Source of the DNA: Gemmatimonadaceae bacterium
GTDB taxonomy: Bacteria; Gemmatimonadota; Gemmatimonadetes; Gemmatimonadales; Gemmatimonadaceae
Assembly (NCBI GenBank): GCA_019752115.1
Contig: JAIEMN010000042.1
Location: 1 to 57,365 of the forward strand
Direction: 5' to 3'
Length of the DNA stretch: 57,365 nt
The notes beneath the pieces are model-generated. The model was not told the origin of the DNA and ran no database searches. It saw nothing but the letters and a program-made list of their open reading frames with translations. Positions within the stretch are counted from its first letter, which is position 1; each line of letters starts with the position of its first letter. This document shows, piece by piece, positions 1 through 57,365 of this stretch. The translations under genes were made by a program, and so were the position numbers.

Positions 1-42
1 AATGGGGGTGGGGACTTTGAGACGATCACTTCCTGGGGAATT

Positions 43-198
43 TCACGCGATCACTGACACCGTCACGTCGAGCTCGCGCCCGATCTGTGCGAGCGGCACG
101 CCGGGCCCGCGTTCCTTCACCATCCGGACCGCCTCCCGCTTGAACTCGTCGCTCAACGTCCGGCGTGCCCGACGACCACCATGTTGGTTCCGTTTCAT
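43..198 (-). pseudogene. truncated IS3-family transposase OrfA, N-terminal fragment
   Basis: A 51-codon reading frame starts at ATG 198 with a good GGGAGG ribosome site upstream. It encodes an Arg/Lys-rich start followed by SDEFKREAVRMVKERG and a helix ending in IGRELDVT. This matches the N-terminal helix-turn-helix of IS3/IS911-type OrfA proteins (usually about 90-100 residues). Shortly after the second helix the similarity stops and a TGA follows, so the leucine zipper and all of OrfB (the DDE integrase) are missing. The sequence from 1 to about 50 may belong to a different insertion sequence end. It is a dead remnant, or an element cut by a later insertion; the window edge prevents deciding which. 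Confidence 0.6.
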
Positions 199-272
199 GA
201 ACTGCCTCCCGCTCCAACCTAGGGTGAGGAACTAGTCCACGAAATCGGGTCAACTCCACCCCACGTATACGC

Positions 273-280
273 TATCTTTC
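273..280 (+). promoter_or_regulatory. candidate promoter box TATCTTTC, probably leaderless
   Basis: TATCTTTC preceded by GC lies only 5 nt before the ATG at 286. The same gcTAnnTTT pattern recurs before other genes in this window. At this spacing the transcript would start at or next to the ATG, giving a leaderless mRNA. Inferred from sequence only. Confidence 0.35.
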
Positions 281-285
281 CCATC

Positions 286-573
286 ATGCATCCCCGCAAA
301 GTCTCCCGCACCTCCCTGCGGCGCTTCGAAGATCTCCCCAACATCGGCCCGGCCATGGCTGGCGACTTCGTGGCACTCGGCTACACGACGCCGTTGCAGC
401 TGACGGGGGCGGATCCGTATGCGCTGTACCAGCGCCTGTGCGCGCTGACGAACACCCGACAGGATCCGTGCGTGCTGGACGTGTTCATGTCGGTAACGCG
501 CTTTCTGGATGGCGAAGAGCCGCGCGCGTGGTGGGATTTCACCGCCGAGCGTAAGCAGCGGTACGGGATCTAG
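286..573 (+). CDS. helix-hairpin-helix protein, Cdd1 (pathogenicity locus) family
   Basis: A 95-residue protein. Residues 14-50 (FEDLPNIGPAMAGDFVALGY) form an HhH motif with the typical LPNIG hairpin. The C-terminal half carries CVLDVFMSVTRFLDG and a WWDFTAERK tail, the arrangement seen in Cdd1-like proteins of similar length. HhH motifs bind DNA backbone non-specifically, but the biological role of this family is not established. The ATG sits 5 nt after a promoter-like box, so it may be translated from a leaderless mRNA. The next gene starts 2 nt after the stop, indicating an operon. Confidence 0.85.
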   Translation: MHPRKVSRTSLRRFEDLPNIGPAMAGDFVALGYTTPLQLTGADPYALYQRLCALTNTRQDPCVLDVFMSVTRFLDGEEPRAWWDFTAERKQRYGI

Positions 574-575
574 CG

Positions 576-1019
576 ATGGGGTTCTTCGGCAACGACATCC
601 ACAATGATCCCACGCTCGGTGGCTTCGAGCGCAAGGGCGGCACGTGGCAGGGCGTGATTTCCCTCGAGGGCTTCGGGCCGGTGCCGCTCACGGTGCCGGG
701 TGATCGCAAGCGCCCGGACCCGGCGTCGCTTGCACTCGCGCCGCAGGCGGCGGTGGACGTGTTCGCGGTGCGCGATGCGCTTGCGACCGCTCTCTACGAG
801 CATTGGGAGCCGTACTTCGAAGCCGAGGTGGACGAAGCACCACGCCTCGAGACGCGGCACGAGGTGTGGCCGCATGTGCGCATCGAGCGGCTCGTGGTCG
901 ATGCGGCCCACGCGGAGTTTCCGGTAGAGCTGCGCCTCACCGTGCCCTGGGACCCCGAGCACACGCTCGGGGCCCGCATCGCGCACGGTGAGTTGATCGA
1001 GCTGAACGGCAGCGTCTGA
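576..1019 (+). CDS. conserved hypothetical protein (DUF6985-like)
   Basis: A 147-residue soluble protein with no signal peptide or membrane segment. It has a beta-rich N-terminus (residues 10-35, GGFERKGGTWQG), a central helix with ALYEHWEPYF, and a C-terminal strand-turn-strand ending in WDPEHTLGARIAHGELIELNGSV. The closing pattern, in which an acidic strand is followed by a glycine and an acidic or hydrophobic strand, is common in DUF6985-type proteins, some of which occur near toxin or immunity genes. No catalytic motif is recognisable. It begins 2 nt after the HhH gene and is very likely cotranscribed with it. Family assignment is tentative; function unknown. Confidence 0.75.
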   Translation: MGFFGNDIHNDPTLGGFERKGGTWQGVISLEGFGPVPLTVPGDRKRPDPASLALAPQAAVDVFAVRDALATALYEHWEPYFEAEVDEAPRLETRHEVWPHVRIERLVVDAAHAEFPVELRLTVPWDPEHTLGARIAHGELIELNGSV

Positions 1020-1030
1020 ACGCGGCGCGG

Positions 1031-2455
1031 TCAGGCGACGCACTCGCCGGCCAGGGCAAGCCCCTGCGGCTTGCTGGTGTGACCGGCTTCCTTCATGACC
1101 GGCGGCACCGCGGGATCGGAAACGAAGTTCTGCCAGCCCGCGGCGTCCCAATCGAAGACGACCCACACGCGATCGGCCTGGTTCGGGTCGCGGAAGACCT
1201 TCGCGCCCTTCGATCCGTGCTTGGCCCGCAGCTCGGCGCCGCCGGTGGAGAAGATCTTCATGAACTGGTCGAAGTCGGCAACAGTGGTGGTCGCGAGCAG
1301 CATCGGGTTCTCCGTAGAGTGAGTGGGTGACGCGGTGGGATCGATCGCCTTTTCGTGGGGATCGACGGGACCGAGGTGCTTGATCACCTCGAACGTTCCG
1401 TGATGCGATTGCGCGATGTACATCGACATGCGCACGTGATGCTCACCGGGGACCATCGCGGCCGGTCCACCGGGGCCCTGCGCGATGGACGCATGGTCGA
1501 GGGCGCGCACGACGGCATCCGTCTCGACGGTGCCGGCTTCGGTCACCGCGGCTTCCCAGAGGCGGAGCCCGCGATAGAGCCCCGTGCAGGCGCTGCCGGC
1601 GGTGAAGAGGTTATGCCCCGGATACAGCGCGTCGTACTGGTTCAGCAGGCTGCGGCTGAAGGGCTCATCCACGGCCTGGTAGTAGTCGAGGCAGCTGTAG
1701 AGCCCCTCGACATGCTCCGGCGGGACCATGTTGAGGAAATTCTCGTCGAAATAGAGACAGACGAGCTTGCCGCCCCGTTGCTGGAAACCGGCCGCATGGA
1801 GTTCGGCGAGAAAGGGCCCAACGCCGGGGGGGACGGTGGTGTTGAACACGACCTCCGCGCCACTCGCCATGATGCGCTGCACGGTACCGACGTAGTCGGT
1901 GTGATCGAGCGGGAAGTATTCCTCACCCACGATCGCGCCACCGTTCGCGGTCACGATATCGCGCACCTTGCGATTCATCACGCGCGGCCAGATGTAGTCG
2001 GCGCTCGGCAGGAAAAACTTGCGCGCGCCGGTCTCCTTCATGAGCCATGGAATGAACGGCGTGACCTGCTGCGCGGGCACGGGGCCGGTGCAGAAGATTC
2101 GCGGATCACTTTCCTCGCCTTCATATTGCTCGGGGTAGATGTACAGCGTCTTGCCCTTGGTCACGGCTTCGGCCTTGATCGCCTGCCGGGTAGAGCTGTA
2201 GATGCCGCCGAGAATGACGTCTGCGCGCTGCGCCACGAGCCGGGCCGCGCAGGCGGCGGCGGTGGCATCGTCGGTGGCACTGTCTTCGAGCAGCAACTCC
2301 AGCGGTCGACCGAGCAGGCCGCCCTTGGCGTTGATGTCGCCGATCACCATGCGGGCCACGTTGGCGTTCGCCAGGCCGGCGAAGGAGAGCGGACCGCTCT
2401 GATCCGCGATCACGCCGACCTTGATCGGTCTGCCGGTCTCGTTGCTGCGTTCCAT
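1031..2455 (-). CDS. cytosolic urea/amide-type ligand-binding protein with C-terminal ABM-like domain
   Basis: A 474-residue protein. Residues about 10-370 match periplasmic binding proteins of the urea/short-chain amide type (UrtA, FmdD, AmiC): IKVGVIADQSGPLSFAG at the N-terminus, NAKGGLLGRPLELLLEDS, and GGIYSSTRQAIK in the first lobe. Unlike transport proteins it has no signal peptide, so it should be cytoplasmic, like the AmiC sensor. Residues about 382-474 form an extra small domain (TTVADFDQFMKIF, HGSKGAKVFRD, VWVVFDWDAAGWQNFVSD) resembling the dimeric alpha/beta fold of antibiotic biosynthesis monooxygenase-like proteins. No permease or ATPase is adjacent; the neighbour is a divergent HD/LuxR regulator. 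I infer a ligand sensor. Start chosen at ATG 2455; the frame is open much further upstream, but that extension lies opposite the regulator. Confidence 0.85.
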   Translation of the reverse strand: MERSNETGRPIKVGVIADQSGPLSFAGLANANVARMVIGDINAKGGLLGRPLELLLEDSATDDATAAACAARLVAQRADVILGGIYSSTRQAIKAEAVTKGKTLYIYPEQYEGEESDPRIFCTGPVPAQQVTPFIPWLMKETGARKFFLPSADYIWPRVMNRKVRDIVTANGGAIVGEEYFPLDHTDYVGTVQRIMASGAEVVFNTTVPPGVGPFLAELHAAGFQQRGGKLVCLYFDENFLNMVPPEHVEGLYSCLDYYQAVDEPFSRSLLNQYDALYPGHNLFTAGSACTGLYRGLRLWEAAVTEAGTVETDAVVRALDHASIAQGPGGPAAMVPGEHHVRMSMYIAQSHHGTFEVIKHLGPVDPHEKAIDPTASPTHSTENPMLLATTTVADFDQFMKIFSTGGAELRAKHGSKGAKVFRDPNQADRVWVVFDWDAAGWQNFVSDPAVPPVMKEAGHTSKPQGLALAGECVA

Positions 2456-2566
2456 GTGGGTTTCCCTGAGCGAGAAGGTGGAGGTCCGGTGCCGTGGAAT
2501 CGCGGCGCCCGTCGCGCAGGGGGATGATGCGACCACCCGAATTCCCATACATCGGGAGAGTTCCCC

Positions 2567-4123
2567 ATTTCTGCTCAACCCCTCCGCCTGAGCGAGTTCG
2601 TCGCCACCCTGGCGCTCGCGCAGGACAACGCCTTCGGGCAGCCGCTCGAGTCCCAGCTCCGCTCCTGTCTGCTGGCCGCGTGGCTTGCCGAGGCGGCGGC
2701 GGTGCCCCCCGCACAGCGCGCCACGACCTACTGGGTGGCGCTGCTGCGCTACATCGGTTGCACCGGCCACGCACACGAGGTGGCCACGCTCTTTGGCGAC
2801 GAGATCGCCATTCGCGCCGCGACGCTCACGCACAACGCTGCCAATCCACCGGAGGTCATTCGCGATGTGATCGCCTATGCCACCGCCGGCCGCGAACAGG
2901 CCGAGCGCGAGGCGATCGTGCAGTTCATTCAGCAGAACGCGCGGGAGTGGGCCACACACAACTTCGCCTCGGGGTGCGAAGTGGCCGACATGCTGCTCGA
3001 GCGCATCGAGTTCGGCGCCGATGTGCGGGAATCGCTGCGCTATACCTTCGAGCGCTGGAACGGCAACGGCTATCCCACGCACACCGGTGGTGAGGCCATT
3101 CCGCTGCCGATGCGCATCGTGCACCTATCGCACGACATGGAGGCGATTGCCCGCCTCTTCTCACCGGAGCGGGCGCTCGAGGCGGTGCAGGAGCGGCGCG
3201 GCGAGACGTACGATCCGGCCTTGGCCGATCTCTTTGCGGCCCGCGGCGCCGAGTGGTTTGCACGCCTCGCGCGTACTGAACCGTGGGATGCGGTGCTCGA
3301 CCTGGAGCCGCATCCGCGACGGATTCTCGAAGGCGCCGCGCTCGAGAATGCGCTCCTCATGGCGGCCGACTTCATCGATCTCAAGTCGCCGTACATGGGT
3401 GGTCACAGTCGTCGCTGCGCACAGCTGAGTGGCGATGCGGCGCTGGTGCTGGGGTATAGTGACGCGGAGCTCACCGCGCTTCGCCGCGCCGCACTGCTTC
3501 ACGATTTTGGTACCACCGCCGTTCCCAACTCGATCTGGGACAAGACCGGGACGCTCACGCGCGCCGAGTTCGATCGTGTGGAGATGCACCCGCTGCTGAC
3601 CGAGCAGATGCTGCGCCGCTCCCCGGCGTTAGCGGTGCTCAACCGGATCGCGAGCGCGCATCACGAAAAGTGTGACGGCTCGGGGTATCACAAGCGCGTG
3701 CGCACCGACGCGATCGACCCGGGTGCTGCCGTGCTGGCGGCGACGGAAGTGTATGTCGGACTGACGAGCGATCGGGCTCACCGCCCCGCGCATCCGGCCG
3801 ATGTCGCCGCGCAGCAGCTCCGCGATCTGGCCTCGGCGGGCGTGCTCGATGCGCGGGCGGTACGCGCAGTGCTGGTCGCGGCCGGCCACGGTGAGCCGGC
3901 CGCGCCGAGCGTCAAGCGCGGCAAGCACCCGGGCGGCCTGTCACGACGCGAGGTCGATGTGCTGCGACTGGCGGCGCGTGGGCTGACGACCAAGGAGATC
4001 GCCGAACGCCTCTTCATCTCCACGAAGACGGCCGATCACCACATCCAGCACGTCTACGTGAAGATCGGCGTCAAGACGCGCGCCGCGGCGGCGCTGTGGG
4101 CGATGTCGAACGCGGTGGTGTGA
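2567..4123 (+). CDS. HD-domain protein with C-terminal LuxR-type HTH
   Basis: About 518 residues. Two HD/HD-GYP-related segments occur: a degenerate first half (ALLRYIGCTGH, RWNGNGYP) and a second with HSRRCAQLSG, LLHDFGTTAVPN, MHPLLTEQML and SAHHEKCDGSGYH. A LuxR/NarL HTH ends the protein (LSRREVDVLRLAARGLTTKE and ISTKTADHHIQHVY). This architecture suits a regulator that couples a phosphohydrolase or sensor module to DNA binding. Family-like coding sequence (RLSEFVATLALA, then a Leu/Ala helix) continues upstream of the first GTG (2702) to an ATT at 2567, which lies 6 nt after GGGAGAG. I therefore propose the rare ATT start. If wrong, the annotated protein would begin at GTG 2702 and lack its first 45 residues. 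It is divergent from the ligand-binding gene and may respond to it. Confidence 0.85.
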   Translation: MSAQPLRLSEFVATLALAQDNAFGQPLESQLRSCLLAAWLAEAAAVPPAQRATTYWVALLRYIGCTGHAHEVATLFGDEIAIRAATLTHNAANPPEVIRDVIAYATAGREQAEREAIVQFIQQNAREWATHNFASGCEVADMLLERIEFGADVRESLRYTFERWNGNGYPTHTGGEAIPLPMRIVHLSHDMEAIARLFSPERALEAVQERRGETYDPALADLFAARGAEWFARLARTEPWDAVLDLEPHPRRILEGAALENALLMAADFIDLKSPYMGGHSRRCAQLSGDAALVLGYSDAELTALRRAALLHDFGTTAVPNSIWDKTGTLTRAEFDRVEMHPLLTEQMLRRSPALAVLNRIASAHHEKCDGSGYHKRVRTDAIDPGAAVLAATEVYVGLTSDRAHRPAHPADVAAQQLRDLASAGVLDARAVRAVLVAAGHGEPAAPSVKRGKHPGGLSRREVDVLRLAARGLTTKEIAERLFISTKTADHHIQHVYVKIGVKTRAAAALWAMSNAVV

Positions 4124-4133
4124 GGTGGGAGTA

Positions 4134-4234
4134 TGAACTGATCCATCCAAGGCATCCGAGACGTTGGAGGCATTCAAGAACCGCGGTTCTCGGATGACTC
4201 GGACGCCTTGAACGCCTTGGATGCGATCAGTTCA
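4134..4234. repeat. intergenic dyad repeat with TGAACTGATC ends
   Basis: Perfect 10-bp terminal inverted repeats, TGAACTGATC (4134-4143) and GATCAGTTCA (4225-4234), enclose a second pairing stretch: CATCCAAGGC on the left and GCCTTGGATG on the right. The interior is made of approximately 9-nt units (CATCCAAGG, CATCCGAGA, CATTCAAGA) mirrored on the right arm, with a GAACCGCGGTTC palindrome at the centre. It fills the gap between the convergent HD/LuxR and nitroreductase genes. It may act as a two-way transcription terminator; no T-run is present. Confidence 0.8.
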
Positions 4235-4243
4235 ACCCATCAC

Positions 4244-4804
4244 TCAGTCGCGCCACACGGTCAGCTCGGCCGCGGGCCGGCGCGTCTTGGGAGGCGGCAC
4301 TTCGAGCGGCTCGCCAACCGTGAGGACGGCCACGATGCGCTCGTTCTCGGCGACACCCACCGCCGCGCGTGCGGCCGGGTCGTCCATGATGGCACCGGAG
4401 CGAATGTAGGTGCCGAGCCCGTGCGCCACCGCCGAGAGGCAGAGCGTCTGCACCGCCATCATCGTGGCGGCGTAGTCTTCCTCGCGGATCTCGGGGTTGT
4501 CGTTGAGCGTCATCGCCACGATCACCATGCTCGGCCACGCGCGGTGCTGATCGCTCGTGTCCTTCCGGATCTGCTCGGCATGTGCCTCGTCGGTCGCCTT
4601 CTTGGCCTTCCGGTTGCCCAGGGCGAGGCCGTAGGCGGCGCGGGCCTCAGGACCGCACACGTAGAAGCGCCACGGCTGCGTGAGGCGGTGATTCGGCGCC
4701 TGGTTCGCGTCGTGAAAGAGCCCTTCGAGCTGCTCGCGGGTGGGCGCGGTCTCGGTGAAGGCGCGGATGGAGCGGCGGGCAGCGATGGCGACAGAAACGT
4801 TCAC
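4244..4804 (-). CDS. nitroreductase family FMN oxidoreductase
   Basis: A 186-residue protein typical in length for the small (YdjA/TM1586-like) nitroreductases. The N-terminal RRSIRAF (residues 10-16) is the FMN-phosphate contact motif. NQAPNHRLTQPWRFYV provides the second flavin segment, and the C-terminal AHGLGTYIRSGA and the GEPLE segment close the fold. These enzymes reduce nitro compounds, quinones or enones with NAD(P)H in the cytoplasm; the native substrate cannot be read from sequence. It is monocistronic and convergent with the HD/LuxR gene, with the dyad repeat between them. A TTAGCTTG promoter-like box sits about 41 nt upstream of its ATG. Confidence 0.9.
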   Translation of the reverse strand: MNVSVAIAARRSIRAFTETAPTREQLEGLFHDANQAPNHRLTQPWRFYVCGPEARAAYGLALGNRKAKKATDEAHAEQIRKDTSDQHRAWPSMVIVAMTLNDNPEIREEDYAATMMAVQTLCLSAVAHGLGTYIRSGAIMDDPAARAAVGVAENERIVAVLTVGEPLEVPPPKTRRPAAELTVWRD

Positions 4805-4845
4805 GGGAGGGCGGGCTGGAGTTCGGGGCCAAACGGGGCTCGCCG

Positions 4846-4853
4846 CAAGCTAA
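4846..4853 (-). promoter_or_regulatory. candidate promoter box TTAGCTTG
   Basis: Read on the minus strand, TTAGCTTG lies 41 nt before the nitroreductase ATG. An identical TTAGCTTG occurs before the GNAT-SnoaL gene at 47052. Inferred. Confidence 0.3.
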
Positions 4854-4958
4854 CCGGCCCGGGAACCACCCAACGGGTTGCTCGGCCGCGCGCTGCGGGG
4901 TGGTCTCTCGACAGCGCATTGGACGCGCGCGACATTCGGGCACCTCTGCCCCCACGCC

Positions 4959-6791
4959 ATGTCCGATTCGTTCTCCCGTCGCGATGCCCTGAAGACGCTT
5001 GGCGCCGTTGGCGCCGGCGCCCTGTTGCCGGTGACGCCCCTCGACGCCGTGGCGCAGCCACCGGCCGCGCCCGCGCCGACGCCGGTTCCGCCACTGGCGG
5101 ATATCCGCACGCGCTACGCCACCGGCGACATCGTGGAGCTCATGAATACCAGCGATGTGTTCACGCCGGCCCGCGGGCGGGCGTGGATGCGCTTTTCGTT
5201 CGATTTCCCGGAGCCGAGCGTGGTGTTCGGGGCGCATCGCTTCAGCACGGTGGTGTTCACCGAAGAGAACACCTACGCCATGGACCGTGCCCGCCTGAAG
5301 GCCACCGGCAACGACGACAAGCTGGTGGTGACGTGCGACGGACTCGTGTGGGCGGGCGGGCAGGAGAAGGCGCCGGGGAAGGTGACCATGACGCTGCAGC
5401 GCACCGGGCGCACGATCACGGTGGATACCGTGGTGGAGATGGACAAGCCCATCAAGACGGTCACCACCGTGGTGCGTGATGTGCCGCGCGGGCAGGTGTC
5501 GCTGGGTGGCTCCAATCTCATGGACGGCCGCGAAGGCGACTTCCTGGGGGGCTACACCTTCGGCGCCGGTGACCTGCATGGCGCGGGCACGCCGCAGAGC
5601 ATGACGACGCCGGTGGCGGTGGTGAAGGCATCGGACACCGACTTCGTGTACTTCACGACGCACGACACCAAGGTCCGGCCCAAGCGCTACTACTTTCAGG
5701 CCGGCGAGCAGATGTACCGCACCGAGATGATCTACGAGCACGATGCGTGGCGCAACGACACGCGGGTGGAAGTGCCGCGATGGGAGATCGGCCACGCACC
5801 CACGCTCGATGCGGCGATGGACATCCACATGGGCTACGTGGAGAAGGCGTTCGGGCTCCCGGCGTGGGAAACACGTACCGACGTGCCGCAGTGGATGCGC
5901 GACACGTCGCTCGTGCTCACCATGCACGGCATGCACTACACGGGCTTCATCTTCAACGACTACGCGCAGCAGCTGGCGATTCTTCGGTGGGTGGCCACGC
6001 AGATTCCGGCCAACCGGGTGCTGGTGTTCCTCGCCAGCTGGGATGGCCGCTACTACTGGGACTATCCCAACTACAAGATCCCGGCGCGCATGGGTGGCGA
6101 GGCAGGGTTCCGCACGCTCATCAGCGAAGCGCAGAAGCTGGGCTTCAAGATGATGCCGATGTACGGCACCAACTCGGCCAACCGCAAGCAGCCGGGGTGG
6201 GACAAGATCAAGAGCGGCGCGACGTACAAGATCGACGGTGACCTGTACAACCTGAATTGGGTGGACTGGAATAACGACCGCCATCAGGACGGCTGGCTCA
6301 CCTACATGAATCTGGGCGACGACGCGTGGCGCAAGCACATGGAAGGGCGCATTGCCGAGATGATCGAACGGTTCAAGGTGGATGCGTACTTTCTGGACAT
6401 CGTGGGTGGCCACGTGAACAGCACCACCGGTGACATGCACGAGGGGACGCGCCTGATGGTGAAGAACCTGCGCGACAAGTACCCGAACGTGATCGGCGTG
6501 GGCGAGATGCCATATGACGCACTGCATGCCTTCATTCCGCTCTATCACGCCGGCGGCGGCGAACGGTGGCGCAAGTACTCGCGCTTCTATTCTCACCTGA
6601 GCGCACCGGCGCCGGGGCGCGGGTCGAGCGGGGTGCACGAGGCGGGCTTTCAGCGGTTCAATAATGAAACGCTAGGCTTGTCGCCGACGGCGATCCCCAC
6701 GCTGCAGATCGTGGATGACACCTTCACCAAGCACAAGGACATCATGGCGCGCGTCATCGCGGCGGCGAAGCAGCGCGCGGGGCTCGGCTGA
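4959..6791 (+). CDS. Tat-exported glycoside hydrolase-like TIM-barrel protein (DUF6259-like)
   Basis: A 610-residue protein. The start at ATG 4959 gives a twin-arginine signal (SRRDALKTLG, Arg7-Arg8) followed by a hydrophobic stretch and a Pro/Ala linker, so it is exported folded. The first half is beta-rich, like the N-terminal sandwich of alpha-galactosidase-type enzymes. The second half has barrel strands: VLVFLASWDGRYYWDYPNY, FKMMPMYGTNSANR, VDAYFLDIVGGHVN and NVIGVGEMPYDALHAF. The Asp of YFLDIVGG and the Glu of GVGEMPYD occupy positions expected of a catalytic pair, which is inference. It is first in an operon with araD (ATGA overlap) and a GH43 lipoprotein, so the substrate is probably an arabinose-containing glycan. 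The exact glycosidic bond is unknown. Confidence 0.82.
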   Translation: MSDSFSRRDALKTLGAVGAGALLPVTPLDAVAQPPAAPAPTPVPPLADIRTRYATGDIVELMNTSDVFTPARGRAWMRFSFDFPEPSVVFGAHRFSTVVFTEENTYAMDRARLKATGNDDKLVVTCDGLVWAGGQEKAPGKVTMTLQRTGRTITVDTVVEMDKPIKTVTTVVRDVPRGQVSLGGSNLMDGREGDFLGGYTFGAGDLHGAGTPQSMTTPVAVVKASDTDFVYFTTHDTKVRPKRYYFQAGEQMYRTEMIYEHDAWRNDTRVEVPRWEIGHAPTLDAAMDIHMGYVEKAFGLPAWETRTDVPQWMRDTSLVLTMHGMHYTGFIFNDYAQQLAILRWVATQIPANRVLVFLASWDGRYYWDYPNYKIPARMGGEAGFRTLISEAQKLGFKMMPMYGTNSANRKQPGWDKIKSGATYKIDGDLYNLNWVDWNNDRHQDGWLTYMNLGDDAWRKHMEGRIAEMIERFKVDAYFLDIVGGHVNSTTGDMHEGTRLMVKNLRDKYPNVIGVGEMPYDALHAFIPLYHAGGGERWRKYSRFYSHLSAPAPGRGSSGVHEAGFQRFNNETLGLSPTAIPTLQIVDDTFTKHKDIMARVIAAAKQRAGLG

Positions 6792-7507
6792 TGGCGCGTG
6801 CACGGCAGGCGCGGGCGTCCAAGGCGCTTCGTGAATCGGTGTGCGCGGCGAACATCGCGCTATTCGAGCGGGGGCTCGCCAAGTTCACCTTTGGTAACGC
6901 AAGCGGAGTGGATCGCGAGCTGGGGTTGATCGTGATCAAGCCGAGCGGTGTGGGCTATGATCGGTTGACGCCGGCGATGCTGGTCGTGACGGACCTGCAG
7001 GGCACGGTGGTGGAAGGAGACTTGCGCCCCAGCTCCGACCTGCCGACGCATGCCGCGCTGTTCCGCGCGTGGGAGCGCATTGGCGGTATCGTGCACACGC
7101 ACTCGATGTACGCTACGGTGTTTGCACAGGCGCGGCGCGACATTCCGTGCCTGGGGACGACGCATGCGGACTACTTCTACGGCGCGATTCCGTGCACGAA
7201 GCCGCTCACGCAGGCGCAGGTGAACGGGGCGTACGAGCTCGAGACGGGGCACGCCATCGTTCGCCGGCTCCGCGGCCACGATCCCCTCATGATGCCCGCG
7301 GCTCTGGTCGCGAACCACGCCCCCTTCTGCTGGGGGCGTACGGTGGCGCAGGCGGTGGATTATGCGAGCTATCTCGAGGAGGTCGCGACGATGGCGCACC
7401 ACACGCTCGCGCTTTCGCCCAAGGCGGCCGGCGTGAGCCGTGAGCTGCTCGATAAGCATTATCTGCGCAAGCACGGTCGCGCGGCGTACTACGGGCAGTC
7501 CCAATAG
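6791..7507 (+). CDS. araD: L-ribulose-5-phosphate 4-epimerase (class II aldolase fold)
   Basis: A 238-residue cytosolic enzyme converting L-ribulose-5-phosphate to D-xylulose-5-phosphate, the last step of L-arabinose catabolism. The zinc ligands fit the AraD pattern: His102 and His104 in VHTHSMYATVF and His176 in VANHAPFCWG. FGNASG (residues 34-39) and KPSGVGY are the phosphate-binding loops, and SSDLPTH precedes the active-site region. The related fuculose-phosphate aldolases share this fold, but the nearby AraB-type kinase and arabinosidases favour epimerase. Its ATG overlaps the stop of the upstream glycosidase gene (ATGA), implying coupled translation; the next gene follows after 2 nt. 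Confidence 0.93.
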   Translation: MARARQARASKALRESVCAANIALFERGLAKFTFGNASGVDRELGLIVIKPSGVGYDRLTPAMLVVTDLQGTVVEGDLRPSSDLPTHAALFRAWERIGGIVHTHSMYATVFAQARRDIPCLGTTHADYFYGAIPCTKPLTQAQVNGAYELETGHAIVRRLRGHDPLMMPAALVANHAPFCWGRTVAQAVDYASYLEEVATMAHHTLALSPKAAGVSRELLDKHYLRKHGRAAYYGQSQ

Positions 7508-7509
7508 TC

Positions 7510-8499
7510 GTGCGTCGCTGGTTGCTGGCGGCGGCGTTGCTTGGCGCGTGCCGTAGCGCCCCACCGTCGCATGTGGAGCCGGCGGACACGTATCTGTTCT
7601 CGTACTTCACCCGCAACGGCGAAGACGGTCTGCACCTCGCCGTGAGCGCCGACGGCACCACGTGGGAGCCGCTCAACAGCGGGGCGTCGGTGCTCACGCC
7701 CACGGTGAAGGGGAAGGGGCGCGATTGGCAGCAGTGGGATACCGAGGCCGCGCTCATGCGCGATCCGAGCATCGTGCGCGGCCCCGACGGCATGTTCCAC
7801 ATGGTCTGGACGATCGCGTGGAACGACCGCGGCATTGGTGTGGCGCACTCACGTGATCTCGTCCACTGGAGTGCCCAGGAGCGCGTGGGGGTGATGGATC
7901 ACGAACCCACGGCACTCAATGCGTGGGCGCCCGATCTGTTCTACGATGCCGACACGAAGCAGTTCGTCGTCGTGTGGGCCACGGCCATTCCGGGGCGCTT
8001 CCCGGCTACCGACTCGATGGCGCAGCGCACGAGTCGTGGGCGCGCGGATCATCGGTTGTACTACGTCACCACACGCGATTTTCGCACGTACACCAAAGCC
8101 GCCTTGCTGTACGATGGGGGCTTCACATCGATCGATGGCACGATCGCGCGCGTCGGACCGGGGCGTTACGCGCTGGTCATGAAAGACGAGACGTTTTATC
8201 CGGAACGGCGCAATCTGCGCGTGGCGTTCGCCTCGCGTGCCACCGGTCCGTACGGTCCAGCCGCTCCGTCGTTCTCGGCGTTGCACACGGAGGGGCCATC
8301 GACGCTGTTCCGCGATGGCTGGTGGTACGTGTACTTCGACGAGTACACGCGCGGGCGCTATGGCGCGGTGCGGACCCGCGACTTTGTGCGATTTGAGTCG
8401 TGGGCCGATTCGCTCAAGGCGCCGCGGGGGATGCGGCACGGGTCGGCCTTTCTGGCGCCACGCTCGGTCGTGGATGCTCTGCGACGATTGGTTCGTTGA
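7510..8499 (+). CDS. GH43-type glycosidase lipoprotein (arabinofuranosidase/xylosidase-like)
   Basis: A 329-residue lipoprotein with GTG start and a short signal ending in the lipobox LLGAC, Cys14 being the lipidation site. The five-bladed propeller pattern of GH43/GH62-like clans is visible: MRDPSIV supplies the probable base Asp85, NAWAPDLFYD the pKa-modulating Asp142, and HTEGPSTLFRDGWWYVYFDE the probable acid Glu261. Such enzymes remove arabinose or xylose side groups. It lies 2 nt after araD, so substrate release and catabolism are in one operon. The TGA stop (8497-8499) overlaps the left end of a dyad repeat, so the insertion may have set the C-terminus. Confidence 0.85.
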   Translation: MRRWLLAAALLGACRSAPPSHVEPADTYLFSYFTRNGEDGLHLAVSADGTTWEPLNSGASVLTPTVKGKGRDWQQWDTEAALMRDPSIVRGPDGMFHMVWTIAWNDRGIGVAHSRDLVHWSAQERVGVMDHEPTALNAWAPDLFYDADTKQFVVVWATAIPGRFPATDSMAQRTSRGRADHRLYYVTTRDFRTYTKAALLYDGGFTSIDGTIARVGPGRYALVMKDETFYPERRNLRVAFASRATGPYGPAAPSFSALHTEGPSTLFRDGWWYVYFDEYTRGRYGAVRTRDFVRFESWADSLKAPRGMRHGSAFLAPRSVVDALRRLVR

Positions 8500-8611
8500 A
8501 CTGCACGCACAGAGGACACAGAGCCACCGAGAACACTGGGGCGCGCTTCGATATCTGCCGGAGCACGCCCCTGTGAACTCTGTGGCTCTGTGTCCTCTGT
8601 GCGTGCAGTTC
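8498..8611. repeat. perfect 30-bp inverted repeat with CACAGAGG units
   Basis: The left arm (8498-8527) begins GAACTGCACGCACAGAGG and is exactly complementary over 30 bp to the right arm (8582-8611), which ends CGTGCAGTTC. The 54-nt interior continues to pair imperfectly: GAACACTGGGGCGCG faces a GCACGCCCCTGTGAACTC stretch. Units of the form CACAGAGG recur about every 9 nt. It sits between convergent genes and includes part of the GH43 stop codon. Clearly homologous to the element at 16006-16120. Confidence 0.92.
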
Positions 8612-8619
8612 CAATCACC

Positions 8620-9123
8620 TTACCCTGGCGCCGGCGCCCGCCGCAGCTGATACACAAAGTCACAATGCGACGCCCCGCCCATGATGGTCTGGGTGCGGGT
8701 GAACTCCACGTCCGGGTTGAACCCCGCCATGAGCGCGCCATCGCGCTGACAGGAGAACACCGCACCGAGCTCAGGTACGCCGAGCGCGCGGTACATCTCG
8801 GCGTAGCGGCAGCGCGTCACGTTGAAGGCGAATCGTTCCGGCGTCTGCTCCACCACATCAATCGTGAGCGCCTCATCGGCGGTCCAGCGATCGAGCGTGC
8901 CGGCGAAGTGGGCGAGCGAGCAGCCACCGGCGAAATCGGCCAGCTGCGCGCCCTGTGCTTCGGCAAGATCGCGAATCACATCCCGCGCGATGGCGTGCAC
9001 ACGCTCAGCGCCGAACTCGCGGCTCATGGCGGCGAGCATGGGCGCGAGGATGCGCGCCTCGATGAGACGGCGCCGAAGGACACCGATGGCGTTGAGTTCC
9101 GCGTCCGTCGGCAGTGCGCTCAT
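8620..9123 (-). CDS. L-2-amino-thiazoline-4-carboxylic acid hydrolase (ATCH) family protein
   Basis: A 167-residue soluble protein with the ATCH-family pattern: an N-terminal helical part (ILAPMLAAMSREFGAERV) and then FNVTRCRYAEMYRALGVPEL and AVFSCQRDGALMAGFNPD, containing the conserved Cys residues and RxRYAEMY-type segment. The founding enzyme opens a thiazoline ring on the way to L-cysteine, but most family members have unknown substrates. Its ATG overlaps the araB stop (ATGA), so it is translated with the kinase and is the last gene of the isomerase-araB operon. A role in sugar metabolism is suggested by position only. A longer frame to 9303 is rejected because it runs into araB. Confidence 0.85.
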   Translation of the reverse strand: MSALPTDAELNAIGVLRRRLIEARILAPMLAAMSREFGAERVHAIARDVIRDLAEAQGAQLADFAGGCSLAHFAGTLDRWTADEALTIDVVEQTPERFAFNVTRCRYAEMYRALGVPELGAVFSCQRDGALMAGFNPDVEFTRTQTIMGGASHCDFVYQLRRAPAPG

Positions 9124-10706
9124 GAGGACTGGCCCCGCACGCGCGCGGCGACCGCGCGCAGGGTCGGGAGCATACGGCCCAGCGCAGCCGCCGACGCGTT
9201 GGGCGTACCCAAGGCGAAGTACACGTCCCGATAGAGTGGATACAGTTCGGCGTACGCGGCCGCTGCGGCCGGATCGGGCGTTACCACGCGGTACTTCGGG
9301 CACAGCACCGCCTGCGCCGCTTCGATCGACGCAAACTCGCCGCAGGCGAGGAAGGCGAAGATGGCTGAGCCGAGGCTCGTGATGGGCGTTTCGGGTACGA
9401 GTACCGGCACGCCGAGGATGTTGGCGTAGACCTGGTTGAGCACCGCGTTCTTCTGCGGAATGCCGCCGCCGTGAATGACGCGTCGTACCGGCACGCCGTG
9501 CTCAGCCATGCGATCGAGAATGATGCGCGTGTGGAACGCGGTGCCCTCGATGGCGGCGAAGAGCTCGTCTTCGGCGGTGTGCTGCAGGTTCCAGCCGAAC
9601 GTGACGCCACCCAGGTTGGGGTTCACGAGCACCGTACGGTCACCGTTGTCCCAGCTGAGGCGCATGAGGCCCGTCTGGCCACCGCGATGCGTCGCGATGC
9701 CTTCGGTGAGCTCAGCGACCGAGCGGCCGGCACGGCGCGCGATGGCGTCGAAAATGTCACCCACCGCACTCAGGCCGGCTTCGATACCGCGCTGCGTGGG
9801 ATGCACCGAGCCATCCACCACGCCGCACACGCCGGGCACCAGCGCGGCGTCGCGCGCGATGCCGATCATGCAGGTGCTGGTGCCGATCACGTTCACCACA
9901 TCGCCTTCGGCCACACCGGCGCCCACCGCGTCCCAGTGCGCGTCGAACGCGCCCACCGGAATGGGGATGCCGGCGGTGAGCCCAAGCTGCGCCGCCCACT
10001 CAGCGGAGAGATGGCCGGCGAGATGGTCGGAGGTGCGATACGGCCCGTCGAGCTTGTCGCGCATGCCGGCGAGCAACGGATCGACGGCGACAAAGAACTC
10101 TTCCGGTGGATAGCCGCCGAGCGACACGTTCCAGAGCCACTTGTGGCCCATGGCGCAGACGCTGCGGGCGGCCTGCTTCGCATCCGTCACGCCGCAGAGG
10201 ATGGCCGCGATGTAGTCGCAGTGTTCGAACGCGGTCACCAAGCGCTCGCGCTTGTCCGGATTGTGGCGCAGCCAGTGCAGCAGCTTGGTCCATCCCCACT
10301 CCGACGAGTAGGTGCCGCCGCACCAGTCGATCGCCGGCACCTGCATGGCATGCGCCACCTCGGTGATGCGTGCCGCCTCGGCGTGGGCGCGGTGATCGCA
10401 CCAGAGATAGTACTCCCCGAGCGGTTCGAGGCCCTCGCCTACCGGAATCACACTCGAACCGGTCGTATCGAGCGCCAGCGCCCGCACCGCGCTGCCGGCC
10501 ACACCGGCGTTGGCGAGTGCGCGCGCCATCGCCTCGGTCAGCGCGCGCATATGGTCGCTGTGCGCCTGCGTGGCGTGATCGGGATCATCGGCGCGGCGGT
10601 GCAACGGATAGTCGCCGGTGCCAAAGCCGATCACGCCCCGCTGCGCATCCACAATGGACACGCGCACACTCAAGGTGCCGAAGTCGACACCGGCTACGAT
10701 GCCCAT
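9120..10706 (-). CDS. araB: ribulokinase, FGGY family
   Basis: A 528-residue kinase phosphorylating L-ribulose. It aligns by eye along its length with enterobacterial AraB: GVDFGTLSVRVSIVD at the start, DTTGSSVIP, CGGTYSSEWGWTKLLH, CAMGHKWLWN, GAFDAHWDAVGAG, VIGTSTCMIGIA and HGGGIPQKNAVLN. GAFDAHWDAVG contains the catalytic Asp, and the GTST segment with GGGIPQKN forms the ATP site. The YSSEW and GHKWLW blocks are characteristic of AraB rather than xylulokinase or rhamnulokinase. It starts 13 nt after the isomerase stop and its own stop overlaps the ATCH start, so the three genes form one operon. ATG 10706 is chosen; the upstream open frame lies within the isomerase. Confidence 0.93.
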   Translation of the reverse strand: MGIVAGVDFGTLSVRVSIVDAQRGVIGFGTGDYPLHRRADDPDHATQAHSDHMRALTEAMARALANAGVAGSAVRALALDTTGSSVIPVGEGLEPLGEYYLWCDHRAHAEAARITEVAHAMQVPAIDWCGGTYSSEWGWTKLLHWLRHNPDKRERLVTAFEHCDYIAAILCGVTDAKQAARSVCAMGHKWLWNVSLGGYPPEEFFVAVDPLLAGMRDKLDGPYRTSDHLAGHLSAEWAAQLGLTAGIPIPVGAFDAHWDAVGAGVAEGDVVNVIGTSTCMIGIARDAALVPGVCGVVDGSVHPTQRGIEAGLSAVGDIFDAIARRAGRSVAELTEGIATHRGGQTGLMRLSWDNGDRTVLVNPNLGGVTFGWNLQHTAEDELFAAIEGTAFHTRIILDRMAEHGVPVRRVIHGGGIPQKNAVLNQVYANILGVPVLVPETPITSLGSAIFAFLACGEFASIEAAQAVLCPKYRVVTPDPAAAAAYAELYPLYRDVYFALGTPNASAAALGRMLPTLRAVAARVRGQSS

Positions 10707-10719
10707 CGTGTGGTCTCGC

Positions 10720-12225
<1,506 letters not shown>

Positions 12226-12301
12226 GGCGAAGGGAAGAAGTTGGGGCAGACATTACCGTGGGGCCCCACGCGGCGCCATGGCTGGCTCCGTTGCACGGCC
12301 C

Positions 12302-12309
12302 TATCTTTG
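12302..12309 (+). promoter_or_regulatory. candidate promoter box TATCTTTG for the sugar ABC operon
   Basis: TATCTTTG lies 36 nt before the GTG at 12346, in the 120-nt gap between the divergent isomerase and permease genes. It fits the TAnnTTTG form known from Bacteroidota promoters. No clear upstream TTG box at the usual spacing is seen. Confidence 0.4.
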
Positions 12310-12345
12310 AGCCGCTCGCCACCCCCTGCCTTTACCCGCCGCATC

Positions 12346-13407
12346 GTGTCCGCCACCCCACCCGCGTCGCCTTCGGAATCCGGCCTGCTGCAGGCCATCG
12401 TGCGCTCGCCGCAATTCGGGTTGGTGCTGGTGCTGGTGTTGCTGGCCACGGCGCTCACGCTGGCCGCGGGGTCACACCCCGATCCCAAGACGGGGGAGAC
12501 GGTCAACAACTTTCTGAATCGCTATACGCTCATTCAGATGGCCACCGACGCCAGCGCGTTCGCCATCATGGGCGTGGGGGCCACGCTGGTGATCATCGCC
12601 GGCGGCATCGATCTCAGTGTGGGCGCGGTGTACGCGCTGGCCGGTGTGGCGATGGCGATGATCCTGCGTGCCATGGGGCCGATGGCCCCGGCCGCCGCCG
12701 TGTTCGTGGGGCTCGGGACCTGCCTGGCCGTGGGGCTCATCTGTGGCCTGATCAACGGCGTGATGGTCATCGGGCTTGGCGTGCACCCGTTCATCATCAC
12801 GCTCGGCACGATGTGGATCGTGCGCGGCATTGCGTTCGTGATCAGCCGCGCCGAAAGCATTCTGGTGCCGGAGGCGCTCACCGCGGTGGCCAAGGCGCCG
12901 CTCGGCCTCGGGACCGCGCTCTATCCGGTCCCGCTGCTGGCCATGCTCGCGGTCACCACGGCGGGTGGCATCTATCTCTCGCGCACCGTGGCCGGCCGCC
13001 ACATTCTCGCGGTGGGTGGCAATCCCGAAGCGAGCCGCTTCAGCGGGCTCAGTGTGCCGCGCATCACGCTGGGCGTGTTCGTGCTTTCGAGCCTGGCAGC
13101 CGGCGCGGCGGCGTTTCTGGGCGCGGCGTTCTATGGGTCGGCCACTTCGAGCGACGCGAACGGCTATGAGCTGTACGTGGTGGCCAGCGCGGTGGTCGGT
13201 GGTGCGTCGCTGAGCGGCGGCAAGGGGAGCGCCCTGAGCGCGATGCTCGGCGCCATTCTCATCGTGACGATGCGACAGGCCATCCGCACGCTGCATCTCG
13301 ATCAGAACTACGAGTGGATCATCATTGGGGTGGCGATGATCGTGGCGGTGGTGCTCGATCAGCGCGGCATGAAGGCGTTGCAGAATCGGTTGTCCCGCGC
13401 GGCCTGA
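12346..13407 (+). CDS. sugar ABC transporter permease (AraH/RbsC family)
   Basis: A 353-residue inner-membrane protein with about nine or ten hydrophobic segments, including FGLVLVLVLLATALTLAAG near the N-terminus. The family hallmark GIDLSVGAVYALAG after TLVIIAGG is present, as is the cytoplasmic loop AVGGNPEASRFSGLSV that contacts the ATPase, and ASAVVGGASLSGGKGS near the end. It forms the translocation path of a CUT2-type importer with the two genes downstream. GTG 12346 is preferred: the frame is open far upstream, but that part is antisense to the isomerase and has no family similarity. Promoter-like TATCTTTG lies 36 nt upstream. Confidence 0.92.
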   Translation: MSATPPASPSESGLLQAIVRSPQFGLVLVLVLLATALTLAAGSHPDPKTGETVNNFLNRYTLIQMATDASAFAIMGVGATLVIIAGGIDLSVGAVYALAGVAMAMILRAMGPMAPAAAVFVGLGTCLAVGLICGLINGVMVIGLGVHPFIITLGTMWIVRGIAFVISRAESILVPEALTAVAKAPLGLGTALYPVPLLAMLAVTTAGGIYLSRTVAGRHILAVGGNPEASRFSGLSVPRITLGVFVLSSLAAGAAAFLGAAFYGSATSSDANGYELYVVASAVVGGASLSGGKGSALSAMLGAILIVTMRQAIRTLHLDQNYEWIIIGVAMIVAVVLDQRGMKALQNRLSRAA

Positions 13408-13436
13408 CGGCCGCACGACTCTTACTGGAGCGATCT

Positions 13437-14486
13437 ATGGCAGGCGTGTTTTCGCGGGTTCGCCCGCTCGTGGCGTTCGGAGCGCTGGCCGCCGTGGCCG
13501 CGTGTGGTGGCAAGACGGAAGGCGGCGCGGGTGCCTCGGGCGCGGCGGCCGCTGGTGGCAGCAGCAAGACGTTCACGATCGCGATGATCGCCAAGAGCTC
13601 CACGAACCCGGTCTTCCTCTCCGGGCGGCAGGGCGCTGAGGCGGCCGCCGCGGAGCTCACCAAGAGCGAAGGGGTGACGGTCAAGATCGATTGGCTGACG
13701 CCGCCCAACGAGGACGGTTCGGTGCAGGCGCAGCGTATTGCGGAGGCGGCCAACTCGGGCGCGAACGCGATTCTTCTGTCGGCGAGCGACGCCGGCAAGG
13801 TGCGTGGCGCCGTGAACGAAGCCGTGGACCGTGGCGTGCCGGTGATGACGTTCGACAGCGATGTGCCCGACTCCAAGCGCTTCACCTTCTATGGTGGCGA
13901 CGATGTGAAGATGGGCGAGCAGATCATGGACGAGCTCGCGGCGCAGATGGGGGGCAAGGGGAAGGTGGCGATCTTCGCCGGCAACCAGAACGCGCTCAAC
14001 CTGCAGGCGCGCGTGAAGGGAGTGCGGGAGACGGCCAAGAAGTACCCGGGCATCACCATCGTCGATGCGTTCTACCACGCCGAAACGCCGCAGGACGCCG
14101 CGGCCGAGGTGCTGCGCGTGAAGAATGCGTATCCGGACATCTCGGGGTACGCGATGGTGGGGGGCTGGCCGCTCTTTACCCGCACGCTGCTCACCGACCT
14201 CGACCCCAAGAAGGTCAAGATCGTGGCGATCGACGCGCTCCCGGCGCAGCTGCCATACGTGGAGAGCGGGCTCGCGCCGGTGCTCTTTGCGCAGCCGGTC
14301 TTCAACTGGGGCTACGTGTCGGTGAAGACCATCTTCGACCACGTCTACAAGAAGCAGCCGGTGGGCGACAAGGTGCAGATGGACCTGGTGAAGGTCTCGA
14401 AGGACAACCTCGGCGCGTGGGCCAAGCAGCTCAAGGACTGGGGCTTCTCCGACGTGGATCCGAAGTACCTCGCGCTGCCCAAGTAA
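13437..14486 (+). CDS. sugar ABC transporter substrate-binding lipoprotein
   Basis: A 349-residue lipoprotein: signal MAGVFSRVRPLVAFGALA with lipobox AVAAC, Cys23, followed by a Gly/Ala/Ser linker. The mature part is a LacI/RbsB-type periplasmic binding protein: FTIAMIAKSSTNPVF, LSGRQGAEAAAAEL, GANAILLSASDAG, FDSDVPDSKRF, and GKVAIFAGNQNALNLQARVKG in the hinge. It captures the pentose outside the membrane and delivers it to the permease encoded 29 nt upstream. A GGAG ribosome site lies 8 nt before ATG 13437. Arabinose as ligand is inferred from the cluster; ribose or xylose binding is possible in this family. Confidence 0.92.
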   Translation: MAGVFSRVRPLVAFGALAAVAACGGKTEGGAGASGAAAAGGSSKTFTIAMIAKSSTNPVFLSGRQGAEAAAAELTKSEGVTVKIDWLTPPNEDGSVQAQRIAEAANSGANAILLSASDAGKVRGAVNEAVDRGVPVMTFDSDVPDSKRFTFYGGDDVKMGEQIMDELAAQMGGKGKVAIFAGNQNALNLQARVKGVRETAKKYPGITIVDAFYHAETPQDAAAEVLRVKNAYPDISGYAMVGGWPLFTRTLLTDLDPKKVKIVAIDALPAQLPYVESGLAPVLFAQPVFNWGYVSVKTIFDHVYKKQPVGDKVQMDLVKVSKDNLGAWAKQLKDWGFSDVDPKYLALPK

Positions 14487-14490
14487 CTCG

Positions 14491-15990
14491 TTGGTTGTGA
14501 GCACTCCCCGCATCCGCTTTCGCGGCATCACCAAGCGCTTTCCCGGCAACGTCGCACTGCGCGATGTGAGCTTCGAGGTGGGCGTGGGGAGCTGTCACGC
14601 CATCTGCGGTGAGAACGGTGCGGGGAAGAGCACATTGGGGCGCATTCTCGCCGGCATTCATCACGCCGACGAAGGGACGATCGAGCTGGATGGGCAGGCG
14701 GTCCACTTCGCCACGCCGCGCGACGCGCTCGCCGCCGGCGTGGCGATGGTGCATCAGGAGCTCGCCTTCTGCGAGAACCTTACGGTGGCCGACAACCTGT
14801 CGCTCGGTGTGCTGCCGCGAAAGTTCGGCTTCGTGGATACCGCGGCGCTGCGAGCGCGGGCGCGCGAGTTGCTGAGCGCCATCGGGGCGTCGATCGATCC
14901 CGCGCGTGCCATGTCGTCGCTGAGTGTGGCGGAGCAGCAGGTGGTGCAGATCGCCGCCGCCGTGGGCGCCGGCGCCAAGGTCATCATCTTTGACGAGCCG
15001 ACCAGCAGCTTGGGCGAGACGGAAGCCGAGGCGCTGTATGCGTTGATCCGCTCGCTGCGGGATCGTGGCGTGACGCAGCTGTTCGTGTCGCACCGCATGC
15101 CGGAGATCTTCGCGTTGTGCGACCACATCACGGTGCTGCGCGACGGGCAGCATGTGGCCACACAGCCCACCACGTCGCTCGACGAGGCGGCGCTGGTGCG
15201 GCAGATGATCGGCCGCGAACTGCAGGCGTATGTGGCGCCGCCGGTGCAGCATGCGCTGGGCGCCGAACGGTTGCGTGTGGCGCGGCTCTCGAGCGCGGGG
15301 CATTTTCGCGAGGTGAGCTTTGCGGTGCGCGCGGGCGAGATCGTGGGGCTCGCGGGGCTCGTGGGTGCTGGGCGCTCGGAGGTGGCGCGCGCGATCTTCG
15401 GGCTCGACGCGCGCGCGACGGGCGATGTGTTCGTGGATGGCGCGCGCGTGCAGATCCGCACGCCGCAGGATGCCGTGAAGCTCGGCATCGGGTTCGTGCC
15501 CGAGGACCGCAAGAAGCAGGGGCTCGTGCTTGGCATGCGGGCGCGCGAGAACTCCACGCTGCCCATTCTGCGGCGCTTTGCGAAGGCCGGGCTGGTGGAT
15601 CGCGCGGCGGAATCGCGAGCGGTGGACGCGGCCTTTGGTCGGGTGGCGTTCCGCCGCGGTGGAGAGATCACGGTCGCGAGCCTGAGCGGCGGCAATCAGC
15701 AGAAGGTCGTGCTGGCCAAGTGGCTCACGGCATCGAGCGAGATCCTCATCCTCGATGAACCGACCCGCGGCGTGGATGTCGGTGCCAAGGCGGAACTGCA
15801 TGCGTGGATCGCCCAGCGCGCGGCGGAGGGGGCGGCGATTTTGCTGATCTCGTCGGAGCTGCCCGAGCTGCTCGGCCTCGCGTCGCGCGTGCTGGTACTG
15901 CGTGAGGGGTCGCTGCGCGGCGAGCTGTCGCGTGAGGCGGCAACGCAGGATGCGGTGCTGCGGCTCATGACCGGGCTCGGCGCGGCGTAG
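14491..15990 (+). CDS. sugar ABC transporter ATP-binding protein (AraG/RbsA type, two ABC domains)
   Basis: A 499-residue duplicated ABC ATPase. Domain 1 has Walker A GENGAGKST (residues 40-48), signature LSVAEQQVVQIAAAVG and Walker B VIIFDEPTSSLGE. Domain 2 has the altered Walker A GLVGAGRSEVARAIFG, VPEDRKKQGLVLGM, signature LSGGNQQKVVLAKWL and Walker B ILILDEPTRGVDVGAK. Loss of the second Walker A lysine (GAGRS) is normal for this CUT2 class. It energises uptake with the permease and binding protein upstream; the gap to the latter is only 4 nt. The start is TTG 14491 or GTG 14497; neither has a strong ribosome site, suggesting coupled translation. Confidence 0.92.
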   Translation: MVVSTPRIRFRGITKRFPGNVALRDVSFEVGVGSCHAICGENGAGKSTLGRILAGIHHADEGTIELDGQAVHFATPRDALAAGVAMVHQELAFCENLTVADNLSLGVLPRKFGFVDTAALRARARELLSAIGASIDPARAMSSLSVAEQQVVQIAAAVGAGAKVIIFDEPTSSLGETEAEALYALIRSLRDRGVTQLFVSHRMPEIFALCDHITVLRDGQHVATQPTTSLDEAALVRQMIGRELQAYVAPPVQHALGAERLRVARLSSAGHFREVSFAVRAGEIVGLAGLVGAGRSEVARAIFGLDARATGDVFVDGARVQIRTPQDAVKLGIGFVPEDRKKQGLVLGMRARENSTLPILRRFAKAGLVDRAAESRAVDAAFGRVAFRRGGEITVASLSGGNQQKVVLAKWLTASSEILILDEPTRGVDVGAKAELHAWIAQRAAEGAAILLISSELPELLGLASRVLVLREGSLRGELSREAATQDAVLRLMTGLGAA

Positions 15991-16005
15991 CTCGGTGCGA
16001 TTTTT

Positions 16006-16120
16006 TGAACTGATCGCACAGAGGACACAGAGTCACAGAGGTCACTGGGGCGCGTTTCGAATCGATCGAAGCGCGCCTCTGTGTTCTCTGTGGCTCAGTG
16101 TCCTCTGTGTGATCAGTTCA
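16006..16120. repeat. long dyad repeat with TGAACTGATC ends and CACAGAGG units
   Basis: Two 49-nt arms (16006-16054 and 16072-16120) match at 42 of 49 positions as an inverted repeat around a TTTCGAATCGATCGAAG loop. The ends are TGAACTGATC and GATCAGTTCA, identical to those at 4134. Inside, ACAGAG units recur at 8-9 nt steps. It lies between the convergent ABC ATPase and GH127 genes and follows a TTTTTT run on the plus strand. As RNA it would form a hairpin of nearly 50 bp on either strand; a role as bidirectional terminator is inferred. Confidence 0.92.
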
Positions 16121-16148
16121 CATCCCTCCACGTAGAGCACGCGCCCGT

Positions 16149-18653
16149 CTACCGGCGCACCACCCGAAGCCCGTAAATAGGTACGATGCGCGCGCCTTCA
16201 ATGCGCACGGTCAGCACCGACTTGCCACGTGAGAGCTCCGCAGGCAGTTCGTAGGTGGCGTCGTAGAAGCCCGACGCGTGCGGATTCGGCTTCGGGGCCA
16301 CGACCTGGGTGCCGTCCACACGAATCGCGAAGTCGCCGATGGGTGCCGGCAGCCCGGGGTCGTTGAAGTACGTCACCACCAGCGCCAGTGCGGCGGTCGC
16401 GTCGCTCGGCATGGTGTACTCGAAGAACCCGGCGCCGCCGCGGCCAGTTCGGCGGTTCGCGCGGCTCACGGGGCGGTCGGCGGGTTCGCTTCGATACTTC
16501 AGCGCGGCTTCAGCGGCGGCATCGCCGAAGGCCACTTTGCTGATCGTCGCGCGCTCCAGTGCCTCGGCTGCCGCCTTGCTGCGCGCAAGGGCCACGGTGC
16601 GTGCTTCGAACTCCTGCGGCGTCAGCACATCCTGGTAGATGCCATACGTTCGCTTGTGCGTGCGATAGAACGGGCGGAAGGTGACATCCGCATCGCTGCC
16701 ACTGCCGCCGGGAACGCGCATCACGCCACGGGTGCGAAACTCGCCGGTGGCCACGGGCGCCAGCAAGTCGGCCGGCGAGCGCGACGCACTCACCATCACC
16801 GCGCCCAGACTGCCGAACTCCTGGGCGGCGTTCTCGTTGGCTTCGTTGTTCTCGCGGCCGGTGCGTCGCGGGCCATGATCGGCGGCGAGCACCAGCGGGC
16901 CCCACAGAAAGGCCGCGACCGAAGGGTCATCGGGCGTGGGCTCAAGTGTCACCGTCTTGGGGATCTGCATGCTGACGGTGTCACCGCTCCTCCAGGTGCG
17001 CGTGAGACGCACATAGGTGCTCGCTCCGTGCTCGCTTTCGTTCCCCACCCCACCGGCGCGGCCGCCGGCCACGGGATCATTCAACGACGCGACCGATGGC
17101 TGCGGCAGGTTCTCGCCGTTCACCGCGATGCGGAAGCCGTCGCCGGCCCAGAGTGGGCGACGTACCGCAAGCGTGAACGCGGTCGGCTTCGTGACAGTCA
17201 CCGTGACGGTGGCACTATCGCCGTCGGGGAAGCCGGTGTCGAGTGCGAACTGCGCCGGCACCATCGTGGTCGTCGCCGTGCTCGGCACGAAGAGGTTGAG
17301 CCAGACCGTATCGCGACTTTCGTACCAGACGCCGAGCCCGTGCAGCGCGTGGCTCTCCATACCGCTTCCCACGCAGCAGGTGAAGTCGCGCTGCATGTCC
17401 TGATACTCCTGCTGCTCGCGGCGCCCAACCGGCACCATGTAGCTGGTGCGTCCTTCGTCGGGCTCGATGGAGCCGAGGATGTGATTGAAGAGCGCGCGCT
17501 CGTGGAAGTCGGCGTACGCGGCATCGGGGCGGAAGGCGAACAGGCGCCGCGTGAGCTTGAGCATGTTGTACACATTGCACGTCTCAGCGGCGCGGCCATC
17601 CACGCGCGGCGCGAGCGCATCGGGCGGGCCGAAGTACTCGGCGAGACCATGCCCGCCCGTGGCGTAGCTGTGATGCCGCACCACGCGGTCCCAGAAGAAG
17701 CTCGCGGCCATGATGTCCTGCGGATCGGCGGTGTAGCCGTAGCGCGCGGCGGAGCCGATGAGCTTGGGGATCTGACAGTTGCCGTGCTTGCCGGAGAGGT
17801 TGTCCTGATGGCGCTTGAGGGGCTCGGTGAACGCGTGGTGCTCGAAGCGCAGCGACAGATTGAGCCAGCGCGGGTCGTTGGTATCTGCGTACAGGTCGGC
17901 GAACACTTCGTTCATGCCGCCGAACTCGGTGAGCAGCATCTTCTGCACCTGGTCGTCGCTGAGCGGCTTGATCACCCCCTCGGCCCACGCGGCGAATCCC
18001 TTCTCCACGGTGAGCGCCTGCAGGTTACCCGTGTGTCGATACGCGTCGCGCAGGCCGGCGAAGGTTTTGTGCAGCGTGTACCATGGCGACCAGAGGCCAT
18101 TGAGGTCGAACGCGCCGCTCTTGATGTCGCCCTTGCTCACGCGCGCAAACGCATCGCGCAGCCCCTCGAGTGCGCCACAGTAGCCATCGCCGTTCTTGGC
18201 CTGCACTTCGGCCAAGCCCTTCACCAGATAGTCGGCGCGCTGCTTGAAGCGCGCATCACCGGTGGCCTTGTACATGAGCGACACCGCCGACAGATGATGA
18301 CCGGCGATATGCCCCGTGAGATTACGCCCGGTGCCGTCCCAGCCGGTGAGTGGCTTGGCGGTGGTGGGGAGCCCGGCCTGCGTGCGATAGGCGGCGAGCA
18401 TCCGATCGGGGTCGAGCGCGAGCAGGTAGGCGATGGTCACGTCCTGCGCGCGCTTGAGCGGGCCGCCGGTGAGACGCACGCGCTCCAGCGGGACCGGGTG
18501 CGCCTTCAGCATCCGACGCTCATGCTCGAGCACCGGATTCGCTGGCGCGGCGGCTTCGAGCGCCTCGGCGCCGCGCTCGGCGATGGGCGAGAGCGTCAGC
18601 GCGGCGGCCGTCGTGGCGGCGCTAGTGATGAAGTCGCGGCGGGTCGTGGCCAT
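16149..18653 (-). CDS. GH127 beta-L-arabinofuranosidase-type glycoside hydrolase
   Basis: An 834-residue exported enzyme with twin-arginine-like start ATTRRDFITSAATTAAALT. The alpha/alpha-barrel core shows LTGWDGTGRNLTGHIAGHHL, EFGGMNEVFADLY, GKHGNCQIPKLIG and the zinc/thiol site of the family: AETCNVYNMLK (Glu357, Cys359) and TCCVGSGMESHA (Cys426, Cys427). One of the vicinal Cys is the proposed nucleophile in characterised GH127 enzymes. A C-terminal beta region with an added module follows. It releases beta-linked L-arabinofuranose, complementing the GH43 lipoprotein and the arabinose importer. Long for GH127 (typically about 650), because of the C-terminal addition from about residue 640. 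Confidence 0.93.
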   Translation of the reverse strand: MATTRRDFITSAATTAAALTLSPIAERGAEALEAAAPANPVLEHERRMLKAHPVPLERVRLTGGPLKRAQDVTIAYLLALDPDRMLAAYRTQAGLPTTAKPLTGWDGTGRNLTGHIAGHHLSAVSLMYKATGDARFKQRADYLVKGLAEVQAKNGDGYCGALEGLRDAFARVSKGDIKSGAFDLNGLWSPWYTLHKTFAGLRDAYRHTGNLQALTVEKGFAAWAEGVIKPLSDDQVQKMLLTEFGGMNEVFADLYADTNDPRWLNLSLRFEHHAFTEPLKRHQDNLSGKHGNCQIPKLIGSAARYGYTADPQDIMAASFFWDRVVRHHSYATGGHGLAEYFGPPDALAPRVDGRAAETCNVYNMLKLTRRLFAFRPDAAYADFHERALFNHILGSIEPDEGRTSYMVPVGRREQQEYQDMQRDFTCCVGSGMESHALHGLGVWYESRDTVWLNLFVPSTATTTMVPAQFALDTGFPDGDSATVTVTVTKPTAFTLAVRRPLWAGDGFRIAVNGENLPQPSVASLNDPVAGGRAGGVGNESEHGASTYVRLTRTWRSGDTVSMQIPKTVTLEPTPDDPSVAAFLWGPLVLAADHGPRRTGRENNEANENAAQEFGSLGAVMVSASRSPADLLAPVATGEFRTRGVMRVPGGSGSDADVTFRPFYRTHKRTYGIYQDVLTPQEFEARTVALARSKAAAEALERATISKVAFGDAAAEAALKYRSEPADRPVSRANRRTGRGGAGFFEYTMPSDATAALALVVTYFNDPGLPAPIGDFAIRVDGTQVVAPKPNPHASGFYDATYELPAELSRGKSVLTVRIEGARIVPIYGLRVVRR

Positions 18654-18968
18654 GCTTGGTTCCGTGAGAGGACGTGGGCTGGGTTAGAATCCGGCGCGAT
18701 CGCGATTACGGCAAGAGGTTCCGCGAGTCTGTGGGACTCTTTGCTGGACGGTGGATTTCGCGGATGGTTTGGGATTTCGCGGATAACGGAAACAGCACAA
18801 CAGGATCAATGGGGATACTAGGGATCACGGGGATGGGTGTTTGGCGCGGAATAATCCGTAAAATCCGTGGAATCCTCACATGCAGTTTCAGTTATCCGCG
18901 AAATCCCTGAAATCCACGGAATCCCTGAAATCCACGGAATCCCTGAAACCCACGAAATCCCAAAGCGC
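18654..18968. repeat. intergenic region with 17-bp dyad and 9-nt tandem array
   Basis: This 315-nt gap separates the divergent GH127 and glycosylase genes. GGGATTTCGCGGATAAC (18771-18787) is perfectly inverted at 18891-18907. The right arm runs into a tandem array (18900-18961) of seven 9-nt units of the form GRAAYCCMN, such as GAAATCCAC and GGAATCCCT, with an 18-nt higher-order period. A partial copy, GTGGATTTCGCGGATGG, lies at 18751. The array ends 7 nt before the glycosylase ATG. No promoter is obvious; no other gene is seen here. Confidence 0.85.
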
Positions 18969-19592
18969 ATGCGCATCACCGCTGAGACGCTGCAGCACGG
19001 CACGCAGGCGCTCGTCGCGCGGCACCCCGCGTTCGGGCGCATTGTCCAGGTGCACGGCCCACCGCCGCTGTGGGTGCGGGCGCCGGGGTACGCGACGCTG
19101 GTGAAGCTCATTCTGGAGCAGCAGGTGTCGCTCGCGTCGGCGGCGGCCGTGTACCGGCGGCTGCGCGGCGCGATTGGCGCGGTCACCGCTCGCGCGGTGG
19201 TGGAGGCGGGGCCGGATGTACTGCGCGCCGTGGGGTTCACGCGACAAAAGGCGGGGTACGCGGTGGACTTGGCGGAGGCGATCGTCTCGCGCCAGCTGTC
19301 CCTCGGGGCGCTGGCGCGGATGCCGGAGGCGGACGCGCGCGCGGTGCTGCTGGGCATTCGCGGCATTGGACCGTGGACGGCCGATGTGTACCGACTCGTG
19401 GCGCTCCGGCATGCCGATGTGTGGCCGCACGGGGACGTGGCGCTCGCCGATGCGGCACACACTGTGCTTGAACTGTCGGCGCGACCGTCGCAGGAGGCGC
19501 TGACGCAAATGGCCGAGTCATGGGCGCCGTGGCGTTCGGTGGCCGCGCGGTTGCTCTGGCACCACTATTTGAGTGTGCGCGGTCGCGTTTAA
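18969..19592 (+). CDS. AlkA-type DNA-3-methyladenine glycosylase (HhH-GPD)
   Basis: A 207-residue base-excision repair enzyme removing alkylated purines. The glycosylase core runs from LVKLILEQQVSLASAAAVYRR to the C-terminus. The helix-hairpin-helix is LLGIRGIGPWTADV (residues 127-140). The catalytic Asp is expected at Asp156 in WPHGDVALADA, matching the PxxD spacing of HhH-GPD enzymes. There is no iron-sulfur cluster Cys set and no N-terminal AlkA domain, so it is a short AlkA-like form. ATG 18969 is chosen because upstream codons are made of the 9-nt repeat array. The array occupies the leader, so repeat length could affect expression. Confidence 0.9.
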   Translation: MRITAETLQHGTQALVARHPAFGRIVQVHGPPPLWVRAPGYATLVKLILEQQVSLASAAAVYRRLRGAIGAVTARAVVEAGPDVLRAVGFTRQKAGYAVDLAEAIVSRQLSLGALARMPEADARAVLLGIRGIGPWTADVYRLVALRHADVWPHGDVALADAAHTVLELSARPSQEALTQMAESWAPWRSVAARLLWHHYLSVRGRV

Positions 19593-19646
19593 TCGGTCAG
19601 TTCACCCGAAAAAGGCGGAAAAGCCCGTGGGGCGCTCCAAACCGGC

Positions 19647-19654
19647 TACATTCA
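19647..19654 (+). promoter_or_regulatory. candidate promoter box TACATTCA for the helicase gene
   Basis: gcTACATTCA sits 64 nt before the helicase ATG in a 126-nt gap. The long leader would allow post-transcriptional control, as known for cold-induced DEAD-box helicases. Inferred. Confidence 0.35.
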
Positions 19655-19718
19655 AGGGTTCGCCCCGAATAAGGCGACACCGGTTTTCGGAGAGACTCGA
19701 GCGGCGTGAGGCGCGGCT

Positions 19719-21479
19719 ATGGGACCCCGTACCATTTCCCCTGACGTGCCCGACTTGTCTATAGAAATCGAAACGCCGCTCCAGGGCTTTGCTGCCCTGG
19801 GCATCGAGACCCGCATCGCCGAAGCGCTGAGTGCGCTTGGCTACGAAGAACCGACGCCCGTACAGCGGGCAGCCATTCCGCCCCTGCTCGACGGGCGAGA
19901 CGTTCTGGCCCAGGCGGCCACTGGGACCGGCAAGACGGCGGCTTTCTCGCTGCCGCTGCTGACGCGCATCGCGAACGGCCAGCGCAGTGTGGACGGCCCG
20001 AGTGTCCTCATCCTCACGCCGACCCGCGAACTCGCGATGCAGGTCGCCGAGGCGGTGCACCGCTACGGCAAGCCGCTCGGCATTCAGGCGCTCGCCGTGT
20101 ATGGCGGCGCGAGCATGGAGCTGCAGGTCCGCGCGCTGCGACGTGGCGTGGATGTCGTGATCGCGACCCCCGGCCGCGCGCTCGACCACATCAAGCGCGC
20201 CACGCTCAAGCTGGGCACGCTCAAGTGCGTGGTGCTCGACGAAGCCGACGAAATGCTCGACATGGGCTTCGCCGATGAACTCGAGGCGATTCTCAACGCG
20301 ACGCCGGCGTCGCGTCAGACCGCGCTCTTCAGCGCGACGCTGCCGCCGCGCATTGCGAGCATTGCCCAGAAGCATCTGAACAAGCCGGTCCACGTCACCG
20401 TCGAGCGTGAGGTGGTGCCCGAGGGTGAGGCGGCCCGCGTGCGGCAGGTGGCGTACATCGTGTCGCGCGCCCACAAGATGGCGGCACTGGCCCGCGTGCT
20501 GGATATCGAACAGCCGACGAGCGCGATCGTCTTCTGCCGCACGCGCACCGAGGTGGACGAGCTGAGCGAAACGCTCACCGCCCGCGGGCTGCGCGCCGAG
20601 TCGCTGCATGGTGGTCTCTCGCAGGATCAGCGTGACCGCGTCATGCAGAAGTTCCGCGGCCGCAAGGTGGACCTGCTCATCGCCACCGACGTGGCGGCCC
20701 GTGGTCTCGATGTGAAGCATGTGAGCCACGTGGTGAATTTCGATGTGCCGGCCGATGCCGAGACCTATGTGCATCGCATTGGCCGCACGGGCCGCGCGGG
20801 GCGCGAGGGCGTGGCCATCACGCTCGCCGAGCCGCGCGAACACCGCCTGCTGCGCAATATCGAACGGCAGACGAGCCAGACGATTGAAATCGCGCAGGTG
20901 CCCACGGTGGCCGACCTGCGCGCGCATCGTCGTGAGCTGGTGAAGGCGACGCTGCGCGAAGCCGTGCTCGAGGGGAACCTCGAGTCGTGGCGCGGCATCG
21001 TCGAGAGCCTCGCGTCGGAGATCGACGTGATGGATCTCGCGGCAGCGGCGGTGAAGCTGGTGGCGGCGAACGACGGTCAGGAAGATCAGGAGATTCCGGC
21101 GGTCACGCCGCGCGCGCCGCGCGAGTTCCCGGCGGGTGAGCGGCGGCCCTCGCGTCATGAAGAGCGGTTTGCGGCGCGCGGTGAGGCGCCCAAGGGGAAG
21201 CCGACGGGCAAGAAGCCCAAGCGGGAGACCGCCTGGAAGGCGGCGACGCTCTGGATTGGTGCCGGCCGCAAGCTGAACATCCGCCCGGGTGACCTGGTGG
21301 GCGCGATCGCGAACGAGGCCGGGCTCGATTCGAGCCACATCGGCGCCATTCAGATTGCCGATGGCTATTCGACGGTCGAAGTACCGGAGGCGATGGCGGA
21401 CGAAGTGATTGCCGTGCTCAAGAACGGCAAGATCAAGGGGAAGAAGGTTCAGATTCGCCGGGATCGCCTCAACCGGTAA
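19719..21479 (+). CDS. deaD: DEAD-box ATP-dependent RNA helicase, DeaD/CsdA-like
   Basis: A 586-residue cytosolic RNA helicase. Ordered motifs are: Q motif with GYEEPTPVQ (Gln49), Walker A ATGTGKT (67-73), PTRELA, TPGR, DEAD (174-177), SAT (205-207), HGGLSQDQRDR, ATDVAARGLD and HRIGRTGRAG. A basic linker follows, then a C-terminal DbpA/CsdA-type RNA-binding domain (about 508-580) with TLWIGAGRKLNIRPGDLVGA and GYSTVEVPEAMADEV. The family acts in ribosome assembly and mRNA unwinding, often at low temperature. The assignment to DeaD rather than DbpA rests on overall length and the long linker. The methyltransferase gene starts 7 nt downstream. Confidence 0.93.
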   Translation: MGPRTISPDVPDLSIEIETPLQGFAALGIETRIAEALSALGYEEPTPVQRAAIPPLLDGRDVLAQAATGTGKTAAFSLPLLTRIANGQRSVDGPSVLILTPTRELAMQVAEAVHRYGKPLGIQALAVYGGASMELQVRALRRGVDVVIATPGRALDHIKRATLKLGTLKCVVLDEADEMLDMGFADELEAILNATPASRQTALFSATLPPRIASIAQKHLNKPVHVTVEREVVPEGEAARVRQVAYIVSRAHKMAALARVLDIEQPTSAIVFCRTRTEVDELSETLTARGLRAESLHGGLSQDQRDRVMQKFRGRKVDLLIATDVAARGLDVKHVSHVVNFDVPADAETYVHRIGRTGRAGREGVAITLAEPREHRLLRNIERQTSQTIEIAQVPTVADLRAHRRELVKATLREAVLEGNLESWRGIVESLASEIDVMDLAAAAVKLVAANDGQEDQEIPAVTPRAPREFPAGERRPSRHEERFAARGEAPKGKPTGKKPKRETAWKAATLWIGAGRKLNIRPGDLVGAIANEAGLDSSHIGAIQIADGYSTVEVPEAMADEVIAVLKNGKIKGKKVQIRRDRLNR

Positions 21480-21486
21480 GCCACGC

Positions 21487-22263
21487 ATGACGGAACCGAT
21501 TCGCTTCGACGACGGCGCGGCCTACGAGCAGTTCATGGGACGCTGGAGCCAGCTGGTAGGGAAGCGCTTTCTGGAGTGGATCGGTCCGCAGGCGGGGTGG
21601 GATTGGGTGGATGTAGGATGTGGGAATGGCGCCTTTTCGGCGCTGATTGTGGACCACCATGCACCGGCATCGGTGCATGGTGTGGATCCCTCCGAAGCAC
21701 AACTCGCGTTCGCCCGCGAGCGCTTTGCCGGCAAGCCCGTGCGGCTCGATGCAGGAGACGCGCTCGCGTTGCCGCGCGAGGATGACAGTGCCGACGCGGC
21801 GGTGATGCCGCTGGTACTCTCATTCGTACCCGACCCGGCGCGCGGTGTGGCCGAGATGGCGCGCGTGGTGCGCACCGGCGGCGTGGTGAGCGCCTACATG
21901 TGGGACATGGATGGCGGCGGGTTTCCGTACCATGTACTGCACGAGCGGATTCGCGCGCGCGGCGGCACGGTGCCACTGCCGCCGGTGCCGGAGGCGTCGC
22001 GGCTGGAGGTGATGTCCGCCTTGTGGACGTCGGCGGGGCTTCGGGATGTGCGATCGGAGACCATCCGCGTGTCGCGCACGTTTGCGAGCTTCGACGAGTT
22101 CTGGGCCATTGCGAAGGGCGGGCCGAGTGCGGGACAGGCCCTGCGGGCGATGGAGGACGCGTCGCTTCGCTCGCTCAGAGACGAGATGGCGGACGTGGTG
22201 ACGCAGGATGACGGGCGGGTGGTGTTGGAGGGGTGGGCGAATGCGGTGGTGGGGACGGTCTGA
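21487..22263 (+). CDS. class I SAM-dependent methyltransferase
   Basis: A 258-residue soluble methyltransferase. VDVGCGNGAFSALI (residues 41-54) is the SAM-binding glycine loop, GVDPSEAQLAFAR provides the acidic ribose contact, DAGDALALPREDDSAD is motif II, and VLSFVPDPARGVAEMARVVRTGG is the family's post-motif strand and helix. It resembles UbiE/Methyltransf_11 proteins, whose substrates are small molecules, but no substrate can be assigned. It is 7 nt downstream of the helicase and probably cotranscribed. A repeat-rich leader of the next gene begins immediately after its stop. Confidence 0.9.
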   Translation: MTEPIRFDDGAAYEQFMGRWSQLVGKRFLEWIGPQAGWDWVDVGCGNGAFSALIVDHHAPASVHGVDPSEAQLAFARERFAGKPVRLDAGDALALPREDDSADAAVMPLVLSFVPDPARGVAEMARVVRTGGVVSAYMWDMDGGGFPYHVLHERIRARGGTVPLPPVPEASRLEVMSALWTSAGLRDVRSETIRVSRTFASFDEFWAIAKGGPSAGQALRAMEDASLRSLRDEMADVVTQDDGRVVLEGWANAVVGTV

Positions 22264-22276
22264 ACGGCGGGTCGGG

Positions 22277-22323
22277 CGGAAGCCTGTAATGCGGAAGCTG
22301 AACTACGGGAGCTGGACTACGGG
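22277..22323. repeat. degenerate 14-15 nt tandem repeat before the phosphodiester glycosidase gene
   Basis: Three units plus a partial one: CGGAAGCCTGTAATG, CGGAAGCTGAACTA, CGGGAGCTGGACTA, CGGG. It occupies the gap between methyltransferase and glycosidase genes and ends one base before the ATG at 22325. The same type of unit occurs inside the coding sequence at 29798-29866. Confidence 0.75.
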
Positions 22324-22324
22324 T

Positions 22325-23533
22325 ATGGGCGCTTCCTATCGAGTCGTTGTGGCGGCCGTCATGTGTGCCGCGCAGAGTGGGTGGGCACAGACGGCGGCGT
22401 CGCCGGCGCGGTTGGCGCCGGGGTTGACGTGGTGGCGCGCGTCGGATGCGCGCGGGCCGTGGAACAGCTACGTGGTGCGTATCGATCTGCGCCAGGCCGA
22501 TCTCGAACTGCTGGCGGTACATGCGCGCGATGCCTTGAATGGACGCGAGCGCACGTCGAGCATCGCGCAGCGGCATACCGATTCCACCGCGCGGGTGCGG
22601 GTGGCGGTGAATGCGGACTTTTTCGACCTCAAGACCGGCGCGTCGGAGAACAACCAGGTCACAGCGGGCGAGTGGTGGAAGGGGCTGATGCTCACGCAGT
22701 CGCCCTACGACACGTACGACAACGTGCACGCACAGGTTGCCATCGGGCGCGATCGGCGCGCCGCGGTGGATCGCTATGTGCTTGAGGGGCGCGCGATCGT
22801 GCGGGGCGCCTCGGTGCCGGTGCTGGCCGTCAATGCGTTGCCGATGGGGCCCTACGAAAGCACGGCGCTGTACACGCCACGCTTCGGAGCCACCACGCCG
22901 CGTGACATCGCGCCGAAGGACTCGGTGCGGAAGGTCAGTGAGCTGGCGCTGCGCGCGGTGGGCGCCCGTGGGGACACGCTGCGCTATGTGGTGGCTGCGC
23001 CGGCGGTGTCGAACGCGGGCACGATGATTCCCGCGAACGGTGCGGTGCTGGCGGGCTATGGCGATCGCGCGACCGCGTGGCAGGCCGTGCAGGTCGGGGA
23101 CACAGTCGGCGTGGTGCTCAGCACCCTCCCACGACTCCCCGACGGGCAGTCGCCGGCGACGCTGCTCGGCGGGTGGCCGCGCCTGCTCGAGCACGGGGTG
23201 AACGTGGCGCGCGACGCGGCGATTCGTGAAGGCACGATCTCCCGCAACGCCGAAGCGCCTCATCCGCGGACAGCAATCGGCGTGTCGAAGGATCGGCGAA
23301 CAGTCTGGCTGTATGTGGTGGATGGACGGTCCACCGCGAGTGTGGGGATGACCACGAGCCAACTGGCCGACGCGCTCCGCACACTCGGCGCCTGGGATGC
23401 GCTCAACTTTGATGGCGGCGGCAGCACGACGCTGGTGGTGGATGGCCAGGTCATCAACACCCCCAGTGATGCCACGGGTGAGCGCGAGGTCGGCAATGCG
23501 CTGCTGGTACGCCAGCGCCTGCGGAGACGCTGA
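22325..23533 (+). CDS. exported phosphodiester glycosidase family protein (NAGPA domain)
   Basis: A 402-residue secreted protein. The signal peptide MGASYRVVVAAVMCAAQSGW ends at AQT. The domain named after the lysosomal 'uncovering enzyme' is recognised from VAVNADFFDLKTGASENNQV, LGGWPRLLEHGV, HPRTAIGVSKDRRTVWL and the hallmark NFDGGGSTTLVVDG (about residues 361-374). Characterised relatives cleave sugar phosphodiesters; bacterial members are envelope-associated and mostly uncharacterised. ATG 22325 gives the cleanest signal peptide; an in-frame ATG at 22289 would add residues encoded by the repeat. Its stop overlaps the DinB start (ATGA). Confidence 0.88.
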   Translation: MGASYRVVVAAVMCAAQSGWAQTAASPARLAPGLTWWRASDARGPWNSYVVRIDLRQADLELLAVHARDALNGRERTSSIAQRHTDSTARVRVAVNADFFDLKTGASENNQVTAGEWWKGLMLTQSPYDTYDNVHAQVAIGRDRRAAVDRYVLEGRAIVRGASVPVLAVNALPMGPYESTALYTPRFGATTPRDIAPKDSVRKVSELALRAVGARGDTLRYVVAAPAVSNAGTMIPANGAVLAGYGDRATAWQAVQVGDTVGVVLSTLPRLPDGQSPATLLGGWPRLLEHGVNVARDAAIREGTISRNAEAPHPRTAIGVSKDRRTVWLYVVDGRSTASVGMTTSQLADALRTLGAWDALNFDGGGSTTLVVDGQVINTPSDATGEREVGNALLVRQRLRRR

Positions 23534-24033
23534 TGCGCGCCTCGACGGTTCATCGGCTGGTGCGCCGTGACCTGGGCTCGCTCCGTCGCGAGCTCGAGGC
23601 GTATCCCAGCGACGAGGCGATCTGGAGCACGCCATCAGGACTGTCCAATTCCGCGGGCGTGCTCGTGCGGCATCTGTGCGGCAACCTGCGTCACTATTTC
23701 GGCGCTGTGCTCGGGCACACGGGTTACGTGCGACAGCGCGACCTCGAGTTCAGCGCCCCGCCGGTGTCCCGCGCGGCGCTGCTGGCGCTCATCGCCGAGA
23801 CCGAACGGGACGTCCTCCCCGTGCTGGCCGAGCTCCGCGATGATCAACTCACCGGTGACTTTCCCGAGCCGCAAGGTGGACGGGTGTACGAGGCGGCCGA
23901 CTACGTGGCCCACCTCGTGATGCACCTCGGGTACCATCTGGGGCAGATCGACTATCACCGCCGCACGCTCACGGCATCACGAGGCAGTGTGGGTGCCCTG
24001 AACTCGTTCGAACTCCCGTTCCGATCCGCATAA
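23533..24033 (+). CDS. DinB family protein (DUF1572-like four-helix bundle)
   Basis: A 166-residue soluble protein of the DinB/YfiT four-helix type. The metal-binding His pattern is visible: VLVRHLCGNLRHYFG near residue 50 and LVMHLGYHLGQIDYHR near residues 135-150. DinB folds support thiol transferases (bacillithiol, mycothiol) and related metal-dependent enzymes; the substrate is unknown. ATGA overlap with the phosphodiester glycosidase gene implies coupled translation. Two more DinB-like genes occur in this window (41785 and 48064), each with different partners. Confidence 0.88.
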   Translation: MRASTVHRLVRRDLGSLRRELEAYPSDEAIWSTPSGLSNSAGVLVRHLCGNLRHYFGAVLGHTGYVRQRDLEFSAPPVSRAALLALIAETERDVLPVLAELRDDQLTGDFPEPQGGRVYEAADYVAHLVMHLGYHLGQIDYHRRTLTASRGSVGALNSFELPFRSA

Positions 24034-24083
24034 GCCGCAACCAGGATCAAGCGACGGTGTCTGTACCGCCATAGTGTGCCGTC

Positions 24084-24986
24084 ATGAAGCCGGATACCCG
24101 TACGTTCTATCTCGACGCCGTGACGCGCGTGCTGCGGCAGCTTGTGACCCATCTCGACGACTCGGCGGATCTCGCCGCGTTGGCGCGTCTGGCCCACCTG
24201 TCGCCCTTCCACTTTCACCGTGTGTTTCGCGGCATGGTGGGCGAGACAGCCCTCGAGCTGCTGCGACGCCTGCGCCTCGAACGCGCTGCACACACGCTGC
24301 GTCACAGCACCACGCCGGTGACGCAGATCGCGTTCACCGCAGGCTACGAAACGCATGAGGCGTTCACGCGGGCCTTCCGCGTGGCGTATGGCGAGGCACC
24401 ATCCGGCTTCCGGCAGAACCCGCGCGCTCGGCCACATCTGGCCGCGCCGTGCGGGATTCACTTCGACACGACTGATGTCCTCAGCGTGTTCATTCCCCGT
24501 GATACCGGAGGTGCTGGGATGGAAATCACTCTGCAGCAGCTGCCCGCGATGCGCTTGGCGACCGTAGTGCATCTTGGGCCATTCAATCAGATTGGCGCCG
24601 CCTTCGAACAGCTTGGCGGTCTCGCCGGACGCGCCGGATTGTACGCCTATCCGGGCGCGATGATGGTTGCGACCTACGACGACGATCCGGAAGGCAAGCC
24701 GGTCGACGAGTTGCGTTCACGCGCGGGCATTTCGGTGCCGGACGATCTGCCGCTCCCAGATGGACTCGAGGAGCAGCGGATCAGCGGCGGTCCATATGCC
24801 TGCTACACGCACATCGGTGGCTATGAGCTCTTGGGCGACGTGTGGTCGCGCTTCATGGGTGAGGCACTCCCATCGCGCGGCTACGTGGTGGCATCGGGAC
24901 CGGCGCTCGAGATCTATCGCTCCGACATGCGCACCACGCCCAAAGCCGAGTGGCGGACGGATCTGCTCGTGCCGGTGGAGGCGTAG
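24084..24986 (+). CDS. AraC-family regulator with GyrI-like effector domain
   Basis: A 300-residue transcription factor. Residues about 8-112 carry the double HTH: LAALARLAHLSPFHFHRVFR, then TPVTQIAFTAGYETHEAFTRAF followed by YGEAPSGFR. Residues about 143-300 form a GyrI-like/SOUL ligand domain: QLPAMRLATVVHLGPF, GLYAYPGAMMVATYDDDPEG and GPYACYTHIGGYELLG. This order (HTH first) is typical of Rob/SoxS-like drug or small-molecule responsive activators. A CATAGT -10-like box lies about 9 nt before the ATG, so the mRNA may have almost no leader. It ends 4 nt before the convergent ankyrin gene. Confidence 0.92.
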   Translation: MKPDTRTFYLDAVTRVLRQLVTHLDDSADLAALARLAHLSPFHFHRVFRGMVGETALELLRRLRLERAAHTLRHSTTPVTQIAFTAGYETHEAFTRAFRVAYGEAPSGFRQNPRARPHLAAPCGIHFDTTDVLSVFIPRDTGGAGMEITLQQLPAMRLATVVHLGPFNQIGAAFEQLGGLAGRAGLYAYPGAMMVATYDDDPEGKPVDELRSRAGISVPDDLPLPDGLEEQRISGGPYACYTHIGGYELLGDVWSRFMGEALPSRGYVVASGPALEIYRSDMRTTPKAEWRTDLLVPVEA

Positions 24987-24990
24987 GCGG

Positions 24991-26385
24991 TCAGACGGCA
25001 AATCCGCGCGCCTTGAGCGCCGCCGCCACACTCGGCCGCGCCATGCTCTCCGGACTCTCGTTCCACTGATTGAACGACTCCGCGCGCGTGGCGCCGGCGT
25101 CGATGAGCAGGTGCACGATGGCCGGATAGTCGTCGTCATTCGCGCGATCGCAGTAGCGCGAGCCGTGCGCGCACCACGCGATCGGGGAGCTGCCATAGCG
25201 GGTATCGCGCACGTTCACCGGCGCACCAGCGTCGAGCAGCAGGCGCACCATCTCCACGCGGCCGTTCCACGCGGCCCAGTGGAGTGGGGTGCCGCCCCAC
25301 TCGCCTTCCGCGGTAAGCGGCCAACCCAACGCGGCCATCAGACGCACCGTCTCGAGGTCGTTGCGGGTAACCGCGAGCCCGAGCGCATCGCGTTCACTGG
25401 GGCCGAGCGTCTGCACGATGCCGGGATTGGCTTCGACCACCCGGCGAGCATCAGCCGCTCGGCCACTCGCGCACGCCGCCAGCAGTTCATCGACGGCGCT
25501 GATCGTGGTGTCCGCGCCGACACTCGCCAGATACGCGGCGGCCTCGCCGTGGCCGCGGCGATACGCGAGCTGATACGCCGTGCGTCCATCGTCGCGCGTC
25601 GCATTGACTGGTGCACCGTGCTCGACGAGCGCGCGCAGCACGGAGACCGCGTGTCCTACCGCCGCCGCCCGATGCAGCGGCGTTTCGCCCTGGTGCGCCT
25701 CCGCGACGTACTTCCCGGTGCTCGGGATGCGCGGATCGGCGCCGTGGTCGAGCAGCCAGTGGAGGCCGCGCATCGCCTGGGACGCGATGGGATTCTCCGG
25801 CGTGTGCGCGACCACGAAGTGCAGCGGCGTGTTGCCGTAGATCTCCGGGCCACGATGCAAGTCGGCGCCGAAGGCCAGCAGCAGGTCGAGCGTGTCGACG
25901 TGCCCAAGCTGCGCAGCGTGGTAGAGCGCTTCGCCATCGGTGGGGTTCGCGCCGCGTTCGAGGAGCAGCCGCGCGACGGCCACGTTGTTGCGCACACACG
26001 GGAAGTAGAGCGCCGAAATGGCGTCGCCGGTGTCTGGCAGCGCGACGCTGGCGTTTGGATCGGCGCCGGCATCGAGCAACGCGCGCACGGTGTCGAGGCG
26101 CTGATCGGCGGGGACGGCCAGTCGCTCCTTGAGCGATTCGTCCACCGCAAAGAGCAGCGGTTCGAGCTCGATATGCGGAAGGCGCTGGGACACCAGCGTG
26201 GGATCGGCGCGGAGAAGTGCGCGTACCCATTCGGCGTCGCCCACGGCCGCGGCCGTATGCACGTTGAAACGGGCGACCGCCGGCGTCGCCTGCAGCAGGT
26301 CGACGGCACGATCAAGGTCATCGTGACGCAGGGCCAGCAGAAAGCTGGCCGCCGCGATCGCCACCTCCGACGGGGCGTCGCTCAT
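24991..26385 (-). CDS. ankyrin repeat protein
   Basis: A 464-residue protein made almost wholly of ankyrin repeats, about ten by eye, recognised from units such as [71 protein letters not shown] and [20 protein letters not shown]. The N-terminal 45 residues are helical and lack the consensus. No signal peptide or membrane segment is present, so it is probably a cytosolic protein-binding scaffold. Its ATG overlaps the stop of the upstream yjdM/phnA-like gene (ATGA), giving a two-gene operon. Partner proteins cannot be inferred. Confidence 0.92.
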
Positions 26386-26720
26386 GCCTTCTTCACGAAC
26401 TCCGACTTGAGCCCCATCGGCCCAATGCCGTCGACCTTGCAGTCGATATCGTGATCACCGTCAACCAGTCGGATGTTCTTGACCTTCGTGCCGACCTTCA
26501 CGACGGTCGACGAGCCGCGCAGTTTGAGGTCCTTGATGAGCGTCACGGTGTCGCCGTCCTGCAGGATGTTACCGACGGCATCACGGATCACCCGCGGGCC
26601 CGCGTTCGACGGCTCGGCACTGCCGGCGGTCCACTCGTGTGCACACTCGGGGCAGACGAGCAGCGTACCAGACTCGTAGGTGTACACGGAACTGCAGCTC
26701 GGGCAGGGGGGGAGCGACAT
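26382..26720 (-). CDS. yjdM: YjdM/PhnA family zinc-ribbon protein
   Basis: A 112-residue protein with the complete family layout. An N-terminal zinc ribbon has two CxxC pairs ([28 protein letters not shown]), and a C-terminal SH3-like barrel has [40 protein letters not shown] and [13 protein letters not shown]. Although called alkylphosphonate utilisation protein PhnA in older annotation, the family is not part of C-P lyase and its function is unsettled. ATG 26720 is chosen over the longer open frame, which runs into a dyad repeat. It overlaps the ankyrin gene start and is divergent from the first VPS10-like gene. Confidence 0.93.
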
Positions 26721-26751
26721 CGCTTCCGGGGTGAAGGAGGAACCGCACACT

Positions 26752-26843
26752 GCCGCAAAGGGGCACGAGGGGCCGGGGGCCACGAAGGGGCGATGTACAA
26801 AGTACTTCCTCGTGGCCTCCCATGTCTTCGTGCCCCTTCTCGG
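26752..26843. repeat. intergenic dyad repeat with CACGARGG units
   Basis: AAGGGGCACGA (26758-26768) pairs with TCGTGCCCCTT (26828-26838), and GGCCACGA (26778-26785) with TCGTGGCC (26810-26817), around a GTACAAAGTAC core. CACGA units are spaced about 17-18 nt, twice the 9-nt step of the CACAGAGG elements. Located between the divergent yjdM and VPS10-like genes, about 30 nt upstream of the former. Confidence 0.8.
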
Positions 26844-26913
26844 CTGTTCTCTGAAACTGGCCCGGCAACCACATCCGGTGGCACATTAGGAGACCCCCTT
26901 CCGGAGCTCCGTC

Positions 26914-29900
26914 GTGCGTTCCACCCGTGTGCTTCTCGCGGCTGCCCTGCTGGCGCCGCTGGCCTCTGTCGCCGCGCAGTCCAATATCCAGCGCCGCGAT
27001 ACGGCGTTCATCAATCGGAGCACGAACCCGGCGCTCGCGCCGTTTCGCTTCCGCTCCATTGGTCCGGCGAGCATGGGCGGCCGCATTGATGACATCGCGG
27101 TGTACGAAAAGGACCCGCGCATCATCTATATCGGCTACGCGGCCGGCGGCGTGTTCAAGAGCACCAACGCCGGCACCACCTTCGTGCCGATCTTCGAGCA
27201 GTACGGCTCGGCCAGCATCGGCGATCTGGCGGTGGACCAGCGCGATCCGAATGTGCTGTACGTGGGCACGGGCGAGCCGAACAACCGCCAGTCGGCGACG
27301 TTCGGCGATGGGCTCTACAAGAGCACCGACGGCGGCAAGACCTTTGCCCACATCGGCTTGCGCGAAACGCAGACGATTGCGCGGGTGGTGATCGACCCGC
27401 GCAATTCGAACACGGTGTATGTGGCGGCCACCGGTCATCTGTTCGGCCCCAACGCCGAACGGGGGGTCTTCAAGAGCACCGACGCTGGGAAGACGTGGAG
27501 CAAGGTGCTCTTCGTGGACGAGCACACGGGCGCGACCGATCTGGCAATCGATCCGTCGAACCCGAATACGCTCTACGCCGCCATGTATCAGCGCCGCCGC
27601 ACGGGGTGCTGCTTCAATGGTGCGGGGCCGGGGAGCGGCCTGTACAAGAGCGACAACGGTGGCAAGACGTGGACGAAACTGACCACCGGTGGGTTGCCGC
27701 CGGGGAATCTCGGGCGCATTGCGGTAGATGTGGCGCGCTCGAACCCGAGCATCGTGTACGCGCAGATCGAGACTGACGGCGCCGATTCCGCGGTGGTGGT
27801 GAACGGCGGTGGCGGCGGTCGCGGCGGCTATGACTGGTGCAGCAATGGCGGCGCCACCAAGGGCTTTGCGGCCAACACGCCCGACAGTCTCAAGAAGGTG
27901 CCGGCGCTCTCGCGCTATCGCCCCGGGCTCTATCGCTCGAATGACAAGGGGCGCAGCTGGACGCTCGTGAGCAATTGCAACGGGCGGCCGATGTACTTCA
28001 GCAACATCCGCATCGATCCCACCAATCCGCAGCGCGTCTATCTGGCAAATGTGCGCGCCGCCAAAAGCGTCGACGGCGGGCGCAGCTTTGCGCCGATCGA
28101 CAGCGGCATGGGTTTCGGCAACGAAACCGTGGACCAGCACGCCTTCTGGATCGACCCGGCGAACCCCGACCACATCATGCGCGGCAGCGATGCCGGCTTT
28201 GCCGTGAGCTGGGATCAGGGCGAGACGTGGGAGTATGTGAAGACGATGGCGACGAGCCTCGCCTATTGGGTGAGTGCCGACATGGAGCGCCCCTACAACG
28301 TCTACTTCGGCTTGCAGGACAACGACAGCTGGGGCGGGCCGAGCGCGCAGCGGAGCCGCAATGGCATCCGCAACTTTGCCTGGCATCGCTTCGGTGGTGG
28401 CGACGGCTTCCAGACGGCGGTGTCGCCGATGGATCCGACGCTCATCTTCACCGAGTCGCAGGACGGCAACACGATCAAGACGGATCTGACGACGGGCGCG
28501 GTGAAGAGCATTCGCCCGATCGCCCCGCCGGCCGGTCGTGGGGGCGCGAACGGTGCGGCGGCCACGCCGGCGCCGGGGTCGTGTGTCGATGGTCGCATCA
28601 TCCCGCCGCCCACCCCGGGCGCGAATGCGGCACCGGGCGGCGGCTTCGGCGGGCGCGGCGGCGGTGCGGCCAATGTGATCAACGGCAAGCCGGGCGAGAC
28701 GTACCGCTTCAACTGGAACACACCGTATCAGCTCTCGCCGCATGACCCGAGCGTGGTCTGGCTCGGTGGCAATCGCCTGTTCCGCTCGACCAATCAGGGC
28801 GACCTGTGGTATGCGAGTGAAGATCTGACCAAGCAGGTCGATCGCTGCACGATCAGCGTGATGGGCGTGCCGGGCACCAAGCCGCAGGCGAGCAAGAATG
28901 ACGGCATGACGAGCTACAGCACGATCATCGCCGTTCGCGAATCACCGGTACGCCCCGGCGTGGTGTGGGCGGGTACCGATGATGGCAACCTGCAGGTGAG
29001 CCGCGACAACGGCGTGAGCTTCACGGAAGTCGGCAAGAACATCACCGGGCTCCCGGCGAAGGCGCTCACCGGCGACAACCCGTACTGGATCTCGCGCATC
29101 GAGGCCAGTCACTTCGACGCCGCGACCGCCTACGTGTCCATCGACGGCCACCGCAGCGACGATCTCACGCCGTATGTGTTCGTCACGCGCGATTACGGTG
29201 CCACCTGGAAGTCGGTGAGCACCGGGCTGCCGCGCTCGGGGAACGTGCAGACGATCCGCGAGGACCCGAAGAACCCCGACCTGCTCTACGCCGGCACCGA
29301 GTTCGGCATCTACATCAGCCTCGATGCCGGCGCCACGTGGGACAAGTTCATGACTGGCTATCCCACCGTGCGGACGGATGAGATCCTGGTGCATCCGCGC
29401 GACGGCGATCTGATCGTCGCGTCGCATGGCCGCAGCATCTGGATCGCCGACGACATCACGCCGCTGCAGCAGCTCACGCCGGCAGTGCGTGCGAGTGAGG
29501 CGCATCTCTTCGATGTGCGACCGGCCGTGGCCTACCTCAACGACTTTACGCTCGACATCTACACGGGTGGCGAGAAGGAATTCGAAGGGGAGAACCCCGC
29601 GCGCGGGACGGCGATTCACTTCTGGCTCAAGAACGCGGCCGAGGCGACGCTGCGCATTGCGGATGCGACCGGGCGGGCGGTGTGCGAGCAGACGGTGAAG
29701 GGCGTGGCGGGGATGAATCGGGTGCAGTGGACGTTGGGGGCACCGATGCTGGCGGCGGCACCGGCGGGGCGGGGTGGGGCTGGACCGTCGGTAACGGCGG
29801 AAGCCCGTACTGCGGAAGCCCGTACTGCGGAAGCTCGAACGGCGGGAGCTGGGACTGCGGGAACTGCGGGGGCGCAGCCGGCGGCTGCGGCGGTGCAGCC

Positions 29901-30069
29901 GGTGGCTTCGGCGGGGGATCGCAGCTGCACGGGGGCAGCGGCGGGTGGACGAGGGGGAGCGCCCACCTCGGCGGCGCCGGGGAGTTATACCGCATCGCTC
30001 ACGGTGGGTGGGAAGACGTACACGAACGCCGTGCAGGTACTCGAAGACCGCTGGATGCGCGCGAAGTAA
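26914..30069 (+). CDS. secreted VPS10/sortilin-like BNR-repeat beta-propeller protein
   Basis: A 1051-residue exported protein (GTG start with CCGGAG upstream; signal RVLLAAALLAPLASVAAQ). It contains many BNR/Asp-box turns of the S-x-D-x-G-x-T-W type: KSTDGGKTF, KSTDAGKTW, KSDNGGKTW, RSNDKGRSW, VSWDQGETW, VSRDNGVSF, VTRDYGATW and ISLDAGATW. These form one or two beta-propellers, as in sortilin-like and xyloglucanase-like proteins. Two glycine-rich insertions lie near residues 295-310 and 540-590. The C-terminal part (about 870-1050) is an FN3-like module ending QVLEDRWMRAK, interrupted near residues 962-985 by a repeat-derived AEART insert. Ligand or enzyme activity unknown. The next gene starts 3 nt downstream. 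Confidence 0.88.
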   Translation: MRSTRVLLAAALLAPLASVAAQSNIQRRDTAFINRSTNPALAPFRFRSIGPASMGGRIDDIAVYEKDPRIIYIGYAAGGVFKSTNAGTTFVPIFEQYGSASIGDLAVDQRDPNVLYVGTGEPNNRQSATFGDGLYKSTDGGKTFAHIGLRETQTIARVVIDPRNSNTVYVAATGHLFGPNAERGVFKSTDAGKTWSKVLFVDEHTGATDLAIDPSNPNTLYAAMYQRRRTGCCFNGAGPGSGLYKSDNGGKTWTKLTTGGLPPGNLGRIAVDVARSNPSIVYAQIETDGADSAVVVNGGGGGRGGYDWCSNGGATKGFAANTPDSLKKVPALSRYRPGLYRSNDKGRSWTLVSNCNGRPMYFSNIRIDPTNPQRVYLANVRAAKSVDGGRSFAPIDSGMGFGNETVDQHAFWIDPANPDHIMRGSDAGFAVSWDQGETWEYVKTMATSLAYWVSADMERPYNVYFGLQDNDSWGGPSAQRSRNGIRNFAWHRFGGGDGFQTAVSPMDPTLIFTESQDGNTIKTDLTTGAVKSIRPIAPPAGRGGANGAAATPAPGSCVDGRIIPPPTPGANAAPGGGFGGRGGGAANVINGKPGETYRFNWNTPYQLSPHDPSVVWLGGNRLFRSTNQGDLWYASEDLTKQVDRCTISVMGVPGTKPQASKNDGMTSYSTIIAVRESPVRPGVVWAGTDDGNLQVSRDNGVSFTEVGKNITGLPAKALTGDNPYWISRIEASHFDAATAYVSIDGHRSDDLTPYVFVTRDYGATWKSVSTGLPRSGNVQTIREDPKNPDLLYAGTEFGIYISLDAGATWDKFMTGYPTVRTDEILVHPRDGDLIVASHGRSIWIADDITPLQQLTPAVRASEAHLFDVRPAVAYLNDFTLDIYTGGEKEFEGENPARGTAIHFWLKNAAEATLRIADATGRAVCEQTVKGVAGMNRVQWTLGAPMLAAAPAGRGGAGPSVTAEARTAEARTAEARTAGAGTAGTAGAQPAAAAVQPVASAGDRSCTGAAAGGRGGAPTSAAPGSYTASLTVGGKTYTNAVQVLEDRWMRAK
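29798..29866. repeat. in-frame 15-nt repeat inside the VPS10-like gene
   Basis: Four 15-nt units (two exact copies of CGGAAGCCCGTACTG, then CGGAAGCTCGAACGG and CGGGAGCTGGGACTG) and a shortened CGGGAACTG. They encode AEART repeats and keep the frame. The unit sequence is the same family as the intergenic repeat at 22277-22323. Confidence 0.8.
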
Positions 30070-30072
30070 GCA

Positions 30073-31911
30073 GTGGGAGCGGATCGTTTGCGTCGGGCAC
30101 TCCTGTATCTCGTCGTCGCCGGTGTGGTGGCCGCGGTCTTCTGGCCATCACTCGGCGCCGACTGGGTGACGTGGGATGACGACACGAACTTCCTGCTGAA
30201 CCCGAACTTCCGCGGACTCGGCGCTGAGCAGCTGCGGTGGATGTGGACGAGCTTCCACCTCGGCATCTGGATTCCGTTGTCGTGGATGACACTCGGTGCG
30301 AACTACCTGCTGTTCGGCATGGAGCCGGCAGGGTATCACGCGACGAATGTTCTGCTCCATGCCATCAATGCCGTGTTGCTCACGCAGCTCGGTATCGACG
30401 TCCTTGCGCGTCCCGCCGGCTCGTCGCGCGCGCGCCTCGCTGCGGCGTCTCCACTGGCGCTGCCGGTGTCGGCGGCCATCGGCGCGTTGGCGTTCGCGGT
30501 GCATCCGCTGCGCGTGGAGTCGGTCACGTGGATCACCGAGCGGCGTGATGTGCTGTCGGGGATGTTCTACCTCGGCGCACTCATCGCCTTTGTCCGATTC
30601 GCGGATGGCGGGCCGCGGGCGCGCGCGTGGTATGCGCTGGCCCTGGGCAGTTTTGTGGCCGCGCTGCTCGCCAAGGGCACCGCCGTCACCGTACCGGGCG
30701 CGATGGCGCTGCTCTGGTGGATGCCGCTGGGGCAGATCGGCGGCGAGGCGGGCTGGTCGCGCGCCGCGTGGCAGCGCGCCCTCCGGGTGCTCGCGCCCTT
30801 TGGCGTGTTGGCGGTGGGCTTTGCGGTGGTCGCGCTGCGTGGGCTCGCCTATCCGCAGCTCCCAATCACCGGCAAGATCGCGGTAAGTCTCTACAGCTGG
30901 TGCTTCTATCTCGCCAAGACGGTGTGGCCGAGTGGGCTCTCGCCGCTCTATCTGATGCCGGAGCCGCTCGATCCGCTGGCGACGCGTTTTGTCGTGGCGG
31001 GGGCGGTGGTGGTGCTCAGTGGGGTGGCGGGGTGGTGGCTGTATCGCCGGGTGCCGGGTGTGGTGGTGGCGCTTCTGGCGTTCAGCGTGATCATCTTCCC
31101 GCTGCTCGGGTTGCATCAGGGCGGGCCGCAGATCACGGCCGACCGGAACACGTACAACGCGTCGTTTGCGCTGGCGCTGCTGGCGGGTGGCGCTGTGCTC
31201 ACGCTCTGGTCGCGCCTGCGTGCGGCACCGCTGCTGGCACTGCCGGTGGTCGCGGCTCTCGCGGCCGTGACGTGGCAACAGCAGGCGTACTGGCAGAACT
31301 CCGAGGCGCTCTGGCTACGCGTGCTCGCAGTGGAGCCAGAGAGTGCCCACGGTCATAACAATTACGGCAATGTGCTGCTGGCGGCCGGGCGCGTTGAGGA
31401 GGCGGTCGCGCGCTATGCGCGCGCGGTGGAACTGCGGCCGACGTTCGGGCCGGCGCTGGCCAATCTGGGTGTCGCCCTGAATACGGCAGGAAAGCCGGCC
31501 GAGGCCATCCAGATGCTGACGCGCGCGCTGGCCGTCGATTCCACGCGCGACGATGTCGAAGCGAATCTTGGAGGCGCCCTGATGCAGACGGGTGATCTCG
31601 ACGGCGCGGTGCGTCATCTGGCGCGCGCCGTGCAGCTCAATGCGCAGAATGCAAACGCGGAAGTGAACTGGGGGAACGCGCTCGTGCGACGCGGGGATGC
31701 GGCGAGTGCGCTTGCGCACTACGCCCGCGCGGTCGCGATTCGTCCGGACTATGCCGATGCCCACCTCAACTGGGGCGTCGCTCTGGCGCAGCAGGGCAAC
31801 CTCATCGAGGCGCGCGAGCATTTCCAGCGCGCCGCGGCGCTTGCGCCCGGTAGCGAGGTGGCGCGGCAATACCTGGCGCAGGTGGAGCGGGATCTGTCGG
31901 GGCGGCGATAG
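30073..31911 (+). CDS. TMTC-like multi-spanning membrane protein with TPR tail
   Basis: A 612-residue protein. The first about 395 residues hold roughly ten to twelve membrane segments, beginning LLYLVVAGVVAAVFWPSL, with lumen-side motifs DWVTWDDDTNF, YHATNVLLHAINAVLL, HPLRVESVTWITERRDVLSG and GLHQGGPQITADRNTYNAS. These match the GT-C-type DUF1736/TMTC O-mannosyltransferase-like proteins. Residues about 415-605 form five or six TPRs (HNNYGNVLLAAGRVEEAVAR, PALANLGVALNTAGKPAEAI, DAHLNWGVALAQQGNLIEA). Probable role: protein glycosylation or a membrane scaffold. GTG 30073 follows the VPS10-like stop by 3 nt, so an exported protein and this enzyme are made together. Confidence 0.85.
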   Translation: MGADRLRRALLYLVVAGVVAAVFWPSLGADWVTWDDDTNFLLNPNFRGLGAEQLRWMWTSFHLGIWIPLSWMTLGANYLLFGMEPAGYHATNVLLHAINAVLLTQLGIDVLARPAGSSRARLAAASPLALPVSAAIGALAFAVHPLRVESVTWITERRDVLSGMFYLGALIAFVRFADGGPRARAWYALALGSFVAALLAKGTAVTVPGAMALLWWMPLGQIGGEAGWSRAAWQRALRVLAPFGVLAVGFAVVALRGLAYPQLPITGKIAVSLYSWCFYLAKTVWPSGLSPLYLMPEPLDPLATRFVVAGAVVVLSGVAGWWLYRRVPGVVVALLAFSVIIFPLLGLHQGGPQITADRNTYNASFALALLAGGAVLTLWSRLRAAPLLALPVVAALAAVTWQQQAYWQNSEALWLRVLAVEPESAHGHNNYGNVLLAAGRVEEAVARYARAVELRPTFGPALANLGVALNTAGKPAEAIQMLTRALAVDSTRDDVEANLGGALMQTGDLDGAVRHLARAVQLNAQNANAEVNWGNALVRRGDAASALAHYARAVAIRPDYADAHLNWGVALAQQGNLIEAREHFQRAAALAPGSEVARQYLAQVERDLSGRR

Positions 31912-32122
31912 GCGACCGTGGCGCGCCTGCTGTCACGAAACGTGAGAGGGTGTAATGGGATGGTGCCGCCGGCGCTGGCGCCCAGCCCTGCCGGCTGTGC
32001 GCTAAGCGTATACGGCACAACAGATTGAAACGCCGGGCGCGCCGAACACGGCCGTGGCCTGCACCATGCCTTGAGAGAGGACACGCGGACCCGCCCCGCG
32101 ATCTTCAACGACAAGGTGCATC
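31912..32122. other. 211-nt intergenic region with small hairpins
   Basis: Between the TPR membrane protein and a lipoprotein gene. TCACG (31933) and CGTGA (31941) form a 5-bp stem with AAA loop. Further GC-rich stems (CCGGCGCTGG, GCCGGCTG) and a GCGTATACG-like AT-richer segment near 32005 follow. No known riboswitch consensus, ORF or 9-nt repeat is recognised. The lipoprotein promoter is probably here. Confidence 0.3.
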
Positions 32123-32932
32123 ATGGTCCGTGCTCTTCGAATGGTCAGCAGTGGTCTCGTCACGGCGATGCTGCTCGCCGCGTGCAGTGGTGATGCGGTG
32201 TCGGGGCCCGATGCGGTCGCTCGACTCTCCGGCGGGAGCGGCGGCGGTGGCTCGACGTCATCGGGCGGCGGCGGATCCACATCGACGGGTGGAAGCGGTG
32301 GCGGTGGCGGCGGCGGCGGCGGGAAGACGTGCACCAACTCCCTCTCGATCAACGCGACCGGCACCGAGTCACTCGCCGGCAACAGCTTCTCGGCGACCTA
32401 TGTCGTGACGTCCTGCTACTCCAAGAAGCAGGTGAACATGCGCGCCACCGATCTCGCGACGGGCTTCGTGGTGTGGCAGTCGGTGCCTGACCTCGCAGGG
32501 ACCATCGCGATCTGGTCGCTCCCGTACACGCTGACCACCTATCGTGTGGACGCCCGGGCCATCAACGGGAACGACGGCACGGTCATCGCGACCGCGTCGC
32601 AGCTGGTGGACATGACGAATCCGCTCCCCTGCACGCCGTTCATTCACGAGACGGCCACGGTGGGCTACTGGGTCAACTACGCGGCGCTGTGGGCCGCGCA
32701 GGACGCTCAAGACTGCGGACAGGGCGGCACCGTGCACCTCAAGATCACGAACCTCAACACCGGTCTCGTGGAGCTCGACTACCCGAACCTCGGCCTCTCG
32801 ACCATGATCGACTTCGAAGGGCCGCAGGTGAAGTACAGCACGCCGTACCGGGTGCGCGCCGAGCTCTGGTCCCGCTCGGGGACGCTGATCGATGCCAGCG
32901 AGACGGATGTGGTGACGTCGCCGATGAAGTAA
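32123..32932 (+). CDS. hypothetical lipoprotein with Gly/Ser linker
   Basis: A 269-residue exported protein with signal MVRALRMVSSGLVTAMLLAA and lipobox LLAAC (Cys21). A very glycine/serine-rich linker (about residues 36-67) follows, and then two beta-sandwich-like segments with paired cysteines (KTCTNSLSI, VTSCYSKKQ, LPCTPFIH, AQDCGQGG) that may form disulfides. No enzyme motif is visible. The linker and paired Cys fit a surface-displayed binding module. It is separated from both neighbours by gaps and is probably transcribed alone. Family not recognised. Confidence 0.82.
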   Translation: MVRALRMVSSGLVTAMLLAACSGDAVSGPDAVARLSGGSGGGGSTSSGGGGSTSTGGSGGGGGGGGGKTCTNSLSINATGTESLAGNSFSATYVVTSCYSKKQVNMRATDLATGFVVWQSVPDLAGTIAIWSLPYTLTTYRVDARAINGNDGTVIATASQLVDMTNPLPCTPFIHETATVGYWVNYAALWAAQDAQDCGQGGTVHLKITNLNTGLVELDYPNLGLSTMIDFEGPQVKYSTPYRVRAELWSRSGTLIDASETDVVTSPMK

Positions 32933-33021
32933 GGCGGGCCCTGTCGGACACGCGCCCGCGGCGCACCAGTCGGTGTGCCGCGGGCGCGATCCGTTTCGGT
33001 CCCACCGTGGTAGAATGTCGC

Positions 33022-33528
33022 ATGCCGCCTTTCACCATCCGCCTGGCGACGATCGCCGACATCGCCACGATCGCGCACCATCGGGCCCAGATGTTCATCG
33101 ACATGGGGACGATGCCCGAGGCGCTCCGCACGTCGCTGGTGGACGCCACGACGGACTATCTCGCCACCGCGCTGCCGGCCGGTGAGTACGTGGGATGGCT
33201 GGCCGTGCCCGCCGACGCGCCGGCGCAGGTGATCGCCGGTGCGGGGATCCAGCATCGGCGGATCCTGCCGCGGGTCGTGGACCGGCCCACCGGCCCCGCG
33301 GTGATGGACGGCCGGGAGGCGATCGTGATCAACGTCTACACGGACCCCGCCTGGCGCCGGCGGGGGGTCGCGGGTGCGCTCATGACCCGCCTCATCGACG
33401 ACGTGCGGGCCATGCCGGTCCAGCGGCTGGTGCTGCACGCCTCCGCGGAGGGGCGCCCGCTCTACGAAACGCTGGGGTTCGTGGCCACCAACGAGATGCG
33501 CTACACGGGCGTGCTGCTCGATCGGTAA
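33022..33528 (+). CDS. GNAT family N-acetyltransferase
   Basis: A 168-residue GNAT protein. TIRLATIADIATIAHHRAQM is the usual N-terminal strand-helix. IVINVYTDPAWRRRGVAGAL (about residues 107-126) is motif A, with the RRRGVAGAL acetyl-CoA pyrophosphate loop, and LVLHASAEGRPLYETLGFV is motif B. It transfers an acyl group from acyl-CoA to an amine; the acceptor is unknown. A TAGAATGT box starts 11 nt before the ATG, with only 3 nt between them, suggesting a leaderless or nearly leaderless mRNA. A longer upstream frame is rejected because it overlaps the lipoprotein gene. Confidence 0.92.
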   Translation: MPPFTIRLATIADIATIAHHRAQMFIDMGTMPEALRTSLVDATTDYLATALPAGEYVGWLAVPADAPAQVIAGAGIQHRRILPRVVDRPTGPAVMDGREAIVINVYTDPAWRRRGVAGALMTRLIDDVRAMPVQRLVLHASAEGRPLYETLGFVATNEMRYTGVLLDR

Positions 33529-33578
33529 GTCGCCAAAACAGAATGGCCGAGGCCGCTCTCGGCGGGCGTGCACGCCGC

Positions 33579-33586
33579 TACATTTC
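33579..33586 (+). promoter_or_regulatory. candidate promoter box TACATTTC for the kinase gene
   Basis: gcTACATTTC lies 41 nt before the GTG start of the Ser/Thr kinase, just after two short hairpins (GCCGAGGCCGCTCTCGGC and GCGGGCGTGCACGCCGC). The hairpins could end transcription of the acetyltransferase gene. Inferred. Confidence 0.4.
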
Positions 33587-33627
33587 CGGCGATCCGGACT
33601 GTTCGTGGCCCACACCTGCTCTCCTGC

Positions 33628-35736
33628 GTGACCCAGCCCAAGATCTGCCCGCGTTGCGGCGACACGTATGACGACGCCGTCGATTTCTGCGCCAAGGATG
33701 GCACACGTCTGATTCGCGCCGGGCAGAGCGCCGATCTGGTGGGCACCGTGATCGCCGAGCGCTATCGCATCGAATCGCGCATTGGCGAAGGCGGGATGGG
33801 CCAGGTGTATCTGGGCGAGCACGTCCGCATGCGTCGCAAGAGCGCCATCAAGATCATGCGGCCGGCGCTCGTGCATGAGCCGGAAGCGCTGCAGCGGTTC
33901 ACGCGCGAAGCCGAGAACGCGAGCCAGCTGTCGCATTCGAACATCGCGTCGATCTTCGACTTCGGCGAGACGGCCGACGGCGTCGTGTATCTCGCCATGG
34001 AGTATGTGGACGGCGGATCGCTCGCGGATCTCCTCGCGCGTGAGGCGCTGCATCCGGAAGTCGCCGCGGACATCATCGGCCAGGCGGCCGACGGGCTCCA
34101 CGCGGCGCACGAGATGAACATGCTGCACCGCGACATCAAGCCCGACAACATCATGCTTGGGCGGCGCGCCGACGGGACGTATCTCGTGAAGCTCGTGGAC
34201 TTCGGCATTGCGCGCACGTATGGCAGCGGCGAGCAGAAGGTCACGCGTACCGGCTTTGCCGTGGGCACGCCGCAGTACATGTCGCCCGAGCAGCTGGCGG
34301 GTGAGGCGCTCGATACGCGCAGCGATCAGTACTCGCTGGCACTGGTGGCGTTCTATGCACTGACGGGCAAGCAGGCGTTTCCCGCCGAGAGCACGAAGGA
34401 GTCGCTCATTCTCCGGCTAACCAGCCGCCCACAGTCGCTGCAGGATGCGCGCGTGGACATCGAGTGGCCGGAAGCGCTGCAGGGGGTCTTCAACAAGGCC
34501 CTCTCGCCAGAGCCGGGCGATCGCTACGCGACCGTGCTGGAGTTTGCCGAAGGGTTGTCGCGCGCGATCAGCAGCATGACGCCCACGCAGACCGCCGAGA
34601 TGTACCGACATGCGCTCGAAACGCGCGCGGCCGGCGTCGTGGCGCGCACGCCGGGCGCGCTCGGCTCGGGGGAACGCTCCATCGTGTCGCGCAGTGGCAG
34701 CGTCCCAGTGGTGTCCGGCGGCTCGCCGGTGCTGCCGCCACCACCGCCCAAGGCACGGTGGCCGTTCGTCATTGGTGGCGTGGTGACGCTGTCGGTGGCG
34801 ACCACGCTCTGGACGGTCAATCGCGGGCGATCGCCGGAAGTCCCGGCCGCGGACACGATGGCCGCGGCGCCGGTCCCCGGTGATTCGGCGGCACTCGCCA
34901 GCGGCGCAGCACCCGCGCCCGCGCCGACCGCTGGCACACCGACGGCTGGCACACCGACGGCCGCGCCGACCGTAGCGGCCGCGTCAGCCAAGGGCGGCAA
35001 GCCGTCGGCAGACACCAGTCGAAAGGCCAAGGACGACACGGCCAAACTCAATGCCGCCAAGCGCGCGAAGGCGGCGGCCGACAGTGCGGCGGCGGTGGCG
35101 GCGGCACGGGCGCGGTATCCCGAGGCGCCACTCCGCGCGATGATCGACAAGGGCATCGATGTGAAGGCCCATCAGGTGCGCTTCGACGACATGCGGGTCA
35201 CCGTCATGCCGGCGCCGATGAGTGTGTGGCGCGCCGATCAGGTGGCGAGCTGGAAGAACGGCTTCAAGCGCCCCGATGGGAGCAGCTACGAGCTCGCCGA
35301 TCCGATCGAGCGGTGGAGTGCGTGGAGCCGCACCGTGCAGGCTCGACGTGCGGTGTACGTCCTGGAAGTGATGCCCGATCGGTCGCCGTGGCCCAAGCTC
35401 GATCCGGATGGCGTGGTGGACTTCAAGAAGGGCGATGTGACGAGCGTGGAGCTGCTGCGCGACGGCCAACCGGTGTCCCTCGAGAGCGGCGCCGTGATTC
35501 CCGCGGTTGCCAATCCGGAAGCCCAGCAGGGGGGCAAGAAGCCGGTGTTCAATGGCTTCGCCGCCGTGGTGCCGCCCACCGCGTTCGTGCCCCGCGATGA
35601 TGGCTCATCGCCACGGATCGAGCTGGTGGTGAAGGACGCCACGCGCGGCGCGCCGTCGAAGACCACGCTCAGCGAATCGCTGGTCAAGCGGTTGTACAAC
35701 GAGTTCGCGCCTTGGCGCGACGCGTTGGCGCGCTAG
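33628..35736 (+). CDS. membrane Ser/Thr protein kinase with N-terminal zinc ribbon
   Basis: A 702-residue PknB-type kinase. Residues 7-22 are a zinc ribbon (CPRCGDTYDDAVDFC). The kinase domain spans about 46-315: GEGGMGQVYLG P-loop, ATP Lys75 in AIKIM, HRDIKPDN (His167-Asp169), DFG (191-193), and TPQYMSPEQL in the activation segment. A Pro/Gly/Ser linker leads to one membrane helix, about residues 378-397 (WPFVIGGVVTLSVATTLW). The exterior part has an Ala/Pro/Thr-rich stalk with repeated AGTPT units and a folded C-terminal domain of unknown type. All catalytic residues are present, so it should be active. GTG 33628 places the zinc ribbon at the very N-terminus. Confidence 0.92.
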   Translation: MTQPKICPRCGDTYDDAVDFCAKDGTRLIRAGQSADLVGTVIAERYRIESRIGEGGMGQVYLGEHVRMRRKSAIKIMRPALVHEPEALQRFTREAENASQLSHSNIASIFDFGETADGVVYLAMEYVDGGSLADLLAREALHPEVAADIIGQAADGLHAAHEMNMLHRDIKPDNIMLGRRADGTYLVKLVDFGIARTYGSGEQKVTRTGFAVGTPQYMSPEQLAGEALDTRSDQYSLALVAFYALTGKQAFPAESTKESLILRLTSRPQSLQDARVDIEWPEALQGVFNKALSPEPGDRYATVLEFAEGLSRAISSMTPTQTAEMYRHALETRAAGVVARTPGALGSGERSIVSRSGSVPVVSGGSPVLPPPPPKARWPFVIGGVVTLSVATTLWTVNRGRSPEVPAADTMAAAPVPGDSAALASGAAPAPAPTAGTPTAGTPTAAPTVAAASAKGGKPSADTSRKAKDDTAKLNAAKRAKAAADSAAAVAAARARYPEAPLRAMIDKGIDVKAHQVRFDDMRVTVMPAPMSVWRADQVASWKNGFKRPDGSSYELADPIERWSAWSRTVQARRAVYVLEVMPDRSPWPKLDPDGVVDFKKGDVTSVELLRDGQPVSLESGAVIPAVANPEAQQGGKKPVFNGFAAVVPPTAFVPRDDGSSPRIELVVKDATRGAPSKTTLSESLVKRLYNEFAPWRDALAR

Positions 35737-35772
35737 TCGGGGCAATCACCAGCATCCTCATCCGGAGCCCAC

Positions 35773-36189
35773 ATGGCCGAGAACAAGACGAAAGCCACGA
35801 AGGGGAGCGTCGCGAGCTATCTCGCGGCGATCAAGCAGGAGACGCGTCGCGCCGATTGTGAGCGACTCGCCGCGCTCATGAGCAAAGCCACCGGCGAGCC
35901 CGCCACGATGTGGGGCACGGCCATCGTCGGCTTCGGCAGTTACCACTACGTGTACGACAGCGGCCGCGAAGGGGACTCGTGCCTCGTGGGCTTTTCGTCG
36001 CGCGCGACGGAGATCGCCCTCTATCTCTCGAGCGAGTTCCCGAAGCGCGACGAGCTGCTGGCCAAGCTCGGCAAGCACAAGACGGCCAAGGCGTGCGTGT
36101 ACGTGAAGACGCTCGCCGACGTTGATGAGAAAGTGCTCGCGCAGATGGTGAAGGCGAGCTACGCGTACACGAAGAAAAAATGGGCCTGA
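35773..36189 (+). CDS. DUF1801 (YdhG-like) protein
   Basis: A 138-residue cytosolic protein of the DUF1801 fold: VASYLAAIKQETRRADCERL, the core GEPATMWGTAIVGFGSYHYVY, and LYLSSEFPKRDELLAKLGKH followed by CVYVKTLADVDEKVL. YdhG/YobT-like proteins share an alpha/beta fold, some implicated in iron or frataxin-like roles in bacilli, but function is not settled. It follows the kinase gene by 36 nt and may be cotranscribed; ribosome site CGGAG lies 8 nt upstream of the ATG. A long gap of 257 nt follows. Confidence 0.92.
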   Translation: MAENKTKATKGSVASYLAAIKQETRRADCERLAALMSKATGEPATMWGTAIVGFGSYHYVYDSGREGDSCLVGFSSRATEIALYLSSEFPKRDELLAKLGKHKTAKACVYVKTLADVDEKVLAQMVKASYAYTKKKWA

Positions 36190-36385
36190 CACGGGCCGCC
36201 AAACCGCTGATTCGCATGTCGATACGCGATTACGCGAAACCCGCCATCAGGGTAGGGTAACGACACCGCAAGTCCCGCATTTCCCCTACTTCCCTGCGGC
36301 TGGGGAAATCGATCTTCCACATGTGCTCCTCTGAATCGGTTCGGATCGGTGCGGGCACAGTCGACGCGGTTTTCGCCGGGCGTCT

Positions 36386-36403
36386 GGCACCTCCTTCGGT
36401 GCC
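36386..36403 (+). promoter_or_regulatory. leader hairpin with an anti-Shine-Dalgarno sequence
   Basis: GGCACC (36386-36391) and GGTGCC (36398-36403) form a 6-bp stem in the 257-nt gap 36190-36446. CCTCC at 36390-36394 is complementary to the GGAGG ribosome site at 36434-36438 of the next gene, so two alternative pairings are possible. The rest of the gap shows no ORF or repeat. Speculative. Confidence 0.3.
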
Positions 36404-36446
36404 CCCACCACGCCGGCGCCGCGCCTTCACTCTGGAGGATCCGACG

Positions 36447-37109
36447 ATGCGCCACCTTCCCACCATCCTGCTCGGGCTCGCGACGCTCACGTCGGTCGCC
36501 ACCGCTCAGAATCAGCCCCCCCGCCGTCTCCCGACCGCCAAGGTCACCGCCGATACGTCCAACTTCCTCGCCGTGCAGAACGACCGCGGCGCGGCCGTCA
36601 CCGTGTACGCGCGCGTCGGTGCCTTCGATCGCCGCCTGGGGATCGTCCCGGCCGGGCAGATCAGCACGCTGCCCATTCCGTCATGGGCCGTCGCCGGCGA
36701 AACGACTCTCAAGGTGTTCGCCCGCGCTGATGGCGAAGACACCGATCTCGCGGTGCAGACCTTCCCGCTCCGCGGCGCGAAGCGCCTTGGCCTGCTCGTG
36801 CCGCCCCGAGGTGGGATCGCGGTGAATGACAGCCTGCTCGTGAAGCTCAACGCCAGCGAACTCGCGGCGACCACGCTCACGGTGAGCAACGATCGCGATC
36901 GGTCCGTCACTGTCTACGCCGAACAGGGCACGTACTCGGTGCGCCTCGGTGAAGTGAAGGCGAAGACGCAGACGACGTTGACGTTCCCGAAGTCGCTGAT
37001 TGCGCGCGACAACACGATCCGCGTGTTCCTGCGCCCCGCCGGCGGACTCGATCTGGCGACGCAGATCATCGAACTCAAGAACGGCGATCACGTGGGCATT
37101 CGGATGTAA
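36447..37109 (+). CDS. hypothetical exported protein with duplicated beta-sandwich
   Basis: A 220-residue protein with signal MRHLPTILLGLATLTSVATA and a strong GGAGG ribosome site 8 nt before the ATG. The mature part holds two similar halves: FLAVQNDRGAAVTVYARVGAFDRRLG near residues 40-65 and LTVSNDRDRSVTVYAEQGTYSVRLG near residues 143-168. Each is followed by a strand pair and ends in a motif like TTLKVFARADGEDTDLAVQ and TIRVFLRPAGGLDLATQII. It looks like an internal duplication of an about 100-residue beta-sandwich. No known family or active site; probably periplasmic or secreted. Confidence 0.82.
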   Translation: MRHLPTILLGLATLTSVATAQNQPPRRLPTAKVTADTSNFLAVQNDRGAAVTVYARVGAFDRRLGIVPAGQISTLPIPSWAVAGETTLKVFARADGEDTDLAVQTFPLRGAKRLGLLVPPRGGIAVNDSLLVKLNASELAATTLTVSNDRDRSVTVYAEQGTYSVRLGEVKAKTQTTLTFPKSLIARDNTIRVFLRPAGGLDLATQIIELKNGDHVGIRM

Positions 37110-37222
37110 TCGCCCGCTCGCAGGACCTTTCCCGGACCTGCGCGCGAGTCATACGCGAGCGGTCTGCCAGCGGCACCCGGTTCCCCCCGGGTGCCGCACT
37201 GCGTTGTGGGGGGTGTGGCGCG

Positions 37223-37645
37223 GTGGTATCCTACCGCGCCACGCCACCTCTCCCCACACGTGTGACTCGCCCTCCTGCGCTGTCGCGTACACAAGCCGCC
37301 GCGATTGCCATCGCGACCATCGTTGCGGGCTTGGCGGTTCATCGCCTCGCCGCCCCGAGCGCCGCGCGCGATATCGCCGGCGATGCACTCTGGGCGGCGA
37401 TGATGTTCTGGTGGGTCACGGTGCTTTGGCCCAACGGCTCGGCGTCAACGCGCGCCGCGGTCGCGCTCGCCGTCAGCTGGGCGGTGGAGTTCAGCCAGCT
37501 GTGGCATGCGCCGTGGCTCGAGCAGCTGCGGGCCACCCGGCTCGGGCCGCTGGTGCTCGGCTCAGGCTTCGACTCGCGTGATCTCGTGAGCTACGCGGCC
37601 GGAGTCGTCCTCGCCTGGGGTATCGCGAAGCGAACTGGGCTGTAA
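37223..37645 (+). CDS. DUF2809 family membrane protein
   Basis: A 140-residue integral membrane protein with about four helices: AAAIAIATIVAGLAVHRLA, GDALWAAMMFWWVTVLWP, ALAVSWAVEFSQLWHAPWLE and DLVSYAAGVVLAWGIA. The WAVEFSQLWHAPWL block and the closing FDSRDLVSYAAG are typical of DUF2809, a small family of unknown function with a VanZ-like look. The start is GTG 37223 or GTG 37262; the latter places the first helix closer to the N-terminus. It stands alone between short gaps. Confidence 0.88.
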   Translation: MVSYRATPPLPTRVTRPPALSRTQAAAIAIATIVAGLAVHRLAAPSAARDIAGDALWAAMMFWWVTVLWPNGSASTRAAVALAVSWAVEFSQLWHAPWLEQLRATRLGPLVLGSGFDSRDLVSYAAGVVLAWGIAKRTGL

Positions 37646-37720
37646 TCGGGCCGGGAATGTGACTAGCCGCTCATTCCAGCGGCGCGTAACGTCGTGGCAG
37701 CCCACTCCCCGACTGAATTC

Positions 37721-38125
37721 ATGGCCCAGCGCGCGACCGGCACGTTCGATGTGAAGCTCACCCCCCAACCGGCGGATGACTATGCCGATGGGGTGATTAC
37801 CGGGCGTCTCACGATCGACAAGGTCTTTCGCGGGGGCATCGCGGGAACGAGCAAGGGGCAGATGCTGACCGGCATGACCGCCGTGAAGGGCTCCGCCGGG
37901 TACGTCGCGATTGAACGGGTCACTGGTACCGTCGATGAGCGGCGCGGCACCTTCATTCTGCAGCACAGCGGAACCATGCACGCCGGCGCGCAGCAGCTCG
38001 CGCTGACGGTGGTGCCGGATTCCGGCACCGATGAACTGCTCGGCTTGAGCGGCAGCATGACGCTGGATATCGCGAACGGCGTGCACGCCTACACGTTCAC
38101 CTACACGCTTCCCGACGCCGACTGA
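37721..38125 (+). CDS. DUF3224 domain protein
   Basis: A 134-residue soluble protein of the DUF3224 family, an allene oxide cyclase-like beta-barrel. Visible features are ATGTFDVKLTPQPADD, the signature ITGRLTIDKVFRGGIAGTSK, GQMLTGMTAVKGSAGYVAIERVTGT, GTFILQHSGTM and the closing GLSGSMTLDIANGVHAYTFTY. Function is unknown. ATG 37721 is preferred to a longer form. Its stop overlaps the next ATG (ATGA), starting a compact three-gene operon that ends with a LuxR-type regulator. Confidence 0.92.
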   Translation: MAQRATGTFDVKLTPQPADDYADGVITGRLTIDKVFRGGIAGTSKGQMLTGMTAVKGSAGYVAIERVTGTVDERRGTFILQHSGTMHAGAQQLALTVVPDSGTDELLGLSGSMTLDIANGVHAYTFTYTLPDAD

Positions 38126-38331
38126 TGCGCCCCATCATTACCGATCCGGATGGCACGCGCCGCGTCGATACGCCGCGCGTCGTGGAGGTCGAACGGCACC
38201 AGGGCCATCGTCATCTGGTCGTGATGCCCGAGCACGAATCGTTCCTCGATCGCATCGGCATCGCGCGACTTGCCCTTGGCGTCGGCATCGTCGCCATCCT
38301 CGGCGGCACCGGGTACTGGCTGCTGGCGTAG
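38125..38331 (+). CDS. small single-pass membrane protein
   Basis: A 68-residue protein. A charged N-terminal part (VVEVERHQGHRHLVVMPEHE) is followed by one membrane helix, LALGVGIVAILGGTGYWLLA, at the C-terminus. No family is recognised. Support comes from position: its ATG overlaps the DUF3224 stop (ATGA), and the next gene starts one base after its own stop. It may partner the membrane-tethered LuxR protein that follows. Confidence 0.65.
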   Translation: MRPIITDPDGTRRVDTPRVVEVERHQGHRHLVVMPEHESFLDRIGIARLALGVGIVAILGGTGYWLLA

Positions 38332-38332
38332 G

Positions 38333-38815
38333 GTGCGCAGGCACATCCTCCTTTACGGCGTCGTTGGCGGGCTCGCGATTACCGTGCTGCAGCTGATCCA
38401 GTACCGGTGGTTGATCCTGTCCCACTCCGCCGAGGTGTACGCCGCGCTGGTCGCGGTCCTCTTCGCGACGGTGGGGCTGTGGCTTGGGCAGCGCCTGACG
38501 CGCCCGAAGGAACGGCTCGTGGAACGGGTGCGGGAGGTCCGCGTCGAGGTCCCGGTCGAGGTGCCCGTCGAGGTGCCGGCCGCGGGGCCGTTCGTGCGCG
38601 ATGAGGGGCAGGTCGCCGCCCTGGGTCTGACGCCGCGCGAACTGGAAATTCTGGAGCTGATCGCGGCCGGACTCAGTAACCGCGAGATCGCCGAGCGGGC
38701 GTTCGTCAGCGAGAATACGGTGAAGACGCACTCGAGCCGGGTCTTCGACAAGCTCGGGGTGCAGCGGCGGACCCAGGCGGCCCAGCGAGCCCGCGAACTC
38801 CGACTCATTCCCTGA
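38333..38815 (+). CDS. membrane-tethered LuxR-type transcriptional regulator
   Basis: A 160-residue protein. Two hydrophobic helices (LLYGVVGGLAITVLQLI and YAALVAVLFATVGLWLG) occupy residues about 5-55. A charged stretch with a VPVEVPVEVPV hinge links them to a C-terminal LuxR/NarL HTH: LTPRELEILELIAAGLSNRE, IAERAFVSENTVKTHSSRVF and KLGVQRRTQAAQRA. There is no receiver domain, so the DNA-binding part is anchored to the inner membrane. GTG 38333 begins one base after the preceding stop. The neighbouring DUF4199 gene, preceded by a palindrome, is a likely target. Confidence 0.88.
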   Translation: MRRHILLYGVVGGLAITVLQLIQYRWLILSHSAEVYAALVAVLFATVGLWLGQRLTRPKERLVERVREVRVEVPVEVPVEVPAAGPFVRDEGQVAALGLTPRELEILELIAAGLSNREIAERAFVSENTVKTHSSRVFDKLGVQRRTQAAQRARELRLIP

Positions 38816-38907
38816 CGGGGCTGGGTCGATGATTTTCGGCCAGAACGACCGTCCAACTCGCCAGAATCGTCACCCGAAGGCATGATTTCCGGCTCCACGC
38901 GAGAAAA

Positions 38908-38923
38908 TCACCCGTTCGGGTGA
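38908..38923. promoter_or_regulatory. palindromic operator candidate TCACCCGTTCGGGTGA
   Basis: Two 7-bp arms, TCACCCG and CGGGTGA, flank TT. A half-site, TCACCCGAA, occurs at 38870. Both lie in the 166-nt gap between the membrane LuxR gene and the DUF4199 gene, the right place for an operator. The binding protein is inferred, not shown. Confidence 0.4.
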
Positions 38924-38981
38924 CGCGCGGCGCGCCCGGTTCGGACACACTCCGCCCCACTTCATCCTCAAGGAGCGACTG

Positions 38982-39527
38982 ATGCGGAGCATTGTACTGA
39001 AATACGGACTCAGGGCGGGCGCCATTCTCGGCGTCGTGATGTTCGGGAGCTACCCGTTCCGGGAGCAGATCGGCATCGGGACTTTGGGCATGGTCATCGG
39101 CTACACGAGCATGGTGCTCGCGTTTCTGATGATCCACGCCGGCGTCACCACCTATCGGGACACCATGGGCGACGGTCAGGTGTCCTACGGACGGGCGTTG
39201 GTGGTCGGGCTGCTGATCATGCTCGTCGGGAGCGCGATATATGTCGCCTGCTGGGAGATCATCTTCTTTGCCCTGACCCCCGATTTCGCCGAACACTATG
39301 CCAAAGTCGCCGTGGAAAGCGCGCGAGCGGCTGGCAAGAGCGAGGCGGAGATCGCCAAGGTTTCGGCGGACATGCAGGCCTTTGCCATCGCCTACAAGAA
39401 CCCGCTCATCAACATTGCCTACACGTTTCTGGAGCCACTCCCCGTTGGTCTGCTCTTCTCCTTTGTCTCCGCCTGGCTGGTCAGTCGCAAACGCGGCCCC
39501 GCGTCGGCCCCGATGGTTCCCGCATGA
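38982..39527 (+). CDS. DUF4199 family membrane protein
   Basis: A 181-residue integral membrane protein with four helices: AGAILGVVMFGSYPF, LGMVIGYTSMVLAFLMIHAG, ALVVGLLIMLVGSAIYVACW and the final PLPVGLLFSFVSAWLV. The YRDTMGDGQVSYGRAL loop after helix 2 is typical of DUF4199, a family frequent in Bacteroidota and related phyla and of unknown function. AAGGAG lies 8 nt before the ATG. The gene follows the LuxR regulator and palindrome and precedes a serine hydrolase by 16 nt, so it may head a further operon of three genes. Confidence 0.9.
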   Translation: MRSIVLKYGLRAGAILGVVMFGSYPFREQIGIGTLGMVIGYTSMVLAFLMIHAGVTTYRDTMGDGQVSYGRALVVGLLIMLVGSAIYVACWEIIFFALTPDFAEHYAKVAVESARAAGKSEAEIAKVSADMQAFAIAYKNPLINIAYTFLEPLPVGLLFSFVSAWLVSRKRGPASAPMVPA

Positions 39528-39543
39528 TCGCGGCGCGCGCCTC

Positions 39544-40575
39544 GTGAGTCGCGCCGGGGCCTCGGCGTCGCTCATCGCCCTCGCGCTCGTCACGGTGTCC
39601 GCCGTGGCGGGCGCGCAGGCGTCTGGGCCCGTGCCGCCCAGCCTTCCCGATGCCGTGCTCTTCAAGCGGATCGACTCGCTGGTTGCCGCGACGCCCGCCT
39701 TCTCCGGCATCGTGGCCGTAGGGAAGCGGGGTGCCATCGTGTACCTCGCCAGCGCGGGTCTCACGAAGCCCGGGGGCGCCAAGCCGACGAGTACCACCGC
39801 ATTCAATCTGGGCTCCATCAACAAGGTCTTTACCGAGATCCTGGTGCGGCAGACCGCCGCCGAGCAGGGGTGGTCGCTCGACACGACGCTCGCCGGTCTC
39901 TGGCCCGACTATCCGAACGCCGCCGTCGCGCAGGCCATCACGATTCGCCAGCTGCTGACGCACAAGAGTGGCGTGCAGGGCAACATCTTTGCCGGCGACT
40001 CTGCCGTGCGTGGCAAGCGCCGCGCGCTGCGTGATTATCTGCCGACGTTCGTTGACAATCCGTTGCAGTTCAAGCCCGGCACCCGGGAGTCGTATTCGAA
40101 TGCCGGCTACGTGCTGCTCGGCCTGCTGCTCGAACAGCGCACGAAGCGGTCGTACTATGACCTCGTGGATGAGCGCATCTATCGCTTTGCGGGCATGACG
40201 AGTGCCGGCTACTTCGCGCGCGATTCGCTGCCGGAGTTTGCGGTCGTAGGGACGACGCAGCGCAGTGTCGCGGGTGATCCGCTCGACGCGCCGCGATTGA
40301 ACAAGGGGTCGCTCCCCGGGCGTGGCTCCTCGGCCGGTGGCGGCTATGCCTCGGCGCAGGATCTGTTGCTCTTTGTGCAGGCGCTGCGCGACAGGCGTAT
40401 TCCGCAGGGACTACCGCCCGGCATCGGCGTCGCGGGCGGCAGTCCCGGTGTGAACGCGGTGATCGAAGGCGCACTCCCCGGCGATCGCGATCTGGTGATC
40501 CTCGCGAACGTCGACCCACCCATGGCCGAAACGCTGTCGCAGATCATTCGCGGCTGGCTCGGCGTCAAGGAGTGA
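39544..40575 (+). CDS. exported serine hydrolase (beta-lactamase class C / PBP4-like)
   Basis: A 343-residue protein with signal LIALALVTVSAVAGAQA. Active-site motifs are NLGSINKVF, giving the SxxK pair Ser91 and Lys94, and SYSNAGYVLLG, giving YxN with Tyr184 and Asn186. The third motif is probably GGSPG near the C-terminus, replacing the usual KTG/HTG. GVAGGSPGVNAVIEGALPGDRDLVIL fits the end of the fold. Such proteins include D-aminopeptidases, esterases and penicillin-binding enzymes; resistance should not be assumed. GTG 39544 is used. Its stop overlaps the GTG of the YVTN gene, so the two are coupled. Confidence 0.9.
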   Translation: MSRAGASASLIALALVTVSAVAGAQASGPVPPSLPDAVLFKRIDSLVAATPAFSGIVAVGKRGAIVYLASAGLTKPGGAKPTSTTAFNLGSINKVFTEILVRQTAAEQGWSLDTTLAGLWPDYPNAAVAQAITIRQLLTHKSGVQGNIFAGDSAVRGKRRALRDYLPTFVDNPLQFKPGTRESYSNAGYVLLGLLLEQRTKRSYYDLVDERIYRFAGMTSAGYFARDSLPEFAVVGTTQRSVAGDPLDAPRLNKGSLPGRGSSAGGGYASAQDLLLFVQALRDRRIPQGLPPGIGVAGGSPGVNAVIEGALPGDRDLVILANVDPPMAETLSQIIRGWLGVKE

Positions 40576-41774
40576 GCATGCTCCGTGGTCTGGTGGTCGC
40601 GATCTTCCTGGTGGCGACGCGCGCGCACGCCCAGGCGGCCGCGTGTACCGCGCCCCTGGCCGATTCCATCATCACGGCCACGGTGCCCGGGCGGCCGTTC
40701 GTGGCGCTGCCGAGCGCCGACGGCTGTCACCTGTTTGTCTCGCTCAATCCGGCGGGCCCCGGCGAACAGCCCGGTGTGGCCGTGCTCGACGTGGGGCGGA
40801 CGCTCGCGCTGCGGCGCATCGTCCCCACGCCGCAGATCCCGTCGGGGATGGCGCTGTCGCGTGATGGACAGGTGCTCATCGCGGCGCACAATGAGAGCGC
40901 CTCCCTCTTTGATGTGGCCGCGCTCGTGAACGGCGGCGAGGCGCTGCTGGGGCGCCTCCCGGATAAAGCCGGCGCCGGGCGCGTGTACGCCAACACGTCG
41001 CCCGATGACGCGCTGCTCTTTCTGGCCGATGAGCGTACGCAGAGCATCACCGTCGTGGATTTCGCCAAGGCGCGCGCGCCGGGTGGCGCCGCCGGGAGTG
41101 TGCTCGGGTTCATCCCCACCGGTGATCTGCCGATTGCACTGACGTTTTCGCCCGACGGGAAGTGGCTCTACACCACGAGCCAGCGCGTGCCCAACACGCA
41201 GCAGTGGCCGGTGGTGTGCCGCAAGCAGGGGTCGCTCGATCCGGCCGATCCCCCCGAGCAGGTCGAGGGCGCCGTGCTCGTGGTGGATGTGGCAAAGGCG
41301 CGCACCGATGCGGCGCACAGCGTGGCGCGCATCATTCGCGCGGGATGTAATCCGGTGCGGTTCGTGTTCTCGCCCAAGGGGGATCGCGCGTACGTGAGCG
41401 CCCGTGGGGAGAACGCCTTGCTCGTGTTCGATGCGCGCAAGCTCGGCGTTCGTGGTGACACCGCGAATCCGCTGGTGGCTCGAATCCCGGTGGGCACGGC
41501 GCCCGTAGGCATTGCCGTGACCCCCGACAGCCGGCGGGTGCTGGTGACCAATTCCAATCGCTTTGCCGGCGGGGCCGATGATCATCAGTCGGTCACCGTC
41601 ATCGATGCGACCCGGGTGACCGACGGCGCCAAGGCGGTGCTCGGTGAGATCCCGGCGGGGGCCTTCCCGCGCGAACTGCGGCTGATGCCGAATGGCCGCA
41701 CGCTCGTGCTCACCAACTTCAACTCCAAGACGGTGCAGCTCGTGGATCTGGCGAAGATCCCGGGGGCCCGATGA
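40572..41774 (+). CDS. exported YVTN-type beta-propeller protein
   Basis: A 400-residue protein with a short signal (LRGLVVAIFLVATRAHAQA). It forms a seven-bladed lactonase/YncE-like propeller, seen in repeated blades: GMALSRDGQVLIAAHNESAS, YANTSPDDALLFLADERTQS, ALTFSPDGKWLYTTSQ, FVFSPKGDRAYVSARGENAL, GIAVTPDSRRVLVTNSNRF and ELRLMPNGRTLVLTNFNSKT. No catalytic residues of 6-phosphogluconolactonase are recognisable; binding is likelier. GTG 40572 overlaps the serine hydrolase stop; ATG 40578 is an alternative. A DinB gene follows 10 nt downstream. Confidence 0.9.
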   Translation: MSMLRGLVVAIFLVATRAHAQAAACTAPLADSIITATVPGRPFVALPSADGCHLFVSLNPAGPGEQPGVAVLDVGRTLALRRIVPTPQIPSGMALSRDGQVLIAAHNESASLFDVAALVNGGEALLGRLPDKAGAGRVYANTSPDDALLFLADERTQSITVVDFAKARAPGGAAGSVLGFIPTGDLPIALTFSPDGKWLYTTSQRVPNTQQWPVVCRKQGSLDPADPPEQVEGAVLVVDVAKARTDAAHSVARIIRAGCNPVRFVFSPKGDRAYVSARGENALLVFDARKLGVRGDTANPLVARIPVGTAPVGIAVTPDSRRVLVTNSNRFAGGADDHQSVTVIDATRVTDGAKAVLGEIPAGAFPRELRLMPNGRTLVLTNFNSKTVQLVDLAKIPGAR

Positions 41775-41784
41775 CCGGAACGAC

Positions 41785-42291
41785 ATGAGCACACAACCTG
41801 AGTGGTGGCTGCGCGGCCCGGTGGACGGCGTGCCCGTCGCGTTGCAGCCCGCGGCGCACATGGTGCTGCAACTGCGCGATGAACTGCAGCCGCATGTGGC
41901 CGATCTCACCCTTGCGCAGTGGAACGCCCGCCCGGCCGGCGTCGCGTCGATTGCGTATCACGTGCGGCATATCGCGGGTGTGCTCGATCGCATGGGCACG
42001 TACGCGCGCGGAGCACTCCTCGATGATGCGCAGAAGGCGGCGCTCAAGGGCGAAGGCGAGCCCCTCGTGCAGGATGACCGCGCGGCGCTGCTGGCGCGGC
42101 TCGATGCGCAGATCGAAGCCAGTCTCGCCCAATACCGTGAGACCGATCCCGCCACGCTCGGTGACGTGCGCGGCATCGGTCGCGCGGCGCTGCCGAGCAC
42201 CGTGATTGGGTGTCTGATGCACGGGGCGGAGCATGGCATGCGCCACTTGGGGCAGCTGATCGTAACCGCTCGTGTGGTGCGTGGGGCGTAG
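41785..42291 (+). CDS. DinB family protein
   Basis: A 168-residue four-helix-bundle protein. The metal-binding His positions are IAYHVRHIAGVLDRM (about residue 60) and MHGAEHGMRHLGQLIVTARV near the C-terminus, the usual HxxxH-type ligand set. LTLAQWNARPAGVAS matches the DinB helix 2 region. Possible role: thiol-dependent detoxification or hydrolysis; substrate unknown. It is 10 nt downstream of the YVTN gene and closes that operon. Four nucleotides after its stop a CACAGAGG dyad repeat begins. Confidence 0.9.
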   Translation: MSTQPEWWLRGPVDGVPVALQPAAHMVLQLRDELQPHVADLTLAQWNARPAGVASIAYHVRHIAGVLDRMGTYARGALLDDAQKAALKGEGEPLVQDDRAALLARLDAQIEASLAQYRETDPATLGDVRGIGRAALPSTVIGCLMHGAEHGMRHLGQLIVTARVVRGA

Positions 42292-42295
42292 TTCG

Positions 42296-42417
42296 TTGAA
42301 CTATCTCGCACAGAGGCACAGGGAATCACAGAGGAGCACAGAGGGTTTCGACTTTCCGCGTCGGACTGTTCGCGGTCCTCTGTGCTCCTCTGTGATGCTC
42401 TGCGCTCTCTGTGCGAG
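42296..42417. repeat. intergenic dyad repeat with CACAGAGG units
   Basis: Begins TTGAACT like the elements at 8498 and 16006. CTCGCACAGAG (42305-42315) pairs with CTCTGTGCGAG (42407-42417), and ATCACAGAGGAGCACAGAGG (42325-42344) pairs perfectly over 20 bp with 42377-42396. The right end lacks the AGTTCA terminus. It lies between genes on the same strand, about 35 nt before the TTG start of the SRPBCC gene. Confidence 0.9.
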
Positions 42418-42451
42418 GCCGTAAAGAAACTCACAGTGGAGGAGGTGTCCG

Positions 42452-42979
42452 TTGATCAAGAAGATCCTGTTGGTGCTGGTCCTCGCCGTGGTCTGCATCG
42501 GCGCGCTGGCGATGCGTCAGCCCGATTCGTTCACCGTGGAGCGGCGCGCCACGATTCAGGCCTCGCCGGAACAGGTGTTCGCGCAGATCAATGACTTCCA
42601 CAACTGGGCCAACTGGTCGCCGTGGGCCAAGCTGGATCCGAACATGGCGTTGTCGATCAACACTCCCGGCTCGGGCGTCGGCGCGACCTATGAGTGGAAG
42701 GGGAACAGCGACGCCGGTGAGGGCTCGATGGCGATCAAGGAGTCGATGCCGCCGAACAAGGTGATGATCGACCTGCACTTCCTGAAGCCGATGGAGAGCA
42801 CGGCGGTATTGTCCTTTCAGCTCGAGCCCAAGGATGGCGGCACCGAGGTGATCTGGACCATGCGCGGCGACAACACGCTCATGGGCAAGGTGATGGGCGT
42901 CTTCACCACGATGGACAAGATGGTCGGCCCCGATTTCGAGAAGGGGCTCACCCAGTTGCAGACGGCGGTCAAGAAGTGA
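42452..42979 (+). CDS. SRPBCC (polyketide cyclase/START-like) protein with N-terminal membrane anchor
   Basis: A 175-residue protein. An N-terminal hydrophobic segment (ILLVLVLAVVCIGALAM) acts as signal or anchor. The rest is a START-like fold: FTVERRATIQASPEQVFAQI, NDFHNWANWSPWAKLDPNM, GVGATYEWKGNSDAGEGSM, STAVLSFQLEPKDGGTEVIW and the long C-terminal helix DFEKGLTQLQTAV. The fold binds lipids or hydrophobic ligands; no specific ligand is predicted. The start is TTG 42452, 5 nt after GGAGGTG; no ATG or GTG is well placed. It overlaps the next gene by 4 nt. Confidence 0.9.
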   Translation: MIKKILLVLVLAVVCIGALAMRQPDSFTVERRATIQASPEQVFAQINDFHNWANWSPWAKLDPNMALSINTPGSGVGATYEWKGNSDAGEGSMAIKESMPPNKVMIDLHFLKPMESTAVLSFQLEPKDGGTEVIWTMRGDNTLMGKVMGVFTTMDKMVGPDFEKGLTQLQTAVKK

Positions 42980-43782
42980 GCGACGGGTCCGGTCCCATGC
43001 TACGGATCGCGTTGGCGAACCTGCCGTATCCCGAGTCGCCCGAGGCAGCGGTGGCGCGTGCGGTGGCCGCGGTGTACGAGGCCGCCGCGCGCGGCGCGCA
43101 GTTGGTGGTGTTCCCCGAGTGTTATGTGCCGGGGTATCGCTGGCCTACGCGCCACGTGCCGGCGCCGGATGCGGCGTATCTCGAGCGCGCGTGGCAGGCG
43201 GTCGCCGAAGCGGCCGCCTCGGCGCGGATCATGGTGGTGCTCGGCACCGAGCGCTTTACCGACGCCGGGCTCGTGCTGAGCGCGCTGGTCATCGACGCCG
43301 AGGGCCAGCGCGTCGGGTGGCAGGACAAGGTGCAGCTCGACCCGAGTGAGGAGAACGGCTATGTCGCTGCGGCCGAGCGGCGGCTGTTTGAGGTGGCCGG
43401 TGTGCCGTTCGGCATCGTGATCTGTCACGAGGGGTGGCGCTATCCCGAAACCGTGCGCTGGGCCGCGCGGCGCGGGGCAAAGCTCGTGGTGCATCCGCAC
43501 TACGGCGAGGCGGAGCCAGGGAGCTATCAGCCGGTGAGTTACGCCGATCCGCGCAACACCTTCCACGAAGCCGCGGTGCGGTGCCGCGCGGCGGAGAACA
43601 CGGTGTGGTTTGCGACGGTGAACTGCGCCGGGGAGGGGTCGCCGACCACGAGCGCCGTGGCGGCGCCGGACGGGACGATCGTGGCGTGGCAGCCGTATGG
43701 TGAGGCGGGGCTGCTGGTGGTGGACTGCGACATGACCCAGGCGACGGGGCTGTTGGCGTCGCGGTGTCGGACGACGCCGTAA
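42976..43782 (+). CDS. carbon-nitrogen hydrolase (nitrilase superfamily)
   Basis: A 268-residue cytosolic amidase/nitrilase-type enzyme with the complete catalytic triad: Glu48 in VVFPECYVPGY, Lys118 in WQDKVQLDP, and Cys150 in GIVICHEGWRYPE. The sequence around the Cys resembles C-N hydrolases acting on omega-amides or carbamoyl compounds, but the native substrate is not identifiable. DRNTF-like surroundings (ADPRNTFHEAAVRCRAAENTVW) form the usual late strand and helix. GTG 42976 overlaps the SRPBCC stop (GTGA), so the two are coupled. It is convergent with the large kinase gene 39 nt away. Confidence 0.92.
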   Translation: MSDGSGPMLRIALANLPYPESPEAAVARAVAAVYEAAARGAQLVVFPECYVPGYRWPTRHVPAPDAAYLERAWQAVAEAAASARIMVVLGTERFTDAGLVLSALVIDAEGQRVGWQDKVQLDPSEENGYVAAAERRLFEVAGVPFGIVICHEGWRYPETVRWAARRGAKLVVHPHYGEAEPGSYQPVSYADPRNTFHEAAVRCRAAENTVWFATVNCAGEGSPTTSAVAAPDGTIVAWQPYGEAGLLVVDCDMTQATGLLASRCRTTP

Positions 43783-43821
43783 CGCGATCGCGCGTCAGCC
43801 GGGGTTCTTCTTGAGTCGGAG

Positions 43822-46800
43822 CTAGTCGATGCGGTCGCGCGCGGCTTTCACCACCGGTTGACGCGAGGGTTCGGCGTCCTTCCAGAGTGTGGCGAAGGCG
43901 TCGTAGTGCTCGATGGCGCCGGCGACATTGCCCTGCGCGTCGAGGAGTTCGCCGAGGCGCTTGTGCGCTCCAGCCAGATGCCCCGTACCTCGAGCATCCC
44001 GTTCCCATTTCGGATCGACTACCCGCGCGAACCACGCCGTCGCGGAATCGACCTGGTGGGCACGGTCGAACGCCACGGCGATCAGGTACGCTTCCTCCGC
44101 ATCGGGGGCGGTGCGGCGCTGACCTGCCTGTTTGAGCAGCGTCGCCGCCTGCTGGTACTGGCCATGCGCCAGGGCGACCAGGCCCGCCACGCGCGCATCC
44201 TCCCACACACGATCTGCCGACCGTTCCGCGTTATCGCGTCGATACGCGGCCGCGAGCGCCTCGGTCATCTCGGCATCGCCGACGAGCGCCGCGGCCACCG
44301 CCGCTGCGGACCATGGCCGGCTGACTGGCGGCGTTGACTCGTAGAACGCGGGGGTGAGCATCCGCTGCAGCGTGCGATGCGTGCGCGCGCGGTCGCCGTC
44401 GAACTTGGCGATGAACACGGCGGAGTCGAGCGCCAACTGGAGCGCCGCCGGCGGACGCCGGGTGAGGCGAGCCACGGTATTGGTGCGCCACACACTCATC
44501 GCAAGCGCGGCGTCGATCCGCCCACCGATCGCATTCAGGTCGCGGAGATAATTCGCGGCGCCGAACGTCAGCCGCGGCGACTGCGAGGTGTCCATCCACG
44601 TTCGCACCAAGCGCCCCAGGCTGTCGTCGAGCTTGTGGGCATACAGTTGCCACGAAGTGACTTCCCACTGGAGCGGGCTTTTCGGAAAGAGTGTGGCGAA
44701 GCGAGCCGCGGCGCTGTCGGCCACAGCCGGCTTCTGCAATCGGGCCGCTATCCCGCTCCAGTTCACCACACTCACCGCCGGCGGCCGCTTGAGCATTGCG
44801 GCGCGCCGGTACATGGCGAGGGCGCGATCAAGCTGGCGCCGTTGCACGTAAGCGACAGCCAGATTGTTCAGTGCGATGTTATTCAGCGAATCACGTGCCA
44901 GCAGCTGCTCGTAGGCAGCGATCGTCCTGTCCGGATCAGGCGTCGGGCCGTACGTGAAGTAACCCGCTTCGGTCACATCGCGCTCATTATCCGTCAGTCG
45001 ATCGCGATGTCGATAGGCGCGTGATATGGCATCAATCTGCTCCGCTTCCGAGTTCGGCAGCTGGTTGTACATCACGGCGATCTTGCGCCACGCCATAGCA
45101 AACGCCGTATCGATCGCGACGGCCTCCTGCAGTCGCTTCATGGCCTTGGCGCGATCGCCGCCATTCTCTTCGATCTGCGCGCCTTCGACGTACTTGCGCA
45201 GCGCCGCGAGCGACGGCGTACTCACCCGCTCGATGGCCTTCGCGCTCTGCAGCCCCCTGAGTGACTCGCCGACCTTTTCGCGGATGCTTCGCGAGAGCTT
45301 GCCAACGGCCGAGACCAAAGTCGCGTCGCCGTCGGCAGTTGCACGAAAGGTCGCCATCTCGCGGCCATCGGTGGCGCTCACCAGTCGTGCGGAGAGCACG
45401 TAACTGCCGCCCAGCCGCACGACATCCCCATCGATTACCGCCTTCGTTCCCTCGCGCGTTGCGATCTCGCGGGCCACGTCGAAGGGCACTGCCGCATCTG
45501 TCGGACGCTGCATGCGCTGGAGGACCTCGCGCACGGCAGCACGCGTCAGCACCGACAGGTTGGGCGATTGCGCGAGGTCGGTGCGCAACGCTTCGGCAAT
45601 CGTCACTCCCAGCGTCGTATCGTTCGCCGGGGGGCGGAAGTCCGCTACCATGACGCTTTCGCGCTCGCCGAACTCACCGGCACCGATCAGCGACGCGGCT
45701 GGACCAATGCCATAGGCGCGCGACACCGCAAAGGCGGCCAGCAGCGCAGCAAAGCCCCCTCCCACCGCGATGCCCGCTTTCCGGGTGCGACGAAAGCTGA
45801 CGTGAGGCTGCGCCCGCAAGGCGAGCGTCGCCATGGTGCCGGGGCCCACCGCCGACCCACCAGGCGTCAGCGTCGGCGTGCGCGTGATCGCGCGACGCGC
45901 GGTGCGCTGCACCCACCATGTCCCGAGAAGTGCGGGTAGCCCAGCCGCGGCGAGGGTAATGGCCGACGGCATCGCCCACGTGGGGACGCCGACGGTACGC
46001 GAGGCGATGAAGACGCCACCAACCAGCAGTGCGGTACCACCTGCCCAGGTACCGAGTGCGGTGGAGAGCGGAATCGTCGGCGCGAGAACGGGCGCGGTTG
46101 TGCTGCTCGAGGCGCCGCTGCCTTCGAGCGCGCGGACAATCGCGGCCGCATCTGCCGGCCGATCAGACGGCGCCTTCTCCAGGCACCGCAGCACCAGCTC
46201 AGCCAACGCCGGCGGAACATCGGCCCGCAGTACGCGCGGATCGCGCGGCTTTTCGGTGATGTGGGCGACCAGCAACCGTCCTGGGGTGTTCGCCGAGAAG
46301 ACCGGCTGCCCGGTCAGCAGTTCGAACGCCATCGCCCCGAAGGCGTACAAGTCGGCCCGATGGTCCACCGCGACCGCGCCTTCCGCCTGCTCCGGCGCCA
46401 TGTACGCCGGCGTGCCAATGGCGAGCCCCGCCTGCGTGAGCGTGGCACCGCCGGCGGAGGTGCGCGACGCCGAGATGGCCTTCGCGATTCCGAAATCGGT
46501 CACCGTGGCGCTCCCCGCCGAGAGCAGCACGTTGTCGGGCTTGATGTCCCGGTGCACGATGCCCTGGGCGTGCGCGTAGCTCAACGCACGCGCGACATCG
46601 CGCAGCACGCCGACCGCTTCCGGAATCGTGAGCGCGCCCTGGCCCAGTCGTTGCCGCAAGGAATCGCCGTCCACGTAGGGCATCGAGAACCAGGGCAAGC
46701 CATCGGCGTCGCCCGCGGCCAGCACCGGCACCACATGGGGATGCTGCAGCGACGCCGCCATGAGCACTTCGCGCTTGAACCGCTCCACGCTCAGCCCTTC

Positions 46801-46956
46801 GAGCATCTCCGGCGCGAGCACCTTGACCACCACGCGGCGCTGCAGCGCCGGTTCGTCGGCGAGATAGGTGCGCGACATGCCGCCACCCCCCAACTCGCGG
46901 ATGAAACGGTACTGACCGGCGAGCGACTCTTCGAGGCGGGCGCGAAAGGATTCCAT
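43822..46956 (-). CDS. Ser/Thr protein kinase with TolB-like domain and TPRs
   Basis: A 1044-residue protein. The kinase domain (about 15-285) has ELGGGGMSRTYLA, Lys45 in VVVKVL, HRDIKPDN (His135-Asp137), DFG (154-156), and TPAYMAPEQAEG. One or more membrane helices follow near residues 315-370 (GTWAGGTALLVGGVFIAS, SAITLAAAGLPALLGTWW) and again near 410 (AGIAVGGGFAALLAAFA). Residues about 445-580 are a TolB-like/FlgO module (GVTIAEALRTDLAQSPNLSV, GTKAVIDGDVV). The rest is TPR-rich (RAKAMKRLQEAVAIDTAFAM, NNLAVAYVQRRQLDRALAMY). This layout is common in soil Gemmatimonadota and Acidobacteria, probably as an envelope stress or signalling kinase. Catalytically complete. Confidence 0.93.
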   Translation of the reverse strand: MESFRARLEESLAGQYRFIRELGGGGMSRTYLADEPALQRRVVVKVLAPEMLEGLSVERFKREVLMAASLQHPHVVPVLAAGDADGLPWFSMPYVDGDSLRQRLGQGALTIPEAVGVLRDVARALSYAHAQGIVHRDIKPDNVLLSAGSATVTDFGIAKAISASRTSAGGATLTQAGLAIGTPAYMAPEQAEGAVAVDHRADLYAFGAMAFELLTGQPVFSANTPGRLLVAHITEKPRDPRVLRADVPPALAELVLRCLEKAPSDRPADAAAIVRALEGSGASSSTTAPVLAPTIPLSTALGTWAGGTALLVGGVFIASRTVGVPTWAMPSAITLAAAGLPALLGTWWVQRTARRAITRTPTLTPGGSAVGPGTMATLALRAQPHVSFRRTRKAGIAVGGGFAALLAAFAVSRAYGIGPAASLIGAGEFGERESVMVADFRPPANDTTLGVTIAEALRTDLAQSPNLSVLTRAAVREVLQRMQRPTDAAVPFDVAREIATREGTKAVIDGDVVRLGGSYVLSARLVSATDGREMATFRATADGDATLVSAVGKLSRSIREKVGESLRGLQSAKAIERVSTPSLAALRKYVEGAQIEENGGDRAKAMKRLQEAVAIDTAFAMAWRKIAVMYNQLPNSEAEQIDAISRAYRHRDRLTDNERDVTEAGYFTYGPTPDPDRTIAAYEQLLARDSLNNIALNNLAVAYVQRRQLDRALAMYRRAAMLKRPPAVSVVNWSGIAARLQKPAVADSAAARFATLFPKSPLQWEVTSWQLYAHKLDDSLGRLVRTWMDTSQSPRLTFGAANYLRDLNAIGGRIDAALAMSVWRTNTVARLTRRPPAALQLALDSAVFIAKFDGDRARTHRTLQRMLTPAFYESTPPVSRPWSAAAVAAALVGDAEMTEALAAAYRRDNAERSADRVWEDARVAGLVALAHGQYQQAATLLKQAGQRRTAPDAEEAYLIAVAFDRAHQVDSATAWFARVVDPKWERDARGTGHLAGAHKRLGELLDAQGNVAGAIEHYDAFATLWKDAEPSRQPVVKAARDRID

Positions 46957-47052
46957 GCGGCGAATATGGGGCACGCTATCGCAACGAGGACGAACCGAAT
47001 GCGGAGAACATGCACCGCCGGAGCGCCATGTGGCCAGTTTCGCGCGAGCTTT

Positions 47053-47059
47053 TAGCTTG
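47053..47059 (+). promoter_or_regulatory. candidate promoter box TAGCTTG
   Basis: TTTAGCTTGAGAGGT directly precedes the ATG at 47066, leaving 6 nt. The TTAGCTTG string is the same as before the nitroreductase gene. The GAGAGG could also act as ribosome site. Inferred. Confidence 0.3.
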
Positions 47060-47065
47060 AGAGGT

Positions 47066-48067
47066 ATGGCGACGCATACCGAACTGCCCCCGGGGTTCTC
47101 ACCGGTCCCCGCCGGCCATCTGGCGGCGGTGGTGACGCACCTCGAGATGACCGCCCCGCCTGCGTCGCGCCCCGTGCCCACGCTGTCGCGGCCGCTGCGC
47201 CTCGAGCGCATGCATGATGAGGACCTCGCCATGTATCGCGCGCTCTTTCGCGAAGTGGGCCAGGAATGGCTCTGGTTTTCCCGTCTCCGCATGCCCGACG
47301 CGGAGCTCGCCCGCCTGCTGGCCGATCCGCTGGTCGAGGCGTACGCGGTGCGCGACGGCAACGCGCGCATTGGTATGCTCGAGCTCGATTTCCGCGAGCC
47401 GGGCCAGTGCGAGCTCGCCTTCTTTGGCCTCGCGGCATCGCACGTGGGGCAGGGCGCCGGCCGCTGGCTGATGCACGAGGCCACGACCCGCGCGTGGGCA
47501 CGGGGCATCACGCGCGTTCACGTGCACACGTGCACGCTCGATCACGCCAACGCCGTCGCGTTTTACGTGCGGTCCGGATTCACACCGTACAAGCGCGAAA
47601 TCGAAATCGCGCCCGATCCGCGACTCACCGGGGAACTGCCGCTTGATGTTGGCACCCACGCGCCGGTCATCCGCGATGAACGCGTCGCACCCGATGCGCT
47701 GGCGGTGGTGCAGGAGTTCTGGCGCCTGATGGCCACCAACGACTTCGCCGCGGTCGGCGCCGTGCTCGCGCCCGAGTTCGTGCTCGAGTGGCCGCAGTCG
47801 CGCGAACGCATTCGTGGCGCGGCCAACTTTGCGCAGATGAACGCCGAATATCCCGCCAAGGGGCCGTGGCGCTTCATGGTCTCGCGTGCGGTCGCCAATG
47901 GCAGTGAGGTGGTGACCGATGTCAGTGTCACCGATGGCGACGTGCTCGGGCGCGCGGTGTCGTTCTTTACGGTGGCGCAGGGGCGCATCACGCGCATCGT
48001 GGAGTTCTGGCCCGAGCCGTATCCGGCACCGGCCAATCGCGCGCATCTCGTGGAGCCGATGGCGTGA
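47066..48067 (+). CDS. GNAT acetyltransferase fused to a SnoaL-like domain
   Basis: A 333-residue two-domain protein. Residues about 38-190 are a GNAT domain: LRLERMHDEDLAMYRALFRE, IGMLELDFREPGQCELAFF, HVGQGAGRWLMHEATTRAW (motif A, acetyl-CoA loop GQGAGR) and TLDHANAVAFYVRSGFTPYK (motif B). Residues about 212-333 are a SnoaL/NTF2-like cone domain: VQEFWRLMATNDFAAVGAVL, FVLEWPQSRERIRGAANFAQ and RITRIVEFWPEPY. The GNAT part probably acylates an amine; the SnoaL part may bind a small molecule or add a second activity. The stop overlaps the next GTG (GTGA). Confidence 0.9.
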   Translation: MATHTELPPGFSPVPAGHLAAVVTHLEMTAPPASRPVPTLSRPLRLERMHDEDLAMYRALFREVGQEWLWFSRLRMPDAELARLLADPLVEAYAVRDGNARIGMLELDFREPGQCELAFFGLAASHVGQGAGRWLMHEATTRAWARGITRVHVHTCTLDHANAVAFYVRSGFTPYKREIEIAPDPRLTGELPLDVGTHAPVIRDERVAPDALAVVQEFWRLMATNDFAAVGAVLAPEFVLEWPQSRERIRGAANFAQMNAEYPAKGPWRFMVSRAVANGSEVVTDVSVTDGDVLGRAVSFFTVAQGRITRIVEFWPEPYPAPANRAHLVEPMA

Positions 48068-48600
48068 GCACCGACACGCGCAAGGTGCTGCTGCGGCAAT
48101 TCGATGTCGCGTGGCAGCTCGCGTGGTACCATCTGGAATCGCTGACGACGGAGGAGTGCCTGTGGCGCCCCGCCGATCGCGGGTTGCACGTGCACGAGGC
48201 CGCGCACCACTGGGTCGCCGACTGGCCGACGCACGAGGGCTATGATCTCGGGCCGTCGAGTGCCGGCTGGATTACCTGGCATTGGCTCTTCTGGTGGCGC
48301 ATGGCCGCCGATCACACGTGGGGCGCCGCGACGCTCACGCGCGAGGCGGTGCCGTGGCCCGGCCACGCCGATGGCCTGCGCACCGAACTCCGCGCCCTGC
48401 ACGATGCGTGGCGTGCCGCGCTGGCGAGCAGTGACGCCGGCACGCTGGCGTCGTCGGCGCGCGTCCGGTGGCCGTTTCGGGATCGCCCGCTCGCCGATCT
48501 CTTTGCCTGGGCCAACACCGAGCTCACCAAGAGCGCGGCCGAACTCGGCGCGTTGCGATTTCTCTACGCCGCCCGACGCGACGCGCGCGCGTCAGCCTGA
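48064..48600 (+). CDS. DinB-like protein
   Basis: A 178-residue helical protein with the DinB pattern: LLRQFDVAWQLAWYHLESLT, LHVHEAAHHWVADWP, and WITWHWLFWWRMAADHTWG with conserved His for a metal site. The final RWPFRDRPLADLFAWANTEL matches the closing helices. Function unknown; DinB folds often act with thiols or as hydrolases. GTG 48064 overlaps the GNAT-SnoaL stop. The 3' end overlaps the convergent CIA30 gene by 9 nt, so opposing transcription could interfere. Confidence 0.88.
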   Translation: MSTDTRKVLLRQFDVAWQLAWYHLESLTTEECLWRPADRGLHVHEAAHHWVADWPTHEGYDLGPSSAGWITWHWLFWWRMAADHTWGAATLTREAVPWPGHADGLRTELRALHDAWRAALASSDAGTLASSARVRWPFRDRPLADLFAWANTELTKSAAELGALRFLYAARRDARASA

Positions 48601-49107
48601 GCCCACCAACGCCAGGCGCGCAAGCGCCACGTCGGCCAGAAAGGCGACCTTGGCCCCGACAATCCCAATGCGCGCCAGCCCCGCGACATTGAGCGGCGCC
48701 GCCAGCGACACCGGCGCGAACGCCGACCAGGGGAGCACCACGGTGCGCCAGTCGCGCGCCACCGGCAGCTCGGCGCCGTAGTACTGCCATGGCGCGCGCG
48801 TATCCGCCGTGCGCAGGTGCACGAAGTACGACCCGGGGGTGCCGCACACCGTGAGCGCCACACCCGTGTAGGCGCGCGCATCGAACGGGGTACGCCCATC
48901 GCTGAGCGCGCGCGCCATCTGCACGAAGCCGCCGTTCCGCTCGAGCGAGACTTGCCCCACGAGTCGCAGGGCGCGGCGCCCCTGCACGTCGGTCAGTGCG
49001 CCCTGCGCGTTGGAGACGCCCCCCATGACGCGATCGGTGAACACCGTCCACCCTCGGGCGTCGGTGCTGACCGTGAAGTCGTCGAGGAGGAGGTCGGTGG
49101 ACGGCAT
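48592..49107 (-). CDS. CIA30 (NDUFAF1-like) family protein
   Basis: A 171-residue beta-sandwich protein of the CIA30/carbohydrate-binding-like fold. Its start, LLDDFTVSTDARGWTVFTDRVMGGVSNA, contains the invariant W-x-x-x-x-D-x-V-M-G-G-x-S signature. NGGFVQMARAL, YTGVALTVCGTPGSYFVHLR, DWRTVVLPWSAFAP and IGIVGAKVAFLADVALARLAL follow. In eukaryotes the family assists complex I assembly; bacterial members are uncharacterised. No signal peptide is seen, so it is cytosolic. It lies 15 nt downstream of the DUF808 gene and is probably cotranscribed with it. Confidence 0.92.
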   Translation of the reverse strand: MPSTDLLLDDFTVSTDARGWTVFTDRVMGGVSNAQGALTDVQGRRALRLVGQVSLERNGGFVQMARALSDGRTPFDARAYTGVALTVCGTPGSYFVHLRTADTRAPWQYYGAELPVARDWRTVVLPWSAFAPVSLAAPLNVAGLARIGIVGAKVAFLADVALARLALVGSG

Positions 49108-49122
49108 GCGACGCGCGTGACC

Positions 49123-50049
49123 TTACGCCTGTGCCTTGCGTGACGCCTTTCGCACGCGCTTTCCCATCTCGAACAGCAGCACACACCCCGCACCGGCCAG
49201 CACCCCGAACACGCCATCGAGCGTCATGCTCACGAGGCTGGCGAGCACGCCGTTCACCGCGTGGACGCGCTCCACGATCCCTTCGAACGCATGCGCGACG
49301 GGGTGCACGCCGTGTACCAGAATGCCACCACCCACGGTGAACATCGCCGCAGTGCCCACCACACTCAGCGTGCGCATCATCTTGGGCGCGGCGGCGAGAA
49401 TCAGTCGCCCCGTCTTCACGCTCGCGGCCGCACCACTCTGCACCATCTTGAGCCCCAGATCGTCGAGCTTCACGATCCCTGCGACCAGGCCATAGACGAA
49501 CACCGTCGCCGCCACGCCGATGATCGCCAGCACCGTGGCCTGCTCGGTGAGCGTGCGCCCGCCGAGCGTACCCAGCGCGATCACCACGATCTCCGCCGAC
49601 AGCACGAAGTCGGTGCGGATGGCGCCCTTGATCTTCTCCTGTTCGTAGGCGGCGAGATCGACTTCCGGCTCGTGCTCGTGCGCCACGGCCACCGCGGTGG
49701 ATTCGTCCTCGTCGTGCGGCAGCCACTTATGGGCGAGCTTCTCCACGCCTTCAAAGCAGAGGAAGAGACCGCCCAGCATCAGCACCGGCTGAATCCAGCT
49801 GGGGGCGAACGCGCTGAGCAGGAGCGCGATCGGCACGAGGATCACCTTGTTGATCAGCGATCCCTTGGCGACGCCCCACACCACCGGCAATTCGCGCTCG
49901 GCGGCGAACCCGGCCACCTGCTGCGCATTGAGCGCGAGATCGTCGCCCATGATCCCGGACGTCTTGGTGGCCGCCGTCTTGGTGAGGGCGGAGACGTCGT
50001 CGAGGAGCGACGTGATATCGTCGAGCAGAGCCAGCAGACTGGAAGCCAT
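49123..50049 (-). CDS. DUF808 (YedI-like) membrane protein
   Basis: A 308-residue integral membrane protein. The soluble start MASSLLALLDDITSLLDDVS, followed by KTAATKTSGIMGDDLALNAQ, is the diagnostic DUF808 N-terminus. ELPVVWGVAKGSLINKVILV then leads to several membrane helices (ILVPIALLLSAFAPSWI, VIALGTLGGRTLTEQATVLA, FTVGGGILVHGVHP, LDGVFGVLAGAGCVLLFEMG) and a basic C-terminus. Family function is unknown. The length is normal for the family (about 300-320). It heads a two-gene operon with the CIA30 protein and is divergent from the broken outer-membrane-type gene. Confidence 0.92.
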   Translation of the reverse strand: MASSLLALLDDITSLLDDVSALTKTAATKTSGIMGDDLALNAQQVAGFAAERELPVVWGVAKGSLINKVILVPIALLLSAFAPSWIQPVLMLGGLFLCFEGVEKLAHKWLPHDEDESTAVAVAHEHEPEVDLAAYEQEKIKGAIRTDFVLSAEIVVIALGTLGGRTLTEQATVLAIIGVAATVFVYGLVAGIVKLDDLGLKMVQSGAAASVKTGRLILAAAPKMMRTLSVVGTAAMFTVGGGILVHGVHPVAHAFEGIVERVHAVNGVLASLVSMTLDGVFGVLAGAGCVLLFEMGKRVRKASRKAQA

Positions 50050-50225
50050 ACCGAAGCAACGGTCCCGAAAAGGGGGCGGGGGAGCGGGTGCCGAATGATC
50101 TCCGGGTCCGGAAAGGCGCGCTACGGGGGGCGCACGCGCCCAACGGAAAATCGGACCGGACAGTAGGATTGGAACGACCGAGAGGTCACTGACGGATCCC
50201 GCCCCGTCTCGAGAGGTCCCGCCCC

Positions 50226-51020
50226 ATGCGCTGTTCGCGCAGCCGGTTCACGAAGGTGCTGGTGTTCGCTGCGGCGCTCGGCGCGCCAGTGGCGCGGTTG
50301 GCCGCGTAGGCCGATGAGATTCAGGTCTATACCGGCGGGCTCGCGGCCGTCGGCACCTTCAATCTCACGATCCACAACAACATCACGCCCAAAGGCATCG
50401 CCACGGCCGGGTTTCCCGGTGCGGTGACGAGCAATCACTCGTGGAACGGCGTCCCGGAGTGGGCGTACGGGGCAACCAAGTGGCTCGAGCTCGGCCTCTA
50501 CATGCCGCTGTACACGCTCGACTCGCATCAGGGCTTTGGCCTCGACGGCTTCAAGCTGCGTACGCTCGTCGCCCGCCCGAATGGCGACCAGCACACCTTC
50601 GCCTACGGCCTGGGCTGGGAGCTCGGCTTCAACGCCAAGCGCTGGGATCCGAACCGCATCGCCTCGGAGTTCCGCCCCATTCTCGCATGGCATCTCAAGA
50701 AGTGGGATCTCGTGACCAACCCGATCGTCGATACCGACTACAAGGGCGGGCTCAAGAATCTCGACTTCGCGCCCTCCACGCGCGTCGCCTACAACATCAA
50801 TGCGACGTGGGCCGTGGCCGGTGAGGAGTATGCGGATCTTGGCACCCTGAACCACCTGATCGGCGGTCGCGCGGCGTCCCATCAGGTATGGGGCGCCGTC
50901 GATCACGCCGGCCGCGTGTGGGATGTGGAAGTCGGCGCCGGCTACGGCCTCACGAACAGTGCCGACAAGTTCGTCCTCAAGATGATCCTGGCGCGCGACC
51001 TCCACGTGCGGCAGAAGTAG
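50226..51020 (+). pseudogene. outer-membrane-type protein interrupted by an amber codon at the signal peptide end
   Basis: The reading frame starts at ATG 50226 with a signal peptide (FTKVLVFAAALGAPVARLAA) but meets TAG at 50307-50309 (codon 28). It then resumes in the same frame as ADEIQVYTGGLAAVGTFNLT and runs intact for 236 codons to TAG 51020. The downstream part (NHSWNGVPEWAYGATKWLEL, FGLDGFKLRTLVARPNGD, FRPILAWHLKKWD) matches a family of hypothetical beta-barrel-like envelope proteins whose mature ends begin with such an ADEIQVY segment. A single C-to-T change of CAG would give this stop. Expression requires readthrough; internal restart at GTG 50424 would lack export. A sequencing error is also possible. 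Confidence 0.8.
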
Positions 51021-51035
51021 CGCGCCGCGCGCGGC

Positions 51036-51110
51036 TCAGGCAGCCACCAGCAGGTTGCCGTCCAGGATCAACAATGACGAGCCAGGTGGGGCGGCGGGAT
51101 GGGTGGTCAT
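51036..51110 (-). CDS. possible 24-residue small protein
   Basis: A short frame from ATG 51110 encodes MTTHPAAPPGSSLLILDG followed by NLLVAA and TGA. GGAG lies 5-7 nt before the ATG, and a 7-bp hairpin (GTCGGCC with GGCCGAC, near 51139-51157) lies in its leader. The hydrophobic end could insert in a membrane. No family recognised. The rest of the 51021-51302 gap shows no other feature except the hairpin at 51274. Could be chance or a degraded gene. Confidence 0.25.
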   Translation of the reverse strand: MTTHPAAPPGSSLLILDGNLLVAA

Positions 51111-51273
51111 AGGGGCTCCGGCAGAGGCGTGCTGATGGGTCGGCCGTTGCGGGCCGACGGGACACCCACCAGCCAAGCATTTTCCGCACCAGCGCTCGGA
51201 TTTGACCTAAGCCGTGTTGCAGCAATGGCTTATGTGGATGATCCGGCCGTGCCCGTCGTCTATCGGTTCGATG

Positions 51274-51290
51274 CGTGGCGTCACGCCACG
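51274..51290 (-). terminator. candidate hairpin terminator after the VanZ gene
   Basis: CGTGGCG and CGCCACG form a perfect 7-bp stem with a TCA loop, 12 nt beyond the VanZ-family stop on the minus strand. There is no T-run after it, so termination is only probable if Rho-assisted. Confidence 0.35.
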
Positions 51291-51302
51291 TGACATCGCC
51301 GG

Positions 51303-52589
51303 TCAGGCCGTGCGACGCAGCGGCGCGGGGGGCCGGGCGGCCAGTTCCACCAGCAGCTGCCGGCGCTTCACCAGCGCCCGCACGTGCGCCCGCTGCAGCA
51401 CATACACATAGGCACCGAAGACTGCCGCGACCTGCGTCAGCAGGAAGAGCAGCACGCTCGCGCCGTACGCGTCATGAAACCCGCGGGCGCCCTCGAGCAG
51501 GGCCGAAGCGAGCACCGTGAAGACGAGCACGCGCGGCAGCACCTGCCGCATGCGACGGCTGTCGCGGCCGTGAAATTCGGCTCCCATGTATCCCACGAGC
51601 GTGAACGCCGCGAGGTGCTCGAGGGCGCGATACACCATGGGCTGCGAGAGGGCGACGTTCGGCGGCGTCAGCGCCAGCGTGCCGCGCCAGCCAAAGCCGG
51701 CGTCGGTGAGTGGCCACAACGACGAGAGCGCGAGATAGGTCGCGAACACCGGAAACACGAGCCGCAACGTCGGCAGCTCGAAGCGTCGGGGGCTGATATC
51801 GGGGGCGCGTTGCATGGCGGCATCGCGCCACGTGGCCGCCGCGAGCGTGACGCCCACGGCGGCGACCACGATATCCCAGGCGCCACGCGCGCCCGGAACT
51901 ACGGAGACCAGCACCCACGCCGCCGGGAAGGCCACCAGCCAGCGCGTCGCTCGTCGCCCCGACGCCGGTGCGACATACGCGCCGTGCACGGTGCCCAGCA
52001 CCGCGCCAGCGACGATCGACAGGAGCAGCAGCAGTACGCGGCGTTCGTCGCCTTCACTCCCCAATCCGAGCAGCCAGGCGAGCGGCACGAGCAGATACAC
52101 GAGCCCCATGAGCGGGAGCTCGAGCGCCAGCGACTGCACCGTGTCCTCGCTCTCCACATAGCGACTCACGCGCGCGAAGAGCAGGGCACCGAGCAGCGCG
52201 CCGGCGGTGTTCGTCGCCACGTCGAGCAGCGAACTGAAGCGATCGGGCGCGAAGAGCTGCGCTGTTTCGATCGCGGCACTGAGCCCGGCGCCGAGCAGCA
52301 GCACGCGGCGCCAATCGGCAGGCGCGCCGCGCGGGCGGGTGAGCTGATGCACGAACCCGAAGGGCACGAACATCAGCACGTTCATGACGAGATCGGACCA
52401 GGTCCAGATCGTGGTGAGCCCGTGCGCCGGCGTCAGCTGAAAGCGGAAGGGCGCGAGCGTGATGACCGCCGTGGTGAGTGCCAGATAGCCGAGTACGGCC
52501 CGGCCCAGCCGAAGCGCGGTGAAATCGGCGGCTCGGCGGAAGCGGGGGCGCGGGGTCGGGGCAGACGGCGTCGTCCGGGGGTGGCTCAT
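51303..52589 (-). CDS. VanZ family membrane protein
   Basis: A 428-residue membrane protein with about nine or ten helices and two VanZ-like halves. The first shows LVMNVLMFVPFGFVHQLTRP and LSAAIETAQLFAPDRFSSLL followed by DVATNTAGALLGALLFARV, the classical VanZ motifs with N-x-x-x-F-x-P-x-G, E-x-x-Q and D-x-x-x-N-x-x-G. The second half has ALEHLAAFTLVGYMGAEFHG and ALLEGARGFHDAYGASVLLF. VanZ is linked to teicoplanin resistance in enterococci, but environmental members have unknown envelope roles. ATG 52589 is preferred over GTG 52613. The gene is divergent from the second VPS10-like gene. Confidence 0.9.
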   Translation of the reverse strand: MSHPRTTPSAPTPRPRFRRAADFTALRLGRAVLGYLALTTAVITLAPFRFQLTPAHGLTTIWTWSDLVMNVLMFVPFGFVHQLTRPRGAPADWRRVLLLGAGLSAAIETAQLFAPDRFSSLLDVATNTAGALLGALLFARVSRYVESEDTVQSLALELPLMGLVYLLVPLAWLLGLGSEGDERRVLLLLLSIVAGAVLGTVHGAYVAPASGRRATRWLVAFPAAWVLVSVVPGARGAWDIVVAAVGVTLAAATWRDAAMQRAPDISPRRFELPTLRLVFPVFATYLALSSLWPLTDAGFGWRGTLALTPPNVALSQPMVYRALEHLAAFTLVGYMGAEFHGRDSRRMRQVLPRVLVFTVLASALLEGARGFHDAYGASVLLFLLTQVAAVFGAYVYVLQRAHVRALVKRRQLLVELAARPPAPLRRTA

Positions 52590-52664
52590 CGTGCTGGGAA
52601 GTATCGGCAGCACCCCCCCGACAGATGATCCGCCCCGGTCACGCCGTGGGCGCCCACCGAATGC

Positions 52665-52672
52665 TACCTTTG
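52665..52672 (+). promoter_or_regulatory. candidate promoter box TACCTTTG
   Basis: gcTACCTTTG lies 36 nt before the ATG of the second VPS10-like gene, the same spacing as TATCTTTG before the sugar permease gene. It fits TAnnTTTG exactly. Confidence 0.45.
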
Positions 52673-52708
52673 CCTGTCGCCCCCGTTCACGTTCAGCCCC
52701 GATCTGTG

Positions 52709-55700
52709 ATGCGTATTTGCCTCTTTGCGGCCGGCCTCCTTGGCGCGGCCGTCTCGACTGCCCATGCCCAGCAGCCCGCGCCCAAGTCGGCGCCCAAGTC
52801 GGCCCCGGCCAAGGCCGCTCCCGCCAGGGCCGCCGCCGCCGCCAGTGCCCTGGACTCGTCGACCTTTGCCGCGCTCGCGTGGCGCAACGTTGGCCCGTCG
52901 CGCGGTGGCCGCGCGAATGCGATCGCCGGCATCCCGTCCAATCCGCTGGTCTACTTTGCCGGCTACACCGGCGGCGGGCTGTGGCGCACCGACGATGCGG
53001 GGCTGAACTGGAAGAACATTTCCGACGGGCAGTTCACGTCGAGCACCATTGGCGCGATCGCGGTGGCGCCGAGCGACGAGAACGTGATCTACGTGGGCAC
53101 CGGCGAGCATGCCGTGCGCGGCCAGTCGAGCACGTACGGCGACGGCATGTACAAGAGCACCGACCAGGGGCGCACCTGGAAGAAGATCGGGCTCGAGCTG
53201 TCGAAGCAGATCAGCGCTGTGCGCGTGCATCCGACCAATCCGGAGGTCGTGTACGTGGCCGTGCAGGGCGATCGCTGGAAGGGGACGGCGGATCGCGGCA
53301 TCTATCGTAGCACGGATGGCGGCACGACGTGGACGCAGGTGCTCAAGGGGGTGAACGCGACGAGTGGCGCGAGCGATCTGAGCATGGACGCCACCAATCC
53401 GCGCATCCTGTACGCGGCGATGTGGGATCATCAGCGCATGCCCTGGATGGTGCGCTCGGGTGGTGCGGGCAGCGGGATCTGGAAGAGCACGGATGGCGGC
53501 GACACGTGGACGCGCCTGAGCGAGGGGCTCCCCAAGCTGATGGGCAAGATCGGCGTGGCGGTCTCGCCGGCCAATCCGGAGCGCGTGTTTGCGATTGTGG
53601 AGGCGGAGGCCGGTGGCCTCTACCGCAGCGATGACGCCGGCAAGACGTGGCGCCTCCTGAGCGGCGATCGCCTCATTCAGACGCGGTCGTGGTACTACAT
53701 GAACGTCACCGCCGATCCGAAGAACGAGAATGTGGTGTGGGTGATGAACGCCCCGATCGTGCGCAGTATCGATGGCGGCCGCACCTTCCAGACGGTGCCG
53801 GCGATGCACGGCGACAATCACCAGCTGTGGATCAATCCGCGCGACTCACGGTATGTCGCCAACGCGAACGATGGCGGCGCGAGTGTATCGCTCGACGGCG
53901 GGAAGAGCTGGAGCACGCAGGACAACCAGCCCACGGCCCAGTTCTATCACGTCGCCGTGGACGATGGTTTCCCCTACAAGCTCTACGGCGGGCAGCAGGA
54001 CAACTCGTCGGTGATGCTCAAGAGCTTCAGCGACATGGGGCGCGTGGACATCCGCGACTGGGACATCGGCCCGGGGTGTGAAAGCGCCAACATGGGGGTG
54101 AGCGCGAAGAACCCGCGCTATGTGTATGGCGGCTGCTATCAGGGGATCATCGAAGAGGTCGATCAGGCGACGGGGCTGCGGCGCGCGATCATGCCGTGGC
54201 CGGAGATGAACCTCACCGAACCGACCGACAAGACGAAGTACCGCTACAACTGGACGGCGCCGATCGAGGTGTCGCAGCACGACGACAAGGTCGTGTACCA
54301 TGGCGGCAACGTGCTCTTCAAGACGACCGATCGCGGCCAGCACTGGACGCCGATCTCGGGCGATCTGACCAAGAACGACAAGAGTCGGCAGGGATGGGGT
54401 GGCGGGCCGATCACCAACGAGGGCGCCGGCGGTGAGGTGTACGCCGCGATCGTGGTGATCGAGGAGTCGCCGCACGATGCCAACACGCTCTACGTGGGCA
54501 CCGACGACGGCGTCATTCAGCGCACCCGCGACGGCGGCAAGACGTGGACGAACATCACGCCGGCCTCGTGGGGCGACGGGCTGGTGAATGAGATCGCGGT
54601 GTCGCCGTTCGACGCCGGCACGATCTACGTCTCCTTCCGCAAGGATCGTCTCGGCGATTACACGCCGCATGTGTATGTCTCGCGTGACTACGGCGCGACC
54701 TTCACCGAAATGGTGAGCGGCTTCCGCCCCAATGAGCCGGTGCGGGTCGTGCGCGAAGACCCGGCGCGAAAGGGGCTGCTCTACGCCGGCACCGAAACCG
54801 GCGTGTACGTGAGCTACGATGGCGGCGCGTGGATGCCGTTCACGGGTTTCCCGGTGACTCCGGTGACCGACCTCGCGGTGAAGCACGGCGATCTCATCGC
54901 CTCCACCGAAGGGCGGGCGTTCTGGATTCTCGATGATCTGTCGGTGCTGCGGCAGCGCGCCGATTCTCTGGCGAGTGCGGCGGTGCATCTCTACGCGCCG
55001 CGACCCGCCGTGCTGCTGGCCAGCGGCACGGCCCCGGCCGGCAAGGGGGCGGGCGCCAACCCCGCCTTCGGCGCCACGGTGTATTTCCGCCTTGCGGCTG
55101 CGCCCGACAGCGTGACGACCGTGTCGGTGGAGTTCCTCGACAGCAAGGGTACGGTGGTGCGGTCGTTTGCCTCGAAGGATTCGCTCAACAAGCTCACCGC
55201 CAAGGCGGGGCTCAACAGCCTGTACTGGAACCTCCGCCGCGCGGCGCCGGCGCGCCTGGGAACGGTACTGCTCTTTGGCGCGCCGAACGATGGCGGGGCG
55301 CATGTGTCACCGGGGCAGTACAGCGTGCGGCTGACGTTCACGCAGGGCGGCAAGAGCACGGTGCTCACGCGCCCGCTCACCGTGCAGAACGATCCGCGCG
55401 TCACGACGCCGGTGGCTTTGGTGGCGGAGCGTGACTCGGTGGCGAATCTGCTGTCCACGCGCATCAACGAGATTCACGAAAGCGTGCTGCGCCTGCGCGA
55501 TGTGAAGGGGCAGGTGGCGGGCTTTGTGCAGCGCGCCAAGGAGACGAGCGCGCCCGATACCATCGCGGCGGCGGGCAAGGCGCTCACCGGCAAGCTCGAC
55601 AAGATGGACCCGCGGCTCACCACCAAGGCGGCGAACGGGCAGGACATCATCAACTACGCCAACGGCATCAACGGGCAGTATGGCTTCCTGCTTGGCCAGG

Positions 55701-55888
55701 TCGAGGGGAATACGCAGCTGACGCAGCCGGTGAAGGATCGGTTGGTGGAGTTGGAGAAGATTTGGGCGGCCTTGCGTGCGGAGGTCGAGCAGATTGAACT
55801 CGTCGATGTGCCGGCATTCAACAAGCTCCTGGAGTCCAAGGGCGTGCCGGGTGTCGTCTCGGCGAAGAAGAAGGGGCCCATCGCATGA
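52709..55888 (+). CDS. second secreted VPS10/sortilin-like BNR-repeat protein
   Basis: A 1059-residue exported protein (signal MRICLFAAGLLGAAVSTAHA) with a Lys/Ala/Pro-rich linker containing PKSAPKSAPAKAAPA. The propeller begins AWRNVGPSRGGRANAIAGIP and carries Asp-box turns RTDDAGLNW, KSTDQGRTW, RSTDGGTTW, KSTDGGDTW, RSDDAGKTW, RSIDGGRTF, KTTDRGQHW and RTRDGGKTW. A C-terminal FN3-like part (about 800-920) and a helical end follow. It is paralogous in plan to the protein at 26914 but clearly diverged and lacks its Gly-rich insertions. Probably periplasmic or secreted; relatives are called glycosyl hydrolases, without a proven reaction. The stop overlaps the next ATG (ATGA). Confidence 0.9.
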   Translation: MRICLFAAGLLGAAVSTAHAQQPAPKSAPKSAPAKAAPARAAAAASALDSSTFAALAWRNVGPSRGGRANAIAGIPSNPLVYFAGYTGGGLWRTDDAGLNWKNISDGQFTSSTIGAIAVAPSDENVIYVGTGEHAVRGQSSTYGDGMYKSTDQGRTWKKIGLELSKQISAVRVHPTNPEVVYVAVQGDRWKGTADRGIYRSTDGGTTWTQVLKGVNATSGASDLSMDATNPRILYAAMWDHQRMPWMVRSGGAGSGIWKSTDGGDTWTRLSEGLPKLMGKIGVAVSPANPERVFAIVEAEAGGLYRSDDAGKTWRLLSGDRLIQTRSWYYMNVTADPKNENVVWVMNAPIVRSIDGGRTFQTVPAMHGDNHQLWINPRDSRYVANANDGGASVSLDGGKSWSTQDNQPTAQFYHVAVDDGFPYKLYGGQQDNSSVMLKSFSDMGRVDIRDWDIGPGCESANMGVSAKNPRYVYGGCYQGIIEEVDQATGLRRAIMPWPEMNLTEPTDKTKYRYNWTAPIEVSQHDDKVVYHGGNVLFKTTDRGQHWTPISGDLTKNDKSRQGWGGGPITNEGAGGEVYAAIVVIEESPHDANTLYVGTDDGVIQRTRDGGKTWTNITPASWGDGLVNEIAVSPFDAGTIYVSFRKDRLGDYTPHVYVSRDYGATFTEMVSGFRPNEPVRVVREDPARKGLLYAGTETGVYVSYDGGAWMPFTGFPVTPVTDLAVKHGDLIASTEGRAFWILDDLSVLRQRADSLASAAVHLYAPRPAVLLASGTAPAGKGAGANPAFGATVYFRLAAAPDSVTTVSVEFLDSKGTVVRSFASKDSLNKLTAKAGLNSLYWNLRRAAPARLGTVLLFGAPNDGGAHVSPGQYSVRLTFTQGGKSTVLTRPLTVQNDPRVTTPVALVAERDSVANLLSTRINEIHESVLRLRDVKGQVAGFVQRAKETSAPDTIAAAGKALTGKLDKMDPRLTTKAANGQDIINYANGINGQYGFLLGQVEGNTQLTQPVKDRLVELEKIWAALRAEVEQIELVDVPAFNKLLESKGVPGVVSAKKKGPIA

Positions 55889-57153
55889 TTCGCGCGGAAG
55901 CGTCTCGCGCGGAGGCACGGTGGGCACGGAGGGGCACGGAGGTGCTGCTGTGTGTGCTGCCTTCGCTCCTCGTCGCTCAGAAGAAGCCCGCTGCGCCGGC
56001 GGTGTATGTGCCGCCGGCTGGGGCGTGGGAGCGAAAGTCGCCGAGTGCGGTGGGGCTCGATTCGGTGAAGCTCGAGGCGGCGATTGCCTTTGCGAAGTCG
56101 AAGGAGAGCAAGACGCCGCGCGAGTGGGAGCAGAATCACTACCAGACGTTCGGGCGTGAGCCGCTGGGGCAGCTGATTGGCCCGATCATCGACCGCGGCG
56201 ACGAAACGGGGCTCATCATTCGCAAGGGCTACGTGGTGGCGCAGTGGGGGAACCCCGAGGCGATCGAGATGACCCACAGCGTGACCAAGAGCTTCTTGAG
56301 CACCGTGGTGGGGCTCGCGTTCGACGCGGGGCTGATCAAGAGCACGCAGGACACGGTGGCCAAGTATGTGCCACCCATTCTGCGCGCGATGCCCAACGGC
56401 ACCGGCTTCGCCGCCGACTGGCCGGGCGATGCCCGCTGGCTCAAGCCGTTCGATTCGCCGCACAACAAGCGGCTCACGTGGGATGTGATGCTGCGGCAGA
56501 CGAGTGACTGGGAAGGCACGCTCTGGGGCAAGCCCGAGTGGGCCGATCGCCCCGCGCAGGATGCGAGCACCTGGCGCACGCGCCCGCGCGTGGAGCCGGG
56601 CACGGTGTACGAGTACAACGACGTGCGCGTGAATGCGCTGGCGCTCGCGACGCTCATGGTGTGGCGCAAGCCGCTTCCTGAGGTGCTCAAGGAGAGGATC
56701 ATGGACCCGATCGGTGCCTCGAACACGTGGCGCTGGTACGGCTATGACAACTCGTGGGTGATTCTCGACGGCAAGCAGGTGCAGAGCGTGAGCGGCGGCG
56801 GCCACTGGGGCGGCGGCATGTTCATCAACGCGTGGGACATGGCCCGCTTTGGCCTGCTCACGCTGCGCCGCGGCAAGTGGGGCGACAAGCAGCTGCTGAG
56901 CGATGCGTGGGTGACGCAGGCGCTCACCCCCACGAAGGTGCAGCCGACCTACGGCTTCATGAACTGGTTCACGAACCCGGACCACAAGTTCCTCGCGAGC
57001 GCTCCGGTGGAAGCCTTTGTGCACGTGGGGAATGGGAACAACATCATTTACGTCGATCCCGTGAATGACATCATTGCGGTAGTGCGGTGGATTGATACGA
57101 CGCCGTCGATTGATGGGTTTGTGCAGAGGATGCTGGCGGCGGTACAGCGCTAA
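55885..57153 (+). CDS. exported serine hydrolase (beta-lactamase class C fold)
   Basis: A 422-residue protein translationally coupled to the VPS10-like gene (ATGA). The N-terminus is odd: an Arg/Ala/Glu-rich stretch (residues 1-17) encoded partly by GGCACGGAG repeats precedes a short hydrophobic core, LLCVLPSLLVAQ. The catalytic Ser and Lys are Ser132 and Lys135 in MTHSVTKSFLSTV. The second motif reads YEYNDVRVN (YND at 244-246 instead of YxN), and GGGHWGGGMFINAWDMARFG is the conserved late segment. The family includes esterases, peptidases and 6-aminohexanoate-dimer hydrolase-like enzymes. The long open N-terminus leaves the true start uncertain, but ATG 55885 overlaps the preceding stop. 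Confidence 0.88.
   Translation: MIRAEASRAEARWARRGTEVLLCVLPSLLVAQKKPAAPAVYVPPAGAWERKSPSAVGLDSVKLEAAIAFAKSKESKTPREWEQNHYQTFGREPLGQLIGPIIDRGDETGLIIRKGYVVAQWGNPEAIEMTHSVTKSFLSTVVGLAFDAGLIKSTQDTVAKYVPPILRAMPNGTGFAADWPGDARWLKPFDSPHNKRLTWDVMLRQTSDWEGTLWGKPEWADRPAQDASTWRTRPRVEPGTVYEYNDVRVNALALATLMVWRKPLPEVLKERIMDPIGASNTWRWYGYDNSWVILDGKQVQSVSGGGHWGGGMFINAWDMARFGLLTLRRGKWGDKQLLSDAWVTQALTPTKVQPTYGFMNWFTNPDHKFLASAPVEAFVHVGNGNNIIYVDPVNDIIAVVRWIDTTPSIDGFVQRMLAAVQR
55911..55943. repeat. GGCACGGAG repeats within the start of the serine hydrolase gene
   Basis: Three units of the form GGCACGG, at 55914, 55923 and 55933, spaced 9 and 10 nt, lie inside codons 9-20 of the gene. They resemble CACAGAGG and CACGAAGG units in the intergenic dyads, but no inverted arm is visible nearby. 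Confidence 0.6.
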
Positions 57154-57156
57154 GCT

Positions 57157-57300
57157 CAGAAGTCAGAGGTCAGAGGTCAGATATGAGTAACCCCTCAGGT
57201 ATCAGGGGGGAGGACGAAAGGGAGTGGGCATCAGGACCGCGGTTCATGCTGTCCTGATGCCCACTCCCTGTAACCCTTCCCCCTGATGCCTTGTATGTCC
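57157..57300. repeat. intergenic repeat block with an 18-bp perfect dyad
   Basis: GTCAGAG units (7-nt period) at 57162-57181 are followed by nested inverted repeats. GGGAGTGGGCATCAGGAC (57220-57237) pairs perfectly with 57251-57268, and the outer ATCAGGGGGGAGG near 57201 pairs imperfectly with CCTTCCCCCTGAT near 57276. It follows the serine hydrolase stop and may end its transcript. The rest of the window to 57365 holds no recognised gene. Confidence 0.85.
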
Positions 57301-57365
57301 AAGGTGATGCCTCGCAGGTCAGATTTGGGATGGCGGCAGCTCGCCTTCATGCCTCGTGCCGTGAG

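Follow-up and report, generated by a model that had tools for sequence, protein, structure and literature searches.

The window analysed here, 57,365 nt long, is one whole contig (C42) of the 83-contig, 5.17-Mb host genome, which is 97% complete. Gaps between converging genes in the window hold long imperfect inverted repeats, or dyads, built from short repeated words, to which no strand is assigned. The 4134 element (4134..4234), between genes at 2702-4123 (+) and 4244-4804 (-), consists of CATCCAAGG words, with 40-nt arms that are 78% complementary and span 4144-4223, plus TGAACTGATC/GATCAGTTCA caps (fold z -10.3; period 9). The 8498 element (8497..8612), between genes at 7573-8499 (+) and 8620-9123 (-), is made of CACAGAGG words, and its 53-nt arms (8498-8611) are 89% complementary (fold z -14.7). 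The 16006 element (16006..16120), likewise of CACAGAGG words, lies between genes at 14497-15990 (+) and 16149-18653 (-); its 55-nt arms are 85% complementary (fold z -13.9) and it is capped by TGAACTGATC/GATCAGTTCA as is the 4134 element. A looser dyad of CACAGAGG words, the 42296 element (42296..42424; fold z -11.8), occupies a tandem gap 5 nt past the stop of the gene at 41821-42291 (+), and its 29-nt arms (42316-42405) are 90% complementary. The earlier note's description of these four as long imperfect inverted repeats is thus borne out, with arms 78-90% complementary and fold z of -10.3 to -14.7. The window contains 11 copies of CACAGAGG, compared with 1.9 expected and with 0/100 shuffles reaching 11, and all 11 copies lie inside the 8498, 16006 and 42296 elements. 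Rfam gave no match above the gathering score within the window.

The sites that had been put forward as looser relatives fared unequally. The 18771 element (18760..18968, no strand assigned), in a divergent gap, is a dyad in a CGGAT/CGGAA dialect (GGGATTTCGCGGATAAC..GAAACAGC) that has a moderate fold z of -5.0 and includes, at 18894-18961, a 9-nt array; the 26752 element (26738..26860, no strand assigned), also in a divergent gap, is a weak dyad of GCAAAGG/CACGAAGG words (fold z -3.7); the 55911 site (55905..55945, + strand), at a gene start, is a short direct repeat of three GGCACGGAGG units with no dyad or hairpin (fold z +1.6). An additional dyad at 57156-57300, following a gene that ends at 57153, has TCAGGGG words with a 7-nt step (fold z -7.7); its family (AACCCCCGAGAGYTCAGGGGG.., with a centre resembling AGGACCGCGGTCCT) recurs in the host genome, with no GxxExxY neighbour (see below) seen.

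The step between words is a property of each family. Period 9 is the peak in the left halves of the 4134, 16006 and 18771 elements (z 3.7-4.0) and weakly at 8498 (z 1.7), and the step of 42296 peaks at 10; in the arms pooled over 62 host dyads, step 7 is strongest (z 8.3), followed by 13-14 and 9. A universal 9-nt step was rejected on the strength of that pooled peak. The idea that period is more conserved than sequence is right only in part; 9 nt is the step of the CACAGAGG and CATCCAAGG families, but not of all. A strict periodicity scan (28/36 identity) found zero 9-nt arrays, the degeneracy of the words putting them beyond its reach.

We surveyed 835 kb of host sequence, with genes taken from a simple custom gene caller. 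Ungapped inverted repeats with at least 20 net pairs numbered 62, compared to 0 in Markov shuffles. Nearly all 62 are of the window's kind and draw on several word sets: CACAGAGG, CATCCAAGG, ACCCACAACCAAAAACCC (here the cap sequence is central), TCAGGGGG, TGCGGAGGGGCGGAG, GCATACG and GTCGGGG. Dyads scoring at least 18 were placed in convergent gaps (32), tandem gaps (28), divergent gaps (5) and coding sequence (3), most of them 2-30 nt from a stop codon. An element was present in 27 of the 35 convergent gaps of 60-250 nt but in only 1 of the 42 shorter ones, and therefore the elements make gaps long, as insertions would.

Further copies of the window's elements occur genome-wide. The 16006 element has about a dozen in the host at 77-87% identity, and the whole genome holds 153 copies of GAACTGATCR compared to 10 of the reversed pattern. 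Each of the 25 intergenic GAACTGATC sites in the 835 kb lies inside a dyad (24 by scan, 1 by eye), the other GAACTGATC sites being coding. Nine CACAGAGG copies could be aligned end to end, cap and loop included, and copies at distant sites thus have these non-repeated parts in common. A covariance model of the nine copies gave 90 strand-matches in the host, equivalent to ~45 dyads, most matched on both strands; among the window's elements, 8498 scored 127 bits and 42296 scored 44.5 bits. The same model matched 24 of 30 genomes of the genus, although, as a model of a long hairpin, it may catch unrelated long hairpins and its cross-family counts are upper bounds. Dispersed copies that share caps, words and loop, together with a candidate partner gene, support the non-autonomous repeat class proposed in the earlier note.

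Turnover among relatives is fast. Five genomes of the same genus (G004, G006, G021, G028 and G029) each have their own vocabulary in the same kind of place. At 8 gaps compared across three close species (G006, G009 and G018; most flanks match those of G006 at 90-98% identity), elements were conserved, inverted, deleted in part or replaced: at 2/8 gaps one species has, between the same two genes, a dyad unrelated to that of the others; at 1/8 (G006 C14:68929) a whole element, loop included, is inverted in G009 relative to the two others; and at 1/8 there is an internal 140-nt deletion. These 8 gaps included no clean empty site; no target-site duplication was evident, and no precise insertion or transposition was seen. 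Across relatives, the 3' end of one orthologous gene is followed by no gap, by CACGGAT-word dyads, by CGCGGAT-word dyads or by an ordinary terminator.

The words also extend far beyond the phylum. Base counts alone put the chance expectation for the exact array CACAGAGGNCACAGAGGNCACAGAG at ~0.01, but it was found in at least 120 stretches, from Chloroflexi, Planctomycetes, Proteobacteria, Bacteroidetes, Cyanobacteria, Acidobacteria, Nitrospirae, Lentisphaerae, one Streptomyces and others. Among the 120 stretches listed, 32 fall within ORFs of at least 150 aa, compared to 75% of random positions, and 79 have a dyad no more than 220 nt away. No DNA match of the 16006 element to a phage or plasmid was found, and an origin from either was rejected on that basis.

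Beside arrays in CACAGAGGNCACAGAGGNCACAGAG loci we recognised genes for GxxExxY proteins (TIGR04256; PF13366, PDDEXK_3), the protein of locus L226 scoring well above the curated cut-offs (144.4 bits versus 35, and 141.6 versus 22). The host has 8 GxxExxY genes above cut-off. Those on contigs C7 and C20 adjoin CACAGAG hairpins, that on C24 a CATCCAAGG hairpin with GAACTGATC caps and that on C78 a CACGGAT hairpin; those on C31 and C25 are enclosed by dyads, and that on C2 has none. The window's elements tie in with these genes: the dyad adjoining the gene at C7:60818 is 83% identical to the 8498 element, the family of the 4134 element also adjoins the gene at C24:224655, and a hairpin like the 18771 element lies upstream of the GxxExxY gene on C37. 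Among the 120 CACAGAGG loci listed (826 kb), 4 have a GxxExxY gene, in each case 6-55 nt from the array and in 2 with arrays on both sides, and these four belong to other phyla; at L221 the gene is flanked by TTCACCACAGAGGACACAGAGGGCACAGAG and by a reverse-complement copy of it. Both L221 and L352 show a radA-GxxExxY-FAD protein arrangement, as found in Bacteroides.

In a set of 48 distinct GxxExxY loci, all but one from the host genus, an adjacent or enclosing dyad was found at 31, compared to 67 of 574 controls, which were genes about as long (odds ratio 13.8, p 8e-16, too small a value since kinship among genomes is ignored in the tests), and an enclosing dyad at 8/48 compared to 4/574; for 17 of the 48 no nearby dyad was detected. 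GxxExxY was carried by 24 of 25 genomes of the host genus versus 1 of 16 outside it in the same sample, and by 61 of 200 genomes across the phylum. Among those 200 it was present in 19 of 22 CRCRGAGRNCRCRGAG-rich genomes versus 42 of the 178 others (p 1e-8, for related genomes), with two or three word-rich genomes lacking it (G203, G058, G116). Long dyads of this size were absent from 265 kb of two GxxExxY-free relatives, compared to 1.5-7.3 per 100 kb in six carriers. The gene is rare outside chromosomes, in 7 of 72,556 plasmid records and 0 of 50,697 phage records, and none was found in a search of viral_contigs that reaches close relatives only. Judged by eye, word repeats adjoin all 7 plasmid genes, several forming a dyad around the gene, in sources as varied as Bacteroides, Gemmatirosa, Bernardetia, Sphingomonas, Persicobacter, Prevotella and Treponema. 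GxxExxY alone turned up repeatedly within dyad arms, and it did so in several phyla. In the DNA the dyads are paired with this candidate partner gene, GxxExxY (PF13366/TIGR04256), which, we infer, would mobilise them.

Some loci depart from the simple arrangement. In L308 (G013) the GxxExxY gene lies between inverted arrays of more than 300 nt each, with a ~40-nt compound unit of CACGGAGG-like words. In L217 (13-441) its frame continues into the CACAGAGG array, gaining the tail PSVSSVPSVNSVVKK; such protein tails, and spurious small ORFs, may originate from arrays. Several vocabularies were seen apart from the gene, and for the AACCC, TCAGGGG, GCATACG and GTCGGGG families no GxxExxY neighbour was found in the DNA examined. 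In AACCC-word dyads with TGAACTGATCAGTTCA central (host L028 14410-14499, L043 16150-16235 and L037 9255-9334), the cap sequences known from CACAGAGG dyads sit inside out, which gives the look of a circular permutation. Dyads of GCATACGTG/GTATACG words, up to 179 nt (host L023 15808-15986, L029 13210-13370 and L055 66-159), and long GTCGGGG/CCCCGAC repeats with nested inverted copies (G006, C3:81598 and C7:13890 regions) have no known partner.

In a tree of 59 GxxExxY proteins, two clades were separated with support of 97/97. CAGAG/CGGAG words dominate the flanks in 26 of 29 members of one (2 opposite, 1 undecided), and CGGAT/CGGAA-type words in 26 of 30 of the other (0 opposite, 4 undecided), giving a Fisher p of 2e-13 that is too small in view of the related genomes. 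The word classes had been named after the flanks were seen, and the test was repeated without preset words: a 5-mer classifier, with whole protein clusters left out, told clade from the near flanks with an accuracy of 0.75 (AUC 0.82; 0/100 permutations as good), itself selecting CAGAG and CGGAG versus CGGAT and CGGAA, and performed poorly on flanks 600-1000 nt off (AUC 0.60). The host genome holds both clades, each with its own dialect. The proteins of L226 and L221 belong to clade 1 and that of L313 to clade 2. Since the nuclease branches go with different words, the data suggest an unrecognised nuclease-linked mobile DNA family. A protein-binding array, as the earlier note had offered among other roles, fits this match of two clades to two dialects, binding itself being putative.

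The PD-(D/E)XK site is conserved in these proteins, with D and E-x-K present in 57/59 and QxxxY in nearly all. The nearest solved structure to a GxxExxY structure model (pLDDT 90) was SSO0001 (Z 9.3), a Cas4 nuclease; Hjc resolvases, lambda-type exonucleases and restriction enzymes followed below Z 8, a level that is weak by itself. Both the Pfam assignment and the conserved site are in line with this fold, and GxxExxY is thus a predicted small Cas4/Hjc-like PD-(D/E)XK nuclease. A sequence search among solved structures found no relative of it. Two GxxExxY proteins had no match in PADLOC, leading us to reject an anti-phage defence system, and PHROG gave no match.

We consider it probable, at roughly 60%, that GxxExxY (PF13366/TIGR04256) is the partner gene of a mobile-type dyad, of which the hairpins of the window are non-autonomous copies. 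A dyad in the nuclease's own dialect, whether duplex, hairpin or cruciform and perhaps extruded, would be recognised and cut; repair would then copy a dyad to a new gap or in place of an existing one. Copies without the gene, such as those of the window, would be moved in trans, and gaps between converging genes would be where insertions harm least. Such a cycle of recognition, cutting and repair would account for the dispersal of dyads, the vocabulary shared within a genome, the replacement of dyads by unrelated ones and the preference for harmless gaps. More tentatively, with the odds somewhat against so broad a statement, the dyads could be a bacteria-wide selfish DNA in which a Cas4/Hjc-like nuclease, with no transposase, spreads dyads via short words, clades and dialects co-evolving.

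The position of the dyads just past stop codons and their enrichment in convergent gaps could also be read as the mark of 3'-end RNA hairpins, acting as bidirectional terminators or 3'-end guards, selected for shape and spread by recombination, with GxxExxY irrelevant. Unrelated dyads do replace each other at the same site, as such a role would allow, and inverted repeats are frequent near bacterial terminators (PMC13155455). However, as a rule there is no U-tract and, at the 4134, 8498, 16006 and 42296 elements, no T run after the caps; U-tract terminators occur at least as often where a gene end has an element (11/80) as where it has none (13/150); short convergent gaps mostly do without elements; and in relatives an element can sit between the stop and an ordinary terminator. 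Ordinary terminators are thus not replaced, the earlier note's suggestion of a terminator is not supported, and the GxxExxY pairing and the dialects are left unexplained, so that we regard this explanation as quite improbable.

Unlikely too, if a little less so, is an origin without any mobile element, in which slippage and template switching at palindromes create the dyads and GxxExxY, as a host nuclease, processes or polices hairpins, its gene placed near its substrate. The family-specific steps of 7-10 nt, the 140-nt internal deletion and whole-element inversion between close species, the Hjc/Cas4-like fold and the scarcity of the gene in phage and plasmid records would all suit it, but it does not readily provide for non-repeated caps and loop common to distant copies, or for a gene inside the dyad in several cases. 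That the dyads are miniature elements of an unrecognised ordinary transposase (IS or RAYT), with GxxExxY as a passenger, would be in keeping with their MITE-like form and conserved ends; we nevertheless give it very little credence, given that the genome has no RAYT and that no gene other than GxxExxY recurs within the arms.

What is new here is GxxExxY as the partner gene of a hairpin class. Arrays such as CACAGAGGNCACAGAGG are present in very many bacterial genomes, where they can break assemblies and yield spurious small ORFs, with no explanation in the literature searched; in that literature (one limited library) no paper ties GxxExxY to repeats or prints the arrays as a bacterial family, and we found no named family either, in keeping with the earlier note. 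The link to one nuclease family provides a testable role for GxxExxY and a testable cause for the repeats, and the match of clade to dialect predicts a specificity for sequence or structure, which could be put to assay using a synthetic hairpin and the protein, of 125 residues.

Among known systems, the TAACTGA repeats of Beggiatoaceae (PMC4679880) are likewise abundant short-unit intergenic repeats in one lineage, but are described as direct repeats, palindrome and nuclease being unmentioned there, whereas those studied here are dyads with a nuclease. MITEs of insertion sequences share with the present elements a non-autonomous, dispersed nature, inverted ends and common internal sequence, but no same-ended transposase or target-site duplication was found here, and the arms are word repeats that vary between genomes. 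The closest parallels are REPIN/RAYT, in which each repeat group lies beside its own copy of the transposase gene (PMC3116915), and the GTAG/CGTC-tagged REPs (PMC3733652): like these, the dyads are many-copy, short, hairpin-forming inverted repeats, dispersed and extragenic, mostly after genes, with groups each beside their own enzyme-gene copy, by which REPINs are thought to be moved in trans. In those systems the enzyme is a tyrosine (Y1) transposase; PF01797 (RAYT) had 0 matches in the 97%-complete host genome, control genomes matching as expected, and a RAYT/REPIN origin, or derivation from a REP family, was rejected accordingly. No GTAG/CGTC tag was evident by eye at the dyad caps, and, unlike in REPINs, the arms average ~45 nt, consist of repeated words and can enclose a gene. 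By analogy, this system may function in the manner of REPINs and yet not belong to them, its partner being a PD-(D/E)XK nuclease, and, if the mobility is true, REPIN-like elements would have been invented a second time, independently, with an enzyme from another superfamily.

Follow-up and report, generated by a model that had tools for sequence, protein, structure and literature searches.

The window, by which we mean the whole stretch of 57,365 nucleotides analysed here, contains a gene whose reading frame is broken at a single codon. At 50226-51020 on the forward strand, an ATG is followed by 27 sense codons (MRCSRSRFTKVLVFAAALGAPVARLAA), a TAG, 236 open codons and a second TAG, all within a single frame. 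An earlier sequence-only reading had placed an in-frame TAG at 50307 with the frame open on both sides, and the continuous frame from the ATG at 50226 through 51020 bears this out. The part downstream of the interruption runs from the motif ADEIQVY to the terminal TAG at 51018-51020. In the window the gene order is DUF808, the interrupted gene, VanZ, sortilin-like and serine hydrolase (Table 1).

Table 1. Features of the interrupted gene and its surroundings, in window coordinates
Feature	Position	Strand	Remarks
DUF808 protein (PF05661)	49123..50049	-	Neighbour
Signal peptide, 27 codons from ATG 50226	50226..50306	+	Homologues carry one at the corresponding place
In-frame TAG replacing a glutamine codon	50307..50309	+	80 homologues: 56 CAG, 23 CAA, 1 without glutamine, 0 stops
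Mature frame of predicted outer-membrane beta-barrel, 236 codons and stop TAG	50310..51020	+	Homologues, predicted structure
Predicted RNA stem-loop, beginning 3 nt downstream of the TAG	50312..50369	+	z -2.72; doubtful significance
VanZ-like protein, first gene of inverted block	51303..52613	-	Neighbour
Sortilin-like repeat protein, inverted block	52625..55888	+	Neighbour
Serine hydrolase, beta-lactamase family, inverted block	55885..57153	+	Neighbour

The open frame around the TAG is more than a product of chance, because other proteins align with nearly all of the downstream frame (the best at 58% identity), because a peptide like the upstream one is rare in the window, and because a CAG or CAA codon occupies the junction in 79 of 80 homologues. 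The six frames of the window contain 311 ATG-to-stop stretches of 20-45 codons, of which two, the upstream peptide and one other, resemble signal peptides by thresholds chosen after the upstream peptide had been seen; of the two, the upstream peptide has the more hydrophobic core. Judged from sequence, the upstream signal peptide and the downstream frame are one gene, with the signal-peptide cleavage site probably at their junction. The homologue counts come from a scan of named genomes in which 205 relatives were confirmed and 80 kept for the junction-codon and conservation counts. Some of these 80 loci are near-duplicates of one another and, by contig coordinates, L096 and L010 are one locus, and L101, L123 and L136 coincide with L002, L011 and L012; for this reason we base our counts on the 80 alone. 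No sister strain was seen among the 80 loci kept of the 205 confirmed, where the best match is the one at 58% identity and very near records were possibly excluded.

What the TAG has replaced can be read from these homologues. In 79 of the 80 a glutamine just precedes the conserved DEIQVY motif, two residues before the DE in most, which is the position of the TAG in the window, and four residues before it in five. The previously suggested origin, one C-to-T change from CAG, agrees with a junction codon that is CAG in 56 homologues and CAA in 23, and a single CAG-to-TAG change is the simplest history and a well-supported one on the codon comparison. That the TAG coincides exactly with the signal-peptide junction is of little significance, because the family's usual glutamine sits there. 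The junction codon is also the first in the gene from which one transition gives a stop, with 15 further such codons following, so that its striking position needs no special cause.

As to what the gene encoded, no Pfam family was found at a threshold of 1e-3 and no NCBIfam family at E values up to 1. A single AlphaFold prediction, made from an alignment of 8 sequences, gave a beta-barrel (pLDDT 77.5, pTM 0.75), for which the best Foldseek match was 4rl8 (E 7.8e-7, TM-scores 0.67 and 0.60), followed by FapF and other outer-membrane barrels. Hence the barrel fold of a COG4313-type channel was found in the model, and a significant match to the sequence family was not. The predicted fold suggests that the product of the interrupted gene would be an exported outer-membrane beta-barrel, and it may well have been a channel.

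The distribution of the gene points to an accessory role. Protein matches were present in 8 of 41 genomes and, within the genus, in 4 of 25 (own genome included in both), the other three at 27-29% identity; the same-genus search omitted G269, G270 and G271 of the 29 other genomes. A class-wide draw yielded matches in 31 of 246 genomes, again with its own included, seven of the others reaching at least 48% identity and the best 58%. When the DNA at 48500-52700 was compared with the 29 other genomes of the genus, with ten candidate places scored per genome, the flanks matched and the gene did not, except for one 57-base piece (E 3e-4). Since same-genus protein matches are few and distant and the DNA search recovered the flanks without the gene in those 29 genomes, the gene appears to be dispensable. 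The plasmid search (run in 'near' mode) gave no match to 49900-51400, and no relative was confirmed in viral contigs, and we set aside a plasmid or viral origin. No common family was shared by the 10 neighbouring proteins at 7 of 9 homologue loci.

The gene also lies at a rearranged place. Six other genomes of the genus have the order DUF808, serine hydrolase, sortilin-like and VanZ (two of them without the sortilin-like gene in the stretch), and none of the six stretches holds a match to the interrupted protein. Relative to DUF808, the three-gene block at 51303-57153, on the right-hand side, is thus inverted compared with these six genomes, and the interrupted gene stands at the junction. By the coordinates of DNA matches, G006, G009 and G022 have the two flanking genes no more than 8 kb from each other, in the opposed orientation that the six compared genomes also show, and G166 and G270 have them on one contig in the relative orientation of the window, but separated by about 357 kb and 29 kb. 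Within 49000-57365, the block is not bordered by long inverted repeats. Both distribution and position fit an accessory gene in an unstable spot. Separately, an inverted repeat at 57197-57291, with 44-nt arms and a 7-nt loop, follows the serine hydrolase gene near the contig end and is possibly a terminator. No sigma-70-like promoter was found in 49950-51320, by a scan that may not fit this organism.

How would a UAG be decoded in this genome? The assembly comprises 5,171,001 bases in 83 contigs and is 97.14% complete, and it contains 47 matches to the Rfam tRNA family, all above the cut-off, among them a tRNA-Gln(CUG). The sequence-only reading had proposed searching for an amber-suppressor tRNA. 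Neither the Rfam family nor ARAGORN, run on the loci of the Rfam matches and on 15 genomic stretches, gave a CUA anticodon among the 47 matches (46 distinct tRNA sequences), and a suppressor tRNA was rejected on these grounds. A degenerate anticodon/T-loop pattern was uninformative, with 54 matches against 85 in a reversed control. The gene for release factor 1 (prfA) is intact (476 bits, cut-off 423), in-frame stops are absent from all 126 domain matches considered genome-wide (49 to Plug, 77 to Pkinase), and TAG closes 10 of 43 frames that were chosen by composition in the window, including the gene's own; together these led us to reject a change of code. As far as sequence can tell, TAG is an ordinary working stop in this organism, since no CUA tRNA was found, release factor 1 is intact and the domain matches lack stops. 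We therefore regard genome-wide reading of UAG, by a suppressor tRNA or an altered code, as highly improbable, even if the few per cent of the genome that the assembly lacks could conceivably hold such a tRNA gene. Two side observations arose from these searches. ARAGORN called a tRNA-Val(cac) at 49251-49342 (-) inside the DUF808 gene, which is probably a false positive because it is absent from the Rfam tRNA matches of the genome. In addition, contig C45 of the same genome has a large array of kinase genes at 92975-183389, a span of 90 kb that holds 26 of the 77 Ser/Thr kinase domain matches, all but one on the minus strand.

Readthrough at this codon alone is a different proposition, namely that the gene is expressed at low dose through occasional misreading of UAG, perhaps by the tRNA-Gln(CUG), which would restore the family residue, and perhaps with help from the predicted stem-loop. 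The presence of that tRNA is in keeping with it, as is a downstream frame that is still open, and the site seems tolerant because one homologue (L132) lacks the glutamine. The stem-loop is more stable than expected (2 of 200 shuffles were equally stable), and the part of PMC7918605 considered here describes in-frame stops that bacterial genes have kept. However, none of the 80 homologues has a stop, none of 30 tested from among them has a comparable structure (lowest z -1.69), and a z of -2.5 is reached by 3 of 77 coding stretches, which fall in this gene and the sortilin-like gene, one overlapping the TAG site. Nor is the stop found in a second genome, as are those in the part of PMC7918605 just mentioned, and the genome has release factor 1 and no tRNA found for UAG. 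The open frame and the stem-loop thus argue only faintly for the readthrough that had been suggested, and we think it improbable. A stronger version, in which the amber codon is a selected translational throttle, with tRNA-Gln(CUG) misreading UAG at the first mature residue and the new stem-loop assisting to give a low and tunable dose of wild-type protein, we consider more doubtful still. Were leaky readthrough demonstrated, the gene would illustrate how an amber codon at a tolerant residue can control the dose of a protein in nature.

A phase-like switch that toggles the junction codon had also been suggested. The nearby gene block is indeed inverted relative to relatives, but the junction codon lies outside that block, there are no direct or inverted repeats of at least 10 nt at 50180-50420, and the change is in all likelihood a single substitution. 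A switch was rejected for want of such repeats, and is in our estimation the least credible of the readings considered.

Compared with the 80 homologues, the mature frame shows neither a further stop nor any odd gap or insertion, and the codon-position GC (0.63/0.45/0.86) resembles that of intact neighbours, so the composition carries no sign of decay. The earlier claim that there is no other damage holds to this extent and needs qualifying beyond it: of 73 columns with a conservation of 90% or more, the mature protein departs from 8, against a median of 2 for the 81 sequences, and its terminal branch (0.57) is the longest of the 81, with a root-to-tip rank of 14. Only three others of the 81 equal or exceed 8 departures (L132 and L093 with 9 each, L095 with 8), and since these belong to the wider clade of the window gene, the departures and the branch may partly be a character of the clade. 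The long branch may also reflect sparse sampling only. A relaxed constraint on the mature frame is possible from these comparisons.

A gene that is intact but for one altered base, and whose codon-position composition is normal, is also what would be seen if the TAG were a sequencing, assembly or consensus error, or the base of a minority strain, and the organism's gene were intact. The draft state of the genome, in 83 contigs, and the lack of a stop in all 80 homologues favour this explanation, against which stands an assembly that is otherwise clean, with no in-frame stop in its 126 domain matches. We judge such an error unlikely on balance, although it is the most serious competitor. Thus, of the four origins previously offered for the TAG, two remain, a very recent mutation and a sequencing error; a suppressor tRNA and a phase-like switch are unsupported.

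We propose that the locus probably holds a recent nonsense null allele of a dispensable outer-membrane beta-barrel gene. A premature in-frame stop against intact homologues, which is the mark of a nonsense pseudogene or null allele, is what we find. In this proposal, one C-to-T change would have turned the family's junction glutamine codon from CAG into TAG, and the change would lie in the organism and not merely in the assembly. Translation would start at 50226, yield the signal peptide and end at codon 28. Beyond the stop, no ATG, GTG or TTG occurs in frame before the GTG at 50424, 39 codons downstream; a start there, which would give a product with neither the signal peptide nor the conserved N-terminus, was rejected. 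With a TAG at codon 28 and no suitable restart, the allele is therefore most likely null and the product presumably lost. The mutation would be so recent that neither a second stop nor an indel has accumulated. For annotation, the locus is best described as one interrupted gene and not as a 198-aa gene starting at GTG 50424. If the TAG is real, it captures gene loss cleanly at its earliest visible step, a single nonsense change in an accessory exported protein next to a local rearrangement.

How does the locus compare with known systems? At listing level, apart from PMC7918605, nothing in the literature was recognised as concerning this gene. At the level of the protein, the top Foldseek match of the predicted mature product is the COG4313 outer-membrane channel of Pseudomonas putida (PDB 4rl8), with 14% identity in the Foldseek alignment, and the product also matches the outer-membrane barrel of FapF (5o68). 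For the allele, the nearest comparison is with the single-nonsense bacterial pseudogenes and in-frame stop alleles, kept stops among them, of Belinky et al. (2021; PMC7918605), a set that, in the part of the paper considered here, takes in only stops at the same place in at least two genomes and shows dN/dS below 1. Unlike that set, as there described, the stop in the window is in one genome and has no close relative for dN/dS; like its alleles, the window gene has exchanged a sense codon for a stop within an otherwise open and conserved frame.
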